A stretch of 64,000 nucleotides of DNA. Source: Natrarchaeobius oligotrophus. Its GTDB lineage: Archaea > Halobacteriota > Halobacteria > Halobacteriales > Natrialbaceae. Positions 1 through 64,000 of the stretch are shown here, in pieces. The stretch spans positions 372,001 through 436,000 of the forward strand of contig NZ_REFZ01000001.1 in NCBI RefSeq assembly GCF_003841465.1. Reading direction: 5' to 3'. The notes under the pieces were generated by a model. It worked only from the letters and a program-made list of their open reading frames with translations, made no database searches and was not told the DNA's origin. Position 1 is the stretch's first letter. Each line of letters starts with the position of its first letter. Made by a program: the position numbers and the translations under genes.

Positions 1-672
1 GAAGGCGATCACCTCCGCGACCTCCTCGGGTTCGGTCACCTCGCCCTCCTCGAACGCCTTGGCGAACGTCGAGCCGCTCGTCGTCTCGAACTCCGAGCGA
101 ACCTCGGCCGGGTTGACGACCGAGACGCCGACGCCGGCGTCGCCGACCTGCGCGGCGACGCTCTTTGCGAACCCGCGGACCCACCACTTCGACGCGGCGT
201 AGACGGGGTTGAACGAGCGGGGGTACTTCCCCGCGAAACTGCCGACGAAGATCAGGTGGCCGCTTCGCTCGCGAACGTGTGGGATCGCCGCCCGCGTCGC
301 GTAGAAGACGCCGTCGACGTTCGTCTCCTGGATCGTCTCGTACTCGTCGGTCGACATCGCCTCGACCTCGCTTCCCCGCGAGAGCCCCGCGTTGTTCACC
401 AGCACGTCGATCCCGCCGAAGGCGTCGACGGTTTCGTCGATCAGCGCGTCGACCTGCGTTTCCTCCCGGACGTTCGTCGGGACCGCGAGCGCGTCCGCGT
501 CGTGCTCGCGCTCGAGTTCGTCCGCGAGTTCCGCCAGCCGATCCTCGCTGCGGGCCGCGAGGACGACGCTTGCACCGTCCGCGGCGAGCGCTCGAGCGGT
601 CGCCGCGCCGATGCCCGAACTCGCGCCGGTGACGATCGCGACCTGTTCTTCGAACCGTCTCGTCGCTGTCAT
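1..672 (-). CDS. SDR-family oxidoreductase (C-terminus beyond window)
   Basis: This is a short-chain dehydrogenase/reductase that uses NAD(P)H to reduce or oxidise a small carbonyl or alcohol; the substrate cannot be read from the sequence. The visible 224 codons show the Rossmann signature TGASSGIG at residues 15-22, the structural motif NNAG near residue 93, and the catalytic Tyr and Lys in YAASK near residue 158. The gene runs off the left edge, so the last few tens of residues are missing. The start chosen is the ATG at 672, which places the first beta-strand about ten residues in, as is normal for the family. No neighbour hints at a pathway. Confidence 0.9.
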   Translation of the reverse strand, partial: MTATRRFEEQVAIVTGASSGIGAATARALAADGASVVLAARSEDRLAELADELEREHDADALAVPTNVREETQVDALIDETVDAFGGIDVLVNNAGLSRGSEVEAMSTDEYETIQETNVDGVFYATRAAIPHVRERSGHLIFVGSFAGKYPRSFNPVYAASKWWVRGFAKSVAAQVGDAGVGVSVVNPAEVRSEFETTSGSTFAKAFEEGEVTEPEEVAEVIAF

Positions 673-755
673 CGGTGTCGAATCCTGCGTCGTCCACGAC
701 CGTCGGTGTTTCGCTTGTGGCGTTCAAGACGCGAACTGGCGGGTGAAAGACGGGA

Positions 756-1064
756 CTAGAGACGTACCGATTCGATCACGCCGAGGGTGCGGATCGTAGC
801 GGCGACGACGACGAGGACCACGCCGACGAACCAGAGCCACTCGCTCGAGAGCGGTCCGTCGCCGTCGTCGTCGGGGAGCGGCATCGATCGGGTGAGCGCT
901 CCGGTCGCGTATATCGCCCCGCCGATCGCGAGCAGGACGCCGGCGACTCCCTCTCGCGACGCTCCGAGCCGTCCGGACGGCGCACCGGCCAGAACGCCGT
1001 CGACAGCGATCGCACACCCCCACCAGACCATCGCGAGGCCGTACAGCACGTGTACTCGTCTCAT
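756..1064 (-). CDS. small three-helix membrane protein
   Basis: A 102-residue protein of unknown function. It shows an N-terminal hydrophobic segment (about residues 7-26), a second around 38-58 and a third around 76-93, with a short acidic loop rich in Asp before the last helix. No family motif is recognised. The ATG at 1064 is preceded on this strand by an A+T-rich stretch (about 1078-1095) that could carry the promoter. It is transcribed in the same direction as the SDR gene but separated from it by about 80 bases, so the two may or may not share a transcript. Confidence 0.65.
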   Translation of the reverse strand: MRRVHVLYGLAMVWWGCAIAVDGVLAGAPSGRLGASREGVAGVLLAIGGAIYATGALTRSMPLPDDDGDGPLSSEWLWFVGVVLVVVAATIRTLGVIESVRL

Positions 1065-1158
1065 GCACCTTCGTTCGTGTTTTGTTACTAATTATTCTTC
1101 TGGGAACGTATCGTGCAACGGGAAGAGTACGCAGGGCGTGTCAGCCTCGAGCGCCGAA

Positions 1159-2730
1159 TCAGTACTCCTCGAGGTCGTACAGCTCGCCGTACTTCGACTC
1201 GACGTACTCGAGGAAGTAGTCGGCGGTGAACGCCTCGCCGGTCGCGCGCTCGATCAGTTCGGGCGTGGTGTAGCGCTTGCCGTGCTGGTGGACGTTCTCG
1301 CGGAGCCAGCCGTTGAGGTCGTCGAACTCGCCCTCTCGAATGTCGTCCTCGAACGGGCCGAGTTCGGCCTCGGCGGCGGCGTACAGCTGTGCGGCGAGGA
1401 CGGAGCCGAGCGAGTACGTCGGGAAGTAGCCGAACGAGCCGTGGGACCAGTGGATGTCCTGCAGGCAGCCCTCCGCGTCGGTCTCGGGTCGGACGCCGAG
1501 GTACTCCTCGTACTTGTCGTTCCAGACCTCGGGCACGTCCTCGACGTCGAGGTCGCCGCTAACGAGCGCGCGTTCGATCTCGAAGCGGATCACGATGTGG
1601 AGGTGGTAGGTGAGTTCGTCCGCCTCGACGCGGATGAGGTTGTCGTCGTACACCTGGTTGGCCGATTCGTAGGCCCCCTCGGGCGTGACGTCCTCGAGTT
1701 CCGGGAATCGCTCCCGGGCGATCGGCAGGAAGTGCTCCCAGAAGGGCCGGGACCGGCCGACGTGGTTCTCCCAGAGGCGAGACTGGGACTCGTGGACCGA
1801 GAGGTCGCGGGCCTCGCCGAGCGGCGTGGCGTAGCCCTCGTCGGGGAGCCCGAGCGTGTAGTTGGCGTGGCCGAACTCGTGGATCGTCGAGGTGATCGAT
1901 CCCAGCAGATCCTCGGGTTCGAAACGCGTCGTCACGCGGGCGTCGAACTGGGTGCCCGACGAGAACGGATGAGGCGCGGTGTCGAGACGACCCCGGCTCC
2001 AGTCGTAGCCCAGCGAGTCGAGGACGTCGCGGGCGAGCGCCTCCTGGTCGTCGTCGTCGAACGAGCCGGCGAAGGCGTCGGTCTCGAGGTCGACCTCGTC
2101 GTCGGACTGCGTCCGACTGCCGGAGGCGCGTCGCGCCTCCCTGCTCTCGTCGATCGCGTCGATCAGCGGGACGAGTCGGTCGCGCAGACGCTCGAGCACC
2201 CGCTCTGCGGTCTCCAGGTCGATGTAGGGTTCGTACTCCGAAAACAGCACCTCGTAGGGGTCGGCGTCGGGATCGACGTGTTCGGCGTACTCCCGTTTCA
2301 ACTCGACGAGTTCCTCGAGCACCGGCGCGAACGTCTCGAAGTCGTCGTTCGCTTTGGCTTCTTTCCACTTCGGGTGGGCGTTCGTAGTCGCCGTCGAGAT
2401 CCGCTCGACGAGTTCTCCGGGAACGCTCGTCTCGCGATCGTACTGGCGGCGGACTTCGCGGACGACCGCGGATCGTTCGTCCGGGAGGTCGGCCGACTCG
2501 AGTTCGGCGAGTAACTCGCCGGTCTCGTCGGCGGTCAGCAGTTCGTGGCTGATCGAAGAGAGCGTCGACAGCTGCTGTGCGCGGGCCGGCGTTCCCTCGT
2601 CCGGCATCACGACCTCCTGGTCCCACCGGAGGATGCCGGCCGCGTTCGAGACGTTCGAAATGCGCTCGACGCGCGATTCGAACTCCTCGTAGGTCCCGCT
2701 CGATTCGCTCTGGGCGTGCTCACTCGCCAT
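1159..2730 (-). CDS. M32-family metallocarboxypeptidase
   Basis: A zinc- or cobalt-dependent carboxypeptidase of the Taq/Pfu type that removes C-terminal residues from peptides, expected in the cytoplasm. The 523-residue length matches the family (about 500). The metal motif HEFGH lies near residue 282, followed by the M32 signatures HESQSRLWEN and IRVEADELTYHLH, which carry substrate-binding and catalytic residues. The protein is strongly acidic throughout. The start is the ATG at 2730, giving a short non-conserved tail before the conserved fold. It stands alone, with about 260 bases before the next gene on the other strand. Confidence 0.95.
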   Translation of the reverse strand: MASEHAQSESSGTYEEFESRVERISNVSNAAGILRWDQEVVMPDEGTPARAQQLSTLSSISHELLTADETGELLAELESADLPDERSAVVREVRRQYDRETSVPGELVERISTATTNAHPKWKEAKANDDFETFAPVLEELVELKREYAEHVDPDADPYEVLFSEYEPYIDLETAERVLERLRDRLVPLIDAIDESREARRASGSRTQSDDEVDLETDAFAGSFDDDDQEALARDVLDSLGYDWSRGRLDTAPHPFSSGTQFDARVTTRFEPEDLLGSITSTIHEFGHANYTLGLPDEGYATPLGEARDLSVHESQSRLWENHVGRSRPFWEHFLPIARERFPELEDVTPEGAYESANQVYDDNLIRVEADELTYHLHIVIRFEIERALVSGDLDVEDVPEVWNDKYEEYLGVRPETDAEGCLQDIHWSHGSFGYFPTYSLGSVLAAQLYAAAEAELGPFEDDIREGEFDDLNGWLRENVHQHGKRYTTPELIERATGEAFTADYFLEYVESKYGELYDLEEY

Positions 2731-2994
2731 TTCCTTGCGGTATCACGCGAACGGGTATCAACCTCGTGGTTCCGGACGATTGACCCCTGTCGTTTCGGCC
2801 CACAGATTCGTCGCGGTGGCCCTTCGAAACCGGTCGGGTCGGCGTCACGCTCGCGTCGTTGTCCGACGACTGATACGGCCATTCGCGACGGGGCGGGCTC
2901 GAGACGCCCGCGTTCGGGCGAGTGCCGATTTCGGTACGAGGCGGGTGGACTGTGCAAGCCGGAGACTGTTCGTTCCCGCTGACGTTTCGTCGGT

Positions 2995-3351
2995 ATGGTC
3001 CTTGCAACGGCAGTCGTGTTCGTCGTGAGCTTACTCATCGGTGCGCTCGGCATCTACGTCGGTGCGCGCGCCATCGTCGGAGCCGGCGACTACGATCACG
3101 CGATCGTCACCGCCCTGATCGGGGCGATCGTCTGGGCGGTCGTCGGCTTCTTCGTCGGCTGGATACCGCTTTTGGGTCCGCTTCTTGCCCTGCTTGCGTA
3201 CGTCGCGGTGATCAACGTCCGGTATCCCGGCGACTGGACGGCCGCGGCGATGATCGCCCTCGTCGCGTGGGTGACGGTCCTGATCGCGCTGTACGCGCTG
3301 GCCGTGATCGGCGTCACCGGCTTCGACGCGGTCGGCGTTCCGGGCGTCTAG
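2995..3351 (+). CDS. small multipass membrane protein
   Basis: A 118-residue hydrophobic protein with about four transmembrane segments (roughly residues 2-24, 35-53, 55-72 and 80-107). A conserved-looking polar turn with NVRYPGDW lies between the third and fourth. The function is unknown and no transporter signature is present. The ATG at 2995 starts directly in the first helix. The 264 bases upstream, shared with the divergent M32 peptidase gene, show no convincing gene of their own. Confidence 0.7.
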   Translation: MVLATAVVFVVSLLIGALGIYVGARAIVGAGDYDHAIVTALIGAIVWAVVGFFVGWIPLLGPLLALLAYVAVINVRYPGDWTAAAMIALVAWVTVLIALYALAVIGVTGFDAVGVPGV

Positions 3352-3421
3352 CGGCTCGTCGACGCCGCCGATACGCTCCGAGCGGACAAGAGTTATCAAT
3401 CCTGGGCCACGAACTCCGACG

Positions 3422-3592
3422 ATGGGATTCTTCGAGAAGCTCGGGCGCAAGGTCGGCGAGTTCACCCACGAAGCCAAACGGGCGGCCGACGAGGAAGCGG
3501 GCTACGAGTGTCTGAGCTGTGACGAACGGTTCCACACGGACAGAGAGACCTGTCCGGCGTGCGAGAGCGACGACGTGGTCGCGCTCGAGTGA
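3422..3592 (+). CDS. 56-residue zinc-ribbon protein
   Basis: A tiny protein starting MGFFEKLGRKVGEFTHEAKR. An amphipathic basic/acidic N-terminal helix is followed by a single zinc-ribbon with CLSC and CPAC pairs separated by about twelve residues. Such one-ribbon proteins are common in haloarchaea and are usually uncharacterised; a role in protein or nucleic-acid contacts is inference. It follows the membrane protein gene by 70 bases on the same strand and could be co-transcribed with it. Confidence 0.75.
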   Translation: MGFFEKLGRKVGEFTHEAKRAADEEAGYECLSCDERFHTDRETCPACESDDVVALE

Positions 3593-3715
3593 TCGTCCCT
3601 CGTCTGCCGACCGGCCGTCGCTTCCTCCGCCACGGACCCCTGCGGATAACGGACCGTTGCTCGAGTCGGCGCCCGTACCGAGTAACGTTTTACATCCGGA
3701 GGAGTATCGTCGACT

Positions 3716-4720
3716 ATGACTGCTGGGGCAGCCGACGAACCGACGACGCTGTCGCCGGACGACGCGTTCGCCGTACTGGGCAACGAAACGCGCTTCGAGA
3801 TCATACGAACGCTGTGGGAACAGTACGAACCCGACGATCCGGCCAACGTGGTCAAGTTCTCGGACCTGTACGACGGGGACGCCGCGGTCACGTTCTCGGA
3901 GCTGTACGACGGCGTCGGCTACGGTGACACCGGAAACTTCAACTACCACCTCGAGCAGCTCACCGACCACTTCGTTCGCAGGACGGATGCCGGGTACGAA
4001 CTCACCGAAGCCGGCTTCGAAATCGCTCGCGCGGTCGTCGCGGGCACGGTTCGCGAACATCCGCGTTTCGACGCCACGGAGGTCGACGCTAACTGTCCCC
4101 GATGTGACGCACCCGTCGTCGTCGACTACGAAAATCACCACGTGAGCGCGGCGTGTAGCCGCTGTTCGGGAATCTGGCAAAACGCCGACGGCGAGGACGG
4201 TGTGCTGTTTACGTTCTCGTTTCCGCCGACGGGACTGTCGAACCGAACGCCCCAGGACGCCTTCCACGCTGCGCTCGCGTTCAACCTCAACCGGATCCGT
4301 TCGTTTATCGACGGCGTCTGTCCCGACTGCTCGAGCGTGGTCGAGGAGTCGCTCGACGTCTGCGAGGATCACGACCCCGGCGACCGGGGCGGCTGTCCGC
4401 GGTGTCACCGTCAGCACGCGATCGAAGTGTCCGAGGTCTGCCACGGCTGCAAATCGGTCGCCCGCGGACCGCTCTCGATTGCGATCCTCGCTCATCCGAC
4501 CGTCACGTCGTTCTACCACGATCACGGAATCGAACACCGGTTCGCATCGTGGGAGACGTTTCGGCGCGGACAGTCCGTCGAGGTGGCGATCGTCGACGAC
4601 GATCCGCTCCGCAGTCGCGTCACCGTTCCGTGCGAGGACGACAGGCTTCGACTGACCCTCGACGAGTCGCTCTCGGTCGTCGAGGCGATCCGGGAAACGT
4701 CGTCCGTTCGCAGCTACTGA
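3716..4720 (+). CDS. ArsR-type winged-helix regulator with zinc knuckles
   Basis: A 334-residue transcription regulator typical of haloarchaea. Residues about 17-100 form a winged helix (FAVLGNETRFEIIRTL, then GNFNYHLEQLTDHF as recognition helix). The rest contains several cysteine pairs (CPRCDAP, CSRCSG, CPDCSS, CPRCHRQ, CHGCKS) that look like zinc knuckles, and a C-terminal alpha/beta domain. A paralogue with the same layout is encoded at 57849-58766. Compared with it, this protein carries an extra 12 residues from a tandem duplication just before the recognition helix. A GGAGGA motif lies 13 bases before the ATG at 3716. The target genes are unknown. Confidence 0.85.
   Translation: MTAGAADEPTTLSPDDAFAVLGNETRFEIIRTLWEQYEPDDPANVVKFSDLYDGDAAVTFSELYDGVGYGDTGNFNYHLEQLTDHFVRRTDAGYELTEAGFEIARAVVAGTVREHPRFDATEVDANCPRCDAPVVVDYENHHVSAACSRCSGIWQNADGEDGVLFTFSFPPTGLSNRTPQDAFHAALAFNLNRIRSFIDGVCPDCSSVVEESLDVCEDHDPGDRGGCPRCHRQHAIEVSEVCHGCKSVARGPLSIAILAHPTVTSFYHDHGIEHRFASWETFRRGQSVEVAIVDDDPLRSRVTVPCEDDRLRLTLDESLSVVEAIRETSSVRSY
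3857..3912 (+). repeat. 36-bp tandem duplication inside the regulator gene
   Basis: The 20 bases at 3857-3876 recur at 3893-3912 with one mismatch, an offset of exactly 36 bases. The reading frame is kept and a 12-residue stretch (FSDLYDG, then FSELYDG) is duplicated in the winged-helix domain. Confidence 0.85.
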
Positions 4721-4762
4721 TGGGGCGTGGCCGGCGAACGACCGATCGGTCGGCGAGTGGAG

Positions 4763-5740
4763 TTAACTCGGCGCGCTCGGCGTCGGTTCTCCTTCGGTGC
4801 GGTCGGACACCGGCGTCGGTTCGGTCTCGTTTTCGGCCTTCTCGAGCAGGTCGGTGAACGCGCTCGAGCGGTCGGCGATGTAGTCCATCGTCTCGCTGTC
4901 CGGCGTTTGTCCCTCGGCTTCGACGAGGTAGGTCGTGATCACGACCGTCTTGATCCACGGCGAGAGGAGCCCGAAGTAGCCGATCGCGACGACCCCGCCG
5001 ACCACGAGCCAGACGGCGATCTCGAGGATCGTTCCGAATCCGCCGAGCGCCCCCGACAGCACGGCCAGCGCGCCGACGAACGCGAGTGCGACGGCGTGCA
5101 TGCCGAGTACGATCAGGAGCGTCGAGCCGAGCACGGGCTTCCAGGTCTTCCCGTAGAGGACGAGACCGTCGCGGGCGGCCGTCCAGGTGCCTTTCTCCTC
5201 GTGCAAGAACATGTGCGCCAGGATCGCCTGATCGATGTACGACGCCGCCAGCCCGATGGCCCGCGTCGCGATCGTCATCAGTTGCCGCAACGCCGGCACG
5301 AACTCCGCCAGTCGCCCGATCGAGGCGACGGCTCTGTTGAACTGCTTGATCACCGTCTTGATCACCTGATCGACGGCGAACAGCGCGCTGGCTTCGACGA
5401 ATCGATCCATCACCTGCTGTTTGCCGAACCGAAGCTGGTCGTCCGGAACGTCGCCCGTGTCCACGGCGTGTGCGATAACGGCGATGTGACCGGCCGTGAC
5501 CAGATAGAGGACGTACCGCCGGATCAGCGCCACGAACCCGCCGAACACCACCGTCGCGAGCAAGAGCAGTACCAGACCGACCGCCCCCGAGACGCCCATC
5601 GATCCGAACAGAATCCAGAGCACCAGGCCGAACCAGCCGACCGCGAGCAGTGCGAACGCCGCGCCGACCGCGAACCGCACCGCGACCCACGGCAGCGTCT
5701 TCAGGAAGATACTCGTCGCCTTGCCGAAGTGTAGTACCAT
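4763..5740 (-). CDS. multipass membrane protein of unknown function
   Basis: A 325-residue integral membrane protein with two hydrophobic blocks: about residues 14-90 hold two or three helices and about 205-270 hold two or three more. Between them lies a long amphipathic region that includes LHEEKGTWTAARDGLVLYG. An acidic, Pro-rich tail ends the protein. Similar uncharacterised proteins occur in archaea and bacteria, but I recognise no transport motif. I chose the ATG at 5740 because a TATA-like box at about 5763-5772 on this strand would start the mRNA near it; the in-frame ATG at 5764 is an alternative. Confidence 0.65.
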   Translation of the reverse strand: MVLHFGKATSIFLKTLPWVAVRFAVGAAFALLAVGWFGLVLWILFGSMGVSGAVGLVLLLLATVVFGGFVALIRRYVLYLVTAGHIAVIAHAVDTGDVPDDQLRFGKQQVMDRFVEASALFAVDQVIKTVIKQFNRAVASIGRLAEFVPALRQLMTIATRAIGLAASYIDQAILAHMFLHEEKGTWTAARDGLVLYGKTWKPVLGSTLLIVLGMHAVALAFVGALAVLSGALGGFGTILEIAVWLVVGGVVAIGYFGLLSPWIKTVVITTYLVEAEGQTPDSETMDYIADRSSAFTDLLEKAENETEPTPVSDRTEGEPTPSAPS

Positions 5741-6006
5741 CGCCGCAGTTTTTCTCCCCTCCATATATTAATGTTTCCTCGACCGATCTGTACTATTATA
5801 CAGTATGGAATCTTATGGTTTCCGGGGAACAACACGACCGACGTGATTGTCCGTTCTAACCTGGCTTTCGCTTCGGCCGGCCGTCAGCTCTCGATCCGTG
5901 GGATTTCGGTTTCGGTTCCGACTTCATCTCGACCGCTCGTCGATCGTACTGTATTCTCCTACAGATTACGCTTATTGTCGTCTCGAGTGAACGCCCACTG
6001 ATATCG
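5741..6006. other. A+T-rich divergent intergenic region
   Basis: The stretch separates two divergent genes and is visibly more A+T-rich than its surroundings at 5763-5820. It contains an imperfect palindrome near 5789-5805 (TACTATTATACAGTA) that could be a regulator site or overlapping TATA boxes. I see no gene in it. Confidence 0.4.
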
Positions 6007-6441
6007 ATGACGACGAACGATCCGCGACCGAAGACCGAGCCCGCTCGCTCGCTGCTTCAGGACGTCTGGAGTGCAGGGGACGTGAGGCTGATCGACGAAC
6101 TGGTGACAGCGGACTACGTCCACACGGATCCGTTGCTCCCGGAATCGCTCGAGGGTCCGAAAGCGCTCGCGGGATGGGTCGAAACTGTCCGGAAAGGGAC
6201 GCCCGACATAGCGAAGACGATCTGCGAGACACACGTCGACGGCGACGCGGTGATCGTGACGTACCTCGCGAGGGGGACCCACCGGGGAGAGATCATGGGA
6301 ATCGAACCGACGGGCAGATCGATCGAAGTCGACGGCATCTGCGTCTTCCGAGTCAGTGACGGCAGACTCTCGGAGTGTACGGACGTGTGGGATGCGTTCG
6401 GCCTCTTCGATCAGCTCGGAACGTTTCCGCCGCTCCGGTAG
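6007..6441 (+). CDS. SnoaL-like (ester cyclase-like) protein
   Basis: A 144-residue protein of the NTF2/SnoaL fold. The N-terminal helix with VWSAGDVRLIDELVTADYVHTDP and the later GRSIEVDGICVFRVSDGRLSE strand pair are the usual ester-cyclase/SnoaL signatures. Members range from polyketide cyclases to proteins without known activity, so no substrate can be given. The ATG at 6007 is preceded by an A+T-rich stretch. The gene stands alone between divergent and convergent neighbours. Confidence 0.8.
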   Translation: MTTNDPRPKTEPARSLLQDVWSAGDVRLIDELVTADYVHTDPLLPESLEGPKALAGWVETVRKGTPDIAKTICETHVDGDAVIVTYLARGTHRGEIMGIEPTGRSIEVDGICVFRVSDGRLSECTDVWDAFGLFDQLGTFPPLR

Positions 6442-6644
6442 GTGCCTCGAGCGGCCGGCGACGACCGAGCATCGGCCTCGGCGACCCGCGGCTTTTGGTG
6501 TTACTTCCGCGTCGAAATCACTGCCGGGCGCGGTACTCCCGTCGGTTCTCCGTCTTTCTTCGCTCCCGCTCGGCGGCGTTCGCTCGGTCGCCGATCGCCG
6601 CAGTCGTCCCGGCGTCGACGAGAGAAGGGGACGGAACGCCGGCG

Positions 6645-9600
6645 TTACTCGTTGCGACGAAGCGCCACCACCGCGGCGACCAGCAGCGAGACGACGGCGA
6701 CCGCCGCGCCGAAACCGGACACGTCGTCGGTCGAGTCGTCGTCTCCCTGCGACGGTTCGCCGTCCGTTTCACTTCCGTCGTCCGCGTGACCGTCACCGCG
6801 CTCCGCGTCCGGTTCGCCGTCTTCCTCGGTAGCGTCGTCGTCCGTCGAGGCGTCGGTCTCGTCGGCGTCGGAACCGTCGTCCGAAGGGGGCGTTCCGCCG
6901 CTTCCGGAACCGGTCGATCCGCCGCTACCACCCCCGGTGGACGGTGAACCGCTCGCTTCTTCCTCGACGGAGACCGTTCGAGTTGCGGACGCTTCGTTAC
7001 CCGCTTCGTCGACGACGGTGAGTTCGACCGTGATAGACTCGCCGTCGACGAGGTCCGACACTTCGACGACGGCCTCGTCGGACGTGAGCCGGACGTCGGT
7101 ACGCTCGTCGGGGACGTCGACGTCGATCCGCGTTTCGGAGACGTCGATCGCCGAAATCACGGGGGAGTACTCGAACGTGACCGCCACCGGACCGTGATCG
7201 GCCTCGAGCGATGCCCCCGGATCGACGGTTACGCGCTCGATCTCCGGCGGTTCGTCGTCGGTCCCCGCCACCGCGAACTGGCTGAAGCCGTCGACGGTCG
7301 CGAGCAGTTCGTTCGTATCCCCGTCGAACTCGGTCTCGAGCGCCTCGAACTCGGCGTCGCCGTCCCCGGATCGAACGATCTCGAGTTCGTCGGGGTCGAA
7401 CGAGTTCAGAAGGGTGGTATCGAGGTCCGCGATCGGAATGCGGACCGTCGCTTCGTCGAGTTCGTCGGCGGCGAGTCCGATGTCGCGAACGTCGAGGTAG
7501 CCGTCGGCGAGGCGGTTCGCGTCGAGTTCGGTGCCCGCCGGCGGCGTGGTGCTGGCGGAGACGACCGCCTCCCGCTCCGTGTCGTCGTCGATCGCCGCTT
7601 CGTCGCCGACGAGATCGAACGCGGCCGCCACGTCTGTCGGATCGACCTCGGCCTCGCCCGCGTCGATCACGTAGCCGGTGATCGTCGACTCGAGGGTCGC
7701 CTCGACAGCGTTCCCCGCGTCGTCGGTCCCCGTCGCGGCGATCGTAACCGTCGTATCGGCGTCGCCGACCGATCCGCCGTCGAAATCGATCAGCAGCTCG
7801 TCGTCTTCGTCCTCGAGTCCGTCTGGAATCGCGCTCGCCTCGGGCGTGCGGTCCTCGATGCCGTCGCCGTCGGCTTCGATCTCGAGATCCGTCAGGTCGA
7901 ACGGTTGATCGGCCTCGATCGTGAGCGTCGCCTCGCTCTCCGTGAGATTCGCCACGGCCAGCCGTAACTCGGGAGCGGTCGTGTCGATCGTTACCGTCTC
8001 GCCCGTCTCGTCGACGGCGTTTCCGGCTTCGTCGGCGACGGTTGCGATCACCGTGTAGTCGCCGTCGGCGACGACGCTCTCGGCGGCGATCGTCGCCGCG
8101 AACGTTCCACCGTGGGCGACGCCGTCGTCGACGGTTTTCGTCCGGGTGAACGACGTGAAGTCCGCGCTGACGCCCAGTTCGATCTCGCTGACGTTCGCGT
8201 CGCCCGGATCGACCTCGACGTTCACGACCAGTTCGTCGTTCGTCAGCGCCGGATCGGCACCGATCGCCGTAATCTCGGGCGGTTCGGCCGTGTCGTCGCC
8301 GTGAACGGTGATCGGTGCGCTGTACTCCGCATCCGACGCCGAAACGACGAGATCGTACTCGCCGGGATCGGTCGGAGCCGCGACGGTAAACGATCTCGTG
8401 ACCGATTCGCTCCCGTCGATCGTGACGGTTTTCTCGTCGGTGACTCCCGCCAGCGTGACTCCGACGTCCTCCGTTCCGGCGGCGGACCCGACGTTCACGA
8501 CCTCGACGTCGACGGTGATCGATTCGCCGGGTTCGACGCGATCCGCCTCCGGATCGACGGACGAGATGGTGAACTGGTCGCCGTCCGACGATCCGTCGCC
8601 CGGTGAATCGTCGTCGCCGGATCCTCGGTCGTGGTGTCCGAGCGTCCCGTGACGCACCCGCGAGTCCTCGCTCGAGCCGTCGCCGTCAGCGGCCAGCGCG
8701 TAGAGCGTTCCGTCGTAGCTCCCGACGTAGACGGTGCCGTCGACCACCGTCGGCGACGAGTAGACCCAGTTTCCGGTCTCGACGCGCCACGATATCGTTC
8801 CGTCCGCCGCATCCAGCCCGTAGACGCTCCCGTCGTAGCTTCCGACGTAGACGATACCGTCGGCGACGGTCGCCGACGACTCGGTTCCCCACGCCGGCCC
8901 GTCAATGACTCCGGTCCACTCCTGGCTGCCGTCATCGGCGTCCAGCGCGTACCAGAGCTCGCGATCGAAGTTGTAGTCGTAACTGCTCGCGTACACGACG
9001 CCATCCGCGACCGTCGGCGAGGAGGTGACTCGGTAAGCCGTGACGTACGTCCACCGTTCGGTGCCGTCCTGCGCGTCGAGCGCGTAGACGGTGAAATCGT
9101 TGCTCCCGACGTAGACGGTGTCGTCGACCACCGTCGGCGAGGAGAAGACGTCCCCGCCGGTCTCGTGGCTCCAGCGCTCGGTGCCGTTCTCGGCGTCTAT
9201 CGCGTAGACGCGATCGTCGTTACTGCCGACGTAGACGGTGTCGTCGACCACCGTCGGCGACGATCGAACCGGTCCGCCGGTCCCGTAGCTCCAGCGCTCG
9301 ATGCCGTTCTCGGCGTCTATCGCGTAAACCTGGCCGTCGTCGCTCCCCACGAACACCGCGCCGTCGGCGACCGTCGGCGAAGAGAAGACGTCGTCGCCAG
9401 TCTCGTGGCTCCAGCGCTCGGTGCCGTCCTCGGCGTCTATCGCGTAGACGCGATCGTCGTTACTGCCGACGTAGACGGTGTCGTCGACCACCGTCGGCGA
9501 GGAGAAGACGTCCCCGCCGGTCTCGTGGCTCCAGCGCTCGGTGCCGTTCTCGACGTCTATCGCGTAGACGCGATCGTCGAGACTCCCCACGTACGCGGTG

Positions 9601-11405
9601 CCCCCGACGACCGTCGGCGACGAGTACACGCCGTCGCCAGTGCCGTACGTCCACACCTCGTCGGTCACCGTGACGGTCCGCGTGATCTCGACCGTTCCGC
9701 CCTCGGCGTCTTCGATCTCGAGGCGGACGGTGGCGTGACCGGTTTCGTCGAATGCGTGCGTGATGACGGGCTCGTCGGTCGAGACGTCGACCTCGCCGTC
9801 GCCGGTGAAGTCCCACCGGTAGTCGACGATCTCGCCGTCCGGCGCGTTCGAGTCGCCGGCGTCGAACGCGATCGGCTCGCCCGCGAGCGGCCTCTCGGGC
9901 TCGTGGTCGAAGACGGCGATCCGCTCCTCGAGAGCGTAAAGCGTGTTGCCGAAGTCGAGTCCGTAGTAGATCGCCCCACCGACGACTTCCGGCGCGGCGG
10001 ACGGACGGTCGTCGGTGTGAGTGAGACTCCACTGAGTGAGTCCCGTCGCCCCGTCGAACGCCTCGACGATCGCGTCGCCCGACTCGCTTCGAGACGCGAC
10101 GTACGCGGTTCCACCGTGGGCGGAGATTCTCGGCGAGTCCCGTTCGACGCTCCACAGCACCGAACCGTCGTCGCCGTCCAGCGCCACGACCTCGTCGTTC
10201 CCTCGCGCGTACACGGTCCCATCGTCGAAGTCGTGAACGTGGACGCCGTCCGCGCTCCAGATCTCCTCCCCCGTCTCGACGTCGACGGCGTAGGATTCGG
10301 TTCCGGCACCGACGTACACCGTCGCTCCGTCGACGATCGGCGATCCGGTAACGTAATCGCTCGCGGAGAAGGCCCACTCCTCGGTTCCCGTTTCGAGGTC
10401 GATCGCGTACAGCGTTTCGTCGCTACTCCCGACGAACACCGTCCCGTCCGAGACCGTCGGATCCGAGTGGACGAAGTCGGAGGGATCGTCGAACTCCCAC
10501 TTCTTTTCGCCGGTCTCGGCGTCGATGCCGTATACGCTCAGCGGAACGCTCCAGCCTCTCGTCCCGACGACGACCGTTCCGTCGGACACCGCGGGTCTCG
10601 TTCGCACTTGCCCTTCGGCGTCGAACGCCCACCGCTCGTCGCCGGTCTCGGCGTCGACCGCGGTCACGTTGCCGTCGCTCAGCCCGACGTAGATCGTTCC
10701 GTCAGACACCGTCCCGGCGGCGTGAGGTTCGTGCGAAAGCTGGGTCGACCACAGCGTTTCGCCGGTCGATTCGTCGACGGCGTACAGCGCGCCGCTGTTG
10801 TGGCCGCTCGTCGTCACGTACGCGACGCCGTCCGCGACGTCAGGCGGATACGGCGAGTGGCTCGTCTCGACGTTCCACCGTTCGTCCGGTCGGTCCGCGA
10901 CGTACTCCTCGGCCGTCGGCGTCTCGACGTCGTAACTCGCGCCGTGTTCGTCGCCGATCGCGTCGACCGTCGCCTCGAGCGTCCACTCGCCGTCCGCGAC
11001 GACCGTCACGGTGACGGTCGCGACGGTGAGCGCGTCGCCGTTCGACTCGAGCGCCTCGTCCCCGTAGACGACGTCCGTGCCGGCGGACGAGCCGTCCGTC
11101 GAGACCGGCTCCGCCGTCTCGAACAGGGGGTCGCCCGTCGGTTCGACGGCGGTGATCTCGACGAGGTCCGTACTGGACACCTCGACGTCGGTCGAGTAGG
11201 CACCGACGTCGTCGACGTTTTCGACCTGGATCTCGAACGTGATCGATTCGCCCGCTTCGACGTCGGTGTCGTCGGCGGTGATCGTCACCGTTGCGCCCTC
11301 GTCCGCGACCGCGGCCGCGGTGCTCCCGACGAGGACGGCGACCATTACCGCGAGCGTCAGCAGCGTCGCCCGTCGAATCGCCGAACGGGATACCGGCTCA
11401 CGCAT
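6645..11405 (-). CDS. giant secreted beta-propeller/PKD protein with cohesin-like N-terminus
   Basis: A surface protein of about 1586 residues. In order: signal peptide (about 1-35); a beta domain about 36-140 that resembles a cohesin (ATVTITADDTDVEAGESITF, then VENVDDVGAYSTDV); a first PQQ-type (BamB-like) propeller about 150-490; a PKD domain about 502-585; a second propeller about 585-900; a CARDB-like domain about 945-1045; further Ig-like beta domains; an Asp/Ser/Gly-rich stalk; and a C-terminal helix followed by RRNE. The end looks like a PGF-CTERM archaeosortase signal, but with SGFG in place of PGFG. The gene overlaps the end of the dockerin gene by 8 bases (ATG at 11405; GTG at 11414 is an alternative), so the two are probably co-translated. 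No ligand can be deduced. Confidence 0.85.
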   Translation of the reverse strand: MREPVSRSAIRRATLLTLAVMVAVLVGSTAAAVADEGATVTITADDTDVEAGESITFEIQVENVDDVGAYSTDVEVSSTDLVEITAVEPTGDPLFETAEPVSTDGSSAGTDVVYGDEALESNGDALTVATVTVTVVADGEWTLEATVDAIGDEHGASYDVETPTAEEYVADRPDERWNVETSHSPYPPDVADGVAYVTTSGHNSGALYAVDESTGETLWSTQLSHEPHAAGTVSDGTIYVGLSDGNVTAVDAETGDERWAFDAEGQVRTRPAVSDGTVVVGTRGWSVPLSVYGIDAETGEKKWEFDDPSDFVHSDPTVSDGTVFVGSSDETLYAIDLETGTEEWAFSASDYVTGSPIVDGATVYVGAGTESYAVDVETGEEIWSADGVHVHDFDDGTVYARGNDEVVALDGDDGSVLWSVERDSPRISAHGGTAYVASRSESGDAIVEAFDGATGLTQWSLTHTDDRPSAAPEVVGGAIYYGLDFGNTLYALEERIAVFDHEPERPLAGEPIAFDAGDSNAPDGEIVDYRWDFTGDGEVDVSTDEPVITHAFDETGHATVRLEIEDAEGGTVEITRTVTVTDEVWTYGTGDGVYSSPTVVGGTAYVGSLDDRVYAIDVENGTERWSHETGGDVFSSPTVVDDTVYVGSNDDRVYAIDAEDGTERWSHETGDDVFSSPTVADGAVFVGSDDGQVYAIDAENGIERWSYGTGGPVRSSPTVVDDTVYVGSNDDRVYAIDAENGTERWSHETGGDVFSSPTVVDDTVYVGSNDFTVYALDAQDGTERWTYVTAYRVTSSPTVADGVVYASSYDYNFDRELWYALDADDGSQEWTGVIDGPAWGTESSATVADGIVYVGSYDGSVYGLDAADGTISWRVETGNWVYSSPTVVDGTVYVGSYDGTLYALAADGDGSSEDSRVRHGTLGHHDRGSGDDDSPGDGSSDGDQFTISSVDPEADRVEPGESITVDVEVVNVGSAAGTEDVGVTLAGVTDEKTVTIDGSESVTRSFTVAAPTDPGEYDLVVSASDAEYSAPITVHGDDTAEPPEITAIGADPALTNDELVVNVEVDPGDANVSEIELGVSADFTSFTRTKTVDDGVAHGGTFAATIAAESVVADGDYTVIATVADEAGNAVDETGETVTIDTTAPELRLAVANLTESEATLTIEADQPFDLTDLEIEADGDGIEDRTPEASAIPDGLEDEDDELLIDFDGGSVGDADTTVTIAATGTDDAGNAVEATLESTITGYVIDAGEAEVDPTDVAAAFDLVGDEAAIDDDTEREAVVSASTTPPAGTELDANRLADGYLDVRDIGLAADELDEATVRIPIADLDTTLLNSFDPDELEIVRSGDGDAEFEALETEFDGDTNELLATVDGFSQFAVAGTDDEPPEIERVTVDPGASLEADHGPVAVTFEYSPVISAIDVSETRIDVDVPDERTDVRLTSDEAVVEVSDLVDGESITVELTVVDEAGNEASATRTVSVEEEASGSPSTGGGSGGSTGSGSGGTPPSDDGSDADETDASTDDDATEEDGEPDAERGDGHADDGSETDGEPSQGDDDSTDDVSGFGAAVAVVSLLVAAVVALRRNE
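9040..9640 (-). repeat. 120-bp tandem propeller-blade repeats
   Basis: Five to six blade units of 120 bp (40 residues, core SSPTVVDDTVYVGSNDDRVY) follow one another in the second propeller. The 60 bases at 9121-9180 and at 9481-9540 are identical, and 9181-9240 differs from 9421-9480 at one base. This points to recent unit duplication or gene conversion. Confidence 0.85.
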
Positions 11406-12699
11406 CGCCGTCACCTTCCGTCACCCGCTCGTACAGCGCGGCGACGTCGTCGTCGGTCACCGTCCCCGGATCTTCGCCGGCGAAATCGAACTTCTCGGGA
11501 TTCGTCGTGACCACCTCGTCCTCGAGGTGGCGATGCAGGGCCTGAACGTCGGCGACCGTCGACTCGCCGTCGCCGTTGACGTCCTCGTAGAGGCCGTCGC
11601 CGTCGAGGTCCCGCGGCGGCTGCTCGAACGGGCCGATAGGATCGAGGACGTCTTCCGGCGGACGGGGGATCGGGAAGTCGTCGACCACGACCGTCCAGTC
11701 GGCGTCGAAGTCGAACGCCGGCATGGTATCGTCGCCCCACGGCGCGGGCGCGATTCCGAGCATGTCGTCCGTCTCGAGCCCCACGACGTCGTTTTCGGAC
11801 CCCGATTCGTCACCGATTCCCGTCACGTTCAGCTCCGAATCGTAGTACGAGTCCGTGACGATCCCGTCGTTCGATCCGACGAGTCCGCCGAAGTCGTAGT
11901 CGCCGGTGACGATCCCCGACGCGTACGACTCCGTGATTTCACCCAGATTGTTCCCGACCAACCCACCGATCATCGTCGAGCCGTACTGGTCCTCCCCGTC
12001 GACGGCTCCCGTCGCGAAACAGCGGGTGATCTCGCCGCTCGAGTGTCCGACGAGTCCGCCCACCTGGTTTCGTCCGGTGACGCTCTGGTTTTTCACGCCG
12101 ACGTTCTCGAGGGTGCCGTCCGGCCTGAGTTCGGCGAACAGGCCGATGAGGTCGTCACCCGTTCCCGTCCGCTCTACGAACGCGTCCGAGATCACGTGAC
12201 CGTTTCCGTCGAACGCGCCCGAAAACCCCGATCCCGGACCGCCGATCGGATCCCATCCGTCGCCGTCGTTTGCGGATTCCCCGGCACGTTCGTCGTATCC
12301 GTCCGTCTCCGCGTCCAGATCCGCGACGAGTTCGAAGTGAGCGTCGGGATCGTACCGGACGTCGTGAAGGTGCTCCCACGTTTCGATCCGGTACGGACTC
12401 TCCTGCGTTCCGCTCCCGCCCGCGAACGTTGCGCCGGCGACGCCGCTGAACCCGACGACGACGCCGGCAAGGCCGACCCCGACGCTCGAGAGCATCGTCC
12501 GTCGCGAGACGGATCGCACGAGTTCGCCTCGCCGGTCGATTTCTCCGTCTGTACGGTCCCCGTCGGAGTTCGTCGCTCGTTGCTCGTCACGTCGTCTATC
12601 GAGCCGTCGACCGCTCGCCGGCGCTCCGGCGTCTCCGTCGCGTACGGCGTCACGTTTCGACCGGCGTCTGGCTCGTTCGTCCGTTCTCTCCTCGGTCAT
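11398..12699 (-). CDS. Tat-exported GLUG-repeat protein with C-terminal dockerin
   Basis: A 433-residue secreted protein. A long polar N-terminal leader (about 60 residues) precedes a Tat signal SRRTMLSS and a hydrophobic stretch ending near residue 92. Residues about 180-290 contain GLUG-type repeats (IGGLVGNNLGEITESYASG and two similar copies) that form a beta-helix. The tail is a type I dockerin: PRDLDGDGLYEDVNGDG and the helix TVADVQALHRHL, then a weaker second calcium loop ending TVTDDDVAALYERV. A dockerin binds a cohesin, and the overlapping downstream gene carries a cohesin-like domain. A TATA-like box about 26 bases before the ATG at 12699 supports that start despite the long leader. 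Confidence 0.85.
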   Translation of the reverse strand: MTEERTDERARRRSKRDAVRDGDAGAPASGRRLDRRRDEQRATNSDGDRTDGEIDRRGELVRSVSRRTMLSSVGVGLAGVVVGFSGVAGATFAGGSGTQESPYRIETWEHLHDVRYDPDAHFELVADLDAETDGYDERAGESANDGDGWDPIGGPGSGFSGAFDGNGHVISDAFVERTGTGDDLIGLFAELRPDGTLENVGVKNQSVTGRNQVGGLVGHSSGEITRCFATGAVDGEDQYGSTMIGGLVGNNLGEITESYASGIVTGDYDFGGLVGSNDGIVTDSYYDSELNVTGIGDESGSENDVVGLETDDMLGIAPAPWGDDTMPAFDFDADWTVVVDDFPIPRPPEDVLDPIGPFEQPPRDLDGDGLYEDVNGDGESTVADVQALHRHLEDEVVTTNPEKFDFAGEDPGTVTDDDVAALYERVTEGDGDA

Positions 12700-12717
12700 C
12701 ACCCACAGTATTAACTA

Positions 12718-12735
12718 TCGTAATATAGTAATTTT
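12718..12735 (-). promoter_or_regulatory. TATA-like box of the dockerin/propeller operon
   Basis: An A+T-rich run (reading ACTATATTA on the minus strand, centred near 12726) lies about 26 bases before the ATG at 12699. This spacing fits a leaderless archaeal transcript. The wider region 12703-12760 is the most A+T-rich around these genes. Confidence 0.55.
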
Positions 12736-12849
12736 CAGCATTTTATTATAGTAGGAATCGAGACATTTCGAGTTCGTCGGACGGAGGACGGATTCAACGC
12801 GGGCTGGCCGCCTTTCGGACCCCGACAGAATCACCTCGCGAGCCGGAGA

Positions 12850-13935
12850 TTACCGCGGCCAGCGTTCGGCCACGCGCCGGTACGTCTCGGAGCACCGCTC
12901 GAGGACGGTCACCGAGACGCTCTCGTCGTCGGTGTGTGCCTCGCCCGGCTCGGAGGGACCACAGACGACGCACTCGGTGCCCGCCGCCGAGAGCCATCCA
13001 GCGTCGGTCGCGTGGGGTTTCGTCACGAGCGACGGCGATCCAGACTGGGCGGCGTCCGCGGCGTCCAGGACGGTGTCAGCGAAGGCGTCGTCGTCGCAGC
13101 GCATCGGCGGGAGATCCTGATCGACGATCCACTCGACGCCCTCGATCGATTCGACGCGCTCGAGCGGCGCTCGCTCGCCCGGCACCGTCCGTTCGTCGAC
13201 GGTCAGTTCACAGCGGGCGGGGACAACGTTCATCGCCGTCCCGCCCTCGATCTCGGTGACGACGACGCTCCCCTCGATCGTCTCCCCCGCGACCTCGAGC
13301 GACGGCGGCTCGATGCCCCGGACCAGCGAGACGACGTCGGTCGCACGGTAGATGGCGTTCTCCCCCGCATCGACCTCGCTCGCGTGGGCGGCCGCGCCGC
13401 TGGCGACGATCGTGCTCCCGCGACGTCCCTTGTGGGCGACGACGACGTCCGTGACGTCCGGGCCGGAGTAGTTCGTCGATCCCTCCCCGACGACGGCGTA
13501 GTCGGGTGCGAATCCCTCGTCGATGGCGTGGCGCGCGCCGACGCCGCCGACCTCCTCGCCGACGAAGCTCGCGAAGACGAGTTCGCCGGCCGGATCGACG
13601 TCGCGGAAGGCGACCATCGCGGCCGCGACGGCCCCTTTCATGTCCGCCGCCCCGCGCCCGTAGAGGCGATCGCCGCGACGTTCGACGACGTACTTTCCAG
13701 TGTCTGCGATCCGTTGGGGCGGTGCCGGCTCGACGACGTCGTGGTGGCCGACGAGCGCGAGCGTCTCCCCGCCGGAACCGCGGCGGGCGATCACGTTGCC
13801 CGCGCCGTCTCGCGTCACGTCAGCGTCGGTCTCGCGGTCCAGCCACTCCTCGACGTAGTTGCCCGCGAGCGTCTCGTCCTCGTGGCTCGGGATCGCCACG
13901 AGGTCGCGGGTCAGTTCGACTACCTCGGATGTCAT
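12850..13935 (-). CDS. M20-family metallohydrolase (ArgE/DapE type)
   Basis: A 361-residue cytosolic dinuclear zinc hydrolase of the ArgE/DapE/carboxypeptidase G2 group, which removes acyl or carrier groups from amino acids or cleaves dipeptides. Family marks are GHHDVVEP (zinc His and catalytic Asp), GRGAADMKGA (bridging Asp), FVGEEVGG (catalytic Glu-Glu) and the late KPHATDAGWL and GEAHTDDE (zinc His). The dimerisation domain sits between about 165 and 270. I use the ATG at 13935, which starts at the conserved first helix; an ATG at 13965 is also possible. Whether the substrate is acetyl-ornithine, LysW-bound lysine or a peptide cannot be told, since no biosynthetic partners are adjacent. 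Confidence 0.88.
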   Translation of the reverse strand: MTSEVVELTRDLVAIPSHEDETLAGNYVEEWLDRETDADVTRDGAGNVIARRGSGGETLALVGHHDVVEPAPPQRIADTGKYVVERRGDRLYGRGAADMKGAVAAAMVAFRDVDPAGELVFASFVGEEVGGVGARHAIDEGFAPDYAVVGEGSTNYSGPDVTDVVVAHKGRRGSTIVASGAAAHASEVDAGENAIYRATDVVSLVRGIEPPSLEVAGETIEGSVVVTEIEGGTAMNVVPARCELTVDERTVPGERAPLERVESIEGVEWIVDQDLPPMRCDDDAFADTVLDAADAAQSGSPSLVTKPHATDAGWLSAAGTECVVCGPSEPGEAHTDDESVSVTVLERCSETYRRVAERWPR

Positions 13936-14001
13936 GGGGACGGCTTCGGCCGCGAGCGTGTTCATTGCATCGACCGGCGGCGCGCTCGCCGGCTCTCGAT
14001 T

Positions 14002-14061
14002 GCACCGACTGCGGGAGAACTGCACCAGCTGCGGGAGGACTGCACCAACTGCGGGAGGACT
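14002..14061 (+). repeat. three tandem copies of a 20-bp unit
   Basis: Three consecutive 20-bp units start at 14002, 14022 and 14042; the last reads GCACCAACTGCGGGAGGACT. They differ from each other by one to three bases. They lie between the start of the M20 hydrolase and the end of ubaA, so they fall in the leader of the M20 gene. Confidence 0.9.
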
Positions 14062-14119
14062 CGACCACCGTTTTTCAGGGCGACTGGACGAGCCGCTGCG
14101 TTCCACCGCCGCCTCGAGA

Positions 14120-14968
14120 TCAGTCCGCGGTGAGCGAACAGGTTCCCTCGTAGCTCACGTCGTCGACGGAGTCGATGGCGGGGTCGTCGCCGCAGACGGG
14201 ACACGCCGGATTCGATCGCATCTCGACCGTCTCGAAGGTCATGTCCATCGCGTCGTACATGAGGAGTCGGCCCTCGAGCAGTTCGCCCTTCTCGAGGAGG
14301 TACTTGACGACCTCGGTGGCCTGGATGCAGCCGACGGTGCCGGGGAGGACGCCGAGGACGCCGGTCGTCGCACAGTCGGGGACGGTGCCGGGCTCCGGAG
14401 CCTCGGGAAAGAGACAGCGGTAACACGGTCGATCGGCCGTCGAGTCCGCCCCGTCGCTTCGGTCGTTGGTGAACGTCGTCACCTGTCCTTCGAACCGGTA
14501 GATCGCGCCGTGAGAGAGCGGCGTCTCGGTGAGCACGCAGTGGTCGTTGAGCAGGTACCGCGTCGCGAAGTTGTCGCTGGCGTCGAGGACGACGTCGTAG
14601 TCGGCGACCAGTTCGTCGACGTTCTCCGGCGCGAGCCGATGCTCGTGGGTCTCGACGTCGACGTCGGGGTTCAACGCCGCGACGTAGTCGGCCGCGCTCT
14701 CGACTTTCGGGCGGCCGACGTCGCCGTCGCCGTGGACGATCTGACGCTGGAGGTTCGATCGCTCGACGGCGTCGTCGTCGACGATACCGAGTCGGCCGAT
14801 GCCGGCGGCCGCGAGGTACTGGATCGCCGGCGATCCGAGCCCGCCCGCCCCGACGACGAGAACGGAGCCGTCGAGCAGTCGCTTCTGTCCCTCCGGACCG
14901 ATCTCGTCCATGATCACGTGTCTCGAGTAGCGATCGAGCTGGGTCGCGTCGAGGCGCAAATCGCTCAT
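14120..14968 (-). CDS. ubaA: E1-like sulfur-carrier/SAMP-activating enzyme UbaA
   Basis: A MoeB/ThiF/E1-family enzyme of 282 residues. In haloarchaea the UbaA protein adenylates the C-terminal Gly of ubiquitin-like SAMPs, serving both protein conjugation and sulfur transfer for molybdopterin and tRNA thiolation. Visible marks are the ATP-binding motif VVGAGGLGSP, the arginine-bearing ERSNLQRQIVH segment, DASDNFATRYLLND, the catalytic Cys in PDCATTGVLG, and two CxxC pairs (CYRC and CPVC) that bind zinc. The ATG at 14968 is followed by the usual short helix ending RYSRHVIMDEIG. No SAMP gene is adjacent. Confidence 0.9.
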   Translation of the reverse strand: MSDLRLDATQLDRYSRHVIMDEIGPEGQKRLLDGSVLVVGAGGLGSPAIQYLAAAGIGRLGIVDDDAVERSNLQRQIVHGDGDVGRPKVESAADYVAALNPDVDVETHEHRLAPENVDELVADYDVVLDASDNFATRYLLNDHCVLTETPLSHGAIYRFEGQVTTFTNDRSDGADSTADRPCYRCLFPEAPEPGTVPDCATTGVLGVLPGTVGCIQATEVVKYLLEKGELLEGRLLMYDAMDMTFETVEMRSNPACPVCGDDPAIDSVDDVSYEGTCSLTAD

Positions 14969-15067
14969 ACGTGACGTTGGATCGAGACCGAGAAAAATCC
15001 GCGGTTCGGTCGACGAGGCCCGGAGACGACGAGCCGTCGGCGACGGGGTAACGGAAGCTGTCCGCCC

Positions 15068-15127
15068 TCCGATCGTGTTAGTATGCACCCGATCGTGTTC
15101 CTACACACCCGGTCGTGTTACTATGGA
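15068..15127 (+). repeat. second array of three 20-bp units
   Basis: Three consecutive units start at 15068, 15088 and 15108; the middle one reads CCCGATCGTGTTCCTACACA. They differ at several bases but keep GATCGTGTT or GGTCGTGTT at the same offset. The array sits in the divergent region between ubaA and the zinc-finger gene at 15193. Confidence 0.85.
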
Positions 15128-15192
15128 CCACGATTCCGGCAGCGTTTCCGGCGACCCAACGATTTAATACTGTGCTGTGCGATACCATACCT

Positions 15193-15378
15193 ATGGCATC
15201 CTCACCCAACGGTGCCGACGACGACGTTTTCGACCAATTCCTCACTGACCGCGGTCACACCGTCGAACGTGTCGGGTGGGAACGAGAGTATAACAAAAAG
15301 CAGTGTCCCGACTGTGGCGGCCTCCACGAGACGTCCGCCACGACCTGTACCGTCTGCGGGTGGGAACCGACGGCCTAA
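15193..15378 (+). CDS. 61-residue haloarchaeal zinc-finger protein
   Basis: A small acidic protein starting MASSPNGADDDVFDQFLTDR. It ends with one zinc finger made of CPDC and CTVC pairs separated by ten residues (KKQCPDCGGLHETSATTC region). I recall this as a conserved haloarchaeal one-finger family without known function. The TATA-like TTTAATAC at 15163-15170 lies about 27 bases before the ATG, so the message is probably leaderless and the longer upstream reading frame from 15115 is not used. Confidence 0.8.
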   Translation: MASSPNGADDDVFDQFLTDRGHTVERVGWEREYNKKQCPDCGGLHETSATTCTVCGWEPTA

Positions 15379-15516
15379 CGTCTCGAGGAGCCGCCTTTTC
15401 GACGGGAGATTCGTCCGATCGGTACGATCCGTCGCTCGCACAGTCGACTATTTTCAACGTCCGACGTGCGATACAATTATATCCCCTTACTTCCCAACAC
15501 AATATCGGAGATATCA

Positions 15517-15675
15517 ATGCCGACATGCCAGAACTGTGGCTCGTTCGTGACGGACGCGTACGCCCGCGTGTTCACCCCCAGTGACGTCGACGATCCCCGC
15601 GTCTGTCCCGACTGTGAGGACAAGATTCGCGACGGCGCGGACGTTCGAACGGCCCGCTCGCCGCGAAATCCGTGA
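15517..15675 (+). CDS. 52-residue haloarchaeal zinc-finger protein
   Basis: The protein starts MPTCQNCGSFVTDAYARVF and has one CxxC pair at the N-terminus and a second (CPDC) about 26 residues later, the layout of a single treble-clef or ribbon. The tail is basic and Pro-rich. Its function is unknown. The ATG at 15517 places the first CxxC at residue 4, which is tidy for this kind of protein; an upstream in-frame ATG at 15466 would add 17 hydrophobic residues and overlaps the A+T-rich promoter-like stretch 15470-15485. Confidence 0.75.
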   Translation: MPTCQNCGSFVTDAYARVFTPSDVDDPRVCPDCEDKIRDGADVRTARSPRNP

Positions 15676-15749
15676 GCGTCCGTTTCGACGTCGAGCGTAT
15701 CAACGAAAACCCACGTCACTTATGGGTATCGCGCCCCTGAACAGCTATA

Positions 15750-17651
15750 ATGGCTACTACGGAGACGAAGGTGACCCGGCTGTTCGGTGGTCCGGGAAGC
15801 GGGAAGACGACAGCGCTTCTCGACCACGTCGAAGAGATCTTAGAGCAGGATGGCGTTACGTTCCGGGACATCCTCGTCGTTTCGTACACGCGGGCTGCCG
15901 CACAGGAGGTTCGCGAACGACTCGCCGATCGCCTCGACGAGAGCCCACGAGCGCTACAGGGCAACGTCTGTACGATGCACGCGAAAGCGTACGATCTTCT
16001 CGATCTCTCCCGCGGCGACGTTATCGGCGAATCCGACAAGGAGGAGTTCTGTGATAACTACGGCCTCGAGTTCGAAGACGAGTACAGCGGTGCCGGTCGC
16101 CGGACCGCACGGTCGACGACGATCGGTAACAAGATCATCGCCACGAGCCAGTGGCTCCAGCGGACGCGCCGGGAGGTTTCCGACTGGTACGACGTTCCCT
16201 TCCAGTGGGACGTCGAGGAGGTTCGGCTCCCGCCGGAGATCGACCCCAACGCACAGGAGGGCAACAAGTACACGCCGACCTGGCCCAGCGACGACGACCG
16301 GATCGACGTTCCCGAAGCGATCCGCGCCTGGCGCACGTACAAGGGCGAACAGGGGAAGATCGGCTTCGCGGACATGCTCGAGCGCGTCAAGCAGCGGTCG
16401 CTGCTGCCGAACGTCGACTACCTGGTGATCGACGAGTTCCAGGACATTACCACCCTCCAGTACGACGTCTACGAGGAGTGGAAACCGCACATGACGGAGG
16501 TGCTAATCGCCGGCGACGACGATCAGGTCGTCTACTCCTGGCAGGGTGCCGATCCCGCGCTCTTGCTCGACGAGGAGGTCGACGAGGACGTTATTCTTCC
16601 GAACTCTTACCGCCTGCCGTCGAACGTACTCAACGCGGTCAACCGGGAGATCCGTCACATCGACCACCGCCAGGACAAGGATCTCAACCCGCGCAAGGAG
16701 GGTGGTTCGGTCGAAGCTCACCGGAACGCCTCGATGCTCGATCTCGTCAGGTTGGTCCGTCGAACCCTCGCCGCCGGCGACGGGACGATCATGGTCCTGT
16801 TCCGGGCGCGCTACCAGATGTTCCAGTTCATCGACGAGTTCATCACCGAGGGCGTACCATTTACCGCCCTGACCGACCAGCGGATGTGGACCGACCGGCT
16901 CACCCAGTACGTCCGCGCCGTCGAGGCGATCGACGCCGGCGAGGACGTCACCGGTCTCCAGGCCCGCCGGCTGGCGGACATGCTCCAGGAGTCCGCGTTC
17001 GGCAGCAACGAGCGCGACGACCTCTTCGACGCGATCGACGATCTCCAGGAGGAGGCCGGTATCGACGACCTCCAGGAACTGACGGTTCCCGCGGCGGTCG
17101 TCGAGGACCACGCGCCGTTTATGCCGGGCCCCGCGTCGGCGTCCGACATGGTCCGAAAGGTGACCAACTTCCAGAAAAAGAGCGTCCGGGCGTACTTCGC
17201 GATCGGCGAGTACGCGGGGATGGACACCGATCGCGTCCGCGTCGGCACCATTCACTCCGCCAAGGGTCGGGAAGCCGATCACGTCGTCGTCGCGACCGAC
17301 CTCACCGAGAAGGTCGTCGAGCAGATGGTCGCGACCATCGAGGATCGAGAGACGAACGACGTCCCGAGCGACGGCGGCACGGACGGTGCCGTGACCGGAC
17401 CCAACGGCGAGGAGTTCACGAAGACGACGTCGCCCGTTCCCGTGCTCACGGACAACGAGCGCCGAGTCTTCTACGTCGGCATGTCCCGGGCCCGCGAACG
17501 CCTCGTCCTCCTTGAGAATCTGGTCGACGGCGCACCGACGCTTCCGATCGACGTCCTGCTCAACAACCGGATCACCGAGACGGATCTCGAGGAGCTCGTC
17601 GAGCAGGCCCAACAGCCCGACGGTCCCGAGGTCGAAGCCGAAGCGCCGTGA
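15750..17651 (+). CDS. UvrD/Rep-like superfamily 1 helicase
   Basis: A 633-residue ATP-dependent DNA helicase with 3'-5' polarity expected from the UvrD/PcrA family, acting in repair or replication restart. Motifs seen: Walker A GGPGSGKTT at residues 14-22, SYTRAAAQEVRERL (Ia), Walker B VIDEFQD near 228, GDDDQVVYSWQGADP (III), RVGTIHSAKGREADHV (V) and FYVGMSRARERL (VI). It is shorter than bacterial UvrD because the 1B and 2B insertions are reduced. A TATA-like box near 15719-15726 implies a leaderless start at the ATG at 15750. Its stop overlaps the start of the M24-like gene by 4 bases. Confidence 0.92.
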   Translation: MATTETKVTRLFGGPGSGKTTALLDHVEEILEQDGVTFRDILVVSYTRAAAQEVRERLADRLDESPRALQGNVCTMHAKAYDLLDLSRGDVIGESDKEEFCDNYGLEFEDEYSGAGRRTARSTTIGNKIIATSQWLQRTRREVSDWYDVPFQWDVEEVRLPPEIDPNAQEGNKYTPTWPSDDDRIDVPEAIRAWRTYKGEQGKIGFADMLERVKQRSLLPNVDYLVIDEFQDITTLQYDVYEEWKPHMTEVLIAGDDDQVVYSWQGADPALLLDEEVDEDVILPNSYRLPSNVLNAVNREIRHIDHRQDKDLNPRKEGGSVEAHRNASMLDLVRLVRRTLAAGDGTIMVLFRARYQMFQFIDEFITEGVPFTALTDQRMWTDRLTQYVRAVEAIDAGEDVTGLQARRLADMLQESAFGSNERDDLFDAIDDLQEEAGIDDLQELTVPAAVVEDHAPFMPGPASASDMVRKVTNFQKKSVRAYFAIGEYAGMDTDRVRVGTIHSAKGREADHVVVATDLTEKVVEQMVATIEDRETNDVPSDGGTDGAVTGPNGEEFTKTTSPVPVLTDNERRVFYVGMSRARERLVLLENLVDGAPTLPIDVLLNNRITETDLEELVEQAQQPDGPEVEAEAP

Positions 17652-18799
17652 CCGACGGGCCGGCCTCCCGCGGCGACGGTCCCCCCGCCGTCCGCACGCA
17701 CCTCGAGGCGATCCTCTCGGTCGAACTCGAGGATCGAAACGCCTCGGCGTTCGTCCACGCCGGATCGGCGGACGAGCCGGCCGTGGCGTACTGTCTCGCC
17801 GCGTCCGAACGCGCTCCGGTGGCGGTCGGCGCGGATCGAGCGAGCTCCGCCGTCGCCTACGACGGCGACGACTGGCTCGTTCGCTCGTCCGATCGGTCCC
17901 GCTCCGACGACGGCCGTCCCGCGGATCGGCTCGCGGCCGACCTCGCCGACCGAGTGACAGGTGAAACCGTGCTGACTCCGGCGTACGTTCCACACGACGC
18001 CGCGCTCTACCTCGAGGATCGGGGCCTTTCGCTCGCCTCGAGCGATGTCCTCGAGCGCGCACGGGCGACGAAGACGGACGCCGAACGTGACCGGATCGAG
18101 AGCGTTCAGCGGGCGGCCGGCGCTGGAGTTCGACGCGCGGCCGCGTTGCTCGCCGACGCGGCGATCGCGGACGGCGCGTCGACCGGGGACGGCTCGGCGG
18201 CCGGCGGTCGTCGACTCGTCCTCGACGGCCGGGAGCTGACGCCCCGTCGCCTCGACCGCGCGATCGACGAAGCGATCGTCGCGGCCGGGGCGTACCCCGC
18301 TGGAACCACCGTCGTCGAGCCCGGTTCCGACGGCGTTCTCCGGCCGGGCGAGCCGATCGTTCTCGCGGTCGCCCCGCGCGGTCCCGACGGCTATCGCGGC
18401 GGCCTCGTTCGAACGCTGGTCGTCGAGAGCGACGGCGGCCGGGAACGACGCGCCCACGTGGCGATCACCCAGGCGTTCCGGTCGGCTCGAACGATGCTCG
18501 CCGCCGGAACCGAGTCCGTCACCGCCGTCGAGGCCGACCTCGAGGCCGAAATCCGGGCGTTCGGCGAGGACGGCCCGATCGAAACGCGGGCGTCGGGAAT
18601 CGGGCTCGAGCCCCGCGAACGACCGATCGACGGGGGCGACGAGATCGGGCCGGGCAGTCTCGTCCGCCTCGAGGCGGCGGTTCGCGTCGACGACGACCGA
18701 TGGATTCGACTGGCCGACGTCGTCTCGAAACGCGAGGAGAACGCCGACCGACTCGACGCGCCGTCGCGATCGCTCGTTCCCGAGAACCTGCTCGAGTAG
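17648..18799 (+). CDS. M24 (creatinase/aminopeptidase P)-fold protein without metal ligands
   Basis: A 383-residue protein with an N-terminal creatinase-like domain and a C-terminal pita-bread fold like Xaa-Pro aminopeptidases. The segment that normally holds the first two metal Asp reads IVLAVAPRGPDGYRGGLVRT, so both are replaced (Ala and Gly). The HGIGLEVHE region reads SGIGLEPRE (first His lost), and the last Glu-Asp pair reads LADVV. Only LEAAV keeps a candidate Glu. It is therefore unlikely to be an active metallopeptidase and may bind peptides or a partner. It starts with GTG overlapping the helicase stop (GTGA), so the two are translationally coupled. Confidence 0.8.
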   Translation: MTDGPASRGDGPPAVRTHLEAILSVELEDRNASAFVHAGSADEPAVAYCLAASERAPVAVGADRASSAVAYDGDDWLVRSSDRSRSDDGRPADRLAADLADRVTGETVLTPAYVPHDAALYLEDRGLSLASSDVLERARATKTDAERDRIESVQRAAGAGVRRAAALLADAAIADGASTGDGSAAGGRRLVLDGRELTPRRLDRAIDEAIVAAGAYPAGTTVVEPGSDGVLRPGEPIVLAVAPRGPDGYRGGLVRTLVVESDGGRERRAHVAITQAFRSARTMLAAGTESVTAVEADLEAEIRAFGEDGPIETRASGIGLEPRERPIDGGDEIGPGSLVRLEAAVRVDDDRWIRLADVVSKREENADRLDAPSRSLVPENLLE

Positions 18800-18866
18800 T
18801 CGGGCCTACGGCGATTCACACGAACCGTCGTCCGGCGGTCTCCGGTCGTCCGCACGACAGACCGTA

Positions 18867-19940
18867 TCAGCTACCGGCGTCGTTACGATCGTACGCCGTC
18901 GTGCGCTCCTCGTCGAGGACGAACGGACCCTCCTCGGGCGTTAGCTTGGTCACGGTCGCCGCGCGGAAGACGTACGAGGTGAGGACGGCGTACGGCGCGA
19001 GCGAAATCGTGTACGCGAGGCTGATAAACACCGACAGCGGCGTGTAGCCGAGGACGGTAACGGTCGGAAAGAGCCCGCTGTCGAGCGCGAGTAACACGTA
19101 CGTGTTGAACACGATGATCGGGAGCGAGACGGTCAGCAGCGTCGTCGAGAGATTCGAGAGCTCGAGTTTGTAATAAAGCGTCTTGAAGTACTCACGACAG
19201 ACCATCAGCGTCCGTAGCGTGTCCATGATCTCCTCGACGATCTCGCGCTCTTGGGCACCGAGTTGATCGTCGTACTCGGTGAGGATCCGCCGCGACTGGT
19301 AGAGCTGCCAGGACGAATCGTAGTTCAACCCCGTGAGGAGCTCGTCGCTCGAGCCGTTCGGGACGAGCGCGAGCGTCCGCAGTACTTCCTCCGTATTTTC
19401 GTGGATGTCGGACCGAAGGCGGTCGAGCTCCTCGCGGTAGCCCTCGCTCGTGCCGCTTTCGAGTCGCTGTAGCTCGTCGGCGCGGTCTTTGATCGACCGG
19501 AGGACGACCGCGGTGAACTGTCCCGGGCGCGCCGGACTCACCTCGACGGTTCCCTCCTCCTCGATCCGGCCCTGGAAGTCGATCGTCGTCTCGAGTCGGC
19601 GGGTCTGATCACCGAGCGACGTGAGCTCCTGGGAGATACCCACGGCGGCGATCGAGACGACGATCGACACGAGCAGGATCGTTCCGCTCAGGAGCGTGTT
19701 GAACACGGTCTGGACCACCGTCGTCTCCGAGAGCAACTCCTGGTACTCGATCGGCCAGACGCCGCCCATCACGAGCAACACGGCGAAGACGCTCGCGAGC
19801 AACGAGATCGCGACGTGCTCGCGGTCGCCCTCGAAGAGCACCCACCGTTTGATTCGCTGAGCGCCCGTCCGCTCGACCGAGCCGTCGGAGAACTCGACGC
19901 GATTCCGGACGGACTGTCGTATCCACTCACCGTCTACCAT
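18867..19940 (-). CDS. haloarchaeal membrane protein with coiled cytosolic region
   Basis: A 357-residue integral membrane protein. Two hydrophobic segments lie at about residues 43-62 and 80-102 and two or three more at about 265-330. The part between is acidic and helical (for example REELDRLRSDIHENTEEVL) and probably folds outside the membrane. No family with a known function is recognised. The ATG at 19940 is the first Met that precedes the hydrophobic region at normal distance; the reading frame extends much further upstream through low-quality sequence that I take as non-coding. Confidence 0.7.
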   Translation of the reverse strand: MVDGEWIRQSVRNRVEFSDGSVERTGAQRIKRWVLFEGDREHVAISLLASVFAVLLVMGGVWPIEYQELLSETTVVQTVFNTLLSGTILLVSIVVSIAAVGISQELTSLGDQTRRLETTIDFQGRIEEEGTVEVSPARPGQFTAVVLRSIKDRADELQRLESGTSEGYREELDRLRSDIHENTEEVLRTLALVPNGSSDELLTGLNYDSSWQLYQSRRILTEYDDQLGAQEREIVEEIMDTLRTLMVCREYFKTLYYKLELSNLSTTLLTVSLPIIVFNTYVLLALDSGLFPTVTVLGYTPLSVFISLAYTISLAPYAVLTSYVFRAATVTKLTPEEGPFVLDEERTTAYDRNDAGS

Positions 19941-20014
19941 CGGCGGTTCCACAGGGCCCACGAGTAAATATCCTCCCTCGGCTACTGCGGCGTCGACAGG
20001 TTCGCGCGCGCCGC

Positions 20015-20260
20015 TCAGCGCTCGTCGGCGTCCGACGGTTCGTTCGCGTCGACCGATCCCGTGAGACGGCTCGCGACGACCTCGCGTGGACTCGGGAGAC
20101 TGAGCCGGCGTTGGACGACGACGAGCGCGATCGACAATCCGAGGAGGATCGCGCCGGTCACCGGCTCGCCCCGAACGAGCAGGAACTCGAGGCCGGCGAG
20201 GGCGGCCGGAATCGCGAAGACGAGAACGCCCGCAAGCTTGATCGTGTCGATGATACCCAT
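20015..20260 (-). CDS. 81-residue two-helix membrane protein
   Basis: A short protein starting MGIIDTIKLAGVLVFAIPAA. It has two hydrophobic segments (about 7-28 and 35-52), then a polar tail containing PSPREVVASRLTGSV and an acidic end. The function is unknown; small proteins with this shape are common in haloarchaea. It lies 74 bases upstream of the larger membrane protein gene and may be co-transcribed with it. Confidence 0.65.
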   Translation of the reverse strand: MGIIDTIKLAGVLVFAIPAALAGLEFLLVRGEPVTGAILLGLSIALVVVQRRLSLPSPREVVASRLTGSVDANEPSDADER

Positions 20261-20388
20261 CCCTCTCCCGTAGCGCGGGCAGGGGCAAAAACGCGGCGAC
20301 CGCCGCGGTGTCGAAGGGATCGTCGTCACGGAACCGTGATCCATGTCGGACTCGGAACGCCTTTAGCACCGCGTCGTCAGGATTTCGT

Positions 20389-20991
20389 ATGTTCACGGGA
20401 ATCGTCGAGGAGACGGGCGAGATCGTCGCCCGCGACAGGACCGCGGACGGACTTCGACTCCGCGTTCGGGCGGACGAGATCGCCACCGGACTGGAGCGCG
20501 GCCAGAGCATCAGCGTCAGCGGCGCGTGTCTCACCGTCGAACGGTACGCGGAGGGCGAGTGGTTCGAGGTCTTTCTCGCGACCGAAACCGTCGACCGGAC
20601 GTACCTCGGGGAACTCGCGGTCGGCGACGCGGTCAACTTAGAGCGGGCGATGCCGGCGGACGGTCGTTTCGACGGCCACGTCGTCCAGGGCCACGTCGAC
20701 GCGGTCGCGACGGTTTCGAGCGTTGAATCGGTGGACGAAGACTGGTTCTTCGCGTTCGAACTGCCGTCGGGGTACGACCGCTACGTCGTCGAGAAGGGAT
20801 CGATCACTCTCGACGGAATCAGCCTGACCGTCGCGGACCTCGAGTCGGACGGCCGCGTCACCGTCGCGATCATCCCCACGACCTACGAACTGACGACGCT
20901 CTCGGAGAAGTCGCCCGGCGATCCGGTCCACCTCGAGGTCGACGTCCTCGCGAAGTACGTCGAACGTCTGCTCGAGGCCCGCTTCGAGTAG
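20389..20991 (+). CDS. ribE: riboflavin synthase (alpha-subunit type)
   Basis: The enzyme makes riboflavin and a pyrimidinedione from two molecules of 6,7-dimethyl-8-ribityllumazine. The 200-residue protein shows two lumazine-binding barrels in tandem: MFTGIVEETGEI with SVSGACLTV in the first, and GHVVQGHVDAVA with ITLDGISLTV in the second, the standard pseudo-dimer. The ATG at 20389 gives the canonical N-terminus MFTGIVEE. It belongs to the bacterial-type family, different from the RibC-type enzyme of methanogens. No other rib genes are adjacent. Confidence 0.95.
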   Translation: MFTGIVEETGEIVARDRTADGLRLRVRADEIATGLERGQSISVSGACLTVERYAEGEWFEVFLATETVDRTYLGELAVGDAVNLERAMPADGRFDGHVVQGHVDAVATVSSVESVDEDWFFAFELPSGYDRYVVEKGSITLDGISLTVADLESDGRVTVAIIPTTYELTTLSEKSPGDPVHLEVDVLAKYVERLLEARFE

Positions 20992-21039
20992 GGACCCCGT
21001 CGCGAATCGTCGCTCTCCTGTCCCCGAGCCCGCCCGGAG

Positions 21040-21750
21040 TCAGTCGTCGTCCGGGCCGTCACCGCCGCCGATCTCCACGTTTCCGACGAACTCCGAGATC
21101 GTCTCGCGGTCGCGCTCCGGATCGATCGCGAGCGTCGCCTCGGTCGCCTCCCGGATCGGTTCCTCGAGCGGAAGGGTTCCGCCGGCGACGCCGTAGGTGT
21201 GGTCGGTCGGCCAGACGGCGACGTGGGCCTCCGCCCGAATTCGGTCGCCGTCGTCCGCGGACCCGCCGCGGTTTCCGGCGATCCGCTCGCTCGAGTCGGC
21301 CGCGGACGGATCGTCCGTTTCGCCGGCGGATGGCACGGCCCCGCCCCCGTCACGTCCGTACCGGCCGATCGGGAAGGTAACGTCGTAGATCCGCCAGCGT
21401 CCCGCCGCGCCGTTCGGCCCCTCGAACTCGAGTTCGTCCCGTTTGCCCGCGACGCTCGCGCCGCGGTTCTCGAGTAAGTCGACGAACTGCGTGCCGGCCT
21501 CGTCGGCCGCCCTCGAACGAAACGCGGCCGGCGAGACGCCGACGGACGACAGCGACGGCGAGAACGTCAGATCCACGATGAACAACGATCGCGGGGGAAA
21601 CTCGTTCTGCCCGCTCGCCTCGATCGCGGGGTCGGTCGGTTCGTACAGCGTCGTCTCGGCGGAGATCGTCGCGAGGAGGACGCTCGTCTCTCCGGACTGG
21701 CGTCCAGAGACTCGCCACGAGTCGGCGAGCGACTCCGGCAGGTGGGTCAT
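21040..21750 (-). CDS. haloarchaeal hypothetical protein
   Basis: A 236-residue acidic protein without transmembrane segments or a signal peptide. The N-terminal half looks like a beta-rich domain (SWRVSGRQSGETSVLLATIS and FIVDLTFSPSLSSVGVSP). The middle carries a low-complexity Gly/Ser/Asp stretch (about 135-170). The C-terminal part returns to ordered sequence (AHVAVWPTDHTYGVAGGTLP). I do not recognise the family. It stands alone between the riboflavin synthase and symporter genes. Confidence 0.6.
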   Translation of the reverse strand: MTHLPESLADSWRVSGRQSGETSVLLATISAETTLYEPTDPAIEASGQNEFPPRSLFIVDLTFSPSLSSVGVSPAAFRSRAADEAGTQFVDLLENRGASVAGKRDELEFEGPNGAAGRWRIYDVTFPIGRYGRDGGGAVPSAGETDDPSAADSSERIAGNRGGSADDGDRIRAEAHVAVWPTDHTYGVAGGTLPLEEPIREATEATLAIDPERDRETISEFVGNVEIGGGDGPDDD

Positions 21751-21909
21751 CGCACGCGGATAGGCGGCCGTCGCTTTTCGATGTGGCGGTCGGCGACGGT
21801 TCGGCGTGACGGGTACGATCGTCGGGGGTCGAGTGGGCCGACGATCGAGTGGACCGACAGCCCCACGACGGGAGGATTGTTCGAGACGCTTCGACCGAAC
21901 TGAAACGGA

Positions 21910-23487
21910 TCAGTCCGCACTCAGCCCGTCGAAGTAAATCGTCCGTCGCTCCTCGGCCGCCGGCGTCGTGACCAGCGAGACGCCGACGGTGACGACGAGC
22001 CCGAGCCCCATCCCGACGAGACCCGCCGTCCAGCCGAGGTACGCATCGCGGAAGACGGTCGTCACCAGGAGGATTAGCGTCGGCTCGAGGCCGGCGACGA
22101 CCGGTCCGACCAGCGCGAGCTCGCCGAGGACCGACCCGACCAGTTCGATCGCCGCGACGACCGAGCCGACGAACAGGGTCGTCAGGTAAAACAGCTGGCT
22201 GGCGAGGATTCCCGCCGTGATCCCGGCTCGCGTCGTCTTCCGCCAGTAGAGCGCGATCAGCACGGGCAGGGCGAGCTGTGCGAATCCGCTGAACGCCGCG
22301 TCCCCGAGTTCGAACAGTGTCGCGGGGGTGAGAAGGCTCGCGCCGAGCGCGGCGGTGGCGAAGATGACGACCCCGACGCGCGCGAGCAGGTCTTCGCGAC
22401 GCTCGGAGAGACTCCGATCGACGAACGGCCGGTAGAGATCCCGCGTGAAGTACGACGAGCCCGACAGCAGCATCGAGTCCGACGAGGACATCATCGCGGC
22501 CATCGCCCCGGCGATGACCAGCGCGGCGAACCAGCCCGGCGTAAACGCCGCCAGCACCGCCGGGAGGACGTTCCCGCCCTCCGGGACCGCGACGTCGAGT
22601 CCGCGGGCCCACGCGCCCAGCATGAACGACGGGATGAACAGCAGAACACAGAGGATCGGCCAGAGCGCGAATGATCGCTTCAACACCGTGCGCGATCCCG
22701 CCGCGAAAAAGCGCTGGTTCACCTGCGGAAACATCGCCACGCCGAAACCGATCACGATCGCCGTCGAGAGCATCCACTGGACCGTGTAGTGGTCGCTCCC
22801 CAGCGCGAGGTGCTGTGCCGCCTCGGCCTCGAGCGCCGCGGTCGCCGCCCCCGGTCCGCCGACGACGGCGAGCACCCAGATCATCGCCACCCAGGTCGTC
22901 ACGAGCATGAACGCTCCCTGGAGGGTGTCGGTCCAGGCGATTCCGCGCATCCCGGCGACGACGACGTAGAGGATCATGAACGCCGTGATCAGCCCGGCTC
23001 CGACGGCGTAGGGGACGGCTCCCTCGGTCAACGCCTGGAGGGCGGTGCCCGCGCCGACCTGCTGGAGCATCACGTACGGGAACAGCCAGAGCAGGCTCAC
23101 GCCGGCGACGACGCCCCGGAGCCGCCTCGAGGCGAATCGATCGCCGAGCATCTCCCCGAGCGTGACGTACTCGTATCGCTGCCCGAGCAGCCACTGTTTG
23201 TAGCCGATGACGTACCAGAGAATCGCGAAGATGATGCCGTCCATCAGCCCCATCACGAGCACCCACTCGGGCCCTTCGTGGTAGGCGACGTTCGGGCCGG
23301 CGAAGAACGTAAACGCCGACAGCAGGGTCGCGAACGTCGTAAAGAGGAGGACGATCGTTCCGAACGTCCGACTCGCGAGGTAGAAGTCCTCGGCGGTCCG
23401 ATCGGTCATCCGGTAGGCGACGAGTCCGATCGCGAGCGCGAGCAGGAGGTAGCCGACGATGATCCCGACCTGCAGCGTGAGCGTCAC
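21910..23487 (-). CDS. sodium:solute symporter (SSS family)
   Basis: A 525-residue transporter with about 13 hydrophobic segments, the length and layout of the SSS family (PanF/PutP/acetate-type), which import organic solutes with sodium. The TM1-TM2 region with DFYLASRTFGTIVLLFTTFA and the RFASRRLRGVVAGVSLLW loop are typical. The substrate is not evident. It starts with GTG at 23487, overlapping the stop of the DUF3311 gene (GTGA), so the two are translationally coupled. That small-protein plus SSS pairing is a familiar arrangement. Confidence 0.9.
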   Translation of the reverse strand: MTLTLQVGIIVGYLLLALAIGLVAYRMTDRTAEDFYLASRTFGTIVLLFTTFATLLSAFTFFAGPNVAYHEGPEWVLVMGLMDGIIFAILWYVIGYKQWLLGQRYEYVTLGEMLGDRFASRRLRGVVAGVSLLWLFPYVMLQQVGAGTALQALTEGAVPYAVGAGLITAFMILYVVVAGMRGIAWTDTLQGAFMLVTTWVAMIWVLAVVGGPGAATAALEAEAAQHLALGSDHYTVQWMLSTAIVIGFGVAMFPQVNQRFFAAGSRTVLKRSFALWPILCVLLFIPSFMLGAWARGLDVAVPEGGNVLPAVLAAFTPGWFAALVIAGAMAAMMSSSDSMLLSGSSYFTRDLYRPFVDRSLSERREDLLARVGVVIFATAALGASLLTPATLFELGDAAFSGFAQLALPVLIALYWRKTTRAGITAGILASQLFYLTTLFVGSVVAAIELVGSVLGELALVGPVVAGLEPTLILLVTTVFRDAYLGWTAGLVGMGLGLVVTVGVSLVTTPAAEERRTIYFDGLSAD

Positions 23488-23753
23488 GGTTGATCACCGC
23501 CGGATCGAACCGACCGTCGATCCGTTTCGCCGCCCGTCGGGGCCGACGTCGAATCGGTTTCGATGCCGATCCCCCAGGCGCGGGTTGCAAACAGCCAGAA
23601 GACGGCCGACGCCAGCACCATCCAGCCGACGTGCCACCACAGCCACAGCGGGAGGCCGGCGACGACCGTCCCGTCGCCCCACAGGAACCACGGAATCGCG
23701 AGTCCGCAGAGTACGATCCCGACCGCGATCCAGACGAGTCGGCGACTGCGCAT
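23484..23753 (-). CDS. DUF3311-like small membrane partner of the symporter
   Basis: An 89-residue protein with two transmembrane segments (about 7-25 and 36-58) joined by the Pro/Trp-rich turn FLWGDGTVVAGLPLWLWWHV, which matches the DUF3311 type. The C-terminal tail is polar. DUF3311 proteins are usually encoded next to SSS transporters and are presumed accessory subunits, although their role is unproven. The overlap with the next gene supports the pair. Confidence 0.8.
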   Translation of the reverse strand: MRSRRLVWIAVGIVLCGLAIPWFLWGDGTVVAGLPLWLWWHVGWMVLASAVFWLFATRAWGIGIETDSTSAPTGGETDRRSVRSGGDQP

Positions 23754-23804
23754 ACCGGTGGTCGGAACGGGCCGTGTGTAACTCTTGCTGTTCGACGCCC
23801 ACAA

Positions 23805-23825
23805 TTGAAGAATTTCGGTCTTCAA
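23805..23825. promoter_or_regulatory. inverted repeat between divergent genes
   Basis: Perfect 7-base arms TTGAAGA (23805-23811) and TCTTCAA (23819-23825) are separated by 7 bases. The element sits between the start of the DUF3311 gene (minus) and the start of the wHTH gene at 23928 (plus). It is a candidate operator for either side. Confidence 0.5.
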
Positions 23826-23927
23826 CCCCATTGCAGTCCGCTCCGGCCGGTTATCGGTAGGTAAAATCGCTCTTTCACGTAGGAAAAAGCGTATAGGGGT
23901 CGGACAGAGAGTGTACAGTATCCTGAC

Positions 23928-24902
23928 ATGGCCCGTCTGTTTCCCTTCCGCTCCGAGACGACCGCCCGGGACGGGCAACCCCGCGTCGTCGATCTCGAGG
24001 GCGAGGACGCCGACGCAGTGTTCAGCGCCCTCTCGTCGACGACGGCCCGACGGATCTACGCGCGACTCGACGAGGAACCTGGAACGCCCAGTGACGTCGC
24101 CGACGCCATCGACTCCTCGATCCAGAACGTCCGCTACCACCTCGAGAACCTGGAGGAGGCCGGACTCGTCGAGGTCGTCGACACGTGGTACTCCTCGCGC
24201 GGCAACGAGATGAGCGTCTACGCGACGACGGACGGACCGCTGATCGTGACGAGCGACGAGTCGACGGCGAGTCAGCTGAAGACGGCGATTTCGCGGCTGA
24301 TCGGCGGGATCGGCGCGCTCGCCGGCGGGAGCCTTCTGGTTCAGTACGGCGTCGGCCGCTGGCTCGATCCAGCGGCCGTGGGGACGACCGAGGACGCGAC
24401 ACCGTCGACCGCCGAGGAACCGACGCCGACGGCGGCCGACGATCCGGACGACGACTACCTGGTCGGCGACGACGCGGCAGACGATCCGGTTGACGCCCCC
24501 GACGAGGAACCCGACGCCGAGACGGAGCCGGGGATGGCCGGCGTCGAGGAGGAGGAAGACGCCGATGAACCCGACGACGACGCCGTGGACGACCTCGAAG
24601 CCGACGACGACGTGGACGACACAGCGGGCGACGAACCCGTCGAGGAGCCGGAAGCGGTCGACGACGAGGCCGTCGACGACTCCGACGCGGCGGATCTGGA
24701 CGCGGCGGACGACGTCGAACTCGAGGGGGCGAGAGCCGACGATTCGGCCGAACCCTACGCCGTCGATCCGAGCGCGGACGGCGGCACCGAGGCCGTTGAC
24801 GCGATGACGACGCTGCCGCCCGGGTTGCTGTTCTTTCTCGGCGGACTGGTCGTCTTGCTCGCAGTGACGGCGTACTGGTACTGGTACCGCCCGGTGTACT
24901 GA
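23928..24902 (+). CDS. membrane-anchored winged-helix protein
   Basis: A 324-residue protein with an N-terminal wHTH domain (about residues 28-105: AVFSALSSTTARRIYARL, PSDVADAIDSSIQNVRYHLE). A moderately hydrophobic segment follows at about 122-145, then a long Asp/Glu/Ala/Pro-rich linker (about 150-285). One clear transmembrane helix lies near the C-terminus (about 294-320) and ends with a Tyr/Trp-rich tail. The layout suggests a DNA-binding regulator tethered to the membrane through a flexible acidic spacer, perhaps released or signalled there. It lies divergent from the symporter pair, which could be its target (inference). Confidence 0.8.
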   Translation: MARLFPFRSETTARDGQPRVVDLEGEDADAVFSALSSTTARRIYARLDEEPGTPSDVADAIDSSIQNVRYHLENLEEAGLVEVVDTWYSSRGNEMSVYATTDGPLIVTSDESTASQLKTAISRLIGGIGALAGGSLLVQYGVGRWLDPAAVGTTEDATPSTAEEPTPTAADDPDDDYLVGDDAADDPVDAPDEEPDAETEPGMAGVEEEEDADEPDDDAVDDLEADDDVDDTAGDEPVEEPEAVDDEAVDDSDAADLDAADDVELEGARADDSAEPYAVDPSADGGTEAVDAMTTLPPGLLFFLGGLVVLLAVTAYWYWYRPVY

Positions 24903-25094
24903 TCGTCCGGCGTCGGTCGTTCGAACGGCGACCGCCTTCCGTTCGTCCGCTCGAGCGCCGCGCGGTTTCCGACCTCGCGGCCGACTTCGCCCTCCGAGGT
25001 CAACAGCTATTTGCCACTCACGACCCAATTTCTACGTAACCGGTCTCTGTGCGCGGGTTCCGCGTCACCGCCCCTCCCCGGGGACAGATCTCCC

Positions 25095-26423
25095 ATGGAA
25101 GATACGACGAAATACCTCATTCACGCAGACGTCGCGGCCGACGGGGTCGTCGAGCGGAGCGACGTTGTCGGCGCGATTTTCGGGCAGACCGAGGGTCTGC
25201 TCGGCGACGAACTCGATCTCCGCGATCTCCGCCAGTCGCAGAAAGTCGGCCGCATCGACGTCGAAATCGCGAGCACCAACGGAAACTCACGCGGCCACCT
25301 CACCATCGCGACCAGCCTCGACAAAGTCGAAACCGCCACGCTCGCCGCCTCGCTCGAGACGATCACCCGCGTCGGCCCCTGTCGCGCCGACCTCGAGGTG
25401 ACCGAGATCGAAGACGTCCGCGCGGCCAAACGCAAGGAGGTCGTCGACCGCGCGAAGGAACTCCTTCGGACGGGGTTCGACGACACCGTGATGTCCTCCG
25501 AAGAGATCCTCACGGAGGTTCGCCAGCACGTTCGCGTCGAGGACGTCACCGAGTACGAGGGACTCCCCGCCGGTCCGCGCGTGACCGACAGCGACGCGAT
25601 CATCATCGTCGAGGGACGATCCGACGTGCTCACGCTGCTCAAGTACGGCGTCAAAAACGCCATCGCCGTCGAGGGGACGAACGTTCCCGACGCGGTCGCC
25701 GAACTCACCCGCCACCGAACCGTCACCGCCTTCCTCGACGGCGACCGCGGCGGCGACCTCATCCTCGAGGAGCTCTCGCAGGTCGGCGACGTGGATTACG
25801 TGGCCTTCGCCCCGTCGGGCGAGTCCGTCGAGGAACTCGACCACCACCAGCTGTTCGCCGCGTTGCGAAACAAGGTGCCCTACGACAGCGTCTCGGGATC
25901 GAACGAACCCCGCGAGGTCGTCGCCGCGACCGACGGCAGCGCGACGCCGGCACCCCCCCTAACGCGATCCGGTGCGGCCTCGACGGCCGACGCCGTCGAC
26001 GACCGCACGAACGGGCCGGTCGCCGCGGACCCGAGCCCGAGTGCGCACGCTGACGAGCGCGGGGAATCGCCGACGAGTACCGACCTCGCCGACGAACCCG
26101 AGGTGACGTCCGAGCCGGAAACCGTCTACGAGCACGCGGCCGAGATCGTCCGCGGGGGGACCGACCGCGTCCGGTTCGTCGGCGACGACGGGAGCGCGAT
26201 CGAGGAGGCCGCAGCCAGCGAGGCCTACGACACGCTCGCGGGGCTCGAGTCGGTTCCGGAAACGGTGGTCCTCGACGGGATCCTCAGCCAGCGCCTGCTG
26301 GATCTGGCCGCAGACCGCGGCGTCGGTCGGATCGTGGCGCGTTCGCTCGGCCAGTTCACCAAGCGGCCGACCGGCGTCCGAATTCACGCGATCGACGACG
26401 TCGCCGACGAACCGCCGGAGTGA
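25095..26423 (+). CDS. dnaG: archaeal DnaG-type primase-like protein
   Basis: A 442-residue protein of the archaeal DnaG family. It has a TOPRIM domain with the conserved Glu in IIIVEGRSDVLTLLKYGV and the Asp-x-Asp in TAFLDGDRGGD. Archaeal DnaG is able to make short primers and is also found with the RNA exosome, where it helps select poly(A)-rich RNA. The N-terminus MEDTTKYLIHADVAADGVVE is canonical. The segment about 285-350 is an acidic low-complexity insert before the conserved C-terminal region. The ATG at 25095 is chosen because the family starts there, although the open frame continues upstream. Confidence 0.92.
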   Translation: MEDTTKYLIHADVAADGVVERSDVVGAIFGQTEGLLGDELDLRDLRQSQKVGRIDVEIASTNGNSRGHLTIATSLDKVETATLAASLETITRVGPCRADLEVTEIEDVRAAKRKEVVDRAKELLRTGFDDTVMSSEEILTEVRQHVRVEDVTEYEGLPAGPRVTDSDAIIIVEGRSDVLTLLKYGVKNAIAVEGTNVPDAVAELTRHRTVTAFLDGDRGGDLILEELSQVGDVDYVAFAPSGESVEELDHHQLFAALRNKVPYDSVSGSNEPREVVAATDGSATPAPPLTRSGAASTADAVDDRTNGPVAADPSPSAHADERGESPTSTDLADEPEVTSEPETVYEHAAEIVRGGTDRVRFVGDDGSAIEEAAASEAYDTLAGLESVPETVVLDGILSQRLLDLAADRGVGRIVARSLGQFTKRPTGVRIHAIDDVADEPPE

Positions 26424-26427
26424 CGGC

Positions 26428-27759
26428 TCAGCCGAGTACGGCGAACGAGAGGACGAGCAGCGCACAGACGAGCGCCCCCGAGAGCGTCGCCAGGAAGTTG
26501 ACGCCCTGATTGCCGAGGACGCTCCCCTCGAGCGTCGCACCGAGGAGGCTGTCGACGGTCATGCCGACGAAGCCGGCGGCGACGATGACGCCAGCGCCGA
26601 CGGCGTCGACCTCGGGAAACAGCACGTAGGAGATGGCGGCGACGATCGCCGCACCCGCGAGGCCGGCGATCTCGCCCTGCCAGGTGACGCCGCCGTCGGT
26701 TCCCGGCTCGACGGGCTCGAGCGTCGTAATCAGCCGGGGTTTCTCGAAGACGCTGCCGATCTCGCTCGAGAGCGTGTCGCTCATCGCGGTGGCCACGGAG
26801 CCAGCGAACGCGAACAGAAACAGCGCCGGATCGAGGCTGGCGGGGAGGAGGCCGGCCGAACTGGCGGCGTAGCCGAGGACGGCGGCGAGGGCGACGGCGG
26901 CGTTGCCGAGGACGTTGCCCGTTCCGCGAGCGCCGTTGTTGTCCTCGGCGACGCCGAGGTCTTCCTTTCGGTCGTACCTGAACTTCGTCGAGAGGCCGCC
27001 GAGCGCGAAGAAGGCGATGAGCACGACGAACCAGCCGTACCCGCCCAGCACGATCGTCACCAGCCCGAGCAACACGCCGGTCAACATGCCCGCGATCGAC
27101 GCCGTATCGAGAGCGTACGACGCGTACCCGAGTGCGATCGTGACGGCGAGTGCGCCGACGATCTCGAACTGGCCGATCGCGGGCTCGAGCTCCGCGAGCA
27201 GCCACAGCAGGAATCCGACCGAGAGCATCACGACCGGGTCGTCGTACAGCAACAGCACGTCTCGAAGCAGGGCCGCGAGGAGAGCTCCGCTCGCGGCGAG
27301 AAAGACGATCGACGGCACGAGGGGGGCGAGGTCGACGCCCGCGATCGCGAGCGTTCCGGCCTGTCCGGCGATTCCCGCCGCCGTCGCGACCAGACAGAAG
27401 ACGGTGACGACGGCGACTTCGTGGTCGATCCGTGATCGGGCGAACTGCTCGGCGACGTTGCCGTAGCCGACCAGCAGGACGGTGCCGACGAACACCGCGA
27501 TCGACATAGATGTCGACACGGCGACGAGTCCGAGCGCGATCCCGGCGAGGACGAACGTGATCAGTCCGTAGAGCCGACCGTCCTCGTAGTCGCCGGGGTA
27601 GGCGAGGAGGTCGAACAGGGGCCCGTCGGTCACGGCGAACGCACCGAGCAACGTCGCTCCCGCCAGGACGGCTCCGACCGTCGGTCCGAACAGCGGTACG
27701 GCGAGCGAGAGCGTACAGAGTGCCGCGAAGACGACGGCTCGCCGGACGGGTGTTGTCAC
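26428..27759 (-). CDS. DUF92-family membrane protein
   Basis: A 443-residue integral membrane protein with about 12 hydrophobic segments. The C-terminal half is a DUF92 domain: FALGGLSTKFRYDRKEDLG, then RGTGNVLGNAAVALA and SDTLSSEIG, and the late GMTVDSLLGATLEG. Plant members (VTE6) phosphorylate phytyl phosphate, and the archaeal function is undetermined but is plausibly linked to isoprenoid phosphates. The gene is divergent from a cis-prenyltransferase-like gene, which would suit an isoprenoid role. The ATG at 27759 starts the first helix at the usual distance. Confidence 0.85.
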   Translation of the reverse strand: MTTPVRRAVVFAALCTLSLAVPLFGPTVGAVLAGATLLGAFAVTDGPLFDLLAYPGDYEDGRLYGLITFVLAGIALGLVAVSTSMSIAVFVGTVLLVGYGNVAEQFARSRIDHEVAVVTVFCLVATAAGIAGQAGTLAIAGVDLAPLVPSIVFLAASGALLAALLRDVLLLYDDPVVMLSVGFLLWLLAELEPAIGQFEIVGALAVTIALGYASYALDTASIAGMLTGVLLGLVTIVLGGYGWFVVLIAFFALGGLSTKFRYDRKEDLGVAEDNNGARGTGNVLGNAAVALAAVLGYAASSAGLLPASLDPALFLFAFAGSVATAMSDTLSSEIGSVFEKPRLITTLEPVEPGTDGGVTWQGEIAGLAGAAIVAAISYVLFPEVDAVGAGVIVAAGFVGMTVDSLLGATLEGSVLGNQGVNFLATLSGALVCALLVLSFAVLG

Positions 27760-27845
27760 GATACCGGTGTCTTTCTGTGGGGGTTACTTGAAGGTTCCCG
27801 AACCCGCTCCATCGCCTATTTCGTTCGATGTGGCCACTCTACCGA

Positions 27846-27870
27846 CGGTTCGTTCGAATCGAACGAACCG
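27846..27870. promoter_or_regulatory. 25-bp perfect palindrome upstream of cis-prenyltransferase homologue
   Basis: The arms CGGTTCGTTCG (27846-27856) and CGAACGAACCG (27860-27870) are exact complements around a 3-base centre. The element ends 20 bases before the TATA-like TATAGTAT at 27891-27898. This is the position expected for an activator or repressor site. Confidence 0.65.
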
Positions 27871-27890
27871 AGTCGTCGTCCCGTAACCTG

Positions 27891-27898
27891 TATAGTAT
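27891..27898 (+). promoter_or_regulatory. TATA-like box
   Basis: TATAGTAT is centred about 25 bases before the GTG start at 27919, which fits a leaderless transcript and supports the GTG start. Confidence 0.6.
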
Positions 27899-27918
27899 CG
27901 GATCTGGAACTCGAATCC

Positions 27919-28524
27919 GTGGGACTGTACGAACGGTATCTCGCACGTCGAATTCGTCGCCACGAGGCCGATCCGCCCGACCACGTCGCACTCGTCATCA
28001 CCGAACGCGACCTCCTCGAGGCCGGAGCCTACGAGACGCTCGTCGACTGTTTCGCCTGGGCGTTCGAGTACGCGTCCAGGGTGACCGTCTACGTGAGCGT
28101 CCTCGACACCGAGGCGGTGCCGACGCTGCGCCGCGAACTCGAGGGCCTCGACGCGCCGCGGGAGGTCGCGGTTCGCGGACCCGACGACCGAACCCGGGCC
28201 GACGCGCCGATCCAGATCGGGATCGGACTCGGCGGCAAACACGAGTTCACGAGCGCCGTTCAGACGCTCGCCGAGAGCGTCGACGAGGGCGAACTCGCAC
28301 CGGAGGAGATCGACGACGAACGGGTCGAAGAGCACCTCGTCTTTCCGGCCGAACCCGATCTCGTCATCAAGACCGGGGCCGAACGACTCTCGGATTTCAT
28401 GATCTGGCAGTCGGTCTACTCGGAGCTGTACTTCACCGACGTCAACTGGCGGGACTTCCGCAAGCGGGACTTTCTCCGAGCGGTACGGGAGTACTGCAAT
28501 CGGTCGCGCCGATTCGGCCGGTGA
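27919..28524 (+). CDS. degenerate cis-prenyltransferase homologue (NgBR-like candidate)
   Basis: A 201-residue protein homologous to undecaprenyl diphosphate synthase but shorter than the enzyme encoded at 29508-30491. The N-terminal motif that normally contains the catalytic Asp (as in VIQDGNRRYA) reads HVALVITERDLLEAG here, so the Asp-Gly-Asn core is gone. The C-terminal half keeps the family signature well: LVIKTGAERLSDFMIWQSVY, ELYFTDVNWRDF and RRFGR. In eukaryotes and in Methanosarcina a non-catalytic subunit of this shape pairs with a catalytic one, and I infer the same here. It starts at GTG 27919. A 25-bp palindrome and a TATA box lie upstream. Confidence 0.75.
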   Translation: MGLYERYLARRIRRHEADPPDHVALVITERDLLEAGAYETLVDCFAWAFEYASRVTVYVSVLDTEAVPTLRRELEGLDAPREVAVRGPDDRTRADAPIQIGIGLGGKHEFTSAVQTLAESVDEGELAPEEIDDERVEEHLVFPAEPDLVIKTGAERLSDFMIWQSVYSELYFTDVNWRDFRKRDFLRAVREYCNRSRRFGR

Positions 28525-28683
28525 GATCCGACATCCGGGCCGGTCGATCGGTTCGCCACTCGAGTCCCGTTCGGCCGGGTCGGCGACGGCGGAGGATCCG
28601 AAGCCAGTAACGCCGTTCCCCGGAACGAGCGGTCGGACGACACCGACCCGGCACGTGCAGCGAAAACGAGGGGCGTCTCCGCG

Positions 28684-29469
28684 GTGACGGATCAGGTACG
28701 ACGGACGATGTTCGCTGCCTTCGCGCCGCCGGTCGACTCCGAAACGGTGCTCGTCGCGATCCTCGTCGCGGCCGTCACGGTCGTCCACCTCCTGCCCGAC
28801 GAACTCCCGGATTCCGCGGGCCTCCCGCGACGATACCTGCTCTCGCTGACCGGCGGCGTCTCGATCGTCTACGCGTTCGTCCACCTGTTTCCCGAACTCG
28901 ACGAGCGTCGGGACGCCCTCGAGGGCGTCTCGGTGCTCGTCTGGTCGCTCGCGGCCCACCACGTCTACGCGATCGCGTTCGTCGGGCTAGCGCTGTTTTA
29001 CGGCCTCGAGCGGCTGGCGACGGTCTCGCGGGACCGCGAGGTCGACCGCCGGCTGGAACCGCTCTCCGAGGACCCGATCTTCTGGGTCCACGTCGGCAGC
29101 TTCGCCGTCTACAACGCGTTCATCGGCTACGCGCTCGTCCGCGGGGAGACGGGTGCGGACAACGTCGCGCTGTTCGGAGTCGCGATGGCGCTGCACCTGT
29201 TCGGCAACGACGAGGCAATGGAGCAACACCACCGCGAGCTGTACGCCCGATTCGGCAAGTGGATCCTCGCGGGCTCGGTCGTCGTCGGCGCGGCCGCCGG
29301 CGCACTCTATGCGATCGGTGACGTCGCGTTCGCGACCCTCCTGGCGTTGCTGACCGGCGGCATCGTCTTCAACGCGATCAAGGACGAACTACCCCGGACC
29401 CGCGAGAGCCGGTTCTGGCCCTTCGCTGCGGGATCGGTCGGCTACGGCGTGCTGTTGCTGATTCTCTAG
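28684..29469 (+). CDS. multipass membrane protein, possibly ZIP-related
   Basis: A 261-residue protein with about seven or eight hydrophobic segments. His residues sit within or next to helices (VTVVHLLPDELP, YAFVHLFPELDE, AAHHVYAIAF, ALHLFGNDEAMEQHHRELY), and the end includes TGGIVFNAIKDELP. His/Glu/Asp-rich helices and the last motif recall ZIP-type metal transporters, but the match is loose and I would not assign a substrate. It may start at GTG 28684 or ATG 28708. It lies between the two cis-prenyltransferase homologues. Confidence 0.7.
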   Translation: MTDQVRRTMFAAFAPPVDSETVLVAILVAAVTVVHLLPDELPDSAGLPRRYLLSLTGGVSIVYAFVHLFPELDERRDALEGVSVLVWSLAAHHVYAIAFVGLALFYGLERLATVSRDREVDRRLEPLSEDPIFWVHVGSFAVYNAFIGYALVRGETGADNVALFGVAMALHLFGNDEAMEQHHRELYARFGKWILAGSVVVGAAAGALYAIGDVAFATLLALLTGGIVFNAIKDELPRTRESRFWPFAAGSVGYGVLLLIL

Positions 29470-29507
29470 CGGAGAACGCGCCCCGAGATCTCCGCTCGTC
29501 TCGTCCG

Positions 29508-30491
29508 TCAGTCGGCCGCCCGCCCGCCCGAGTCGAGGCCGTCGACGCTCTGTCCCGCGGACGTGCCGGCGTCATCGGCCCCGTCAGCGCGTTCGATCTC
29601 CTCGAGGTCGGAGCGCTCGGCGGTCGGCAGCGAGTCGCGAAAGCGCTCGACGACGGACCGGGCCTCCGGAAGGTCCGGCTCGCTCACGGCGGCGAGCAAG
29701 GCGAGCGCACGGCGGGCGCGGGTCCGTCGCCAGGATTCCTCGCGGTGTTCGTAGGTCCGAATACCGCGCAGGAAGTCGGTCTTCGAGAACTCCGGCCAGT
29801 AGGGCGTACAGAAAAAGACCGCCGCCTCGTTGCCGTTCGCGTGCCACGGCAGGAAGTTCGAGGTTCGCTCGTCGCCGCCGGTTCGGATGATCAGATCGAC
29901 GTCCCGAACGGGTTGGTCGTACAGCCGGTTTTCGATCGTTTCGACGTCGATTTCCTCGGGTTCGATCTCTCCAGAGTCGACGTCGGTTGCGACCCCCCGC
30001 GTCGCCTCGAGCAGCCGCGAGCGGCCGCCGTAGGCGAGCGCGATGTTGAGGACGAACCGATCGTAGTCGGCGGTTTGCGCTTCCGCGTAGGCGACCGCTT
30101 CCGTGACGCGGTCGGGCAGTCGCGCCGTCTCGCCGATCGCCCGAATGGAGACTTCGTTCTCGTGGACGCGGTCGGCGTCGGCGAACTCCCTGAGTTTCTC
30201 ACAGAGCAGATCGAAAAGCGGCTCGTTTTCCTCGGCCGGTCGATCGAAGTTCTCCGTAGAGAACGTATAGAGCGTCAGCTCCTCGACGCCGACGTCCTGG
30301 CACCACTCGAGGATGCGTTCGGTCGTTTCGGCACCCGCGCGGTGGCCGTCGTGGGCGTCCCCGCCGCGTCGACGGGCGTACCGACGGTTACCGTCCTGGA
30401 TCACTGCGACGTGGGTCGGCGCACCGGATATCTCTCGCGAGAGCAGGCGTTCGTAAGCAGCGTCGACGCGCTGGCGGAGCCACTGCTTCAT
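29508..30491 (-). CDS. uppS: cis-prenyltransferase (UppS type)
   Basis: This enzyme condenses isopentenyl diphosphate units onto an allylic diphosphate to make the long cis-polyprenyl (dolichol-like) lipid used as glycan carrier in archaea. The 327-residue protein has the catalytic Asp in VAVIQDGNRRYARRRG near residue 33, HRAGAETTERIL, and LTLYTFSTENFDRP. It also has DLIIRTGGDERTSNFLPWHA, where the canonical WQ-YxELYF continuation is replaced by WHANGNEAAVFFCTPYWPEF. That altered end is complementary to the intact end of the homologue at 27919-28524. The C-terminal 60 residues are an acidic low-complexity extension. The start is the ATG at 30491. Confidence 0.9.
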   Translation of the reverse strand: MKQWLRQRVDAAYERLLSREISGAPTHVAVIQDGNRRYARRRGGDAHDGHRAGAETTERILEWCQDVGVEELTLYTFSTENFDRPAEENEPLFDLLCEKLREFADADRVHENEVSIRAIGETARLPDRVTEAVAYAEAQTADYDRFVLNIALAYGGRSRLLEATRGVATDVDSGEIEPEEIDVETIENRLYDQPVRDVDLIIRTGGDERTSNFLPWHANGNEAAVFFCTPYWPEFSKTDFLRGIRTYEHREESWRRTRARRALALLAAVSEPDLPEARSVVERFRDSLPTAERSDLEEIERADGADDAGTSAGQSVDGLDSGGRAAD

Positions 30492-30617
30492 CGGTCGATT
30501 CGACGGTATCGACGACTATGTGTCTTGTGTGTCACTCTCCGACAGTGAGACGAGCCGACACGCAGATCCGGCGTGGAATCGTGACGGCTATCCGTCCGGA
30601 CGGCCTCGAGTCCGGCA

Positions 30618-31034
30618 ATGACCGACGCGAACGCGAGTCCGATCGACGAGGACCTCTATCGACGAACGAAAGCGCTGCTCGAGCCCGGCGAGATCGAACT
30701 CAACGCGGCGATCGTCCACACCGACTACGACGGCAGCGAGGACGTCCAGATGATGCAGGCGACGATCGACGTCGGCGACATCGTCGCGGAACACGCCGGG
30801 TACGATCCGAAAGACTGCTACGTCTACTCCGGAAACGACGACCCAGACTTCTCCTCGAACCAGCACCAGGGGCTGACCCTCGAGGACGAGTCGTTCGTCT
30901 GGGAGTGCCAACAACTCCTCCGAGAGGGGAGTTTCGACGTCGTCGTCTACTACGAGGCAAGTGCCGACCACGAGGCGATCCTGGAGGACGTGCGGGAACT
31001 GGGTTACGAGGTAACGGGCGTCGAAGGATCGTAG
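30618..31034 (+). CDS. haloarchaeal DUF5778-like protein
   Basis: A 138-residue acidic soluble protein with a compact alpha/beta pattern: AAIVHTDYDGSEDVQMMQAT, then ECQQLLREGSFDVVVYYEAS, and the C-terminal HEAILEDVRELGYEVTGVEG. I believe it matches the haloarchaeal DUF5778 family, for which no function is known. The ATG at 30618 is the only sensible start. It is divergent from uppS with about 126 bases between, enough for two promoters. Confidence 0.7.
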   Translation: MTDANASPIDEDLYRRTKALLEPGEIELNAAIVHTDYDGSEDVQMMQATIDVGDIVAEHAGYDPKDCYVYSGNDDPDFSSNQHQGLTLEDESFVWECQQLLREGSFDVVVYYEASADHEAILEDVRELGYEVTGVEGS

Positions 31035-31229
31035 CCGGAATCCGAACGATTCTCGCCGCGTCCGGGCCGAATTCGGTCTCGAGTCGGAGCGGAACTGGCT
31101 CGCAAACCGAAGACGGCGGGCGCGAATCGAGACACAATCCACTTACTTCGGCGAGTCGTACGACAGGACGATGGTCCCGATTCGCCGTAATCAATCTTCG
31201 AATCGCCCCCTTCTGCAGGTGATCGGCCG

Positions 31230-32567
31230 GTGCACGTGATCGTCGTCGGCGCGGGCGAGGTCGGAACCAACATCGCGAGCGCGCTCGAGGCAGACCACGA
31301 CGTGGTGGTCGTCGACCGGGACGCCGACCGGGTCGAGTCGATCACCTACACGCTCGACGTGCTGGCGATACGCGGCGACGGGACGTCGATCGACGTCCTC
31401 GAGCAGGCCGGACTCGAGGAGGCAGACATGGTGATCGGGAGCACCGACGGTGACGAGACGAACGTCGTCGTCTGCGGCGCGGCAAAGACCGTCGACGATC
31501 CGTTCACGATCGCCCGCGTCAAGAAGACGGACCTGCTGCGGACGTGGGAGCGTTCGGAGGAGGCGTTCGGCGTCGATTTCATGGTCTGTACCGATCTGGA
31601 AACCGCCCAGACGGTCGTCGACATCGCCAGCCTGCCCGACGCGCGCGACGTCGACAGCTTTGCAAACGGGCTCGTTCGGATGGCCGAACTCGAGATCGAC
31701 CCCGAGAGTCCGGTCGCCGGCGAGACCGTCGCCGAAGCCGATCGGTTCGAGTCGTTGACGTTCGCGGCGATCATCCGCGACGACGACGTCATCGTTCCGA
31801 AAGGGGAGACGGTGATCGAAGCGAACGACGACGTCGTCGTCATCGGCTCCGTCGAGAGCGTCCGCGCCTTCGCCGCGAGCCTGACGCCGACGCCGACGCT
31901 CGAAGAGGCCGACGAAATCGTCATCGTGGGCGGCAGCGAGATCGGCTACCAGACGGCCCGGCTGTTCGAATCGGACGGTCTCGAGCCGCGACTCGTCGAA
32001 CGCGACCACGACCGGGCCAGAGAACTCGCCGAGCGACTGCCCCGAACGCTCGTCCTCGAGAGCGACGCGACCGACATCGACTTTCTGGTTCGCGAGCACG
32101 TCGACGAGTCGGACATCGTCGTCGCCGCACTCGACAGCGACGAGAAGAACCTCCTCGTCTCCCTGCTGGCGAAACGAATCGGCGTCGAACGAACGATCGG
32201 GATCGTCGAGGCTGGCGAGTACGTCGACCTCTTCGAGACGGTCGGCATCGACGTCGCGGTCAACCCTCGTCTCGTGACCGCCGAGGAGATCACCCGGTTC
32301 ACCCGCGAACGGCGCACCGAGAACCTCGCCATCCTCGAGCACGACCGGGCCGAGGTCCTCGAGATCGAAGTCGACCGGGACAGCCTCCTGTTCGGAAACC
32401 GGATCCGAAACGTTACGTCACAGCTGCCGGACGGGGTCGTCATCGGGGCGGTCACCCGCGACGGGGAACTGATTACGCCCCGCGGGGAGACGGTCCTCGA
32501 ACTCGGCGACCACGTCGTCGTCTTCGTCGACACCGACGTGCTCGACGAGGTCGCGGCCGCGCTCTAG
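31230..32567 (+). CDS. trkA: Trk potassium-uptake regulator TrkA
   Basis: A 445-residue cytosolic gating subunit of Trk/Ktr potassium channels. It contains two RCK_N domains with NAD(H)-binding loops (VVGAGEVGTNIA at residues 5-16 and VGGSEIGYQTA near 236), each followed by an RCK_C domain (FAAIIRDDDVIVPKGETVIE and VIGAVTRDGELITPRGETVLE). Potassium uptake maintains the salt-in osmotic balance of haloarchaea. It starts at GTG 31230. The pore subunit TrkH is not in the window. Confidence 0.93.
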   Translation: MHVIVVGAGEVGTNIASALEADHDVVVVDRDADRVESITYTLDVLAIRGDGTSIDVLEQAGLEEADMVIGSTDGDETNVVVCGAAKTVDDPFTIARVKKTDLLRTWERSEEAFGVDFMVCTDLETAQTVVDIASLPDARDVDSFANGLVRMAELEIDPESPVAGETVAEADRFESLTFAAIIRDDDVIVPKGETVIEANDDVVVIGSVESVRAFAASLTPTPTLEEADEIVIVGGSEIGYQTARLFESDGLEPRLVERDHDRARELAERLPRTLVLESDATDIDFLVREHVDESDIVVAALDSDEKNLLVSLLAKRIGVERTIGIVEAGEYVDLFETVGIDVAVNPRLVTAEEITRFTRERRTENLAILEHDRAEVLEIEVDRDSLLFGNRIRNVTSQLPDGVVIGAVTRDGELITPRGETVLELGDHVVVFVDTDVLDEVAAAL

Positions 32568-32687
32568 GTCTCGCACCGGAGAGCGTCATCGGTTCCCGCT
32601 GCTCCAGGGTTCACGGCACGCGACCGCGCAACGAGGGCGGCCGCGACACGGAAAACCTGCCAGCGAGGCTAGCTGTGTCTGACGTAC

Positions 32688-32696
32688 GTTTATGTG
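32688..32696 (+). promoter_or_regulatory. TATA-like box of the smc-associated gene cluster
   Basis: GTTTATGTG is centred about 27 bases before the ATG at 32719, consistent with a leaderless transcript. It lies inside a short imperfect inverted stretch (TGACGTACG to GTGTCA). Confidence 0.5.
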
Positions 32697-32718
32697 TCAG
32701 GGTACGTCCCTAGAGCGT

Positions 32719-33012
32719 ATGTCGAACAACCGCGTCGAGCAGCTCGAATCGACGGTCGCGGAACTCGAGTCGACGGTGGACGGATTGACGAACGAGCTCA
32801 TCGAAGCGAAAGAGCGCATCCGCGTGCTCGAGGCCGAACTCGATGCCGAGTCGCCGACGCGCGTTCCGGAGCGTCGCGACGGTGAAGCGGACGAAACGAC
32901 CGCAGAAGAGACGACCCAGGAGGCCGAACCGGACGACGTCGCGGAGGCGACGGCCGGCGCGGCCGGTGACGAAGCGGAAGACTCAGGTAGCGACGACATT
33001 ATTGTCGCATAA
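32719..33012 (+). CDS. small coiled-coil protein upstream of smc
   Basis: A 97-residue protein with an N-terminal coiled coil (VEQLESTVAELESTVDGLTN continuing through heptads to about residue 45). A disordered Glu/Thr/Ala-rich tail follows, ending SGSDDIIVA. Haloarchaeal proteins of this type sit next to smc, so a role around the SMC complex is reasonable but unproven. It lies 86 bases upstream of smc in the same direction, and the TATA-like box at 32688-32696 could drive both. Confidence 0.75.
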   Translation: MSNNRVEQLESTVAELESTVDGLTNELIEAKERIRVLEAELDAESPTRVPERRDGEADETTAEETTQEAEPDDVAEATAGAAGDEAEDSGSDDIIVA

Positions 33013-33098
33013 CCGCAGGGGACGCGCTCGAGCGTGGGGCGAATCGGTCCGTCGCCCCGACGATCGCGCCCACCCGAGGACGGAGGCTCGAGGAGAGA

Positions 33099-36000
33099 AT
33101 GTACATCAAGGCAGTCGTTCTGGACAACTTCAAGAGCTTCGGTCGAAAGACGAAGATCCCGTTCTACGAGGATTTCACGGTCGTCACCGGACCGAACGGC
33201 TCCGGAAAATCGAACATCATCGACGCCGTACTCTTCGCGCTCGGGCTCGCCCGAACCCGGGGGATTCGCGCGGAGAAGCTGACCGACCTGATCTACAATC
33301 CGGGCCACGAGGACGACTCTTCGACCGGCGGTCCGCGCGAGGCGACGGTGGAAGTCGTCCTCGACAACGGCGACGGGGCCCTCGAGCGATCGCAGATCGT
33401 CAACGCCGCCGGCAGCGAGGACGTCGGCGACGTCGACGAGATCCGCATCCGACGCCGGGTGAAAGAGACCGACGACAACTACTACTCCTACTACTACCTC
33501 AACGATCGCTCGGTGAATCTCTCGGACATCCAGGATCTCCTCGCGCAGGCCGGCGTCACCCCCGAGGGGTACAACGTCGTCATGCAGGGCGACGTCACCG
33601 AGATCATCAACATGACGCCCCACGCCCGTCGGGAGATCATCGACGAGATCGCCGGCGTCGCCGAGTTCGACGCGAAGAAGGCGGACGCCTTCGACGAACT
33701 CGAGATCGTCGAAGAGCGGATCGACGAGGCCGAACTCCGCATCGAGGAGAAACGCGAGCGTCTCGCCCAACTCGAAGACGAGCGTCAGACCGCCCTCCGA
33801 TACCGCCGGCTCCGCCGCGAGAAAGAGGTGTACGAGGGCTACCGGAAGGCGAGCGAACTCGAGGAGAAACGCGACGAACTCGCGGCCGCGACCGAGCGGG
33901 TCGACGACCTCGAGGACGAACTCGAGACGCTCCGGCGAGAGCTCGATCAGCGCCAGGGTGCGGTCGTTCGCCTGCAGGAGGACCTCGAGGACCTCAACGC
34001 CGAGATCGAGCGCAAGGGCGAGGACGAACAGCTCCGGATCAAAAGCGAGATCGAGGAGATCAAAGGTGACATCTCCCGGCTCGAAGACCGCATCGAGGCC
34101 AGCGAGGAACAGATCGCCGACGCCGAGTCCGACCGGCGCGAGGCGTTCGTCCAGATCGACCGCAAACAAGAGCGCATCGAGGAGCTCCAGTCGGAGATGC
34201 GCGAACACAAACTCAAGAAGGCCTCGATCACGGCCGAGATCCAGGAGCGCGAGACGAAACGGGACGAACTGGAAGCCGAGATCGAGGCGGTCGACACCGA
34301 GTTCGACGAACTCAAAGCCGACCTCGCGGATCGCAAGGACGACCTCGAGCAGGCCAAAACGGAAAAGAACGACCTCCAGCGCGAGCAGGACCGCCTGCTC
34401 GACGAGGCGCGTCGACGATCGAACGCGATCAGCGAGACCGAGCGCACGATCGAAGAAAAACGCGAGGCGATTCCCGAGCTCGAGAGCCAGCGGGCCGACC
34501 TCGAACGCGAGCTCGAGAAGGCAGAGAAGAACCGCGAGAACATCGCGGGCGTCGTCGAGGACCTGAAAGGCGAGAAGCGCCGCCTCCAGTCGGAGATCGA
34601 CGACGTCGACGACGACCTCCAGGCGAAACAACAGGAGTACGCGGAACTGGAGGCGAACGCGGGCGAAAGCGGGGACTCCTCGTTCGGCCGCGCGGTGACG
34701 ACGATCCTCAACGCCGGAATCGACGGCGTCCACGGCGCGGTCGCCCAGCTGGGCAGCGTGCCCGGGGAGTACGCCGTCGCCTGCGAAACCGCGGCGGGCG
34801 GCCGACTGGCAAACGTCGTGGTCGACGACGACGTCGTCGGTCAGCAGTGTATCGACCACCTCAAATCGCGCAACGCCGGTCGCGCGACCTTCCTGCCGCT
34901 GACCGAGATGAGCCGGCGCGGACTGCCGAAGGCGCCGTCGGATCCGGGCGTCGTCGGATTCGCCGCCGATCTCGTCGACTTCGACGACCAGTACGCCGGC
35001 GTCTTCTCGTACGTGCTCGGTGACACGCTGGTCGTCGAGGACCTCGAGACCGCCCGCGCGTACATGGGCGACTACCGGATGGTGACGCTCGACGGCGACC
35101 TCGTCGAAAAGAGCGGCGCGATGACCGGCGGCTCCGGCAGCGGCTCGCGGTACTCGTTTACCGGCGGCGGCGAAGGGCAACTCGAGCGCGTCGCCAAACA
35201 GATCACGGCGCTGCAGGACGAACGCGACTCCCTCCGGTCGGAGCTGCGCGACGTCGAAGGGCGCCTCGACGACGCCCGCGATCGAAAGACGGACGCGAGC
35301 GACGAGGTCCGCTCGATCGAAAGCGAGATCGACGCGCTGGACGAGCGTGCGGAATCGCTCGAGGCCGAGATCGACTCGCTCGAGGCCGAGATTTCGGAAC
35401 TCCGCGAGGAGCGGGAGTCGGTCGACGAGCGGATGAACGACATCTCCGAGCGGATCGAGGAGCGAACCGAGCGGATCGAGGCGATCGAGGCCGACATCGA
35501 CGACCTCGAAGCGGAGCTCGCGGCGTCGAAGATCCCGGAACTCACGGCGGAGATCGAGGACCTCGAAGACGAGATCGACGAGCGCGAGGACCGGATCGAC
35601 GACATCGACGCCGCGCTCAACGAACTCGGCCTGGAAAAGGAGTACGCCGAGGACGCGATCGAGGACCTCCACGACGACATCGAGGCGGCCCAGAACCGGA
35701 CGGCCGAACACGAAGAGCGCATCGAGGAGTGCGAGGAGGCCATCGAGGACAGACGCGAGACGCTCGAGGAAAAGCGCGAGGCCGTCGCCGACCTGGAGGA
35801 GGAGCTGACGGAGCTGAAAGCCGAGCGAAGCGAGCTGAAAGCGGAACTCGCCGACGCGCGGACGAAACGCGACGCCCAGCAGGATCGCGTCAACGCCGTC
35901 GAGAGCAAACTCGAGGGCGAACGCGAGCGCGCGGACGACCTCGAGTGGGAGATCGAGAGCCTCGAGGACGAGGTCGGCGCGTACGACCCCGAGGACGTGC

Positions 36001-36671
36001 CGGACCACGAGACCGTCCTCGAGATGATCGAGCTACTCGAGACGGACATGGAAGCGATGGAGCCGGTCAACATGCTCGCGATCGACGAGTACGACGACGT
36101 TCGCTCCGATCTGGACGATCTCGAGGACGGACGCGACACCCTGGTCGAGGAGGCCGAGGGGATCCGCGACCGGATCGAGCAGTACGAATCCCAGAAGAAA
36201 CGGACGTTCATGGACGCCTACGAGGCGATCTCGAGTCACTTCACCGAGATCTTCGAGAAGCTCTCGGAGGGAACCGGAACGCTTCACCTCGAGAACGAGG
36301 CGGACCCGTTCGACGGCGGGCTGACGATGAAAGCCCAGCCCGGTGACAAGCCGATCCAGCGCCTCGACGCGATGTCCGGCGGAGAGAAGTCGCTGACCGC
36401 GCTCGCATTTATCTTCGCGATCCAGCGACACAACCCCGCGCCGTTTTACGCGCTCGACGAGGTAGACGCGTTCCTCGACGCGGTCAACGCCGAACGGATC
36501 GGCGAGATGGTCGAGGAACTGGCGGATCGGGCGCAGTTCGTCGTCGTCTCACACCGTTCGGCGATGCTCGATCGCTCGCAGCGGGCGATCGGCGTCACGA
36601 TGCAACAGGACAACGTGAGCGCGGTGACCGGGATCGATCTGAGTAGTGAGGAGGTGCCTGCTGATGACTAA
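33099..36671 (+). CDS. smc: chromosome segregation ATPase SMC
   Basis: A 1190-residue SMC protein, the ATPase core of the condensin-like loop extruder. Residues about 28-42 carry the Walker A motif TGPNGSGKSNIIDA. Long coiled coils run from about 170 to 510 and 670 to 1020. The hinge lies about 525-660 and includes AVTTILNAGIDGVHGAVAQL and SGAMTGGSGSGSRY. The C-terminal head has the signature AMSGGEKSLTALAFIFAI and Walker B FYALDEVDAFLD. A GGAG motif precedes the ATG at 33099. The 3' end overlaps scpA by 8 bases. Confidence 0.97.
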   Translation: MYIKAVVLDNFKSFGRKTKIPFYEDFTVVTGPNGSGKSNIIDAVLFALGLARTRGIRAEKLTDLIYNPGHEDDSSTGGPREATVEVVLDNGDGALERSQIVNAAGSEDVGDVDEIRIRRRVKETDDNYYSYYYLNDRSVNLSDIQDLLAQAGVTPEGYNVVMQGDVTEIINMTPHARREIIDEIAGVAEFDAKKADAFDELEIVEERIDEAELRIEEKRERLAQLEDERQTALRYRRLRREKEVYEGYRKASELEEKRDELAAATERVDDLEDELETLRRELDQRQGAVVRLQEDLEDLNAEIERKGEDEQLRIKSEIEEIKGDISRLEDRIEASEEQIADAESDRREAFVQIDRKQERIEELQSEMREHKLKKASITAEIQERETKRDELEAEIEAVDTEFDELKADLADRKDDLEQAKTEKNDLQREQDRLLDEARRRSNAISETERTIEEKREAIPELESQRADLERELEKAEKNRENIAGVVEDLKGEKRRLQSEIDDVDDDLQAKQQEYAELEANAGESGDSSFGRAVTTILNAGIDGVHGAVAQLGSVPGEYAVACETAAGGRLANVVVDDDVVGQQCIDHLKSRNAGRATFLPLTEMSRRGLPKAPSDPGVVGFAADLVDFDDQYAGVFSYVLGDTLVVEDLETARAYMGDYRMVTLDGDLVEKSGAMTGGSGSGSRYSFTGGGEGQLERVAKQITALQDERDSLRSELRDVEGRLDDARDRKTDASDEVRSIESEIDALDERAESLEAEIDSLEAEISELREERESVDERMNDISERIEERTERIEAIEADIDDLEAELAASKIPELTAEIEDLEDEIDEREDRIDDIDAALNELGLEKEYAEDAIEDLHDDIEAAQNRTAEHEERIEECEEAIEDRRETLEEKREAVADLEEELTELKAERSELKAELADARTKRDAQQDRVNAVESKLEGERERADDLEWEIESLEDEVGAYDPEDVPDHETVLEMIELLETDMEAMEPVNMLAIDEYDDVRSDLDDLEDGRDTLVEEAEGIRDRIEQYESQKKRTFMDAYEAISSHFTEIFEKLSEGTGTLHLENEADPFDGGLTMKAQPGDKPIQRLDAMSGGEKSLTALAFIFAIQRHNPAPFYALDEVDAFLDAVNAERIGEMVEELADRAQFVVVSHRSAMLDRSQRAIGVTMQQDNVSAVTGIDLSSEEVPADD

Positions 36672-37998
36672 CGAGGAGAGCGAGGCGCGAAGCGCCTTGG
36701 AAATGGCGAGCGAGGAGCGCAGCGACCCGCGAGCCGCCGAGGATCCGACGGCGACGACGGGTTCCTCGGAAAGCCGAGCGGGGAACGACGTGACCCGCGA
36801 GGAACCCGAGGGGCCAACGGCGACGACGGGTTCCTCGGAAAGCCGAGCGGGGAACGACGTGACCCGCGAGGAACCCGAGGGGCCAACGGCGACGACGGGT
36901 TCCTCGGAAAGCCGAGCGGGGAACGACGTGACCCGCGAGGAACCCGAGGGGCCAACGGCGACGACGGGTTCCTCGGAAAGCCGAGCGGGGAACGACGTGA
37001 CCCGCGAGGAACCCGAGGAGTTCTATCAGGAGGTTCGAACCGACGGCGGCGACGACATCCCGCTGCACATCGCCGGTCACGAGGACCGCGAGCCGCCGGG
37101 AGCAAAGAGCGGCGGGGCCGGCGAGACGGTGCTCGAGTTTTCGGAGGACGGGACGGACTCGAGCGCCGACGCCGGAGCCGGGGACGACGACGCGGACGAC
37201 GAGGAGGTCGAGCCGGTCGAACTGCTCGTCCAGCTCGCCAAGGACGGCGAGATCGATCCGTGGGACATCGACGTCGTTCGGGTGACGGACAAGTTCCTCG
37301 AGGCGCTAGACGACGCGGACCTGCGGACCTCGGGGCGGGCGCTGTTCTACGCGAGCGTCCTGTTGCGGATGAAAAGCGACGAGCTGTTCGCCCCGGACGA
37401 GCCGGACGAAGAGGAGCTACCGCCCTGGGAGGCACCGTTCGCCGACGACGGGGCGGACGCCGAAAGCGAGCACCCGCCGGGGTTCGATCCGATCGAGAGC
37501 CTCGAGGCGGAGATGGAGCGCCGCCTCGAGCGCAAGCAGGCCCGCGGAAAGCCCGAGACGCTGGACGAACTGGTTCGCGAGCTTCGAACGGCCGAACGCG
37601 GCACCTGGTGGAAGGAGTCGCGCAGTTACGACACGAGCGACTCCCCGCGCGGGTACGACCGCGGCGTCCAGGAGCTGAGTTACCACGCGGAGGATCAGTT
37701 TCGCGTCGACGACGAGCCGACCAGCGACGACGTCACCCACACGACCCACGAGGAGGACATCGAGACCGTCATCGACGACGTCGAAGCGGTTCTCGAGGAA
37801 CAGTACGAAAACGGACGCGACGAGGTGCTGTACGCCGAGGTCGACGAGGTGGGCGGCACGCGCGTGATGACGTACCTCGCGTTGTTGTTTCTCGCCCACC
37901 GCGGCCGCGTCACGCTCGAGCAGGACGAACTGTTCGGCGACCTCTGGATTCAGCGGCCGACGCTCGAGGCGGAGCCGAAGGAAGCGGTCGCAGACTGA
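36664..37998 (+). CDS. scpA: SMC-associated kleisin ScpA with repeat-expanded N-terminus
   Basis: The kleisin that bridges the two SMC heads. The conserved N-terminal kleisin part starts only near residue 185 (EPVELLVQLAKDGEIDPWDI, VTDKFLEAL, FYASVLLRMKSDELFAPDEP), and the winged-helix C-terminus ends with VMTYLALLFLAHRGRVTLEQ. The protein is 444 residues, against about 250-300 for most family members, because the first 180 residues are an acidic disordered extension. About 90 of these come from four copies of a 23-residue repeat. The start ATG at 36664 overlaps the smc stop, so the two are coupled. No ScpB gene is adjacent. Confidence 0.93.
   Translation: MTNEESEARSALEMASEERSDPRAAEDPTATTGSSESRAGNDVTREEPEGPTATTGSSESRAGNDVTREEPEGPTATTGSSESRAGNDVTREEPEGPTATTGSSESRAGNDVTREEPEEFYQEVRTDGGDDIPLHIAGHEDREPPGAKSGGAGETVLEFSEDGTDSSADAGAGDDDADDEEVEPVELLVQLAKDGEIDPWDIDVVRVTDKFLEALDDADLRTSGRALFYASVLLRMKSDELFAPDEPDEEELPPWEAPFADDGADAESEHPPGFDPIESLEAEMERRLERKQARGKPETLDELVRELRTAERGTWWKESRSYDTSDSPRGYDRGVQELSYHAEDQFRVDDEPTSDDVTHTTHEEDIETVIDDVEAVLEEQYENGRDEVLYAEVDEVGGTRVMTYLALLFLAHRGRVTLEQDELFGDLWIQRPTLEAEPKEAVAD
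36748..37017 (+). repeat. 69-bp tandem repeat, about 3.9 copies
   Basis: Unit starts fall at 36748, 36817, 36886 and 36955. The units are identical in the positions compared, apart from the ends of the first and last copies. The unit is a multiple of three and encodes GPTATTGSSESRAGNDVTRE followed by EPE, so frame is kept whatever the copy number. Confidence 0.95.
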
Positions 37999-38129
37999 CG
38001 TCCCGGTGTCGGAAAGCGATCGCCGTCCATTACGGATTGCCGTCCCGACGCCCCGACGCTCGCCGGAACGAGTCGTCGCCGAACGCGCGCCGAAAGGATT
38101 ATTTTCCGCTCGCCAGTGTGACAAGACGA

Positions 38130-38630
38130 ATGACACGACCGGCTCGCAGTCACAGCGCCGGCGAGGGGCTTCGACGCGTCGCGGACCACCTCGGGTTCGC
38201 GCTGTTGTGGTGCTGGATCCTCGTCTCGATGTTTTTCGTCCCGGCGCTGCTCGGCTACTGGTGGCTCGGGACGATTCTGTTTCTGCTCGGACTGATCGTC
38301 TGCTGGCAGGCGGCCGAGGCCACTCGCGATCCGGTGTACGCGATCGGAACGCGTCGCGAGGTTCGAACCGGCCGCGTCGAGGACGATCGCGTCGACTGCG
38401 ACGAGTGCGGTCGCTCGGCGCGCGGCGGCGAGTACCGCCGGTACGAGCGCCGACGCGTCCTGTTCGGAACGACGATCGCGGTGCTCGAGTCGGGCGAGAA
38501 CGTCTACTGCGAGGCGTGTTCGATCGATCCGCGCGACCGAGACGGTCGCGAAGTCGAGTCGACCCTCGAGTCCGGAATGGGCGTCGGCTCGCCAGTCTCC
38601 GACGCCGAACGCGAGGGCGATCGGCGATAG
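38130..38630 (+). CDS. membrane protein with C-terminal zinc-ribbon-like domain
   Basis: A 166-residue protein with two adjacent hydrophobic segments (about residues 22-42 and 43-64) and a cytosolic C-terminal part. That part carries CDECGRSARGGEYRRYERRR and a second CEAC about 40 residues later, a likely four-Cys zinc site. The function is unknown. A TATA-like GATTATTTT at about 38097-38105 lies 28 bases before the ATG at 38130, supporting this start over the much longer upstream open frame, which is a shadow of scpA. Confidence 0.75.
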   Translation: MTRPARSHSAGEGLRRVADHLGFALLWCWILVSMFFVPALLGYWWLGTILFLLGLIVCWQAAEATRDPVYAIGTRREVRTGRVEDDRVDCDECGRSARGGEYRRYERRRVLFGTTIAVLESGENVYCEACSIDPRDRDGREVESTLESGMGVGSPVSDAEREGDRR

Positions 38631-38762
38631 GTCGGCGTCCGAGCGCCTCGTAGACGTCGCTGCCGCCGGTTACGTCGATGATCGTGCCCTCGCGTTGCGG
38701 AACGGACCCGGAAACGGTCGGATTCTCGTCGATCGCTGAGAGCGCGCCCGAATCATTGGTCA
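38631..38762 (-). other. possible short gene or gene remnant
   Basis: From an ATG at 38762 the minus strand encodes about 40 protein-like residues (including TIIDVTGGSDVYEALG). The frame then runs on without a stop into the antisense of the neighbouring gene. This could be a remnant that lost its 3' end, or chance. I see no other feature in the 184 bases between the two neighbouring plus-strand genes except A+T-rich sequence at 38763-38812 that should hold the MATE promoter. Confidence 0.3.
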
Positions 38763-38814
38763 TCGATATCACATATCACAAGCGATCAAATACGTCGGGT
38801 TACATTACACTGTC

Positions 38815-40272
38815 ATGCCCTCCAGCGGCGAGTCCGACGCGGGGAACCTGACCGACGGCTCCCTCGTTCGGCCGATGTTCGTGCTGGCCTGGCCGCTCGT
38901 GGTCATCCAGCTCCTGCAGGTCGCCTACAACGTCGGCGACACCTTCTGGCTGGGCGCGCTCTCGCCCGATGCGGTCGGCGCGGTCAGCCTCGCGTTTCCC
39001 CTGTTGTTCCTGCTGATCGCCGTCGGCGCGGGCTTTACGACGGCCGGTGCGATCCTCATCGCCCAGCACACGGGCGCCAAAAGCGGTGAGGGTGGCCTGA
39101 TCGCGGGTCAGACGCTCTCGTTCGTCTCGCTTCTCGCGATCGTCCTCGGGATCGTCGGCTACCTGGCGACCGATCCGATGCTCGCGCTCCTTCCCGCCGA
39201 CGCGGACACGGAGGCGGCGATCGTGCCGCTGGCGGCCGACTACCTGCGGATCTTCTTCCTCGGGCTCCCGTTCGTGTTCGGCTTTTTCGTCTTCGTCGCG
39301 CTCATGCGGGGGTACGGTAACACGTACGCGCCGATGCGGGTGATGGTCGTCAGCGTCGTGATCAACCTCGCGATCGACCCGTTGCTCATCTTCGGCGTCG
39401 GCCCCCTGCCACGCCTCGAGGTCGCCGGCGCGGCGGTCGCGACCGTCATCTCGCGGGGCGCGGCGACGGCGATCGGGTTCTACGTCCTCTACTACACGGA
39501 CGTCGGCCCGGAGATGGAGGCGAGTCACTTCGTACCGCGACTGGAGTACGTCTCCGAGATCGTCCGACTCGGCGTTCCGACGGCGATCGAGCAGTCGATG
39601 ACGGCGCTGGCGATGGTCGCGATGACCGCGATCGTCGTGACCTTCCCGCCGGCGGTCGTCGCGGCCTACGGCCTCGGCAACCGGCTCATCTCGCTGGCGT
39701 TCCTGCCGGCGCTCGGGATGGGGCAGGCGATGGACTCGATCGTCGGTCAGAACCTCGGTGCCGACAGGCCGGACCGGGCGGAGTCGGCGACCTGGATCGG
39801 CGCCGCCGTGGTCGGCGCGATCATGGCCGTGGCGGGTCTGATCGCGTTTCTCTTCCCGGAGCCGTTCGTCTCGGTGTTTCTCACTGCCGAGGCCGAAGGG
39901 CGGGCGGCGACGATCGAGTACGGGGTGACGTACCTCCGGTTCGCCGCGTTCGCGTTCGTCTTCATGGGCGTGATGCAGGTCGTCCTCGGCGCGTTCCGCG
40001 GCGCGGGCAACACGAAGACGGCGCTCGTGTTCGCCGTTCTCGGCCTGTGGATCGTCCGGATCCCGGCGACGTACTACCTGATCTTCGTCGCCGGCTGGGG
40101 GACGACCGGCATCTGGGCGGGCGTCGTCGTCGGCGACGTCGTCGGCGCGATCACTGCCCTCGCCTGGTTCACTCGGGGCACCTGGAAGGAATCGATCGTC
40201 GACGACGCGGACGACGGAAGCGGGACCGACGACGGTCCGCCGGGACCCGAAAGCGAGTCGGTCGCGGAGTGA
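38815..40272 (+). CDS. MATE-family exporter
   Basis: A 485-residue multidrug and toxic-compound extrusion protein with 12 hydrophobic segments in two pseudo-symmetric halves. The first half opens with VRPMFVLAWPLVVIQLLQVA YN-type sequence, and the second with RLGVPTAIEQSMTALAMVAM. Family members export cationic drugs or metabolites using sodium or proton gradients; the substrate is not evident. An acidic tail closes the protein. The start is the ATG at 38815, downstream of an A+T-rich promoter region. Confidence 0.92.
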   Translation: MPSSGESDAGNLTDGSLVRPMFVLAWPLVVIQLLQVAYNVGDTFWLGALSPDAVGAVSLAFPLLFLLIAVGAGFTTAGAILIAQHTGAKSGEGGLIAGQTLSFVSLLAIVLGIVGYLATDPMLALLPADADTEAAIVPLAADYLRIFFLGLPFVFGFFVFVALMRGYGNTYAPMRVMVVSVVINLAIDPLLIFGVGPLPRLEVAGAAVATVISRGAATAIGFYVLYYTDVGPEMEASHFVPRLEYVSEIVRLGVPTAIEQSMTALAMVAMTAIVVTFPPAVVAAYGLGNRLISLAFLPALGMGQAMDSIVGQNLGADRPDRAESATWIGAAVVGAIMAVAGLIAFLFPEPFVSVFLTAEAEGRAATIEYGVTYLRFAAFAFVFMGVMQVVLGAFRGAGNTKTALVFAVLGLWIVRIPATYYLIFVAGWGTTGIWAGVVVGDVVGAITALAWFTRGTWKESIVDDADDGSGTDDGPPGPESESVAE

Positions 40273-40335
40273 TCGTCCGCCGTTCGACCGCGGCCGTCGT
40301 CCCCGAAAACGCATTACCTTCTTCGGACCGACGGA

Positions 40336-42918
40336 GTGAACGTGGAACGCGAGCGCTCGAGCGACGATCGGTGTCACCTCTGTGGAACGACCGTCGGAGC
40401 CTCGGCGTCGGCGCTCGAGACGGCGGCCGGCGACGTCGTCTGTTCGCCGGGCTGTCGGGACGTCGCGGCGTCGCTTCCGCCGGTCGGCGACGGCGGGGCT
40501 GCAACGGACGTCGCGGCGAGTGCGTCCGCTGGGACGGACGCCTCGCCGAACTCGCTCGTTCGCACGTACGTCCGGATCGACGGCATGTACTCCGCGACGT
40601 GCGAGGCGTTTCTCGAGTCGGTCGCCGAGCGCCGGGACGGCGTCGAATCCGCCAGCGCGAGCTACGTCACCGAAGCCGTCACGATCGACCACGATCCCGA
40701 CCGCACCTCGGCGACGGAGCTTCGAGACGCGCTGACCGGGCTCGGATACACGGCGTACCTGCGCGAGGAGGCGGCGGGCGGCGACGACTCGAGCGGCGGC
40801 ACGCGACGGTCCAGGGAGATGTCGGGGCTACGAAAGCGCCGGTCGGACGACGCACTGGAGTTTCGGTACGTCGTCGGCGTCGTCTTCGGCACGTTCTTGC
40901 TCGTTCCGTACGTGGCGGTTTTCTACCCGGTCTTTCTCTCGTCGTACTCCAACTGGGGCGTGTTGCGCTACTACGACGAGGCGTTCGCGAGCCTCGACGG
41001 GCTGGTGTTTCTCCCAGTGTTTTTCGTCGTCACCGGGCTCGTCCTCTATCTCACGGGGTTGCCGCTGTTGCGCGGCGCGTACGTTAGCCTCAGGCTCCGT
41101 CGCCCGAACGCGCACCTGCTCGCCGCCCTCACGATCGTCGCCGCCTACGCGTACGGGACGCTCTCGATCGCGCGCGGCGACATCGACGTCTACTACGATC
41201 TGACCGTCGTGGTCGCCGCCCTCGTCATGGCGGCGATCTTCGCGGAAGCGACGATCAAACGCGAGGCGACCGGCCGGCTCACCGAACTCACTTCGCTCGA
41301 GGTGGACGAGGGTCGACTGCTCGCGGACGACGGATCGACGCGGTCGGTGCCGGTCGACGACCTGGCGGCCGGCGACCGGGTGCTCGTTCGGGCGGGCGAG
41401 CGGGTTCCGATCGACGGCATCCTGCGGGCGAGCGCGTGCACGGTCGACGAGGCGGTCGTCACCGGCGAGTCGTTGCCGGTTTCGAAGGAACCGGGCGAGG
41501 CGGTCGTCGGTGGCTCCGTGGTGACGGACGGGAGCGCGATCGTCGCCGTGGACGACGATTCGACAGGCGGCATCGACCGCCTCGCGCGGTCGGTCTGGGA
41601 CGTCCAGAGCGCGGATCACGGCGACTCGCGGCGGGCGGATGCGCTCGCGGCGACGCTGACCCCGATCGTGCTCGGGACGGCGATCCTCGTCGGCGCGGGT
41701 CGGTACGCTCTCGGCGACACCCTGCTCGACGTCTGGTCGGCGGTTCTCCTGACGGTCGTGGTCGCGAGCCCGTGGGCGCTCGCGCTCGCGGTTCCCGCCT
41801 CCGTCGCGGCGAGTCTTCGCGAAGCCAGCGAGCGCGGACTCGTCGTCTTCGACGAGACGGTGTTCGAGCGGCTTCGCGACGTCGACGTCGTCGTCTTCGA
41901 CAAGACGGGAACGCTCACGACCGGCGAGATGACCGTGCTCGAGGCCGACGCGCCCGCCGACCTCCTTCGGGACGCCGCCGCCGTCGAGCGCAGGTCCGGC
42001 CATCCGGTCGCGCGAGCCCTTACCGACGCGTTCGGGACGGAGCGACGGGAAGAGCCGTCGGACGACTCGGTTCGATCCGACGGGGGATCGGACTCGAGCG
42101 CGGACGAGTTCGACGCGAGCGAGGGCGGCGCGAACGCGGGCGGAACGCGATCGAGTGTGGACGACGCCCGATCGCAGCCGACGGTTCGCGAGTTCCGGAG
42201 TCACGCGAACGGCGTCGAGGGCGTCGTCGACGGTCGACGGATCCTCGTCGGTCATCCATCGCTCTTTCGCGGGTGCGGCTGGTCGCTTTCCGAGGAGCTG
42301 GCCGCTCGCGTTCGCCGTGTACGAGACGACGGCCGGCTTCCGATCGTCGTCGGTCGCGACGGGAGAGCCGACGGCGTCGTGGTCGTCGGGGACGAACCCA
42401 GGGCGGGCTGGGACGAGACGATCGCGAGCATCGGCGAGCGCGACAGGACGGTGGTCGTCCTGACGGGCGACGACGAATCGGCGGCCGAGCGGTTCGCCGA
42501 ACATCCGGACGTCGATCGGCTGTTCGCTCGCGTGCCGCCGGGAGGCAAGCGGGCGGCGATTCGACGGCTCAAGACGGAGGGGAGCGTGGCGATGGTCGGC
42601 GACGGGACCAACGACGCGCCGGCGCTCGCCGAGGCGGATCTCGGCATCTCGCTCGGGAGCGCCACGGCGCTCGCGGCTGACGCGGCCGACGTCGCGACGC
42701 TCGAGGACGATCTCGCGGCCGTCGAGCGATCGTTCCGGCTGGCGAGTGCGGCGCGCCGGCGATTTAGACGAACGCTGGGGCTTGCGCTTTCGTACAACGC
42801 CGTCGTCCTCCCGATCGCCGCGGTGGGCGCGTTGAACCCGCTGTTCGCGACCGGGGCAGCCGTCGGCTGTGCGGCGGTCGTCGCCGCGAACGCGTCGCGG
42901 CCGCTCGTCGACGAGTGA
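40336..42918 (+). CDS. P1B-type heavy-metal ATPase with atypical SPW metal motif
   Basis: An 860-residue metal-translocating ATPase. In order: a TRASH-like zinc-finger (CHLCGTTV and CSPGC, residues about 13-48); a ferredoxin-like HMA domain whose GMxCxxC motif reads GMYSATC; eight membrane segments; actuator TGES; phosphorylation motif DKTGTLTTGE; the P1B-specific SGHPVA; and GDGTNDAPAL. The membrane metal motif, normally CPC, reads ASPWALALAVP. In the last helices YN is kept, but the Met-Ser-Ser end is GAAVGCAAVVAAN. The metal is therefore uncertain; the FixI/CcoI copper group is the nearest in layout. A Ser/Asp-rich insert lies at about 575-610. Start GTG 40336 (or GTG 40342). Confidence 0.88.
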   Translation: MNVERERSSDDRCHLCGTTVGASASALETAAGDVVCSPGCRDVAASLPPVGDGGAATDVAASASAGTDASPNSLVRTYVRIDGMYSATCEAFLESVAERRDGVESASASYVTEAVTIDHDPDRTSATELRDALTGLGYTAYLREEAAGGDDSSGGTRRSREMSGLRKRRSDDALEFRYVVGVVFGTFLLVPYVAVFYPVFLSSYSNWGVLRYYDEAFASLDGLVFLPVFFVVTGLVLYLTGLPLLRGAYVSLRLRRPNAHLLAALTIVAAYAYGTLSIARGDIDVYYDLTVVVAALVMAAIFAEATIKREATGRLTELTSLEVDEGRLLADDGSTRSVPVDDLAAGDRVLVRAGERVPIDGILRASACTVDEAVVTGESLPVSKEPGEAVVGGSVVTDGSAIVAVDDDSTGGIDRLARSVWDVQSADHGDSRRADALAATLTPIVLGTAILVGAGRYALGDTLLDVWSAVLLTVVVASPWALALAVPASVAASLREASERGLVVFDETVFERLRDVDVVVFDKTGTLTTGEMTVLEADAPADLLRDAAAVERRSGHPVARALTDAFGTERREEPSDDSVRSDGGSDSSADEFDASEGGANAGGTRSSVDDARSQPTVREFRSHANGVEGVVDGRRILVGHPSLFRGCGWSLSEELAARVRRVRDDGRLPIVVGRDGRADGVVVVGDEPRAGWDETIASIGERDRTVVVLTGDDESAAERFAEHPDVDRLFARVPPGGKRAAIRRLKTEGSVAMVGDGTNDAPALAEADLGISLGSATALAADAADVATLEDDLAAVERSFRLASAARRRFRRTLGLALSYNAVVLPIAAVGALNPLFATGAAVGCAAVVAANASRPLVDE

Positions 42919-43005
42919 CGTCCGAGCGAGCGCGGTTTCGTTCCCGCGAGGGTGCGTTTCGATCCGCCCGAGCGCGTTTATTCGCGAGGCGATGGCGGAG
43001 GTCGG

Positions 43006-43704
43006 TCAGCCCTCGAGCAGCGTCCACTCGTCGGGGCCGCGAGCCGCGACGACGTTTCGGCGCTCCATCTCCGCGAGCACCTCGGGGATCCGGTCCGGCT
43101 GGGCGATCTCCATCTCGATACGCTCGATGCCGTGGTACTCGGCGAGGAAGTGGCGGATCTCGTCTTTCGTGAACGTCTCCTGGTCGGCTCGCTCCATCGC
43201 GCCCGAGATCAGATCGACCATGTCCTCGATGAAGTTCCAGGGGTAGACGATCCACGTCCACTCCTCGAGTTGTTCGCCGACGTAATCCGGCTCGAACTCG
43301 CTGGTCCGGAGCAACTGCAGCGTCGCGGTGCGAACTTCGCCGGCGTCGCGGTCGTCGACGTACTCGTAGGCGCGGCTGATCGAGCCGCCGGTGTCCGCGA
43401 TGTCGTCGATGACGAGGACGTCCTTTCCCTCGACGCTGCCTTCGGGCATCGGATATCGGACGGTCGGCTCGCCCGTCTTCTCGGCCGTACCGACGTAGTG
43501 TTCCATCTTCAGGCTCGTCAGGTCGTCGAGCCCCAGGAAATCGCAGAGACACCGTCCCGCGAACCAGCCGCCCCGCGCCAGCGCGACGATGACGTCGGGT
43601 TCGAACTCGTCGCGACGAACTTCGTCGCTGACGTCCCGACACAGGCCGTAAATGTACTCCCAGTTCGTGATCGTACAGTCGAAGTCGTCCGGTAGATCGG
43701 ACAT
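43006..43704 (-). CDS. phosphoribosyltransferase with C-terminal helical domain
   Basis: A 232-residue type I phosphoribosyltransferase. The PRPP-binding loop is VLVIDDIADTGGS near residue 97, and the pyrophosphate loop is VALARGGWFAG near residue 40. The family uses PRPP to salvage purine bases; the hood that would fix the base specificity resembles xanthine/guanine types, which is inference. The last 70 residues (HFLAEYHGIERIEM and IPEVLAEMERRNVVAAR) look like a winged helix. The ATG at 43704 is followed at once by conserved sequence. Confidence 0.88.
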   Translation of the reverse strand: MSDLPDDFDCTITNWEYIYGLCRDVSDEVRRDEFEPDVIVALARGGWFAGRCLCDFLGLDDLTSLKMEHYVGTAEKTGEPTVRYPMPEGSVEGKDVLVIDDIADTGGSISRAYEYVDDRDAGEVRTATLQLLRTSEFEPDYVGEQLEEWTWIVYPWNFIEDMVDLISGAMERADQETFTKDEIRHFLAEYHGIERIEMEIAQPDRIPEVLAEMERRNVVAARGPDEWTLLEG

Positions 43705-43908
43705 CTGGTGGCCACCTACTCGAGAAACTGGCGGCGATCACAATAAGTGGGCTGATGGGGAGTGTCGTAACGAGTGGTCGGTGAACCCACAGACGAGTCG
43801 TCGTTTCACCGGCAACGATTTACCACAGTCCCTACGAAACGGCGGTCTCGACGCCGTGCGATCCGCCAGCAAGTATTTCTCACCGTTGACCGAACTCCCG
43901 AGCGATCG

Positions 43909-44463
43909 ATGGCTTCCACGCGAAACTACGACCGACTCCTCGAGTTCGAGAACGTCGTCGGCGTCGACTACGACGAAACCGAGCGGCGGGTTACGGTGTT
44001 CGTTTCGGACGACACACGGATATCCGCGGAGGACGTTCGCACCCGTCTCGCGGAGCCGGACGGCGTCGAGGTTCGCTTCGTCGATCCGTCGACCGGCGAG
44101 GCCGCGCCGTCGCGTCAGCCGTCTCTCGATCCCGTCATTTCGTCGGCGTTCGCGACCGCCTCGCTGTCGCTCGAGTCCGCGTCGATCGACGGCGACCCGA
44201 GTCCGGGCGAATCGATCGAGGTCTCCGTGACCGTCCGCGCCGAGCCCGGGACGTACTGGCTCTCGATCGACGCGGTCCGGGCGGACTCCCCCGAATCCGA
44301 TCGATCGAAACGCGGCGACGACGATCCCGCGATCGTCTCCGTCTCGGGACGAACCGACTCCCCGGGACGGGCGGTCGTGACCCTCCCCGTTTCCGTCCCC
44401 GACGAGACGACCGGACCGGTTTCCGTGCGGATCTGCGGCGGCCCGCTCGACGACCTCGAGTGA
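43909..44463 (+). CDS. haloarchaeal hypothetical protein
   Basis: A 184-residue protein starting MASTRNYDRLLEFENVVGVD. The N-terminal 65 residues look like a small alpha/beta domain with RRVTVFVSDDTRISAEDVRT. The remainder is a beta-sandwich-like region (SPGESIEVSVTVRAEPGTYW and GRAVVTLPVSVPDETTG), similar to extracellular Ig-like domains, although no signal peptide is visible. The function is unknown. I use the ATG at 43909, since the 45 codons upstream are basic and non-conserved in character; a TATA-like AGTATTT lies near 43871-43877. Confidence 0.65.
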   Translation: MASTRNYDRLLEFENVVGVDYDETERRVTVFVSDDTRISAEDVRTRLAEPDGVEVRFVDPSTGEAAPSRQPSLDPVISSAFATASLSLESASIDGDPSPGESIEVSVTVRAEPGTYWLSIDAVRADSPESDRSKRGDDDPAIVSVSGRTDSPGRAVVTLPVSVPDETTGPVSVRICGGPLDDLE

Positions 44464-44570
44464 GTTCCGTTCAGTTTTCGACCCGAGAGATCGAACGCGA
44501 GCGACGCACTCCGTCGTCTCACCGACGTTTCGTCCGATTCGCGTCCGATCCGGGACCGATACCGGCATTA

Positions 44571-44599
44571 TTTATAACTCGATGGTATAACTTAGTTAT
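44571..44599 (+). promoter_or_regulatory. thiC promoter with TATA box and palindromic operator
   Basis: TTTATAAC (44571-44578) lies about 27 bases before the thiC ATG at 44602, implying a leaderless mRNA. Between box and start is the palindrome ATAACTTAGTTAT (44587-44599) with perfect 6-base arms, and ATAACT also occurs at 44574-44579. A repressor bound here would cover the initiation site. Confidence 0.65.
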
Positions 44600-44601
44600 T
44601 G

Positions 44602-46038
44602 ATGGCGAACACGCAGATCGCAGCCGCTCGAGCGGGACGAATCACCGAGGAGATGCACCGCGTCGCAGAACGCGAGAACCGCGACCCCGAGTTCGTTCGC
44701 GAACGGGTCGCCGACGGGCAAGCCGTGATTCCGGCGAACCGGAACCACGACGCGCTGGATCCGATGATCATCGGCCGGGAGTTCGCGACGAAAGTCAACG
44801 CCAACATCGGGAACAGCGAGACGACCAGCGACCTCGAGACGGAACTCGAAAAACTCCACGCAGCGGTCCACTACGGCGCGGATACGGTGATGGATCTGGG
44901 TACGGGAAGCGACCTGGACGATATTCGCGAAACGCACGTCGACCACTCGCCGGTGCCGCTCGGCACCGTGCCGCTGTACGAGGCGGTCAAGCGGGCCGGG
45001 AGTCCCGAGGACCTGACGACGGACCTGTTGCTCGAGGTCATCGAAAAGCAGGCCGAGCAGGGCGTCGACTACATGACGATCCACGCGGGCATCCTCGCGG
45101 AGCATCTTGCGCTGACCGACGGCCGAAAGACGGGGATCGTCTCCCGCGGCGGCTCGATCGTGGCGAAGTGGATGGAAGAACGAGGCGAGCAGAATCCCCT
45201 GTTTCAGGTGTACGACGAGATCTGCGAGATCTTCGCCGAACACGACGTGACGTTCAGTCTCGGGGACAGCCTCAGGCCGGGGAGCCTCGCCGACGCCTGC
45301 GACGAGGCCCAGTACGCCGAACTCGACACGCTGGGTGAACTGACGCGTCGCGCGTGGGAGTACGACGTTCAGGTGATGGTCGAGGGTCCCGGCCACGTCC
45401 CGATGCACAGAGTCGCGGAGAACGTCGAGCGCCAGCAGGAGGTCTGCGACGGCGCGCCGTTTTACGTGCTCGGGCCGCTCGTGACCGACATCGCGCCGGG
45501 CTACGACCACATCACGAGCGCGATCGGCGCGGCGATGGCGGCGCAGGCGGGAGCGGCGATGCTCTGTTACGTCACCCCGAAAGAACACCTCGGCCTCCCC
45601 GAGGAGGACGACGTCCGCGAGGGGCTGGCGGCGTACCGGATCGCCGCCCACGCGGGAGACGTCGCGAACGAACGACCGGGCGCTCGAGACTGGGACGACG
45701 CGCTCTCGGAGGCTCGATACGAGTTCGACTGGCGCGAGCAGTTCCGGCTCGCGCTCGATCCCGATCGCGCCCGCGACTACCACGACCAGACGCTGCCCGG
45801 CGACAACTACAAGGAGGCGCGCTTTTGCTCGATGTGCGGTGTCGACTTCTGTTCGATGCGGATCGATCAGGATGCGCGCGACGTCGAGGACGGCGAGATG
45901 ACCCGTCTCGAGACGAAGACGGACCTCGAGTCCTCGTCCGCGGCGGAGGTCAACCTGCCGCCCGTCGGCACCCACGACTCGCCGTCGACGGTCGACGCGG
46001 ACGGCGAGTCGGCTCTCGAGGGGGCGAGCGACGACTGA
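44602..46038 (+). CDS. thiC: phosphomethylpyrimidine synthase ThiC
   Basis: A radical-SAM enzyme that rearranges aminoimidazole ribotide into hydroxymethylpyrimidine phosphate for thiamine synthesis. The 478-residue protein has the cluster-binding C-terminal motif CSMCGVDFC near residue 412 and typical blocks such as [53 protein letters not shown] and [11 protein letters not shown]. The tail after the cluster motif is acidic. The ATG at 44602 is supported by the promoter spacing. No TPP riboswitch is present; control is likely through the palindrome at 44587-44599. Confidence 0.96.
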
Positions 46039-46098
46039 CGGCGATCGAGGTCGCGTGTCAGTGAAAAGAGCGAATAGCCCCCCGCGTCACGTCCCCGT

Positions 46099-46998
46099 AT
46101 GAACACGACCCGGATCGTTCAGGTCGACGCGTTCACCGACGAACCGTGTACGGGAAACCCGGCCGGCGTCGTCCCGGACGCCGACGGACTCTCGAGCTAC
46201 CAGATGCAGACCATCGCGAGCGAGATGGCCCTGAGCGAGACGGCGTTCCTGCGGACGAGCGACGAGGCCGACCGCGGAATTCGGTATTTCACGCCCGCAC
46301 AGGAGGTCGACCTCTGCGGGCACGCGACGATCGGCTCGTTCGCGTTCCTCCACGACGAGGGCCTCGAGCCGGGAACGACGACGCTCGAGACGAACGTCGG
46401 CGTCCTCGAGATCGAGGTCGCGGACGACGGGGCCGTCTGGATGACCCAGGACGCGCCGACGATCCGCGAGGTCGACGTCGGCTACAGCCGCGTGGCCGAC
46501 GCGCTCGGGGTCGAGCGTGCGGCGCTCGAGGGGGCGAGCGACGACCTCCCGCTTGCGGTCGCCTCGACCGGCCTCCCGTTTCTGGTCGTCCCGATCACGT
46601 ACCTCTCCGATCTCGGCAACGCGACTCCGGAGATGGCGGCGATCGAGCACCTCACCGACGCGGTCGACGCCACCGGAATCTACCTCTGTACCTTCGACGC
46701 GCTCGAGGCGGAGTCGACACTTCACGGACGGATGTTCGCGCCGGGAGCCGGGGTCCCCGAAGACCCCGTCACGGGCACGGCAAGCGGCGCCGTCGGCGCG
46801 TACCTCGATCACTTCGGCGCGTTCGACGACGACATGCCCGACGAACTCCGCCTCGAGCAGGGTCACTACGTCGACCGACCGGGACTGGTTCGCGTCAGGG
46901 TCGGCGACGCCGTCCAGGTCGGCGGCCGCGGCGTCACCGTCCTCGACGGCTCGCTGCTCGTTCCCGACGACGAGGACGACGACATCCTCGAGGCCTGA
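46099..46998 (+). CDS. PhzF-family isomerase
   Basis: A 299-residue protein of the PhzF/diaminopimelate epimerase-like fold, with two similar halves. The N-terminus RIVQVDAFTDEPCTGNPAGV, the catalytic Glu in MALSETAFL, the HATIGSFAFL block and the C-terminal DPVTGTASGAVGAYL are all standard. PhzF proper isomerises a dihydroanthranilate derivative, but most archaeal homologues have unknown substrates. It follows thiC by 60 bases in the same direction and may be read from the same transcript, although a functional link is not obvious. Confidence 0.92.
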   Translation: MNTTRIVQVDAFTDEPCTGNPAGVVPDADGLSSYQMQTIASEMALSETAFLRTSDEADRGIRYFTPAQEVDLCGHATIGSFAFLHDEGLEPGTTTLETNVGVLEIEVADDGAVWMTQDAPTIREVDVGYSRVADALGVERAALEGASDDLPLAVASTGLPFLVVPITYLSDLGNATPEMAAIEHLTDAVDATGIYLCTFDALEAESTLHGRMFAPGAGVPEDPVTGTASGAVGAYLDHFGAFDDDMPDELRLEQGHYVDRPGLVRVRVGDAVQVGGRGVTVLDGSLLVPDDEDDDILEA

Positions 46999-47277
46999 CC
47001 GCCGTCGCGGTCGGATCGCGTCCTGTCGCGATCGCTCCCGACGAGTACCCGGTTTCGAACTCGAGCGGGACGATCGGTGACATCCCTCGAACGGCCGCGC
47101 GAAACGGACAGTATTTCCTGCAATATGCCATTCGTCAAATATAATCGGATTCACCGAAAGCGCTCGCTGTACGGCGAAATTCACCGTTCGTCACAGAACA
47201 TCATTCGATCGTGAGTTGTGATTTGTGGCGATTATTCGCAACCTTCTTTAGCTACTCACTAGTCCACGCAAATAGAG

Positions 47278-49611
47278 ATGGCTGTACTCTGGCTGGACGA
47301 GATCAGTGCCGGCGACCTCGAGACGGTCGGCGGGAAAGGTGCTTCCCTCGGTGAACTCACGGGCGCGGGCCTGCCCGTCCCCCCGGGCTTCGTGGTGACG
47401 GCCGGAACCTACCGGTCGTTCATCGAGGAGGCCGAAATCGACGACGAGCTGTTCGAGGTCGTCGACGTCGATGCCGACGACTCGAGCGCGCTCGCGACGG
47501 CCGCGGACCGCGCCCAGGAGCTGATCCTCGAGACGCCGTTTCCCGAAGACCTGCGCGAGGAGATTCTCGCCGCCTATCACGAGGTGGGCGACGGGGAGGC
47601 GTTCGTCGCGGTCCGCTCGTCCGCGACAGCCGAAGACCTGCCCGACGCGTCGTTCGCGGGCCAACAGGAGACGTTCCTGAACGTCACCGAAGCGCAGTTG
47701 CTCGACCGCGTCCGGGAGTGCTGGGCGTCGCTGTTCACCCAGCGGGCGATCTACTACCGCCAGGAGCAGGGGTTCGACCACGCCACGGTCAACATCGCGG
47801 TCGTCGTCCAGCAGATGGTCGACGCCGAAAAGTCCGGTGTGATGTTCACCAGCCACCCCTCGACGGGCGATCCGACGATGATCATCGAAGCCGCCTGGGG
47901 ACTCGGCGAAGCCGTCGTCTCCGGAGCCGTCTCGCCGGATAACTACGTCGTTCCCCGTGACGAGGACGACGTCGACGTCACCGTCGCGGAAAAGAAGGTG
48001 ATGCACGTCAAAGACGAAGAGACCGGCGAAACCGTCGAGCGCGAGGTGCCAGACGAGAAACGGGAGGCCCGCGTGATCGACGACGAGGACATCGATCAGC
48101 TCGTCAAACTCGGTGAGCGAGTCGAGGACCACTACGGCGAACCCCAGGACGTCGAGTGGGCCATGGTCGACGGCGACGTGTTCATGCTCCAGTCGCGCCC
48201 GATCACCACGATCGACGAAACCGACGCCGCCGACGCAACCGAGGACTCGCTCGACGTCACCGGCGACCCCGCGACGGGCGTCACCGACGGCAGCGGCGTC
48301 CAGACCGCCGCCGACGCCTCCGATCGCGACGACTCCGGCGAGATCCTCGTCGACGGACTCGGCTCGAGTCCCGGTATCGTCAGCGGTCCGGCCAAGATCG
48401 TCAAGAAGCTCGACGACCTCGCGAAAGTCAGCGAGGGTGACATCATCGTCACCGAGATGACGATGCCCGACATGGTTCCCGCGATGAAACGCGCCTCGGG
48501 GATCGTCACCGACGAGGGCGGCATGACCAGCCACGCCGCGATCGTCTCCCGCGAACTCGGCGTCCCCGCGATCGTCGGGACGACGAACGCGACGACCGTC
48601 CTCGAGGACGGCCAGGTCGTCACCCTGGACGGCGAGAAGGGGGCCGTCCTCGAGGGGACGGAGGTCGAACCCGACGAGGAGACCGAGCCCGTCGAGGAGG
48701 TTCGCCCGCAGTCGCCGGTCAAGCCGATGACCGCGACGGAGGTGAAAGTCAACGTCTCGATCCCCGAAGCCGCCGAGCGCGCGGCGGCGACGGGTGCCGA
48801 CGGCGTCGGCCTCCTTCGAACGGAGCACATGATCCTCTCGCTGAATCGGACGCCGGAGAAGTACATCGAGGAACACGGCGCGGACGCCTACACCAACGAA
48901 CTCGTCGAGGGAATCCGCAGCGTCGCCGACGAGTTCTACCCGCGGCCGGTCCGCGTCCGAACCCTCGACGCGCCGACCGACGAGTTCCGCCAGCTCGAGG
49001 GCGGCGAGGACGAACCCGAAGAGCACAACCCGATGCTCGGCTACCGCGGCATCCGTCGATCGCTCGACCGGACCGACGTCTTCGGCCACGAACTCGAGGC
49101 GTTCCGTCGGCTCTACGACCTCGGGTACGACAACGTCGAGATCATGTTTCCGCTGGTCAACGACGCGGAAGACGTCTACCGCGCCAAACGCCGGATGACC
49201 GAGGCCGGCATCGATCCGGACAAGCGCAAGTGGGGCGTCATGATCGAGACGCCGGCCTCGGCGCTGTGCGTCGAGGAGATGGCCGCGACCGGCATCGACT
49301 TCGCTTCCTTCGGCACGAACGATCTCACCCAGTACACGCTGGCTGTCGACCGCAACAACGAGAACGTCGCCGACCGGTTCGACGAGCTTCACCCCGGCGT
49401 TTTGCGGCTCATCGGCGACGTCATCGAAACGTGTCGCGAACACGACGTCGCCACGAGCATCTGCGGCCAGGCCGGCTCGAAACCCGACATGGTCCAGTTC
49501 CTGGTCAACGAGGGCGTCAGTTCGATCTCCGCGAACATCGACGCCGTCCGCGACGTCCAGCACGAAGTCAAACGCGTCGAGCAGAAGCTGCTGCTCGAGT
49601 CGGTTCGCTGA
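47278..49611 (+). CDS. ppsA: phosphoenolpyruvate synthase
   Basis: The enzyme makes PEP from pyruvate and ATP for gluconeogenesis. The 777-residue protein has the N-terminal nucleotide-binding domain (VGGKGASLGELTGAGLPVPP, VRSSATAEDLPDASFAGQQE). The central swivel domain carries the catalytic His in GGMTSHAAIVSREL near residue 415. The C-terminal PEP/pyruvate barrel includes GVGLLRTEHMIL and CGQAGSKPD. A CTTTA box centred near 47248 lies about 30 bases before the ATG, so the leader is only a few bases. The 279-base region upstream (46999-47277) is partly A+T-rich with no gene visible. It works opposite to pyruvate kinase at 62094. Confidence 0.95.
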   Translation: MAVLWLDEISAGDLETVGGKGASLGELTGAGLPVPPGFVVTAGTYRSFIEEAEIDDELFEVVDVDADDSSALATAADRAQELILETPFPEDLREEILAAYHEVGDGEAFVAVRSSATAEDLPDASFAGQQETFLNVTEAQLLDRVRECWASLFTQRAIYYRQEQGFDHATVNIAVVVQQMVDAEKSGVMFTSHPSTGDPTMIIEAAWGLGEAVVSGAVSPDNYVVPRDEDDVDVTVAEKKVMHVKDEETGETVEREVPDEKREARVIDDEDIDQLVKLGERVEDHYGEPQDVEWAMVDGDVFMLQSRPITTIDETDAADATEDSLDVTGDPATGVTDGSGVQTAADASDRDDSGEILVDGLGSSPGIVSGPAKIVKKLDDLAKVSEGDIIVTEMTMPDMVPAMKRASGIVTDEGGMTSHAAIVSRELGVPAIVGTTNATTVLEDGQVVTLDGEKGAVLEGTEVEPDEETEPVEEVRPQSPVKPMTATEVKVNVSIPEAAERAAATGADGVGLLRTEHMILSLNRTPEKYIEEHGADAYTNELVEGIRSVADEFYPRPVRVRTLDAPTDEFRQLEGGEDEPEEHNPMLGYRGIRRSLDRTDVFGHELEAFRRLYDLGYDNVEIMFPLVNDAEDVYRAKRRMTEAGIDPDKRKWGVMIETPASALCVEEMAATGIDFASFGTNDLTQYTLAVDRNNENVADRFDELHPGVLRLIGDVIETCREHDVATSICGQAGSKPDMVQFLVNEGVSSISANIDAVRDVQHEVKRVEQKLLLESVR

Positions 49612-49740
49612 TCATCGGTTCCTCCAACAGCGTCGTTCGGTTCGGCTGCGCCGACTCGTTCGCGCGATGGGCGAGACGCGGACGGCTCTGTGCCTCGCGT
49701 AAACGCAACGCATAAACAGCCGACCGTCAACACACCTGAT

Positions 49741-50826
49741 ATGCAGATCGAGCCGCAGGCGTTCGACCGGGTGCTGTCGTCGATGTGTACGGAGCCCCAC
49801 CCGGTGGCGCGCGAGGCGGCCGAACGGTTTCTCGCGACCAACCCCGGCGATCCGGGGACGTATCCGACCGTCTCGGCGCTCGAGGACGAGGCGATCGAAC
49901 GGCTCGGCGAGATCGCCGGGCTGGACGAGCCGGCGGGGTACGTCGCGAGCGGCGGTACGGAGGCGAACGTCCAGGCCGTCCGGATCGCCCGCGAGCGCGC
50001 CGACTCCAGCCGTCCGAACGTCGTCATGCCCGAGTCCGGCCACTTCAGCTTCCGGAAGGCCGCGGACGTCCTCGGCGTCGAGCTCCGGATCGTGCCGACG
50101 GACGACCGCCACCGGGCGACCGTCGAGGCCGTCCGTGCCACCGTGGACGACGACACCGCGCTGGTGATCGGCGTCGCGGGAACGACGGAGTACGGCCGCG
50201 TCGACCCGATCCCGGAACTCGGCGAGATCGCCCGATCGGTCGACGCGATGTTTCACGTCGACGCCGCCTGGGGCGGGTTCGTGCTGCCGTTTACCGACTA
50301 CGAGTGGCACTTCGGGCACGCGCCGGTCGACACGATGTCGATCGATCCGCACAAGATGGGCCAGGCCGCGGTTCCCGCCGGCGGCCTGCTCGTTCGCTCG
50401 CCCGAGTTACTCGACGAACTCGCCGTCGACACGCCGTACCTCGAGTCGACGTCGCAGGCGACGCTCACCGGGACGCGATCGGGGGCGGGCGTCGCGAGCG
50501 CCGTCGCGGCGATGGACGAACTGTGGCCCGCGGGATACCGACGGCAGTACGTCCGCTCTCAGAACAACGCGGAGTGGCTCGCCGACGCGCTGAAAAAACG
50601 GGGCTACGCGGTCGTCGAGCCGTCGCTCCCGCTGGTCGCGGCCGACGTCGACCGCGGGACGTTCGAGGCGCTGCGCGCGAAGGGGTGGCGGCTCTCCCGG
50701 ACCGCCGCCGACGAACTCCGAATCGTCTGCATGCCACACGTCACCCGGACGATGCTCGCGTCGTTCGTCGGCGACCTCGATCGGCTCGAGGTTCGCGCGA
50801 GCGTCCCGGTCGCGAGCGACGACTGA
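49741..50826 (+). CDS. mfnA: L-tyrosine/L-aspartate decarboxylase MfnA
   Basis: A 361-residue PLP-dependent group II decarboxylase of the archaeal MfnA type. It makes tyramine (methanofuran) in methanogens, or beta-alanine from aspartate for coenzyme A in other archaea including, presumably, this one. Motifs: [30 protein letters not shown]-type loop, [13 protein letters not shown] (Asp to the PLP nitrogen) and the Schiff-base Lys in [10 protein letters not shown]. The ATG at 49741 gives the expected length. It lies 129 bases downstream of ppsA. Confidence 0.92.
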
Positions 50827-50831
50827 TCGCG

Positions 50832-51167
50832 ATGGCGATCGATCGCATCGACGTCGTCGCGTTCGCCGGACTCGTTCTGCTCGCGGCGGCCTCGAGAGCG
50901 CTCGAGGTCCTCCTCGTCGCGGCGGCGCTGGGCGGCTTTCTGCTCTCGCTTTCGGTCTGGCGGCTCTACGGCGGCCGCCCCTGGGAGGCGCTGGGGTGGC
51001 TCTCGTGGGTCGGCGCGGCGGTGACGATCGTTCTCGATCCCGGCGGACTCACGTTTCTGGTCGCGTTCGGCGGATTCGGCCTGGTCGGCGGCTGTCTCCT
51101 CGCCGGCGGACGGCTGGGTCTCTTTCCGGACGTCTGGAGCGTCGAGGAGTCGCCGATCGAGGAGTGA
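50832..51167 (+). CDS. small multipass membrane protein
   Basis: A 111-residue protein with about four hydrophobic segments (about residues 6-25, 27-45, 55-68 and 72-92) and a short acidic tail VWSVEESPIEE. The function is unknown. It starts 5 bases after the mfnA stop and is surely co-transcribed with it. Its stop TGA at 51165-51167 is followed in the same frame by the MgtE fragment, which looks like coincidence at a deletion joint. Confidence 0.7.
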   Translation: MAIDRIDVVAFAGLVLLAAASRALEVLLVAAALGGFLLSLSVWRLYGGRPWEALGWLSWVGAAVTIVLDPGGLTFLVAFGGFGLVGGCLLAGGRLGLFPDVWSVEESPIEE

Positions 51168-51407
51168 CGAGCGTTCACATTCGACCGCAACGGATACGCC
51201 GTCGAACTGGCGACGGTCGTCTTCGTCGGTCTCCTGACCGTCTGTATCGTCGCCTCGATCGTCGGCTACGTCATCCCGTGGCTGATGCACAAGATCGGAT
51301 TCGACCCGGCGGCGGCGTCCGACCCGCTGATCACGACCGTCAAGGACGTCACCGCGTTGCTCATCTACTTCGGGCTGGCGGCGGTCCTGCTCGCCGAACT
51401 GCTGTAA
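51168..51407 (+). pseudogene. C-terminal remnant of an MgtE magnesium transporter
   Basis: The 79 codons up to the TAA at 51405-51407 encode the last part of the MgtE/SLC41 membrane domain. A helix ([20 protein letters not shown]) is followed by [20 protein letters not shown] and [15 protein letters not shown], the very conserved region that lines the magnesium pore. There is no start codon of its own near the N-terminal side and no upstream CBS or N domain; about 80 percent of the transporter is missing. It follows the stop of the membrane protein gene in the same frame. It is best read as a deletion relic, although a translated read-through product cannot be excluded. Confidence 0.8.
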
Positions 51408-51414
51408 GGTCCGC

Positions 51415-51444
51415 CGAACGCTCGCCCGCCGGCGTTCGCGGGCG
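51415..51444 (+). terminator. overlapping G+C-rich hairpins after the MgtE relic
   Basis: Two mutually exclusive hairpins are possible: CGAACGC (51415-51421) with GCGTTCG (51432-51438), and CGCCCGC (51423-51429) with GCGGGCG (51438-51444). There is no T-run directly after them, so a termination role is uncertain. The rest of 51445-51641 shows no gene. Confidence 0.35.
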
Positions 51445-51641
51445 TGACAGGGTGACGCGGCCGGGAGCGTCGTCGCGTTCGACGGCCGAAACCCAACAGG
51501 CGTTGGCGATACGCTTTTTCCCGTCTCGAGGGTACCAGTGGTGCGGAATTCGACGGCGAAGTCATCTCACACCGGTTCCGGGCTGGAAGGTCCCGGGACC
51601 GTTCCTGCTTCCACGCGCTCGAGCGTCGGCGCTCGAGACAG

Positions 51642-53009
51642 TTAGCGATCGGCCAGCCACTCGCTGAACGGTCCGGTCAGGAACTCGGCGTAGTCGAGGA
51701 CACCGAGCACCAGGGCGACGAACAGGACGAGGACGACCGGAATCCGGACCGCCCAGATCCACGCGGTTCCGTACGATCCGAGGTCGCCGATTCCGCGTCC
51801 CAGTTCGTCGATCGCGAGCGACGACAGCGACCAGCCGACGAGGATCATCAACAGGAGCCCGCCGAGCACCAGCAGGATCTGGTCGGCGAACAGGTCGAAC
51901 AGGTCGAGCAGGACGAGGTCGTACGCCGACGGGATTCCGAGCAGGAACATGCCGCCACCGATGAGCGCCGCCGCGGTCATCCGATCGAGGTTTCGCTCGT
52001 CGATCGCGTAGGAGACGACGACTTCCATCAGGCTGATCGCACTCGAGAGGGCGGCGATCGCCACGGTGGCGAAGAACACCGCGCCGATCAGCCAGCCGAA
52101 CGTCAGGTCGCCGAAGGCGGCCGCCAGCGAGACGAAGATCGCCCCCGCACCGGGATCGGCCGGATCGACGCCCGCGGTGAAGAGGATGGGAAAGACGATC
52201 AGCCCGGTGACGAACGCGATCGCGGTGTCCAAGCCGATGACGATCGCGCCGTCCTCCGCGAGATTTCTGTTCTCTCCGAGATACGAGGCGTAGGTGATCA
52301 TCACGCCCATCCCGAGCGAGAGCGTGAAAAACGCCTGTCCGGCGGCGGCTGGGAGGATGCTCGTCCAGTTCTCGGCGATGACGCTCCACTCCGGCGAGAG
52401 GTAGTACGCGTATGCGTCGCCGGCCCCCTCGAGGGTGGCCGCGTAGATCGCCAGCCCGACCGTGATGACGATGATCGCTGGAACCAGGACCTTCACCGCG
52501 AGTTCGATCCCGCGCTGGATGCCCATCCCCACGATGAGGATCACCGCGGCCATGAAGATCGCGTGGAGGACGATCGCGTCGAGCCCGCTCGCGAGGGTGA
52601 CGAACTGCGCTTCGGCCTCGCCGGCGTCGGCGAGGTAGCCGTCCTGCAGTCCGAGGATCGTGTACCTGATCGTCCAGCCGGCGACGACGCTGTAGTACGA
52701 GAGGATGACGAACCCCGTCGCGATGAAGATCCAGCCGACGTACTGCCACGCGCCGCTGCCGAGTTCCCTGAGCGCGCCGACGGGATTTCGCTCCGTGTAC
52801 CGGCCGACGACGAACTCGACCAGCATCGCGGGAAATCCGACCGCGACGATGAACACCAGGTAGATCACCAAGAACGCGGCACCGCCTTCCTGGCCCACCT
52901 GGAACGGAAACCGCCAGATGTTCCCGAGACCGACCGCGCTGCCGACCGCCGCGAAGATGAACCCGATGCGCGTTGCCCACGCTTCCCGTGGAATGTCGAC
53001 GGAGCTCAT
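51642..53009 (-). CDS. neurotransmitter:sodium symporter (SNF) family transporter
   Basis: A 455-residue sodium-dependent amino-acid-type transporter of the LeuT fold. TM1 has the hallmark VGSAVGLGNIWRFPFQVGQE with the unwound sodium/substrate site. About 11-12 hydrophobic segments follow, including FFTLSLGMGVMITYASYL (TM6 region). Prokaryotic members import amino acids such as Trp, Leu or Tyr; the substrate is not readable here. The ATG at 53009 is the natural start (MSSVDIPREAW). It is convergent with the MgtE relic and divergent from metG, with 251 bases between. Confidence 0.92.
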   Translation of the reverse strand: MSSVDIPREAWATRIGFIFAAVGSAVGLGNIWRFPFQVGQEGGAAFLVIYLVFIVAVGFPAMLVEFVVGRYTERNPVGALRELGSGAWQYVGWIFIATGFVILSYYSVVAGWTIRYTILGLQDGYLADAGEAEAQFVTLASGLDAIVLHAIFMAAVILIVGMGIQRGIELAVKVLVPAIIVITVGLAIYAATLEGAGDAYAYYLSPEWSVIAENWTSILPAAAGQAFFTLSLGMGVMITYASYLGENRNLAEDGAIVIGLDTAIAFVTGLIVFPILFTAGVDPADPGAGAIFVSLAAAFGDLTFGWLIGAVFFATVAIAALSSAISLMEVVVSYAIDERNLDRMTAAALIGGGMFLLGIPSAYDLVLLDLFDLFADQILLVLGGLLLMILVGWSLSSLAIDELGRGIGDLGSYGTAWIWAVRIPVVLVLFVALVLGVLDYAEFLTGPFSEWLADR

Positions 53010-53260
53010 GTCCGCCGCAACCACGCAGTGTGGCAAAATATCACGTGACCGTCCGCTCGAGTAATCGTCGTTTTCGGATCGTAGTCCGACGATACGACGA
53101 GACCGGACCGGAAGCGCCTGCACGGAGTACGCCGCCCGAACAGCCCCGCGAGCGTCGGGTTGCTCGAGCGACCGCACCGATCGACGGCGCGTCTCGGGTT
53201 CGGCCCCGCCCGCGATCGAAAACCGGCGGGTTTTACGCCCGCCACCGACACATCGTACGT

Positions 53261-55384
53261 ATGAGCAACGACGAGTTTCCGACGGACCGTCCGGCCGTGG
53301 TGACCTGCGGGTTGCCCTACGCCAACGGCGACCTCCACATCGGACACCTCCGCGGATACATCGGCGCGGACGCGTTCAATCGCGCGTTGAAGACGCTCGG
53401 TCAGCAGACGGCGTACGTCTGCGGTTCGGACATGCACGGCACGCCGGTCGCCGTCAACGCCGAACAGCAGGGCGTCGATCCCGCGGAGTTCGCGCTCGAC
53501 TGGCACCGCCAGTACGAGGAGACGTTCCCGCAGTTCAACGTCGAGTTCGACAACTACGGTCACACCCACGACGAGACCAACACCGAACTGACGAAAGAGA
53601 TCGTCCGGACGCTGGACGAGGAGGGCCACGTCTACGAAAAGGAGATCCAAGTCGCGTACGACCCCGAGGCCGATCAGTACCTCCCCGATCGCTACGTCGA
53701 GGGAACCTGTCCGTACTGCGGCGAGAAGGCCCGCGGCGACGAGTGCGACGAGGGCTGTCAGCGCCATCTGGAGCCCGGCGAAGTCGAGAATCCGGTGAGT
53801 TCGATCACGGGTAATCCGGCCGAGTACCGAGAGCGCGCACACAAGTTCTTCGAGGTCTCGGCGTTCGAGGAGTACCTCACCGAGTTCCTCGACGGCCTCG
53901 AGGGAACGTCGAACGCGCGCAACCAGCCCCGCCAGTGGATCGAAGACGGACTGCAGGACTGGTGTATCACCCGCGACATGGACTGGGGGATCGACTACCC
54001 CGGCGACGCGGACGACGAGACCGGAAGCGATCTCGTCCTCTACGTCTGGGTCGACGCACCCATCGAGTACATCTCCTCGACGAAGCAGTACACCGAGCGA
54101 GTGGGTGCCGACGAGTACGACTGGGAACGGGTCTGGACGGAAGAAGGCGACATCGTCCACGTCATCGGCCGCGACATCATCCAGCACCACACCATCTTCT
54201 GGCCCGCGATGCTCGAGGGTGCCGGCTACAACGCGCCGCGAGCCGTCGCGGCGACGGGTTTCATCACGATCAACGGCAAGGGGCTTTCGACCAGTCGAAA
54301 CCGGGCGATCTGGGCGAACGAGTACCTCGAGGAGGGCTTTCATCCCGACCTCCTGCGGTACTACCTGACGACGACCGGCGGCCTCCAGCAGGACGTCGAC
54401 TTCTCGTGGAACGCGTTCCAGGAGAAGGTCAACGGCGAACTCGTCGGCACCGTCGGTAACTTCTGGTACCGCTCGCTGCTGTTTGCCTACCGGAACTACG
54501 AGGGAACCCCCGAGGAAGCCGTCTCGGCGGAGGTCCGCGAGCGGATCGAAGGTGCCATCGGCGACGTCCGCGAGAGCGTCAACGAGTACGATCTGCGTGG
54601 AATCGGCCGGGCCGCCACCCGGCTCGCGCAGTTCGGCAACGAGTACATCCAGCGCAACGAGCCCTGGAAGCTCACGGACGACGACCCCGAGCGAGCCGCA
54701 CAGGTCATTCGCGACTGCGTCCAGATCGCCAAAGCCGTCGCCGTCTTGCTCGAGCCGATCACCCCCGACAAATCCCAGCGCTTGTGGGAACAGATCGGCG
54801 AGGACGGCGACGTCGCGGACGTCCACCTCGAGGACGCCCTCGAGACCCCGCCACGAAACTTCGACGAGCCGGGCGAACTCTTCGCGAAGATCGAAGACGA
54901 CCGCGTCGACGAGTTGAACGAGAAACTCGAAGAGCGGATCGCGGCCGCCACGGACGGGGACGTGGACGACGGAACCGAAAGCGACGACACCGATGCGGAC
55001 GAATCCGACGATATGACCGATTCGGAATCCGAAACGGAGACGGACGACCTCGAGCCCCTGCTCGAGGATCGCATCAGCTTCGACGACTTTCAGGAGCTCG
55101 ATATCCGCGTCGGCCGCATCGAGGCGGCCGAGGGGATCGAGGGCGCGGACGACCTCGCGCGCCTCGAGGTCGACGTCGGCTTCGAGACGCGGCAGGTGGT
55201 CGCCGGCATCAAGCAGCTACACGACCTCTCCGAACTGCCCGGCCAGAAGTGCGTCCTGCTCGTCAACATGGAGCCCGCCGAACTGTTCGGCGTCGAGAGC
55301 AACGGCATGATCCTCGCCGCCGGCGACGAAGCGGACCTGCTGACGACCCACGGCGACGCCGCGGTCGGCGAGAAGGTCCGGTAG
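53261..55384 (+). CDS. metG: methionyl-tRNA synthetase with fused tRNA-binding domain
   Basis: A class I synthetase of 707 residues that charges tRNA-Met. It shows the HIGH motif (DLHIGHLRGY), a zinc knuckle (CPYCGEKARGDECDEGC) and the KMSKS-equivalent INGKGLSTSRN. The anticodon-binding helical domain follows (about 400-560). After an acidic Asp/Glu/Ser linker (about 565-600) comes a C-terminal OB-fold tRNA-binding domain (DFQELDIRVGRIEAAEGIEG, GQKCVLLVNMEPAELFG). The start is the ATG at 53261 (MSNDEFPTDRPAVVTCGLPY); the longer open frame upstream is not conserved in character. Confidence 0.96.
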   Translation: MSNDEFPTDRPAVVTCGLPYANGDLHIGHLRGYIGADAFNRALKTLGQQTAYVCGSDMHGTPVAVNAEQQGVDPAEFALDWHRQYEETFPQFNVEFDNYGHTHDETNTELTKEIVRTLDEEGHVYEKEIQVAYDPEADQYLPDRYVEGTCPYCGEKARGDECDEGCQRHLEPGEVENPVSSITGNPAEYRERAHKFFEVSAFEEYLTEFLDGLEGTSNARNQPRQWIEDGLQDWCITRDMDWGIDYPGDADDETGSDLVLYVWVDAPIEYISSTKQYTERVGADEYDWERVWTEEGDIVHVIGRDIIQHHTIFWPAMLEGAGYNAPRAVAATGFITINGKGLSTSRNRAIWANEYLEEGFHPDLLRYYLTTTGGLQQDVDFSWNAFQEKVNGELVGTVGNFWYRSLLFAYRNYEGTPEEAVSAEVRERIEGAIGDVRESVNEYDLRGIGRAATRLAQFGNEYIQRNEPWKLTDDDPERAAQVIRDCVQIAKAVAVLLEPITPDKSQRLWEQIGEDGDVADVHLEDALETPPRNFDEPGELFAKIEDDRVDELNEKLEERIAAATDGDVDDGTESDDTDADESDDMTDSESETETDDLEPLLEDRISFDDFQELDIRVGRIEAAEGIEGADDLARLEVDVGFETRQVVAGIKQLHDLSELPGQKCVLLVNMEPAELFGVESNGMILAAGDEADLLTTHGDAAVGEKVR

Positions 55385-55506
55385 CGGACTCGTCTGAATT
55401 GCCCTTCGAAAAATTTCTCGCACCCGTTACGGCCACCGGTCTGACAGGTCGGTGTCGTTTCTGTTGTACCTGCTTCGATCGACCGCCCGACCGGTAGCGA
55501 TGCGCG

Positions 55507-55568
55507 ATCACCAACACGCATTGGCAGTGCTTATTTAATCACCAACACACATTGGTAGTACTTATTTG
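55507..55568 (+). repeat. 31-bp tandem direct repeat with TATA-like ends
   Basis: Two adjacent 31-bp units (55507-55537 and 55538-55568) match at about 27 positions. Each begins ATCACCAACAC, contains a CCAA-N6-TTGG inverted motif, and ends with CTTATTT. The pair lies in the 277-base gap after metG, with no plus-strand gene downstream. The rest of the gap shows nothing else I can name. Confidence 0.8.
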
Positions 55569-55661
55569 AAAATCGCCGTCCACGTCACACGTGAGGTCCT
55601 GATCCAGAAACTCCCCCCATTCCATCCTGGATCGCGGACCTCTCCACCACCACACCATCGG

Positions 55662-57767
55662 TCACGAGGGGATGCGAAGCAGGTTCCAGTACCACAGCAG
55701 CCAGCAGAAGCCGATCGCGCTGGCGACTACCAGCGCGTAGTGGAGCCTCGAGAGCCGACTCCAGTAGCCGTCGCGCCAGGCGACGACGGCGTACCCCGCC
55801 GACGCGACGGCACCGCCGGCGCCGAGCAGCCCCAGGACGGCGACGAGGTCGTACGCGAGCGGCGGATCGCTCAACAGCGTGTGTGGGTACAGAACCAGCA
55901 GGGCGATCACCGCGGCGACGAAGCCGAACAGACAGGCGATCGCGCCGCCGGCAATCCAGCGCGCACGCGCCGGTCCGCCGGCGGGCAGCGGGAGCGCCGG
56001 CGGCGACCGGGACGTTGCGGCGTCGGACGTCTCGGTAGCGTCGGATGGCGATCCCCGATCCGACGATTCCACTCTCGACGACGAATCGGCGTCAGGCTCC
56101 GCGACGGTACTCGAGTCGCCGCCGAACCGTCGCCACCCCCACGACAGCGGCCAGGCGGCCAGTCCGGAGAGCATTCCGAGCGTCGTCGCGCCCACGAGCC
56201 CGCCGTGGACCGCGAGCGACTCGTGACGCGCGATCCGTTCGTACGCGTGAAAGCCCGTAAAGAGGTGGGTTACCGCGCCGCCGTCGTCGCGAAACGCCAG
56301 CGTCCCGGTTCCGTCGGCCTCGTCGAAGACGAGCGGCTCCCGTTCGATCCACCGGGTCGTTCCGCCGCCGGCGTCGGTAACGAGGTAGCCGTCGTCGACC
56401 GAGACGTCGATCTGGCCGGCCTGTAGCGTCGACGACAGTCGGGCGTGTGTCGACTCGGCGATCCGCACGCCGCGGTACGTTCCGACGAGGTCGTCCGCCC
56501 GCCGTGGCGGACCGTCCGGCTCGGTCTCGAGCGACGGTTCGGCGTCGGTTCTCGGAACGAACTCCTCGAAGAACGCCTCGAGAACGTCGGCGTTCGCCGC
56601 GCCACCGGTGTTCGTGTTGTACGCGAGAAACAGCCCGAGGTCGTACTCCGGGACCAACACCAGGTAGCTGTAGAAACCGGGTACCATCCCGTCGTGGTGG
56701 AGGATCCGAACGCCGCGTCGCTCGTCCTCGAGCAGCCCGAAGGCGATGCCGGGAACCGCGTCGTGGTGGGTGAACCACCGGTCCAGCGCGGCGTCGACGG
56801 ACTCGGGCTCGAGGATCCGCCCGCCGTCGACGGCCCCGTCGCCCAGCAGGGCCCACAGGAACTGCGCGACGTCGGTCGCCGTCGCGACCGCCGCGCCCGC
56901 GGGTGCGATCTCGAGGCCGAGTTCGGGAGCCTCTTCGACCCCGCCCCCGAAGGACGTGTACCCCTTCGAGACGACGATCTCGTCTGGGGCGGGCTGCTCG
57001 AACGTGGCGGACGTCATCGACAGCGGCTCGAACAGCGACTCCTCGGCGTACGCTTCGAAGCTCGTTCCGGCGACGTCGGCGACGAGCTGTCCCGCGAGCG
57101 CGGTGCCGTAGTTCGAGTACGACGCGATCTCTCCGGGCGGTCGAACCCGCTCCGGTCGTTCTTCGTCCAGCACCTCGGCGAGCGGCCGCCGCGCTTCGGG
57201 ATCGGTGACCCAGGTTCCCCGAAACCGCTCCTCGAAGCCCGCGGTGTGGGTCGCGAGGTGGGAGACGGTGATCGGCTCGTCGTACGCGTCGGGGATCGAG
57301 ACGGACTCGAGGGGGTTCCGGACGTCCTCGCCGGGGTCGATTCGGCCGTCCTCGATCAGCTGCATCGTGGCGGCCCAGACGAGCGGCTTGGAGACCGAAC
57401 CGATCCGGAAGGCCGTCTCGCCGGCGTCGACCGTGGTTCCCTCGGCGCGGTCGGCGTCGCCGAATCCGCGCGCGAGTTCGACGCCGTCGCTTCGGACGAC
57501 GGCCATCGACGCGCCGACGACGTCGTGGTCGTCGAGCAGGTCCGGGACGGTCTCGTCGACGAACTCCTCGAGTCCCTCGAGGTCGACGTCGGAGGGCGTC
57601 GCATCGGTCGCGCTTCGCGTCTCGGGCGACGGAGCCGGTCGGCTCGTCGTCGCGTGCTCGGAGCCGGTTTCGGCGCGATCGCTCCGGGGAAGCGAGCCCG
57701 CGAGCGACGCCGCACCGAGGAGGGCCGATCCCGAGAGGATTCGTCTGCGGGGTAGTCGTCTCGACAT
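55662..57767 (-). CDS. serine beta-lactamase-like hydrolase with membrane tail
   Basis: A 701-residue exported protein. The N-terminus has twin arginines (MSRRLPRRRILSGSALLG) and a short hydrophobic stretch, a plausible Tat signal. Residues about 60-400 form a class C beta-lactamase/penicillin-binding-protein fold with the nucleophile in GSVSKP and the YSN motif in SYSNYGTALAG. About 430-520 is a beta domain. The C-terminal third holds four hydrophobic segments and a Ser/Asp-rich loop. The protein is likely an esterase or D-amino peptidase anchored at the membrane, since there is no peptidoglycan in haloarchaea. The ATG at 57767 lies next to a divergent regulator gene. Confidence 0.88.
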   Translation of the reverse strand: MSRRLPRRRILSGSALLGAASLAGSLPRSDRAETGSEHATTSRPAPSPETRSATDATPSDVDLEGLEEFVDETVPDLLDDHDVVGASMAVVRSDGVELARGFGDADRAEGTTVDAGETAFRIGSVSKPLVWAATMQLIEDGRIDPGEDVRNPLESVSIPDAYDEPITVSHLATHTAGFEERFRGTWVTDPEARRPLAEVLDEERPERVRPPGEIASYSNYGTALAGQLVADVAGTSFEAYAEESLFEPLSMTSATFEQPAPDEIVVSKGYTSFGGGVEEAPELGLEIAPAGAAVATATDVAQFLWALLGDGAVDGGRILEPESVDAALDRWFTHHDAVPGIAFGLLEDERRGVRILHHDGMVPGFYSYLVLVPEYDLGLFLAYNTNTGGAANADVLEAFFEEFVPRTDAEPSLETEPDGPPRRADDLVGTYRGVRIAESTHARLSSTLQAGQIDVSVDDGYLVTDAGGGTTRWIEREPLVFDEADGTGTLAFRDDGGAVTHLFTGFHAYERIARHESLAVHGGLVGATTLGMLSGLAAWPLSWGWRRFGGDSSTVAEPDADSSSRVESSDRGSPSDATETSDAATSRSPPALPLPAGGPARARWIAGGAIACLFGFVAAVIALLVLYPHTLLSDPPLAYDLVAVLGLLGAGGAVASAGYAVVAWRDGYWSRLSRLHYALVVASAIGFCWLLWYWNLLRIPS

Positions 57768-57813
57768 CGATGGCGTCCGTGCGTTCCAGCGGGATCGACA
57801 TATGTATTTGGAG

Positions 57814-57837
57814 CAATAGTTTACTCCCGATATCGGG
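57814..57837 (+). promoter_or_regulatory. TATA box and 12-bp palindrome before the wHTH gene
   Basis: TAGTTTACT (centred near 57821) lies about 28 bases before the ATG at 57849. CCCGATATCGGG (57826-57837) is a perfect palindrome between the box and the start. The layout is that of an autorepressor site; the divergent hydrolase promoter (ATATGTATTT region, 57800-57809) is within reach of the same protein. Confidence 0.55.
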
Positions 57838-57848
57838 CGGTGTCCTCG

Positions 57849-58766
57849 ATGACGAATCGACGCGCGGATTCGAACGGGCGGGCCGGCGCGAACGACCGAC
57901 CCGCCGACCCGTTCAAGGCGCTCGGCAACGAGACGCGTCTGGAGATCCTTCGAACGCTCTACGAGCGGATGCAGGGCGACGAGGCTCCGCTCTCGTATTC
58001 GGCGTTGCGCGATCGCGTCGGCGTCGCGGACAAGGGCAACTTCAACTATCACCTCCGCCAGCTCGACGGCCGATTCCTCGAGGACGACGGCGACGGCTAC
58101 CGGCTCACGTTCGCGGGCTTCGAGATCGCGAAAGTGATCGACGTCGACGCCTGGCGGTCCCACGAGGCGTGTGGGCCAGTGGTGCTCGAGGACGGGAGCG
58201 AACGCGGTACCGTCTGCGATTCCGACGGCGGGGACGAGTCGCTCACGGCGGTCTACGAGGACAGCGTCGTGAAGATCCGACGCGGCGACGAGACGCTGTC
58301 CGCCCACGCGGTCCGTCCCGCCGGCGCGACAGACCGGGGGATGGCGATGGACGCGCTCCTCGACGTGGCGTCGACCCTCTGGCAGCACACGATCGAGTCC
58401 ATCCTCGAGGGGATCTGTCCGTACTGTCACGCGACGGTCGAGCGCCGGCTCGCGATCGACGAGTCGTCCGCGTGGGTCCATTCGTTTCGCGCGACGTGCA
58501 CGACGTGTGGTCCGCTGGGCGGTTCGCACGTCGCCATCGCCGCGGTCGTTCATCCGGCGGTGATCTCGTTCTGCTGGGAGCGCGGCGTCGACGTCACGAC
58601 GCGACCGCACTGGGAGCTGCCGTTCGTCGACGACGCCGCGGTGACGGTCGCCAGCGAGGAGCCGACACGACTGCGAGTCGACGTGGAACTCGAGGGCGAC
58701 CGACTCGAAGTACTGCTCGACGAGACGGTTTCCGTCGTCGGGACGAACCGCCGTGAAAAGCGGTGA
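57849..58766 (+). CDS. ArsR-type winged-helix regulator, paralogue of 3716-4720
   Basis: A 305-residue regulator with an N-terminal winged helix (about 22-95: FKALGNETRLEILRTLYERM, ADKGNFNYHLRQLDGRFLED). A helical middle follows, then a C-terminal domain with two Cys pairs (CPYCHATVERR and CTTCGPLGG) followed by VAIAAVVHPAVISFCWERGV. The overall plan matches the regulator at 3716-4720, but without the 12-residue duplication. The ATG at 57849 is supported by a TATA box 28 bases upstream. It is divergent from the serine hydrolase gene, its likely target together with itself (inference). Confidence 0.85.
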   Translation: MTNRRADSNGRAGANDRPADPFKALGNETRLEILRTLYERMQGDEAPLSYSALRDRVGVADKGNFNYHLRQLDGRFLEDDGDGYRLTFAGFEIAKVIDVDAWRSHEACGPVVLEDGSERGTVCDSDGGDESLTAVYEDSVVKIRRGDETLSAHAVRPAGATDRGMAMDALLDVASTLWQHTIESILEGICPYCHATVERRLAIDESSAWVHSFRATCTTCGPLGGSHVAIAAVVHPAVISFCWERGVDVTTRPHWELPFVDDAAVTVASEEPTRLRVDVELEGDRLEVLLDETVSVVGTNRREKR

Positions 58767-58890
58767 TCACGACGTCCGAGCGACGGTCGGTGCTCGAGAC
58801 GTCAGGCGCGGGCGTCGGTCCGGACGCTCGAGCGGCGACCGCGAGCGACCGGTTTCCGACCGACGTCGTCTCCGGCGGGAGACGCTTCGC

Positions 58891-59178
58891 TCAGATCTCG
58901 TCGACCAGTTGCGCGAAGTCGTCGGTGTCGACCACCGACATCGTCTGGGCGTCGAGCCCGTGGCGGTGCAGCGTCAGCGCCGACTTGAACGCTCCGTCCC
59001 GGTCTCCCGCCTCGAAGATGATGAGAAAGTCGTGGTGGCCGAGGACGGCGTAGGAGTCGATCAGTTCGGCGTCGTGGTCCTCGAATTCGGTTCTGATCTC
59101 ACCCCAGATCGACGCCAGCTCCTGGGTGTTCTGGACGTCTCGTCCCTCGAGTTCGACGAGCGACGCGTACGTGGGCAT
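58891..59178 (-). CDS. GYD-domain protein
   Basis: A 95-residue protein of the GYD family (ferredoxin-like dimeric alpha/beta barrel group). It includes [20 protein letters not shown], an alpha helix, then [20 protein letters not shown], the usual GxxD/YDxxxI-type strand. The role is unknown; some family members bind small ligands or act as stress proteins. The ATG at 59178 is divergent from the truncated pyk copy at 59345. A fragment of a second GYD gene lies at 59457-59555. Confidence 0.85.
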
Positions 59179-59184
59179 GGGCTC

Positions 59185-59465
59185 GCTACGACGGGCCGAC
59201 GGAAAACGATTGACGTGGCAACGGACGGGTCCCGGCGCTCGCGGTTGGCCGACGCCTCGGACGCGCTCGACCACCGGTAAAAATTCGTACTCGATTTCGA
59301 GTAAGTCCTGTACCTTTTTGCCCGTGCTCGCGCTACCCCGAGCCATGAGAAAGGCGAAAATCGTCTGTACCCTCGGGCCGGCCTCGAGCGATCGGGACGC
59401 GATCCGGGAGCTGGCCGAGGCCGGGATGTCCGTCGCTCGGTTGAACGCGAGCCATGGAAGTCGTG
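59185..59465 (+). repeat. direct repeat A: duplicated pyk promoter and 5' end
   Basis: These 281 bases match 61933-62214 with roughly ten differences and one single-base indel. They include the pyk upstream region and its first 40 codons. The two copies are in the same orientation, 2.75 kb apart. Confidence 0.95.
59345..59465 (+). pseudogene. pyk: truncated pyruvate kinase 5' copy
   Basis: The first 40 codons of pyruvate kinase ([20 protein letters not shown] through NASHGSR) are intact and preceded by the same promoter-like sequence as the complete gene at 62094. After GTCGTG at 59465 the sequence switches to an unrelated GYD-gene fragment and the frame only continues for about 38 more non-homologous codons. 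It cannot be functional but could still be transcribed. Confidence 0.9.
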
Positions 59466-59555
59466 TTCGCCGAGAAGCGCGTACGAATCCACGAGTTCGG
59501 CCTCGTGTTCCTCGAACTCCGTCTGTATCTCGCCCCAGATCGAGACAAGTTCCTG
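59457..59555 (-). pseudogene. fragment of a second GYD-domain gene
   Basis: Read on the minus strand, 33 codons encode [20 protein letters not shown] then [13 protein letters not shown]. This corresponds to residues 19-51 of the intact GYD protein at 58891-59178, with about seven substitutions. The 5' part is cut 6 bases from the IS end and the 3' part is replaced by the pyk copy. The joint to pyk lies in GAAGTCGTG (59457-59465), present in pyk and nearly so in GYD genes. Confidence 0.85.
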
Positions 59556-59561
59556 CTACTT

Positions 59562-59580
59562 TGTTGAATAGCAGCTGAAT
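59562..59580 (+). repeat. left terminal inverted repeat of the IS
   Basis: TGTTGAATAGCAGCTGAAT; it pairs with 60462-60480 at 16 of 19 positions. Confidence 0.8.
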
Positions 59581-59585
59581 GGTAG

Positions 59586-60410
59586 TTAGAGTGGCTCACA
59601 GAGCGTTTCGATGTTGATGATGGCGAACATAAGGACGATCTCAGGGAACTGTCGATACCAGCCCAGCGCTCGCACGGCGTCGCCGAGCGAGCGCTTCGTA
59701 GTCGAGTAGGAAGTTTCGGCCATCCAGCGCTGAGAGTAGTCTTTTCCCCGAATAAGCGCGTTATGACCTACCGTAAGCGGTCTCGATCCGCGTTGTAAGA
59801 TGAGCGGATCGACACCGAGGGCGTAGAACTCGTATTTCGTGATCCAGTTGTGGAAGGCTTTGTCCGCCGCTACAGACAGCAGGTCGTCCGCGTTTCGGCG
59901 GACGACCTGCGGCCCGGTCTTGGTATCGTGTTTCCACCGGGCTGAGATATGGACGTCAAGAACAGCGAGCGACTCTCTATCGGTTAATGTCGTCACTTTC
60001 AGTGTCTGTACGTTACTTCCAGACCGTTGGCGATAGTACGACGAAGCGGCGCGTCGGTCGAAGAACGTACTGTCAAGCGTTACATGGCCAGACTGCGAGT
60101 GTTGCTACGCTGAAACGCGCAGCAACGCCCGCCACACTCACATTTTCAGCCGATCAAACGACTTGTAGATCGTGTTGTAGTCCGGCAACTCGTCCCGTTC
60201 AAGGCCAAGTACGTCACGAATCTCAGCCATATACTTCAGCCGGTTCGGCGTTTCACGGTAGCTGTGACTCTCTTCGAGCCGAAAACAGTGCAGAACGACG
60301 TGCACCCAGCGGGCGAACCCGCCGCTGGCGGGCTCGCCCGCGTGCTTCCTCAACGCTTGTTTGACTAGGTCCCGACACTGCTCAACGAAGTCGAGGAGAT
60401 CGATTTCCAT
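59586..60410 (-). pseudogene. IS5-family transposase with two nonsense mutations
   Basis: One continuous frame of 274 codons from the ATG at 60410 (MEIDLLDFVEQCRDLVKQAL) to the stop at 59586. It is broken only by TGA at 60138-60140 (after FDRLKM, before VWRALLRVSA) and TAG at 60105-60107 (before QHSQSGHVTLDSTFFD). Both are one base from sense codons (TGG and CAG). Catalytic parts are otherwise recognisable: DSTFFD for the first Asp, LSVAADKAFHNW for the second, and MAETSYSTTKRSLGDAVRA for the Glu. The frame is preserved, so inactivation appears fairly recent. Confidence 0.88.
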
Positions 60411-60461
60411 GGACAGAGTCGAATTCCTCGACTTCACCCTTCTAACCCGCGATATCGGCTG

Positions 60462-60480
60462 ATTCAATCGCTATTCAACA
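60462..60480 (-). repeat. right terminal inverted repeat of the IS
   Basis: The complement reads TGTTGAATAGCGATTGAAT and matches the left end except for three bases. Confidence 0.8.
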
Positions 60481-60517
60481 GAGCACTTGAACAGGTACCG
60501 TGTCAAGTAGTACCGGT

Positions 60518-60874
60518 TCACGGGCTACCGTCCGATCGAAGCGCGGCGATCCGTTTGCCGGTGGGCGTCGGTCCACCGTCTCCATATTTTTTGAACAGGA
60601 TCGTCTCCACGCAGATCCACATCAGAGTGCCGATGATGCCCACAAACGCGAACGATGGTGCGATATCGGTCCCGGTCACCAATAGGGCAAGCATCACGGT
60701 CCCAACGCCGACGGTTACGATCCACCCCGCCATGACGACCATCCCTAAAGCCGTCCTCGAGACCGCAGCCGGAGCTTTACTGACATCGAAGAGTCCGATG
60801 GTGCCCACGATCACCATCGCGACAGCGAACGGTAACGTGACGGCGAACCCAGAACTGATGGCATTCCAAACCAT
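60518..60874 (-). CDS. small three-helix membrane protein in the insert (candidate immunity protein)
   Basis: A 118-residue protein with three hydrophobic segments (about residues 8-28, 41-67 and 72-94) and a polar basic tail ending GKRIAALRSDGSP. No family is recognised. A TATA-like ATAAATAT at about 60921-60930 on this strand predicts transcription from about 60900, which favours the ATG at 60874 (MVWNAISSGF) over the GTG at 60913. It is divergent from the exported protein gene at 61117 and shares its A+T-rich intergenic region. Size, membrane topology and position suit an immunity or transport partner of that protein, which is inference only. Confidence 0.65.
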   Translation of the reverse strand: MVWNAISSGFAVTLPFAVAMVIVGTIGLFDVSKAPAAVSRTALGMVVMAGWIVTVGVGTVMLALLVTGTDIAPSFAFVGIIGTLMWICVETILFKKYGDGGPTPTGKRIAALRSDGSP

Positions 60875-61116
60875 GTAGTTGGGTTTGTCAATGGGAAAAA
60901 TAAGCGTTTGCACCGTCCGATATTTATGAAGATGGTGCTATTGGTGTTAAATAATTGATATAGAGATCGTAGTTTCGGCCGTATCGTTTCGTTAGCCATA
61001 GTATATTGACATGGAACACAAGTATACACGATATAATGTAATTTGTCCACGATAACATTGACATAATTGGACTAAACGAAAAGGTTATATTTATGCTTAT
61101 AAATGTATGATTTGCA
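60875..61116. other. A+T-rich divergent intergenic region of the insert
   Basis: These 242 bases are the most A+T-rich stretch of the window and contrast sharply with the flanks. They contain candidate TATA boxes for both directions (about 60921-60930 and 61085-61104) and several short inverted motifs. No open frame in it looks like a gene. Confidence 0.6.
61085..61104 (+). promoter_or_regulatory. TATA-like boxes before the exported protein gene
   Basis: TTATATTTA (61085-61093) is centred 28 bases before the ATG at 61117, fitting a leaderless mRNA. A second box CTTATAAAT (61096-61104) is too close to the start to serve the same codon. Confidence 0.6.
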
Positions 61117-61794
61117 ATGGTTCAAGATAGATATGAACTCGTCAGCCGTCGAAGCGTATTTAAGACCGCAACACAGGCGCTCGTCGCCACCTCGATTTTC
61201 GCCACGGGTGCGAAGGCCACCGATTCAGAAACCGACGACGAGGTCTACGACGAATCGGTCGGGATTAGTTTGGATGAGGACAAGCTAGTCTACGACGAAT
61301 CGAATGACCTCAGCCTAGAAACGCACGAGGAAACGGAGTCCGTCGATCTCGACGAAAGCGTCCGCTCAACCGTCGATGCACTGAACGAAGCACGCGAAGA
61401 CGGAGAGGTCACCTTTGAGGAGCGCGATGGCGAAGTGTGGGTCGTCTCGGACGGCATGGAATCCGACGAGGCTAGTGTGTTGTGTGGGACGAACGACTAC
61501 ACAAGCGGTTCGACCTCGCGGGGCCCCTACCACGTGCTGAAGCTTGACGATGGGCTTTCACGGGACGTGGCCGCACTGATGGCCGCAGGTGCCGCAGCGG
61601 GGGTGATCGCGACGAAGATCTCCGCATCGATTGGAGCCGTCCCGGTAGCAGTCGTCTCCATGATCGCCGGTATCCTCTCCGGCCTCGGCGCACTGCTGAT
61701 CCATGAGAATAACGATGGCTGTGGAGTCAAGATTCGCCACTACCCACACCTTCCAGAGGTACCTGGTGTCGGGATTACGTTCCGCCCACAGTAA
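61117..61794 (+). CDS. Tat-exported precursor with Cys-bracketed hydrophobic hairpin (halocin-like candidate)
   Basis: A 225-residue protein of unknown family. Residues 9-33 are a Tat signal (SRRSVFKTATQALVATSIFA). A very acidic region with a short internal repeat (VYDES...SL at 43-52 and 58-67) runs to about 118. The only two cysteines, Cys123 (VLCGTNDY) and Cys202 (DGCGVKIRH), bracket two Gly/Ala-rich hydrophobic helices (about 151-170 and 172-195). A short Pro-rich tail follows. The plan of export signal, acidic pro-region and disulfide-closed membrane-active hairpin resembles bacteriocin or halocin precursors, but I see no sequence match to halocin C8. Codon choice (TTG, ATT, CTA, AGT) and lower G+C than the neighbours suggest transfer. 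A divergent small membrane protein is adjacent. Confidence 0.75.
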   Translation: MVQDRYELVSRRSVFKTATQALVATSIFATGAKATDSETDDEVYDESVGISLDEDKLVYDESNDLSLETHEETESVDLDESVRSTVDALNEAREDGEVTFEERDGEVWVVSDGMESDEASVLCGTNDYTSGSTSRGPYHVLKLDDGLSRDVAALMAAGAAAGVIATKISASIGAVPVAVVSMIAGILSGLGALLIHENNDGCGVKIRHYPHLPEVPGVGITFRPQ

Positions 61795-61932
61795 TCCGGG
61801 CGACGCCCCTCAGTTCGTTCCACCAGCTTGGTTCGGCCAGGATTTTCCACGTGTTCGTGATGGTGACGATTACTCAGAGACACAGTCCGAGGGACGTGTA
61901 AGACGGTGTTGACAGACAAGAGGGTGTGAGAA

Positions 61933-62214
61933 GCTACGACGGACCAACGGAAAACGATTGACGTGGCAACGGACGGGTCCCGGCGCTCGCGGTTGGCCGA
62001 CGCCTCGGACGCGCTCGAGCGCCAGTAAAAAATTCGTACTCGATTTCGAGTAAGTCCTGTACCTTTTTGCCCGTGCTCGCGCTACCCCGAGCCATGAGAA
62101 AGGCGAAAATCGTCTGTACCCTCGGGCCGGCCTCGAGCGATCGGGACGCGATTCGGGAGCTGGCCGAGGCCGGGATGTCCGTCGCTCGGTTGAACGCGAG
62201 CCACGGAAGTCGTG
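61933..62214 (+). repeat. direct repeat B: pyk promoter and 5' end
   Basis: The 282-base partner of 59185-59465, containing the promoter and first 40 codons of the complete pyruvate kinase gene. Confidence 0.95.
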
Positions 62215-63851
62215 AGGACCGGGCCGCCCTGATCGAGCGCGTCCGCGCGGTCGACGAGGATCGATCGGAACCCGTCGCGGTCATGCTCGATATGCAGGGC
62301 CCCGAGATTCGAACCGCACCGCTGGCGGAAGGGGAGACGGTTACGCTCGAGTCCGACGCCGAGATCGAATTCGTCGAGGGGGAGACGGCTACCCCCGAGA
62401 GGGTCGGTCTCTCGATGGCCATCGACGCCGTCTCGAGGGGGGACAGAATTCTCCTCGACGACGGCCTGATCGAGACGACCGTGCTCGAACGAGAGGGCGA
62501 GACGGTCCGGGCGCGCGTCGACACCGGCGGCGAACTGGGCGGTCGCAAGGGCGTGAACGTGCCCGGCGTCGACCTCGACCTCGACATCGTCACCGAAAAA
62601 GACCGCGCCGACCTCGAACTCGCCGCGGAGAAGTCGGTCGACTTCGTCGCCGCGAGCTTCGTGCGAGACGCCGAGGACGTCTACGAGGTCAGTGAAGTGC
62701 TCGAGGGATTCGGCGCGGAGATTCCGATCGTCTCGAAGATCGAACGCGCCGGCGCGGTGGACAACTTAGACGAGATCATCGAGGCCTCGGACGGGATCAT
62801 GGTCGCCAGGGGTGACCTCGGCGTCGAGTGTCCGATGGAGGACGTCCCGATGATCCAAAAACGGATCATCCGCCGGTGTCGCGAGGCGGGGCTGCCCGTC
62901 ATCACGGCGACGGAGATGCTGGACTCGATGGTCCACGCCCGCCGGCCGACGCGTGCGGAAGCCTCGGACGTCGCGAACGCCGTCCTCGACGGCACCGACG
63001 CGGTCATGCTCTCGGCCGAGACGGCGATCGGCGACCACCCCGCCGCGGTCGTCGACGCCATGGACAGCATCGTCCGCGAGGTCGAAGGGTCCGAGGAGTA
63101 CGCCGAGTTGCTCGAACAACGAGTCCCCACCGCGGGCGAGGCGCGAACGGACGCGCTCGCGCGCTCGGCGCGGTTTCTGGCCCGCGACATCGACGCCGAC
63201 GCGGTCGTCGCCGCGACGGAGTCCGGCTACACCGCGCTGAAGACGGCGAAGTATCGTCCCGGCGTTCCCGTCGTCGCCTCGACGCAGAGCCACCGCGTTC
63301 GACGGCGGCTCGCGCTCTCGTGGGGCGTGACGCCGCTGTACGCCGAAGTGTCCGACCAGGGAGCCGACGCCGTCGTCGAAAAGGCGGTCCAGGCGGCGCT
63401 CGACGCGGGCGTCGCCGAGAGCGGCGACACCGTCGTCGTCCTCTGTGGCATGATGACGGAACTCGAGGGGGCGAGCACGACGAACATGCTGAAAGTCCAC
63501 GTCGCCGCGGAGGCGCTGACGACCGGACGGGTCGTCGTCGACGGTCGAGCGACCGGCCCTCTCACCCGGACCGAAACCGGCGACCTCGCCGACGTTCCCG
63601 ACGGGGCGATCCTCGCGCTCCCGGCCGACTTCGACGAGGAGTTCGCGGGCGATCTGACGAAGATCGGCGGCATCGTCAACGCCCAGCGCGGCATGACCGG
63701 CTACCCGGCCCTGGTCGCGAGGGAGATGGACATCCCGATGATCAGCGGCGCGACCGTCGAGGACGCCGAAGACGGCGAGACGGTCACGCTCGACGCCGAA
63801 CGCGGCGTCGTCTACGGCGGCGATACCGGCGGCCGAACCGACGGGGCCTGA
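62094..63851 (+). CDS. pyk: pyruvate kinase with C-terminal PEP-utiliser-like domain
   Basis: The glycolytic enzyme that makes ATP and pyruvate from PEP and ADP. The 585-residue protein has the usual barrel ([35 protein letters not shown], the catalytic Lys in IVSKIERAGAVDNLDEI, MVARGDLGVE, VITATEMLDSMVHARRPTRA), a reduced B domain and the allosteric C domain. About residues 480-580 form an extra swivel domain like that of PEP synthase. Its phosphohistidine motif is altered to GMTGYPALVAREMDIP (compare GGMTSHAAIVSREL in PpsA), so it cannot carry phosphate. Such an extra domain is known from Bacillus-type enzymes. The ATG at 62094 is preceded by the duplicated promoter. Confidence 0.95.
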   Translation: MRKAKIVCTLGPASSDRDAIRELAEAGMSVARLNASHGSREDRAALIERVRAVDEDRSEPVAVMLDMQGPEIRTAPLAEGETVTLESDAEIEFVEGETATPERVGLSMAIDAVSRGDRILLDDGLIETTVLEREGETVRARVDTGGELGGRKGVNVPGVDLDLDIVTEKDRADLELAAEKSVDFVAASFVRDAEDVYEVSEVLEGFGAEIPIVSKIERAGAVDNLDEIIEASDGIMVARGDLGVECPMEDVPMIQKRIIRRCREAGLPVITATEMLDSMVHARRPTRAEASDVANAVLDGTDAVMLSAETAIGDHPAAVVDAMDSIVREVEGSEEYAELLEQRVPTAGEARTDALARSARFLARDIDADAVVAATESGYTALKTAKYRPGVPVVASTQSHRVRRRLALSWGVTPLYAEVSDQGADAVVEKAVQAALDAGVAESGDTVVVLCGMMTELEGASTTNMLKVHVAAEALTTGRVVVDGRATGPLTRTETGDLADVPDGAILALPADFDEEFAGDLTKIGGIVNAQRGMTGYPALVAREMDIPMISGATVEDAEDGETVTLDAERGVVYGGDTGGRTDGA

Positions 63852-63904
63852 ACGGGGAGACGCACGACCGCGCTTTTTTGACGTCCCGTCCGCTACGGTC
63901 GAGT

Positions 63905-64000
63905 ATGGCAGACGACGCGTCCGGCTCCGACCCCGATCCTTCGTCCCCGTCGGATCAGGACGAGCCGGACGGACGAACGGACGACTCGAGCGCTTCCGAC
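63905..64000 (+). CDS. start of an acidic, disordered protein (cut by window edge)
   Basis: From the ATG at 63905 the 32 visible codons encode an Asp/Ser/Pro-rich stretch (MADDASGSDPDPSSPSDQDE) without any motif. A CTTTTTTGAC stretch at about 63872-63881 lies close to 30 bases upstream and could be the promoter. The nature of the protein cannot be judged from this part. Confidence 0.55.
   Translation, partial: MADDASGSDPDPSSPSDQDEPDGRTDDSSASD

Follow-up and report, generated by a model that had tools for sequence, protein, structure and literature searches.

A family of putatively Tat-exported haloarchaeal proteins with exchangeable membrane partners: candidate halocin-like toxin-immunity pairs

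The window analysed here, 64,000 nucleotides of Natrarchaeobius oligotrophus (contig NZ_REFZ01000001.1, positions 372,001 to 436,000), contains between 59185 and 62214 an island that consists of an IS5-type element and two divergent genes, one for a putatively exported protein of 225 aa and the other for a membrane protein of 118 aa. The features of this region are given below in window coordinates, with residue numbers referring to the 225-aa protein.

59185..59465, + strand: upstream region and 5' end of pyk, first copy (sequence comparison within the window)
59559..60483, - strand: IS5-type element, inactivated, with inverted ends and two in-frame stops in its transposase
60518..60874, - strand: membrane protein of 118 aa with three helices, candidate for immunity (ORF; homologues beside toxin homologues in two genomes)
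60875..61116, no strand: A+T-rich promoter region shared by the two divergent genes (33.9% GC)
61117..61794, + strand: exported proprotein of 225 aa, candidate halocin-like toxin precursor (ORF; homologue family; no database family)
61117..61221, + strand: Tat signal region, residues 1-35 (SRRSVFKTA ... AKA), from sequence; RR kept in nearly all full-length members
61264..61449, + strand: folded acidic pro-domain, residues 50-111, beta-beta-helix-beta-beta (AlphaFold2 and conservation)
61456..61476, + strand: disordered linker, residues 114-120, presumed processing site (pLDDT below 50 and indels)
61477..61791, + strand: candidate C-terminal effector domain, residues 121-225, with C123, C202 and terminal Gln (AlphaFold2 pLDDT 83-95; cysteine co-variation)
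61933..62214, + strand: pyk upstream region and 5' end, second copy, leading into the intact pyk (sequence comparison within the window)

The first-pass annotation, made from the letters alone, described an A+T-rich insert that differs from the chromosome in composition, lies between duplicated pyk ends next to a dead IS and carries an A+T-rich promoter region common to both genes, and each of these observations holds. The insert (60483-61932) has a GC content of 53.9%, compared to 66.3% for the whole window, and is contained in the most A+T-rich stretch of the latter. Two copies of the pyk segment flank the island on both sides, with 99% identity over 187 nt (59279-59465 and 62028-62214) and 95% identity over 99 nt (59185-59283 and 61933-62031). 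The transposase ORF of the IS5-type element occupies 59586-60467, and the inverted ends are located at 59559-59580 and 60462-60483. In two congeners, the pyk region is present as a single copy with no interruption, and a profile search detected the gene of the exported protein in none of three congeners. The 98 nt at 59458-59555 repeat, at 77% identity, a piece (59027-59124) of the gene that precedes pyk, so that the island may have arrived with DNA of a related species.

The 225-aa protein starts, as initially proposed, with a Tat signal recognizable by the motif SRRSVFKTA, followed by an acidic pro-region with 32 D/E against 4 K/R between residues 36 and 117. This acidity alone was given no weight because haloarchaeal proteins are acidic anyway; the C-terminal 108 residues, with 8 D/E against 7 K/R, are unusually non-acidic for a haloarchaeon. 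In the AlphaFold2 model, which was built from an alignment of 28 sequences, the pro-domain reaches a pLDDT of about 90 in the helix and the second strand pair, and two of its residues, N90 and G96, are nearly invariant across the family alignment. The linker differs in length among the homologues, with indels in A1 and A5, and its variability and predicted disorder are consistent with processing that would release the C-terminal domain. The first-pass description of the C-terminal half as two Gly/Ala-rich helices bracketed by the only two cysteines stands in part. C123 and C202 are indeed the sole cysteines and are placed one at each end of the helical part; the bare hairpin is replaced in the model by three helices (145-156, 161-172 and 177-198) that pack with beta strands in one compact beta-beta-helix-helix-helix-beta-beta domain. 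The region 150-198 is hydrophobic and rich in Gly and Ala in this protein, and rich in Ala, Gly and Val across the alignment, with a moderate helix hydrophobicity in the 225-aa protein (mean 1.5). An ordinary anchor hairpin, an alternative raised at the outset, is not what is predicted: the hydrophobic part is internal rather than a terminal anchor, with conserved strands and a terminal Gln after it.

Of the 28 aligned members, 18 have both motif cysteines and four have neither; five lack the second one but contain another Cys in the domain, and the only member with the opposite loss is a broken gene. This largely joint gain and loss of the motif cysteines supports a C123-C202 disulfide, although the association is modest given the relatedness of the sequences (Fisher p = 0.026). 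Gln (window 61789-61791) is the exact C-terminus of 22 of 37 family members, compared to 7.6% of control genes, and most of the members that do not end in Gln carry one just ahead of a short extension.

The initial proposal had left room for the exported protein to belong to a structural or enzymatic family, and none emerged: there was no significant match in Pfam, NCBIfam or PADLOC, no PDB chain was matched significantly by sequence, a fold search of the model against the PDB and viral models returned nothing, and PHROGs gave only weak matches, of unknown function. Searched with the single sequence, 20 of 391 haloarchaeal genomes gave matches, the weakest of them spurious; a profile search raised the tally to about 30 genomes and at least 37 loci, once matches confined to the beginning of the profile had been set aside as Tat signals. 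Both profile counts are lower bounds, as a limited number of candidates was scored in each genome. No match was detected outside the haloarchaeal order in a phylum-wide sample, and a scan of genome contigs with the single protein found nothing. Phage and plasmid collections yielded no phage match and one plasmid match, from Natrinema, annotated as 'hypothetical protein' in the public record. With members in a minority of the genomes and in none of the three congeners, and one of them on a plasmid, the distribution of the family is patchy and mobile. The dN/dS values of about 0.25-0.48 between close relatives (three pairs) indicate purifying selection, and at four loci (L038, L044, L049 and L051) the toxin homologue carries stops, frameshifts or a truncation beside an intact partner. 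The host genome encodes a second, distant member (about 20% identity; L042:9732-10391, G000:C5, about 41.1-41.8 kb), and the partner of that one is a 311-aa membrane protein of a different family.

The divergent ORF encodes a 118-residue membrane protein with hydrophobic segments at 10-28, 46-64 and 75-93, in line with the three helices assigned to it initially. Homologues of this protein adjoin a toxin homologue in Natronorubrum halalkaliphilum (G166) and Natronobiforma cellulositropha (G104), the genomes that contain the two closest relatives of the exported protein; the two genes point the same way in one of these genomes and opposite ways in the other, and the distance between them also differs. 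Because both the 225-aa and the 118-aa ORFs have homologues elsewhere, we consider them real genes. Four genomes of a single genus carry a solitary homologue of the 118-aa protein next to gatA, with no toxin (L053, L054, L055 and L056, near 9.7-10.2 kb). These may be orphan immunity genes or members of an older family that has supplied immunity proteins, and the 118-aa family may have another function.

Whether the neighbour is conserved across genomes had been named as a decisive question, and it is conserved, both as 118-aa homologues in two other genera and, more generally, as a multi-helix membrane neighbour within 700 bp at 30 of 34 mapped loci. Small membrane neighbours, defined as proteins of 170 aa or less with two or more helices, are found at 23 of the 34 loci but next to only 19 of 149 background genes (68% vs 13%, Fisher p = 3e-10), with the reservation that some loci are not independent of each other and that genes in the related loci were called heuristically. 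Four loci had no membrane partner within these limits, and three of the four have a candidate nearby, close by at L046 and about 1 kb away at L095 and L097. The partners sort into at least 14 groups among which no similarity could be detected, in a clustering that is necessarily rough for short hydrophobic sequences. The groups compared are proteins of about 300 aa (six loci), about 130 aa (four loci) and 118 aa (three loci) and two further groups; in addition, there are at least 10 singletons with no detectable similarity, and the partner types include 60-70 aa two-helix proteins and proteins of about 125 aa. A PH domain suspected by eye in the 300-aa partners was dropped when a Pfam scan gave no match. 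Many partners are tiny ORFs of the kind that annotation may omit. By analogy, a secreted part that is conserved while its membrane partner switches family is the pattern of bacterial bacteriocin-immunity pairs. This pairing of one exported protein with many unrelated small membrane proteins, which the letters alone could not reveal, is the strongest evidence for the proposed role.

We therefore regard a halocin-like, bacteriocin-type toxin-immunity module, in which a proprotein is cleaved and inserts into membranes against which a membrane protein confers immunity, as the probable identity of the pair, with the toxin belonging to a family absent from the searched libraries. The 225-aa protein would be exported via the Tat pathway, with the acidic pro-domain (50-111) keeping the precursor soluble and harmless. 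An extracellular protease would then cut the disordered linker and free a C-terminal domain of about 105 residues (roughly 11 kDa), closed by the putative C123-C202 disulfide, whose Gly/Ala-rich helices would enter the membranes of related haloarchaea and damage them; the 118-aa protein in the producer's membrane would block that insertion. No protease gene is linked. Halolysin-type extracellular activation is plausible by analogy with HmHapP (HFX_0892), a secreted haloarchaeal precursor activated by an extracellular serine protease (PMC12893001). The likeness to HmHapP is one of description, and that protein differs in that its active part is N-terminal and comprises two alpha-helical motifs (PMC12893001). 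Extending the proposal to the whole family, we lean slightly towards a large polymorphic toxin-immunity system, that is, a haloarchaea-specific antimicrobial family with a fold unseen in the PDB, whose single toxin scaffold pairs with at least 14 mutually unrelated groups of membrane immunity proteins.

The conserved linkage alone would also fit a ligand-receptor or a substrate-chaperone pair, in which the 225-aa protein is a Tat-exported surface or signalling protein and the partner its membrane receptor or assembly factor. This explanation appears improbable, given that a receptor or assembly factor should be conserved along with its ligand, yet the partners are unrelated between loci, and that the patchy distribution and the broken toxins beside intact partners are a better fit for conflict genes. 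The hydrophobic C-terminal half and the position of the island beside an IS could also suggest that an ordinary membrane-anchored surface protein and an unrelated membrane gene were joined by chance; the recurrence of the linkage in other genera, with membrane neighbours far above the background, and the internal position of the hydrophobic part, ahead of conserved strands and the terminal Gln, make such a coincidence very hard to credit. A bacteriocin-immunity module is thus favoured over a surface protein, a receptor pair or an enzyme by the combination of a conserved exported protein, a membrane neighbour that is not constant, patchy spread and toxin decay.

Within the toxin-immunity interpretation, the C-terminal domain might bind a specific target membrane protein that the partner shields, much as halocins H6/H7 are reported to act on the Na+/H+ antiporter. 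Protection of varying targets would account for the great diversity of the partner families, and the domain is predicted to fold as a beta/alpha unit, not as a simple hairpin; nevertheless, the hydrophobic, Gly/Ala-rich character of the 150-198 region in this protein and its Ala/Gly/Val-rich composition across the alignment favour membrane insertion, and we consider target binding rather unlikely. The membrane-inserting toxin with a dedicated membrane immunity protein remains our preferred reading. To our knowledge, very few halocin genes have been identified, and how cells withstand halocins is poorly understood; the family described here supplies candidate toxin-immunity pairs from at least 37 loci ready for testing in haloarchaea, a C-terminal domain that possibly represents a new fold, and a route to understanding how archaea compete.

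Neither the sequence searches nor the fold searches returned a proven antimicrobial protein; the resemblances to known systems are those of architecture. The best PDB sequence match, Plantacyclin B21AG (E = 0.046), is probably compositional. Pore-forming colicins and SdpC/SdpI also combine a secreted protein containing hydrophobic helices with an adjacent small multi-helix membrane immunity protein, but these systems are bacterial and family searches gave no homology, so that the relationship is one of analogy only. Halocin H4 likewise comes from haloarchaea, is exported by Tat and contains an internal hydrophobic segment, but is about 350 aa long and has a different domain; homology was rejected, with a probability of 0.3% in hhalign of the family against HalH4 homologues that had been recovered at 58% identity.

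The geobacillin 26 family (NF035925; geobacillin 26 and alicyclobacillin 24) shares export, a length of about 240 aa and a C-terminal Ala/Gly-rich hydrophobic segment with the 225-aa family, but is bacterial and uses Sec instead of Tat. For alicyclobacillin 24 (Ali24), narrow-spectrum, membrane-linked killing has been proven (PMC13176240). Homology was rejected here as well: hhalign gave a probability of about 2.1%, and all scores were below the curated cut-off of 40 bits, with 13.3 bits for the best family member. Weak NCBIfam geobacillin-26 matches (E = 0.055 and 0.3) resemble background, with the model equally matching unrelated hydrophobic stretches in the same genomes. At the bacterial loci, the neighbouring gene in Clostridioides encodes a membrane protein whose C-terminal part is soluble, and in Alicyclobacillus a small two-helix ORF of 54-62 aa lies directly downstream, both for alicyclobacillin 24 and for its A. 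fastidiosus relative (L110:19951-20139 and L131:3272-3436). This ORF is a possible immunity gene, with no CDS listed for it in the incomplete table of the A. acidoterrestris plasmid.

The parallel that the first-pass annotation drew, that of halocin precursors combining Tat export, a pro-region and a compact C-terminal peptide, is also seen at halocin C8-like loci (TIGR04449), which share with the present pair a Tat signal, a long pro-region, a hydrophobic Gly-rich C-terminal peptide and an adjacent small two-helix membrane protein. Halocin C8 differs, however, in having about ten cysteines rather than two and a 76-residue Cys-rich peptide rather than a beta/alpha domain of about 105 residues, whereas the 225-aa family has a separate pro-domain fold. 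The absence of homology to halocin C8 that had been noted by eye was confirmed by profile comparison: hhalign aligned the Tat signal alone, and TIGR04449 matched true halocin C8-like proteins but no member of this family. On Halobacterium and Haloferax plasmids, halocin C8-like genes are followed by a conserved 68-aa two-helix 'hypothetical' protein (L106:3304-3510 and L107:3299-3505).
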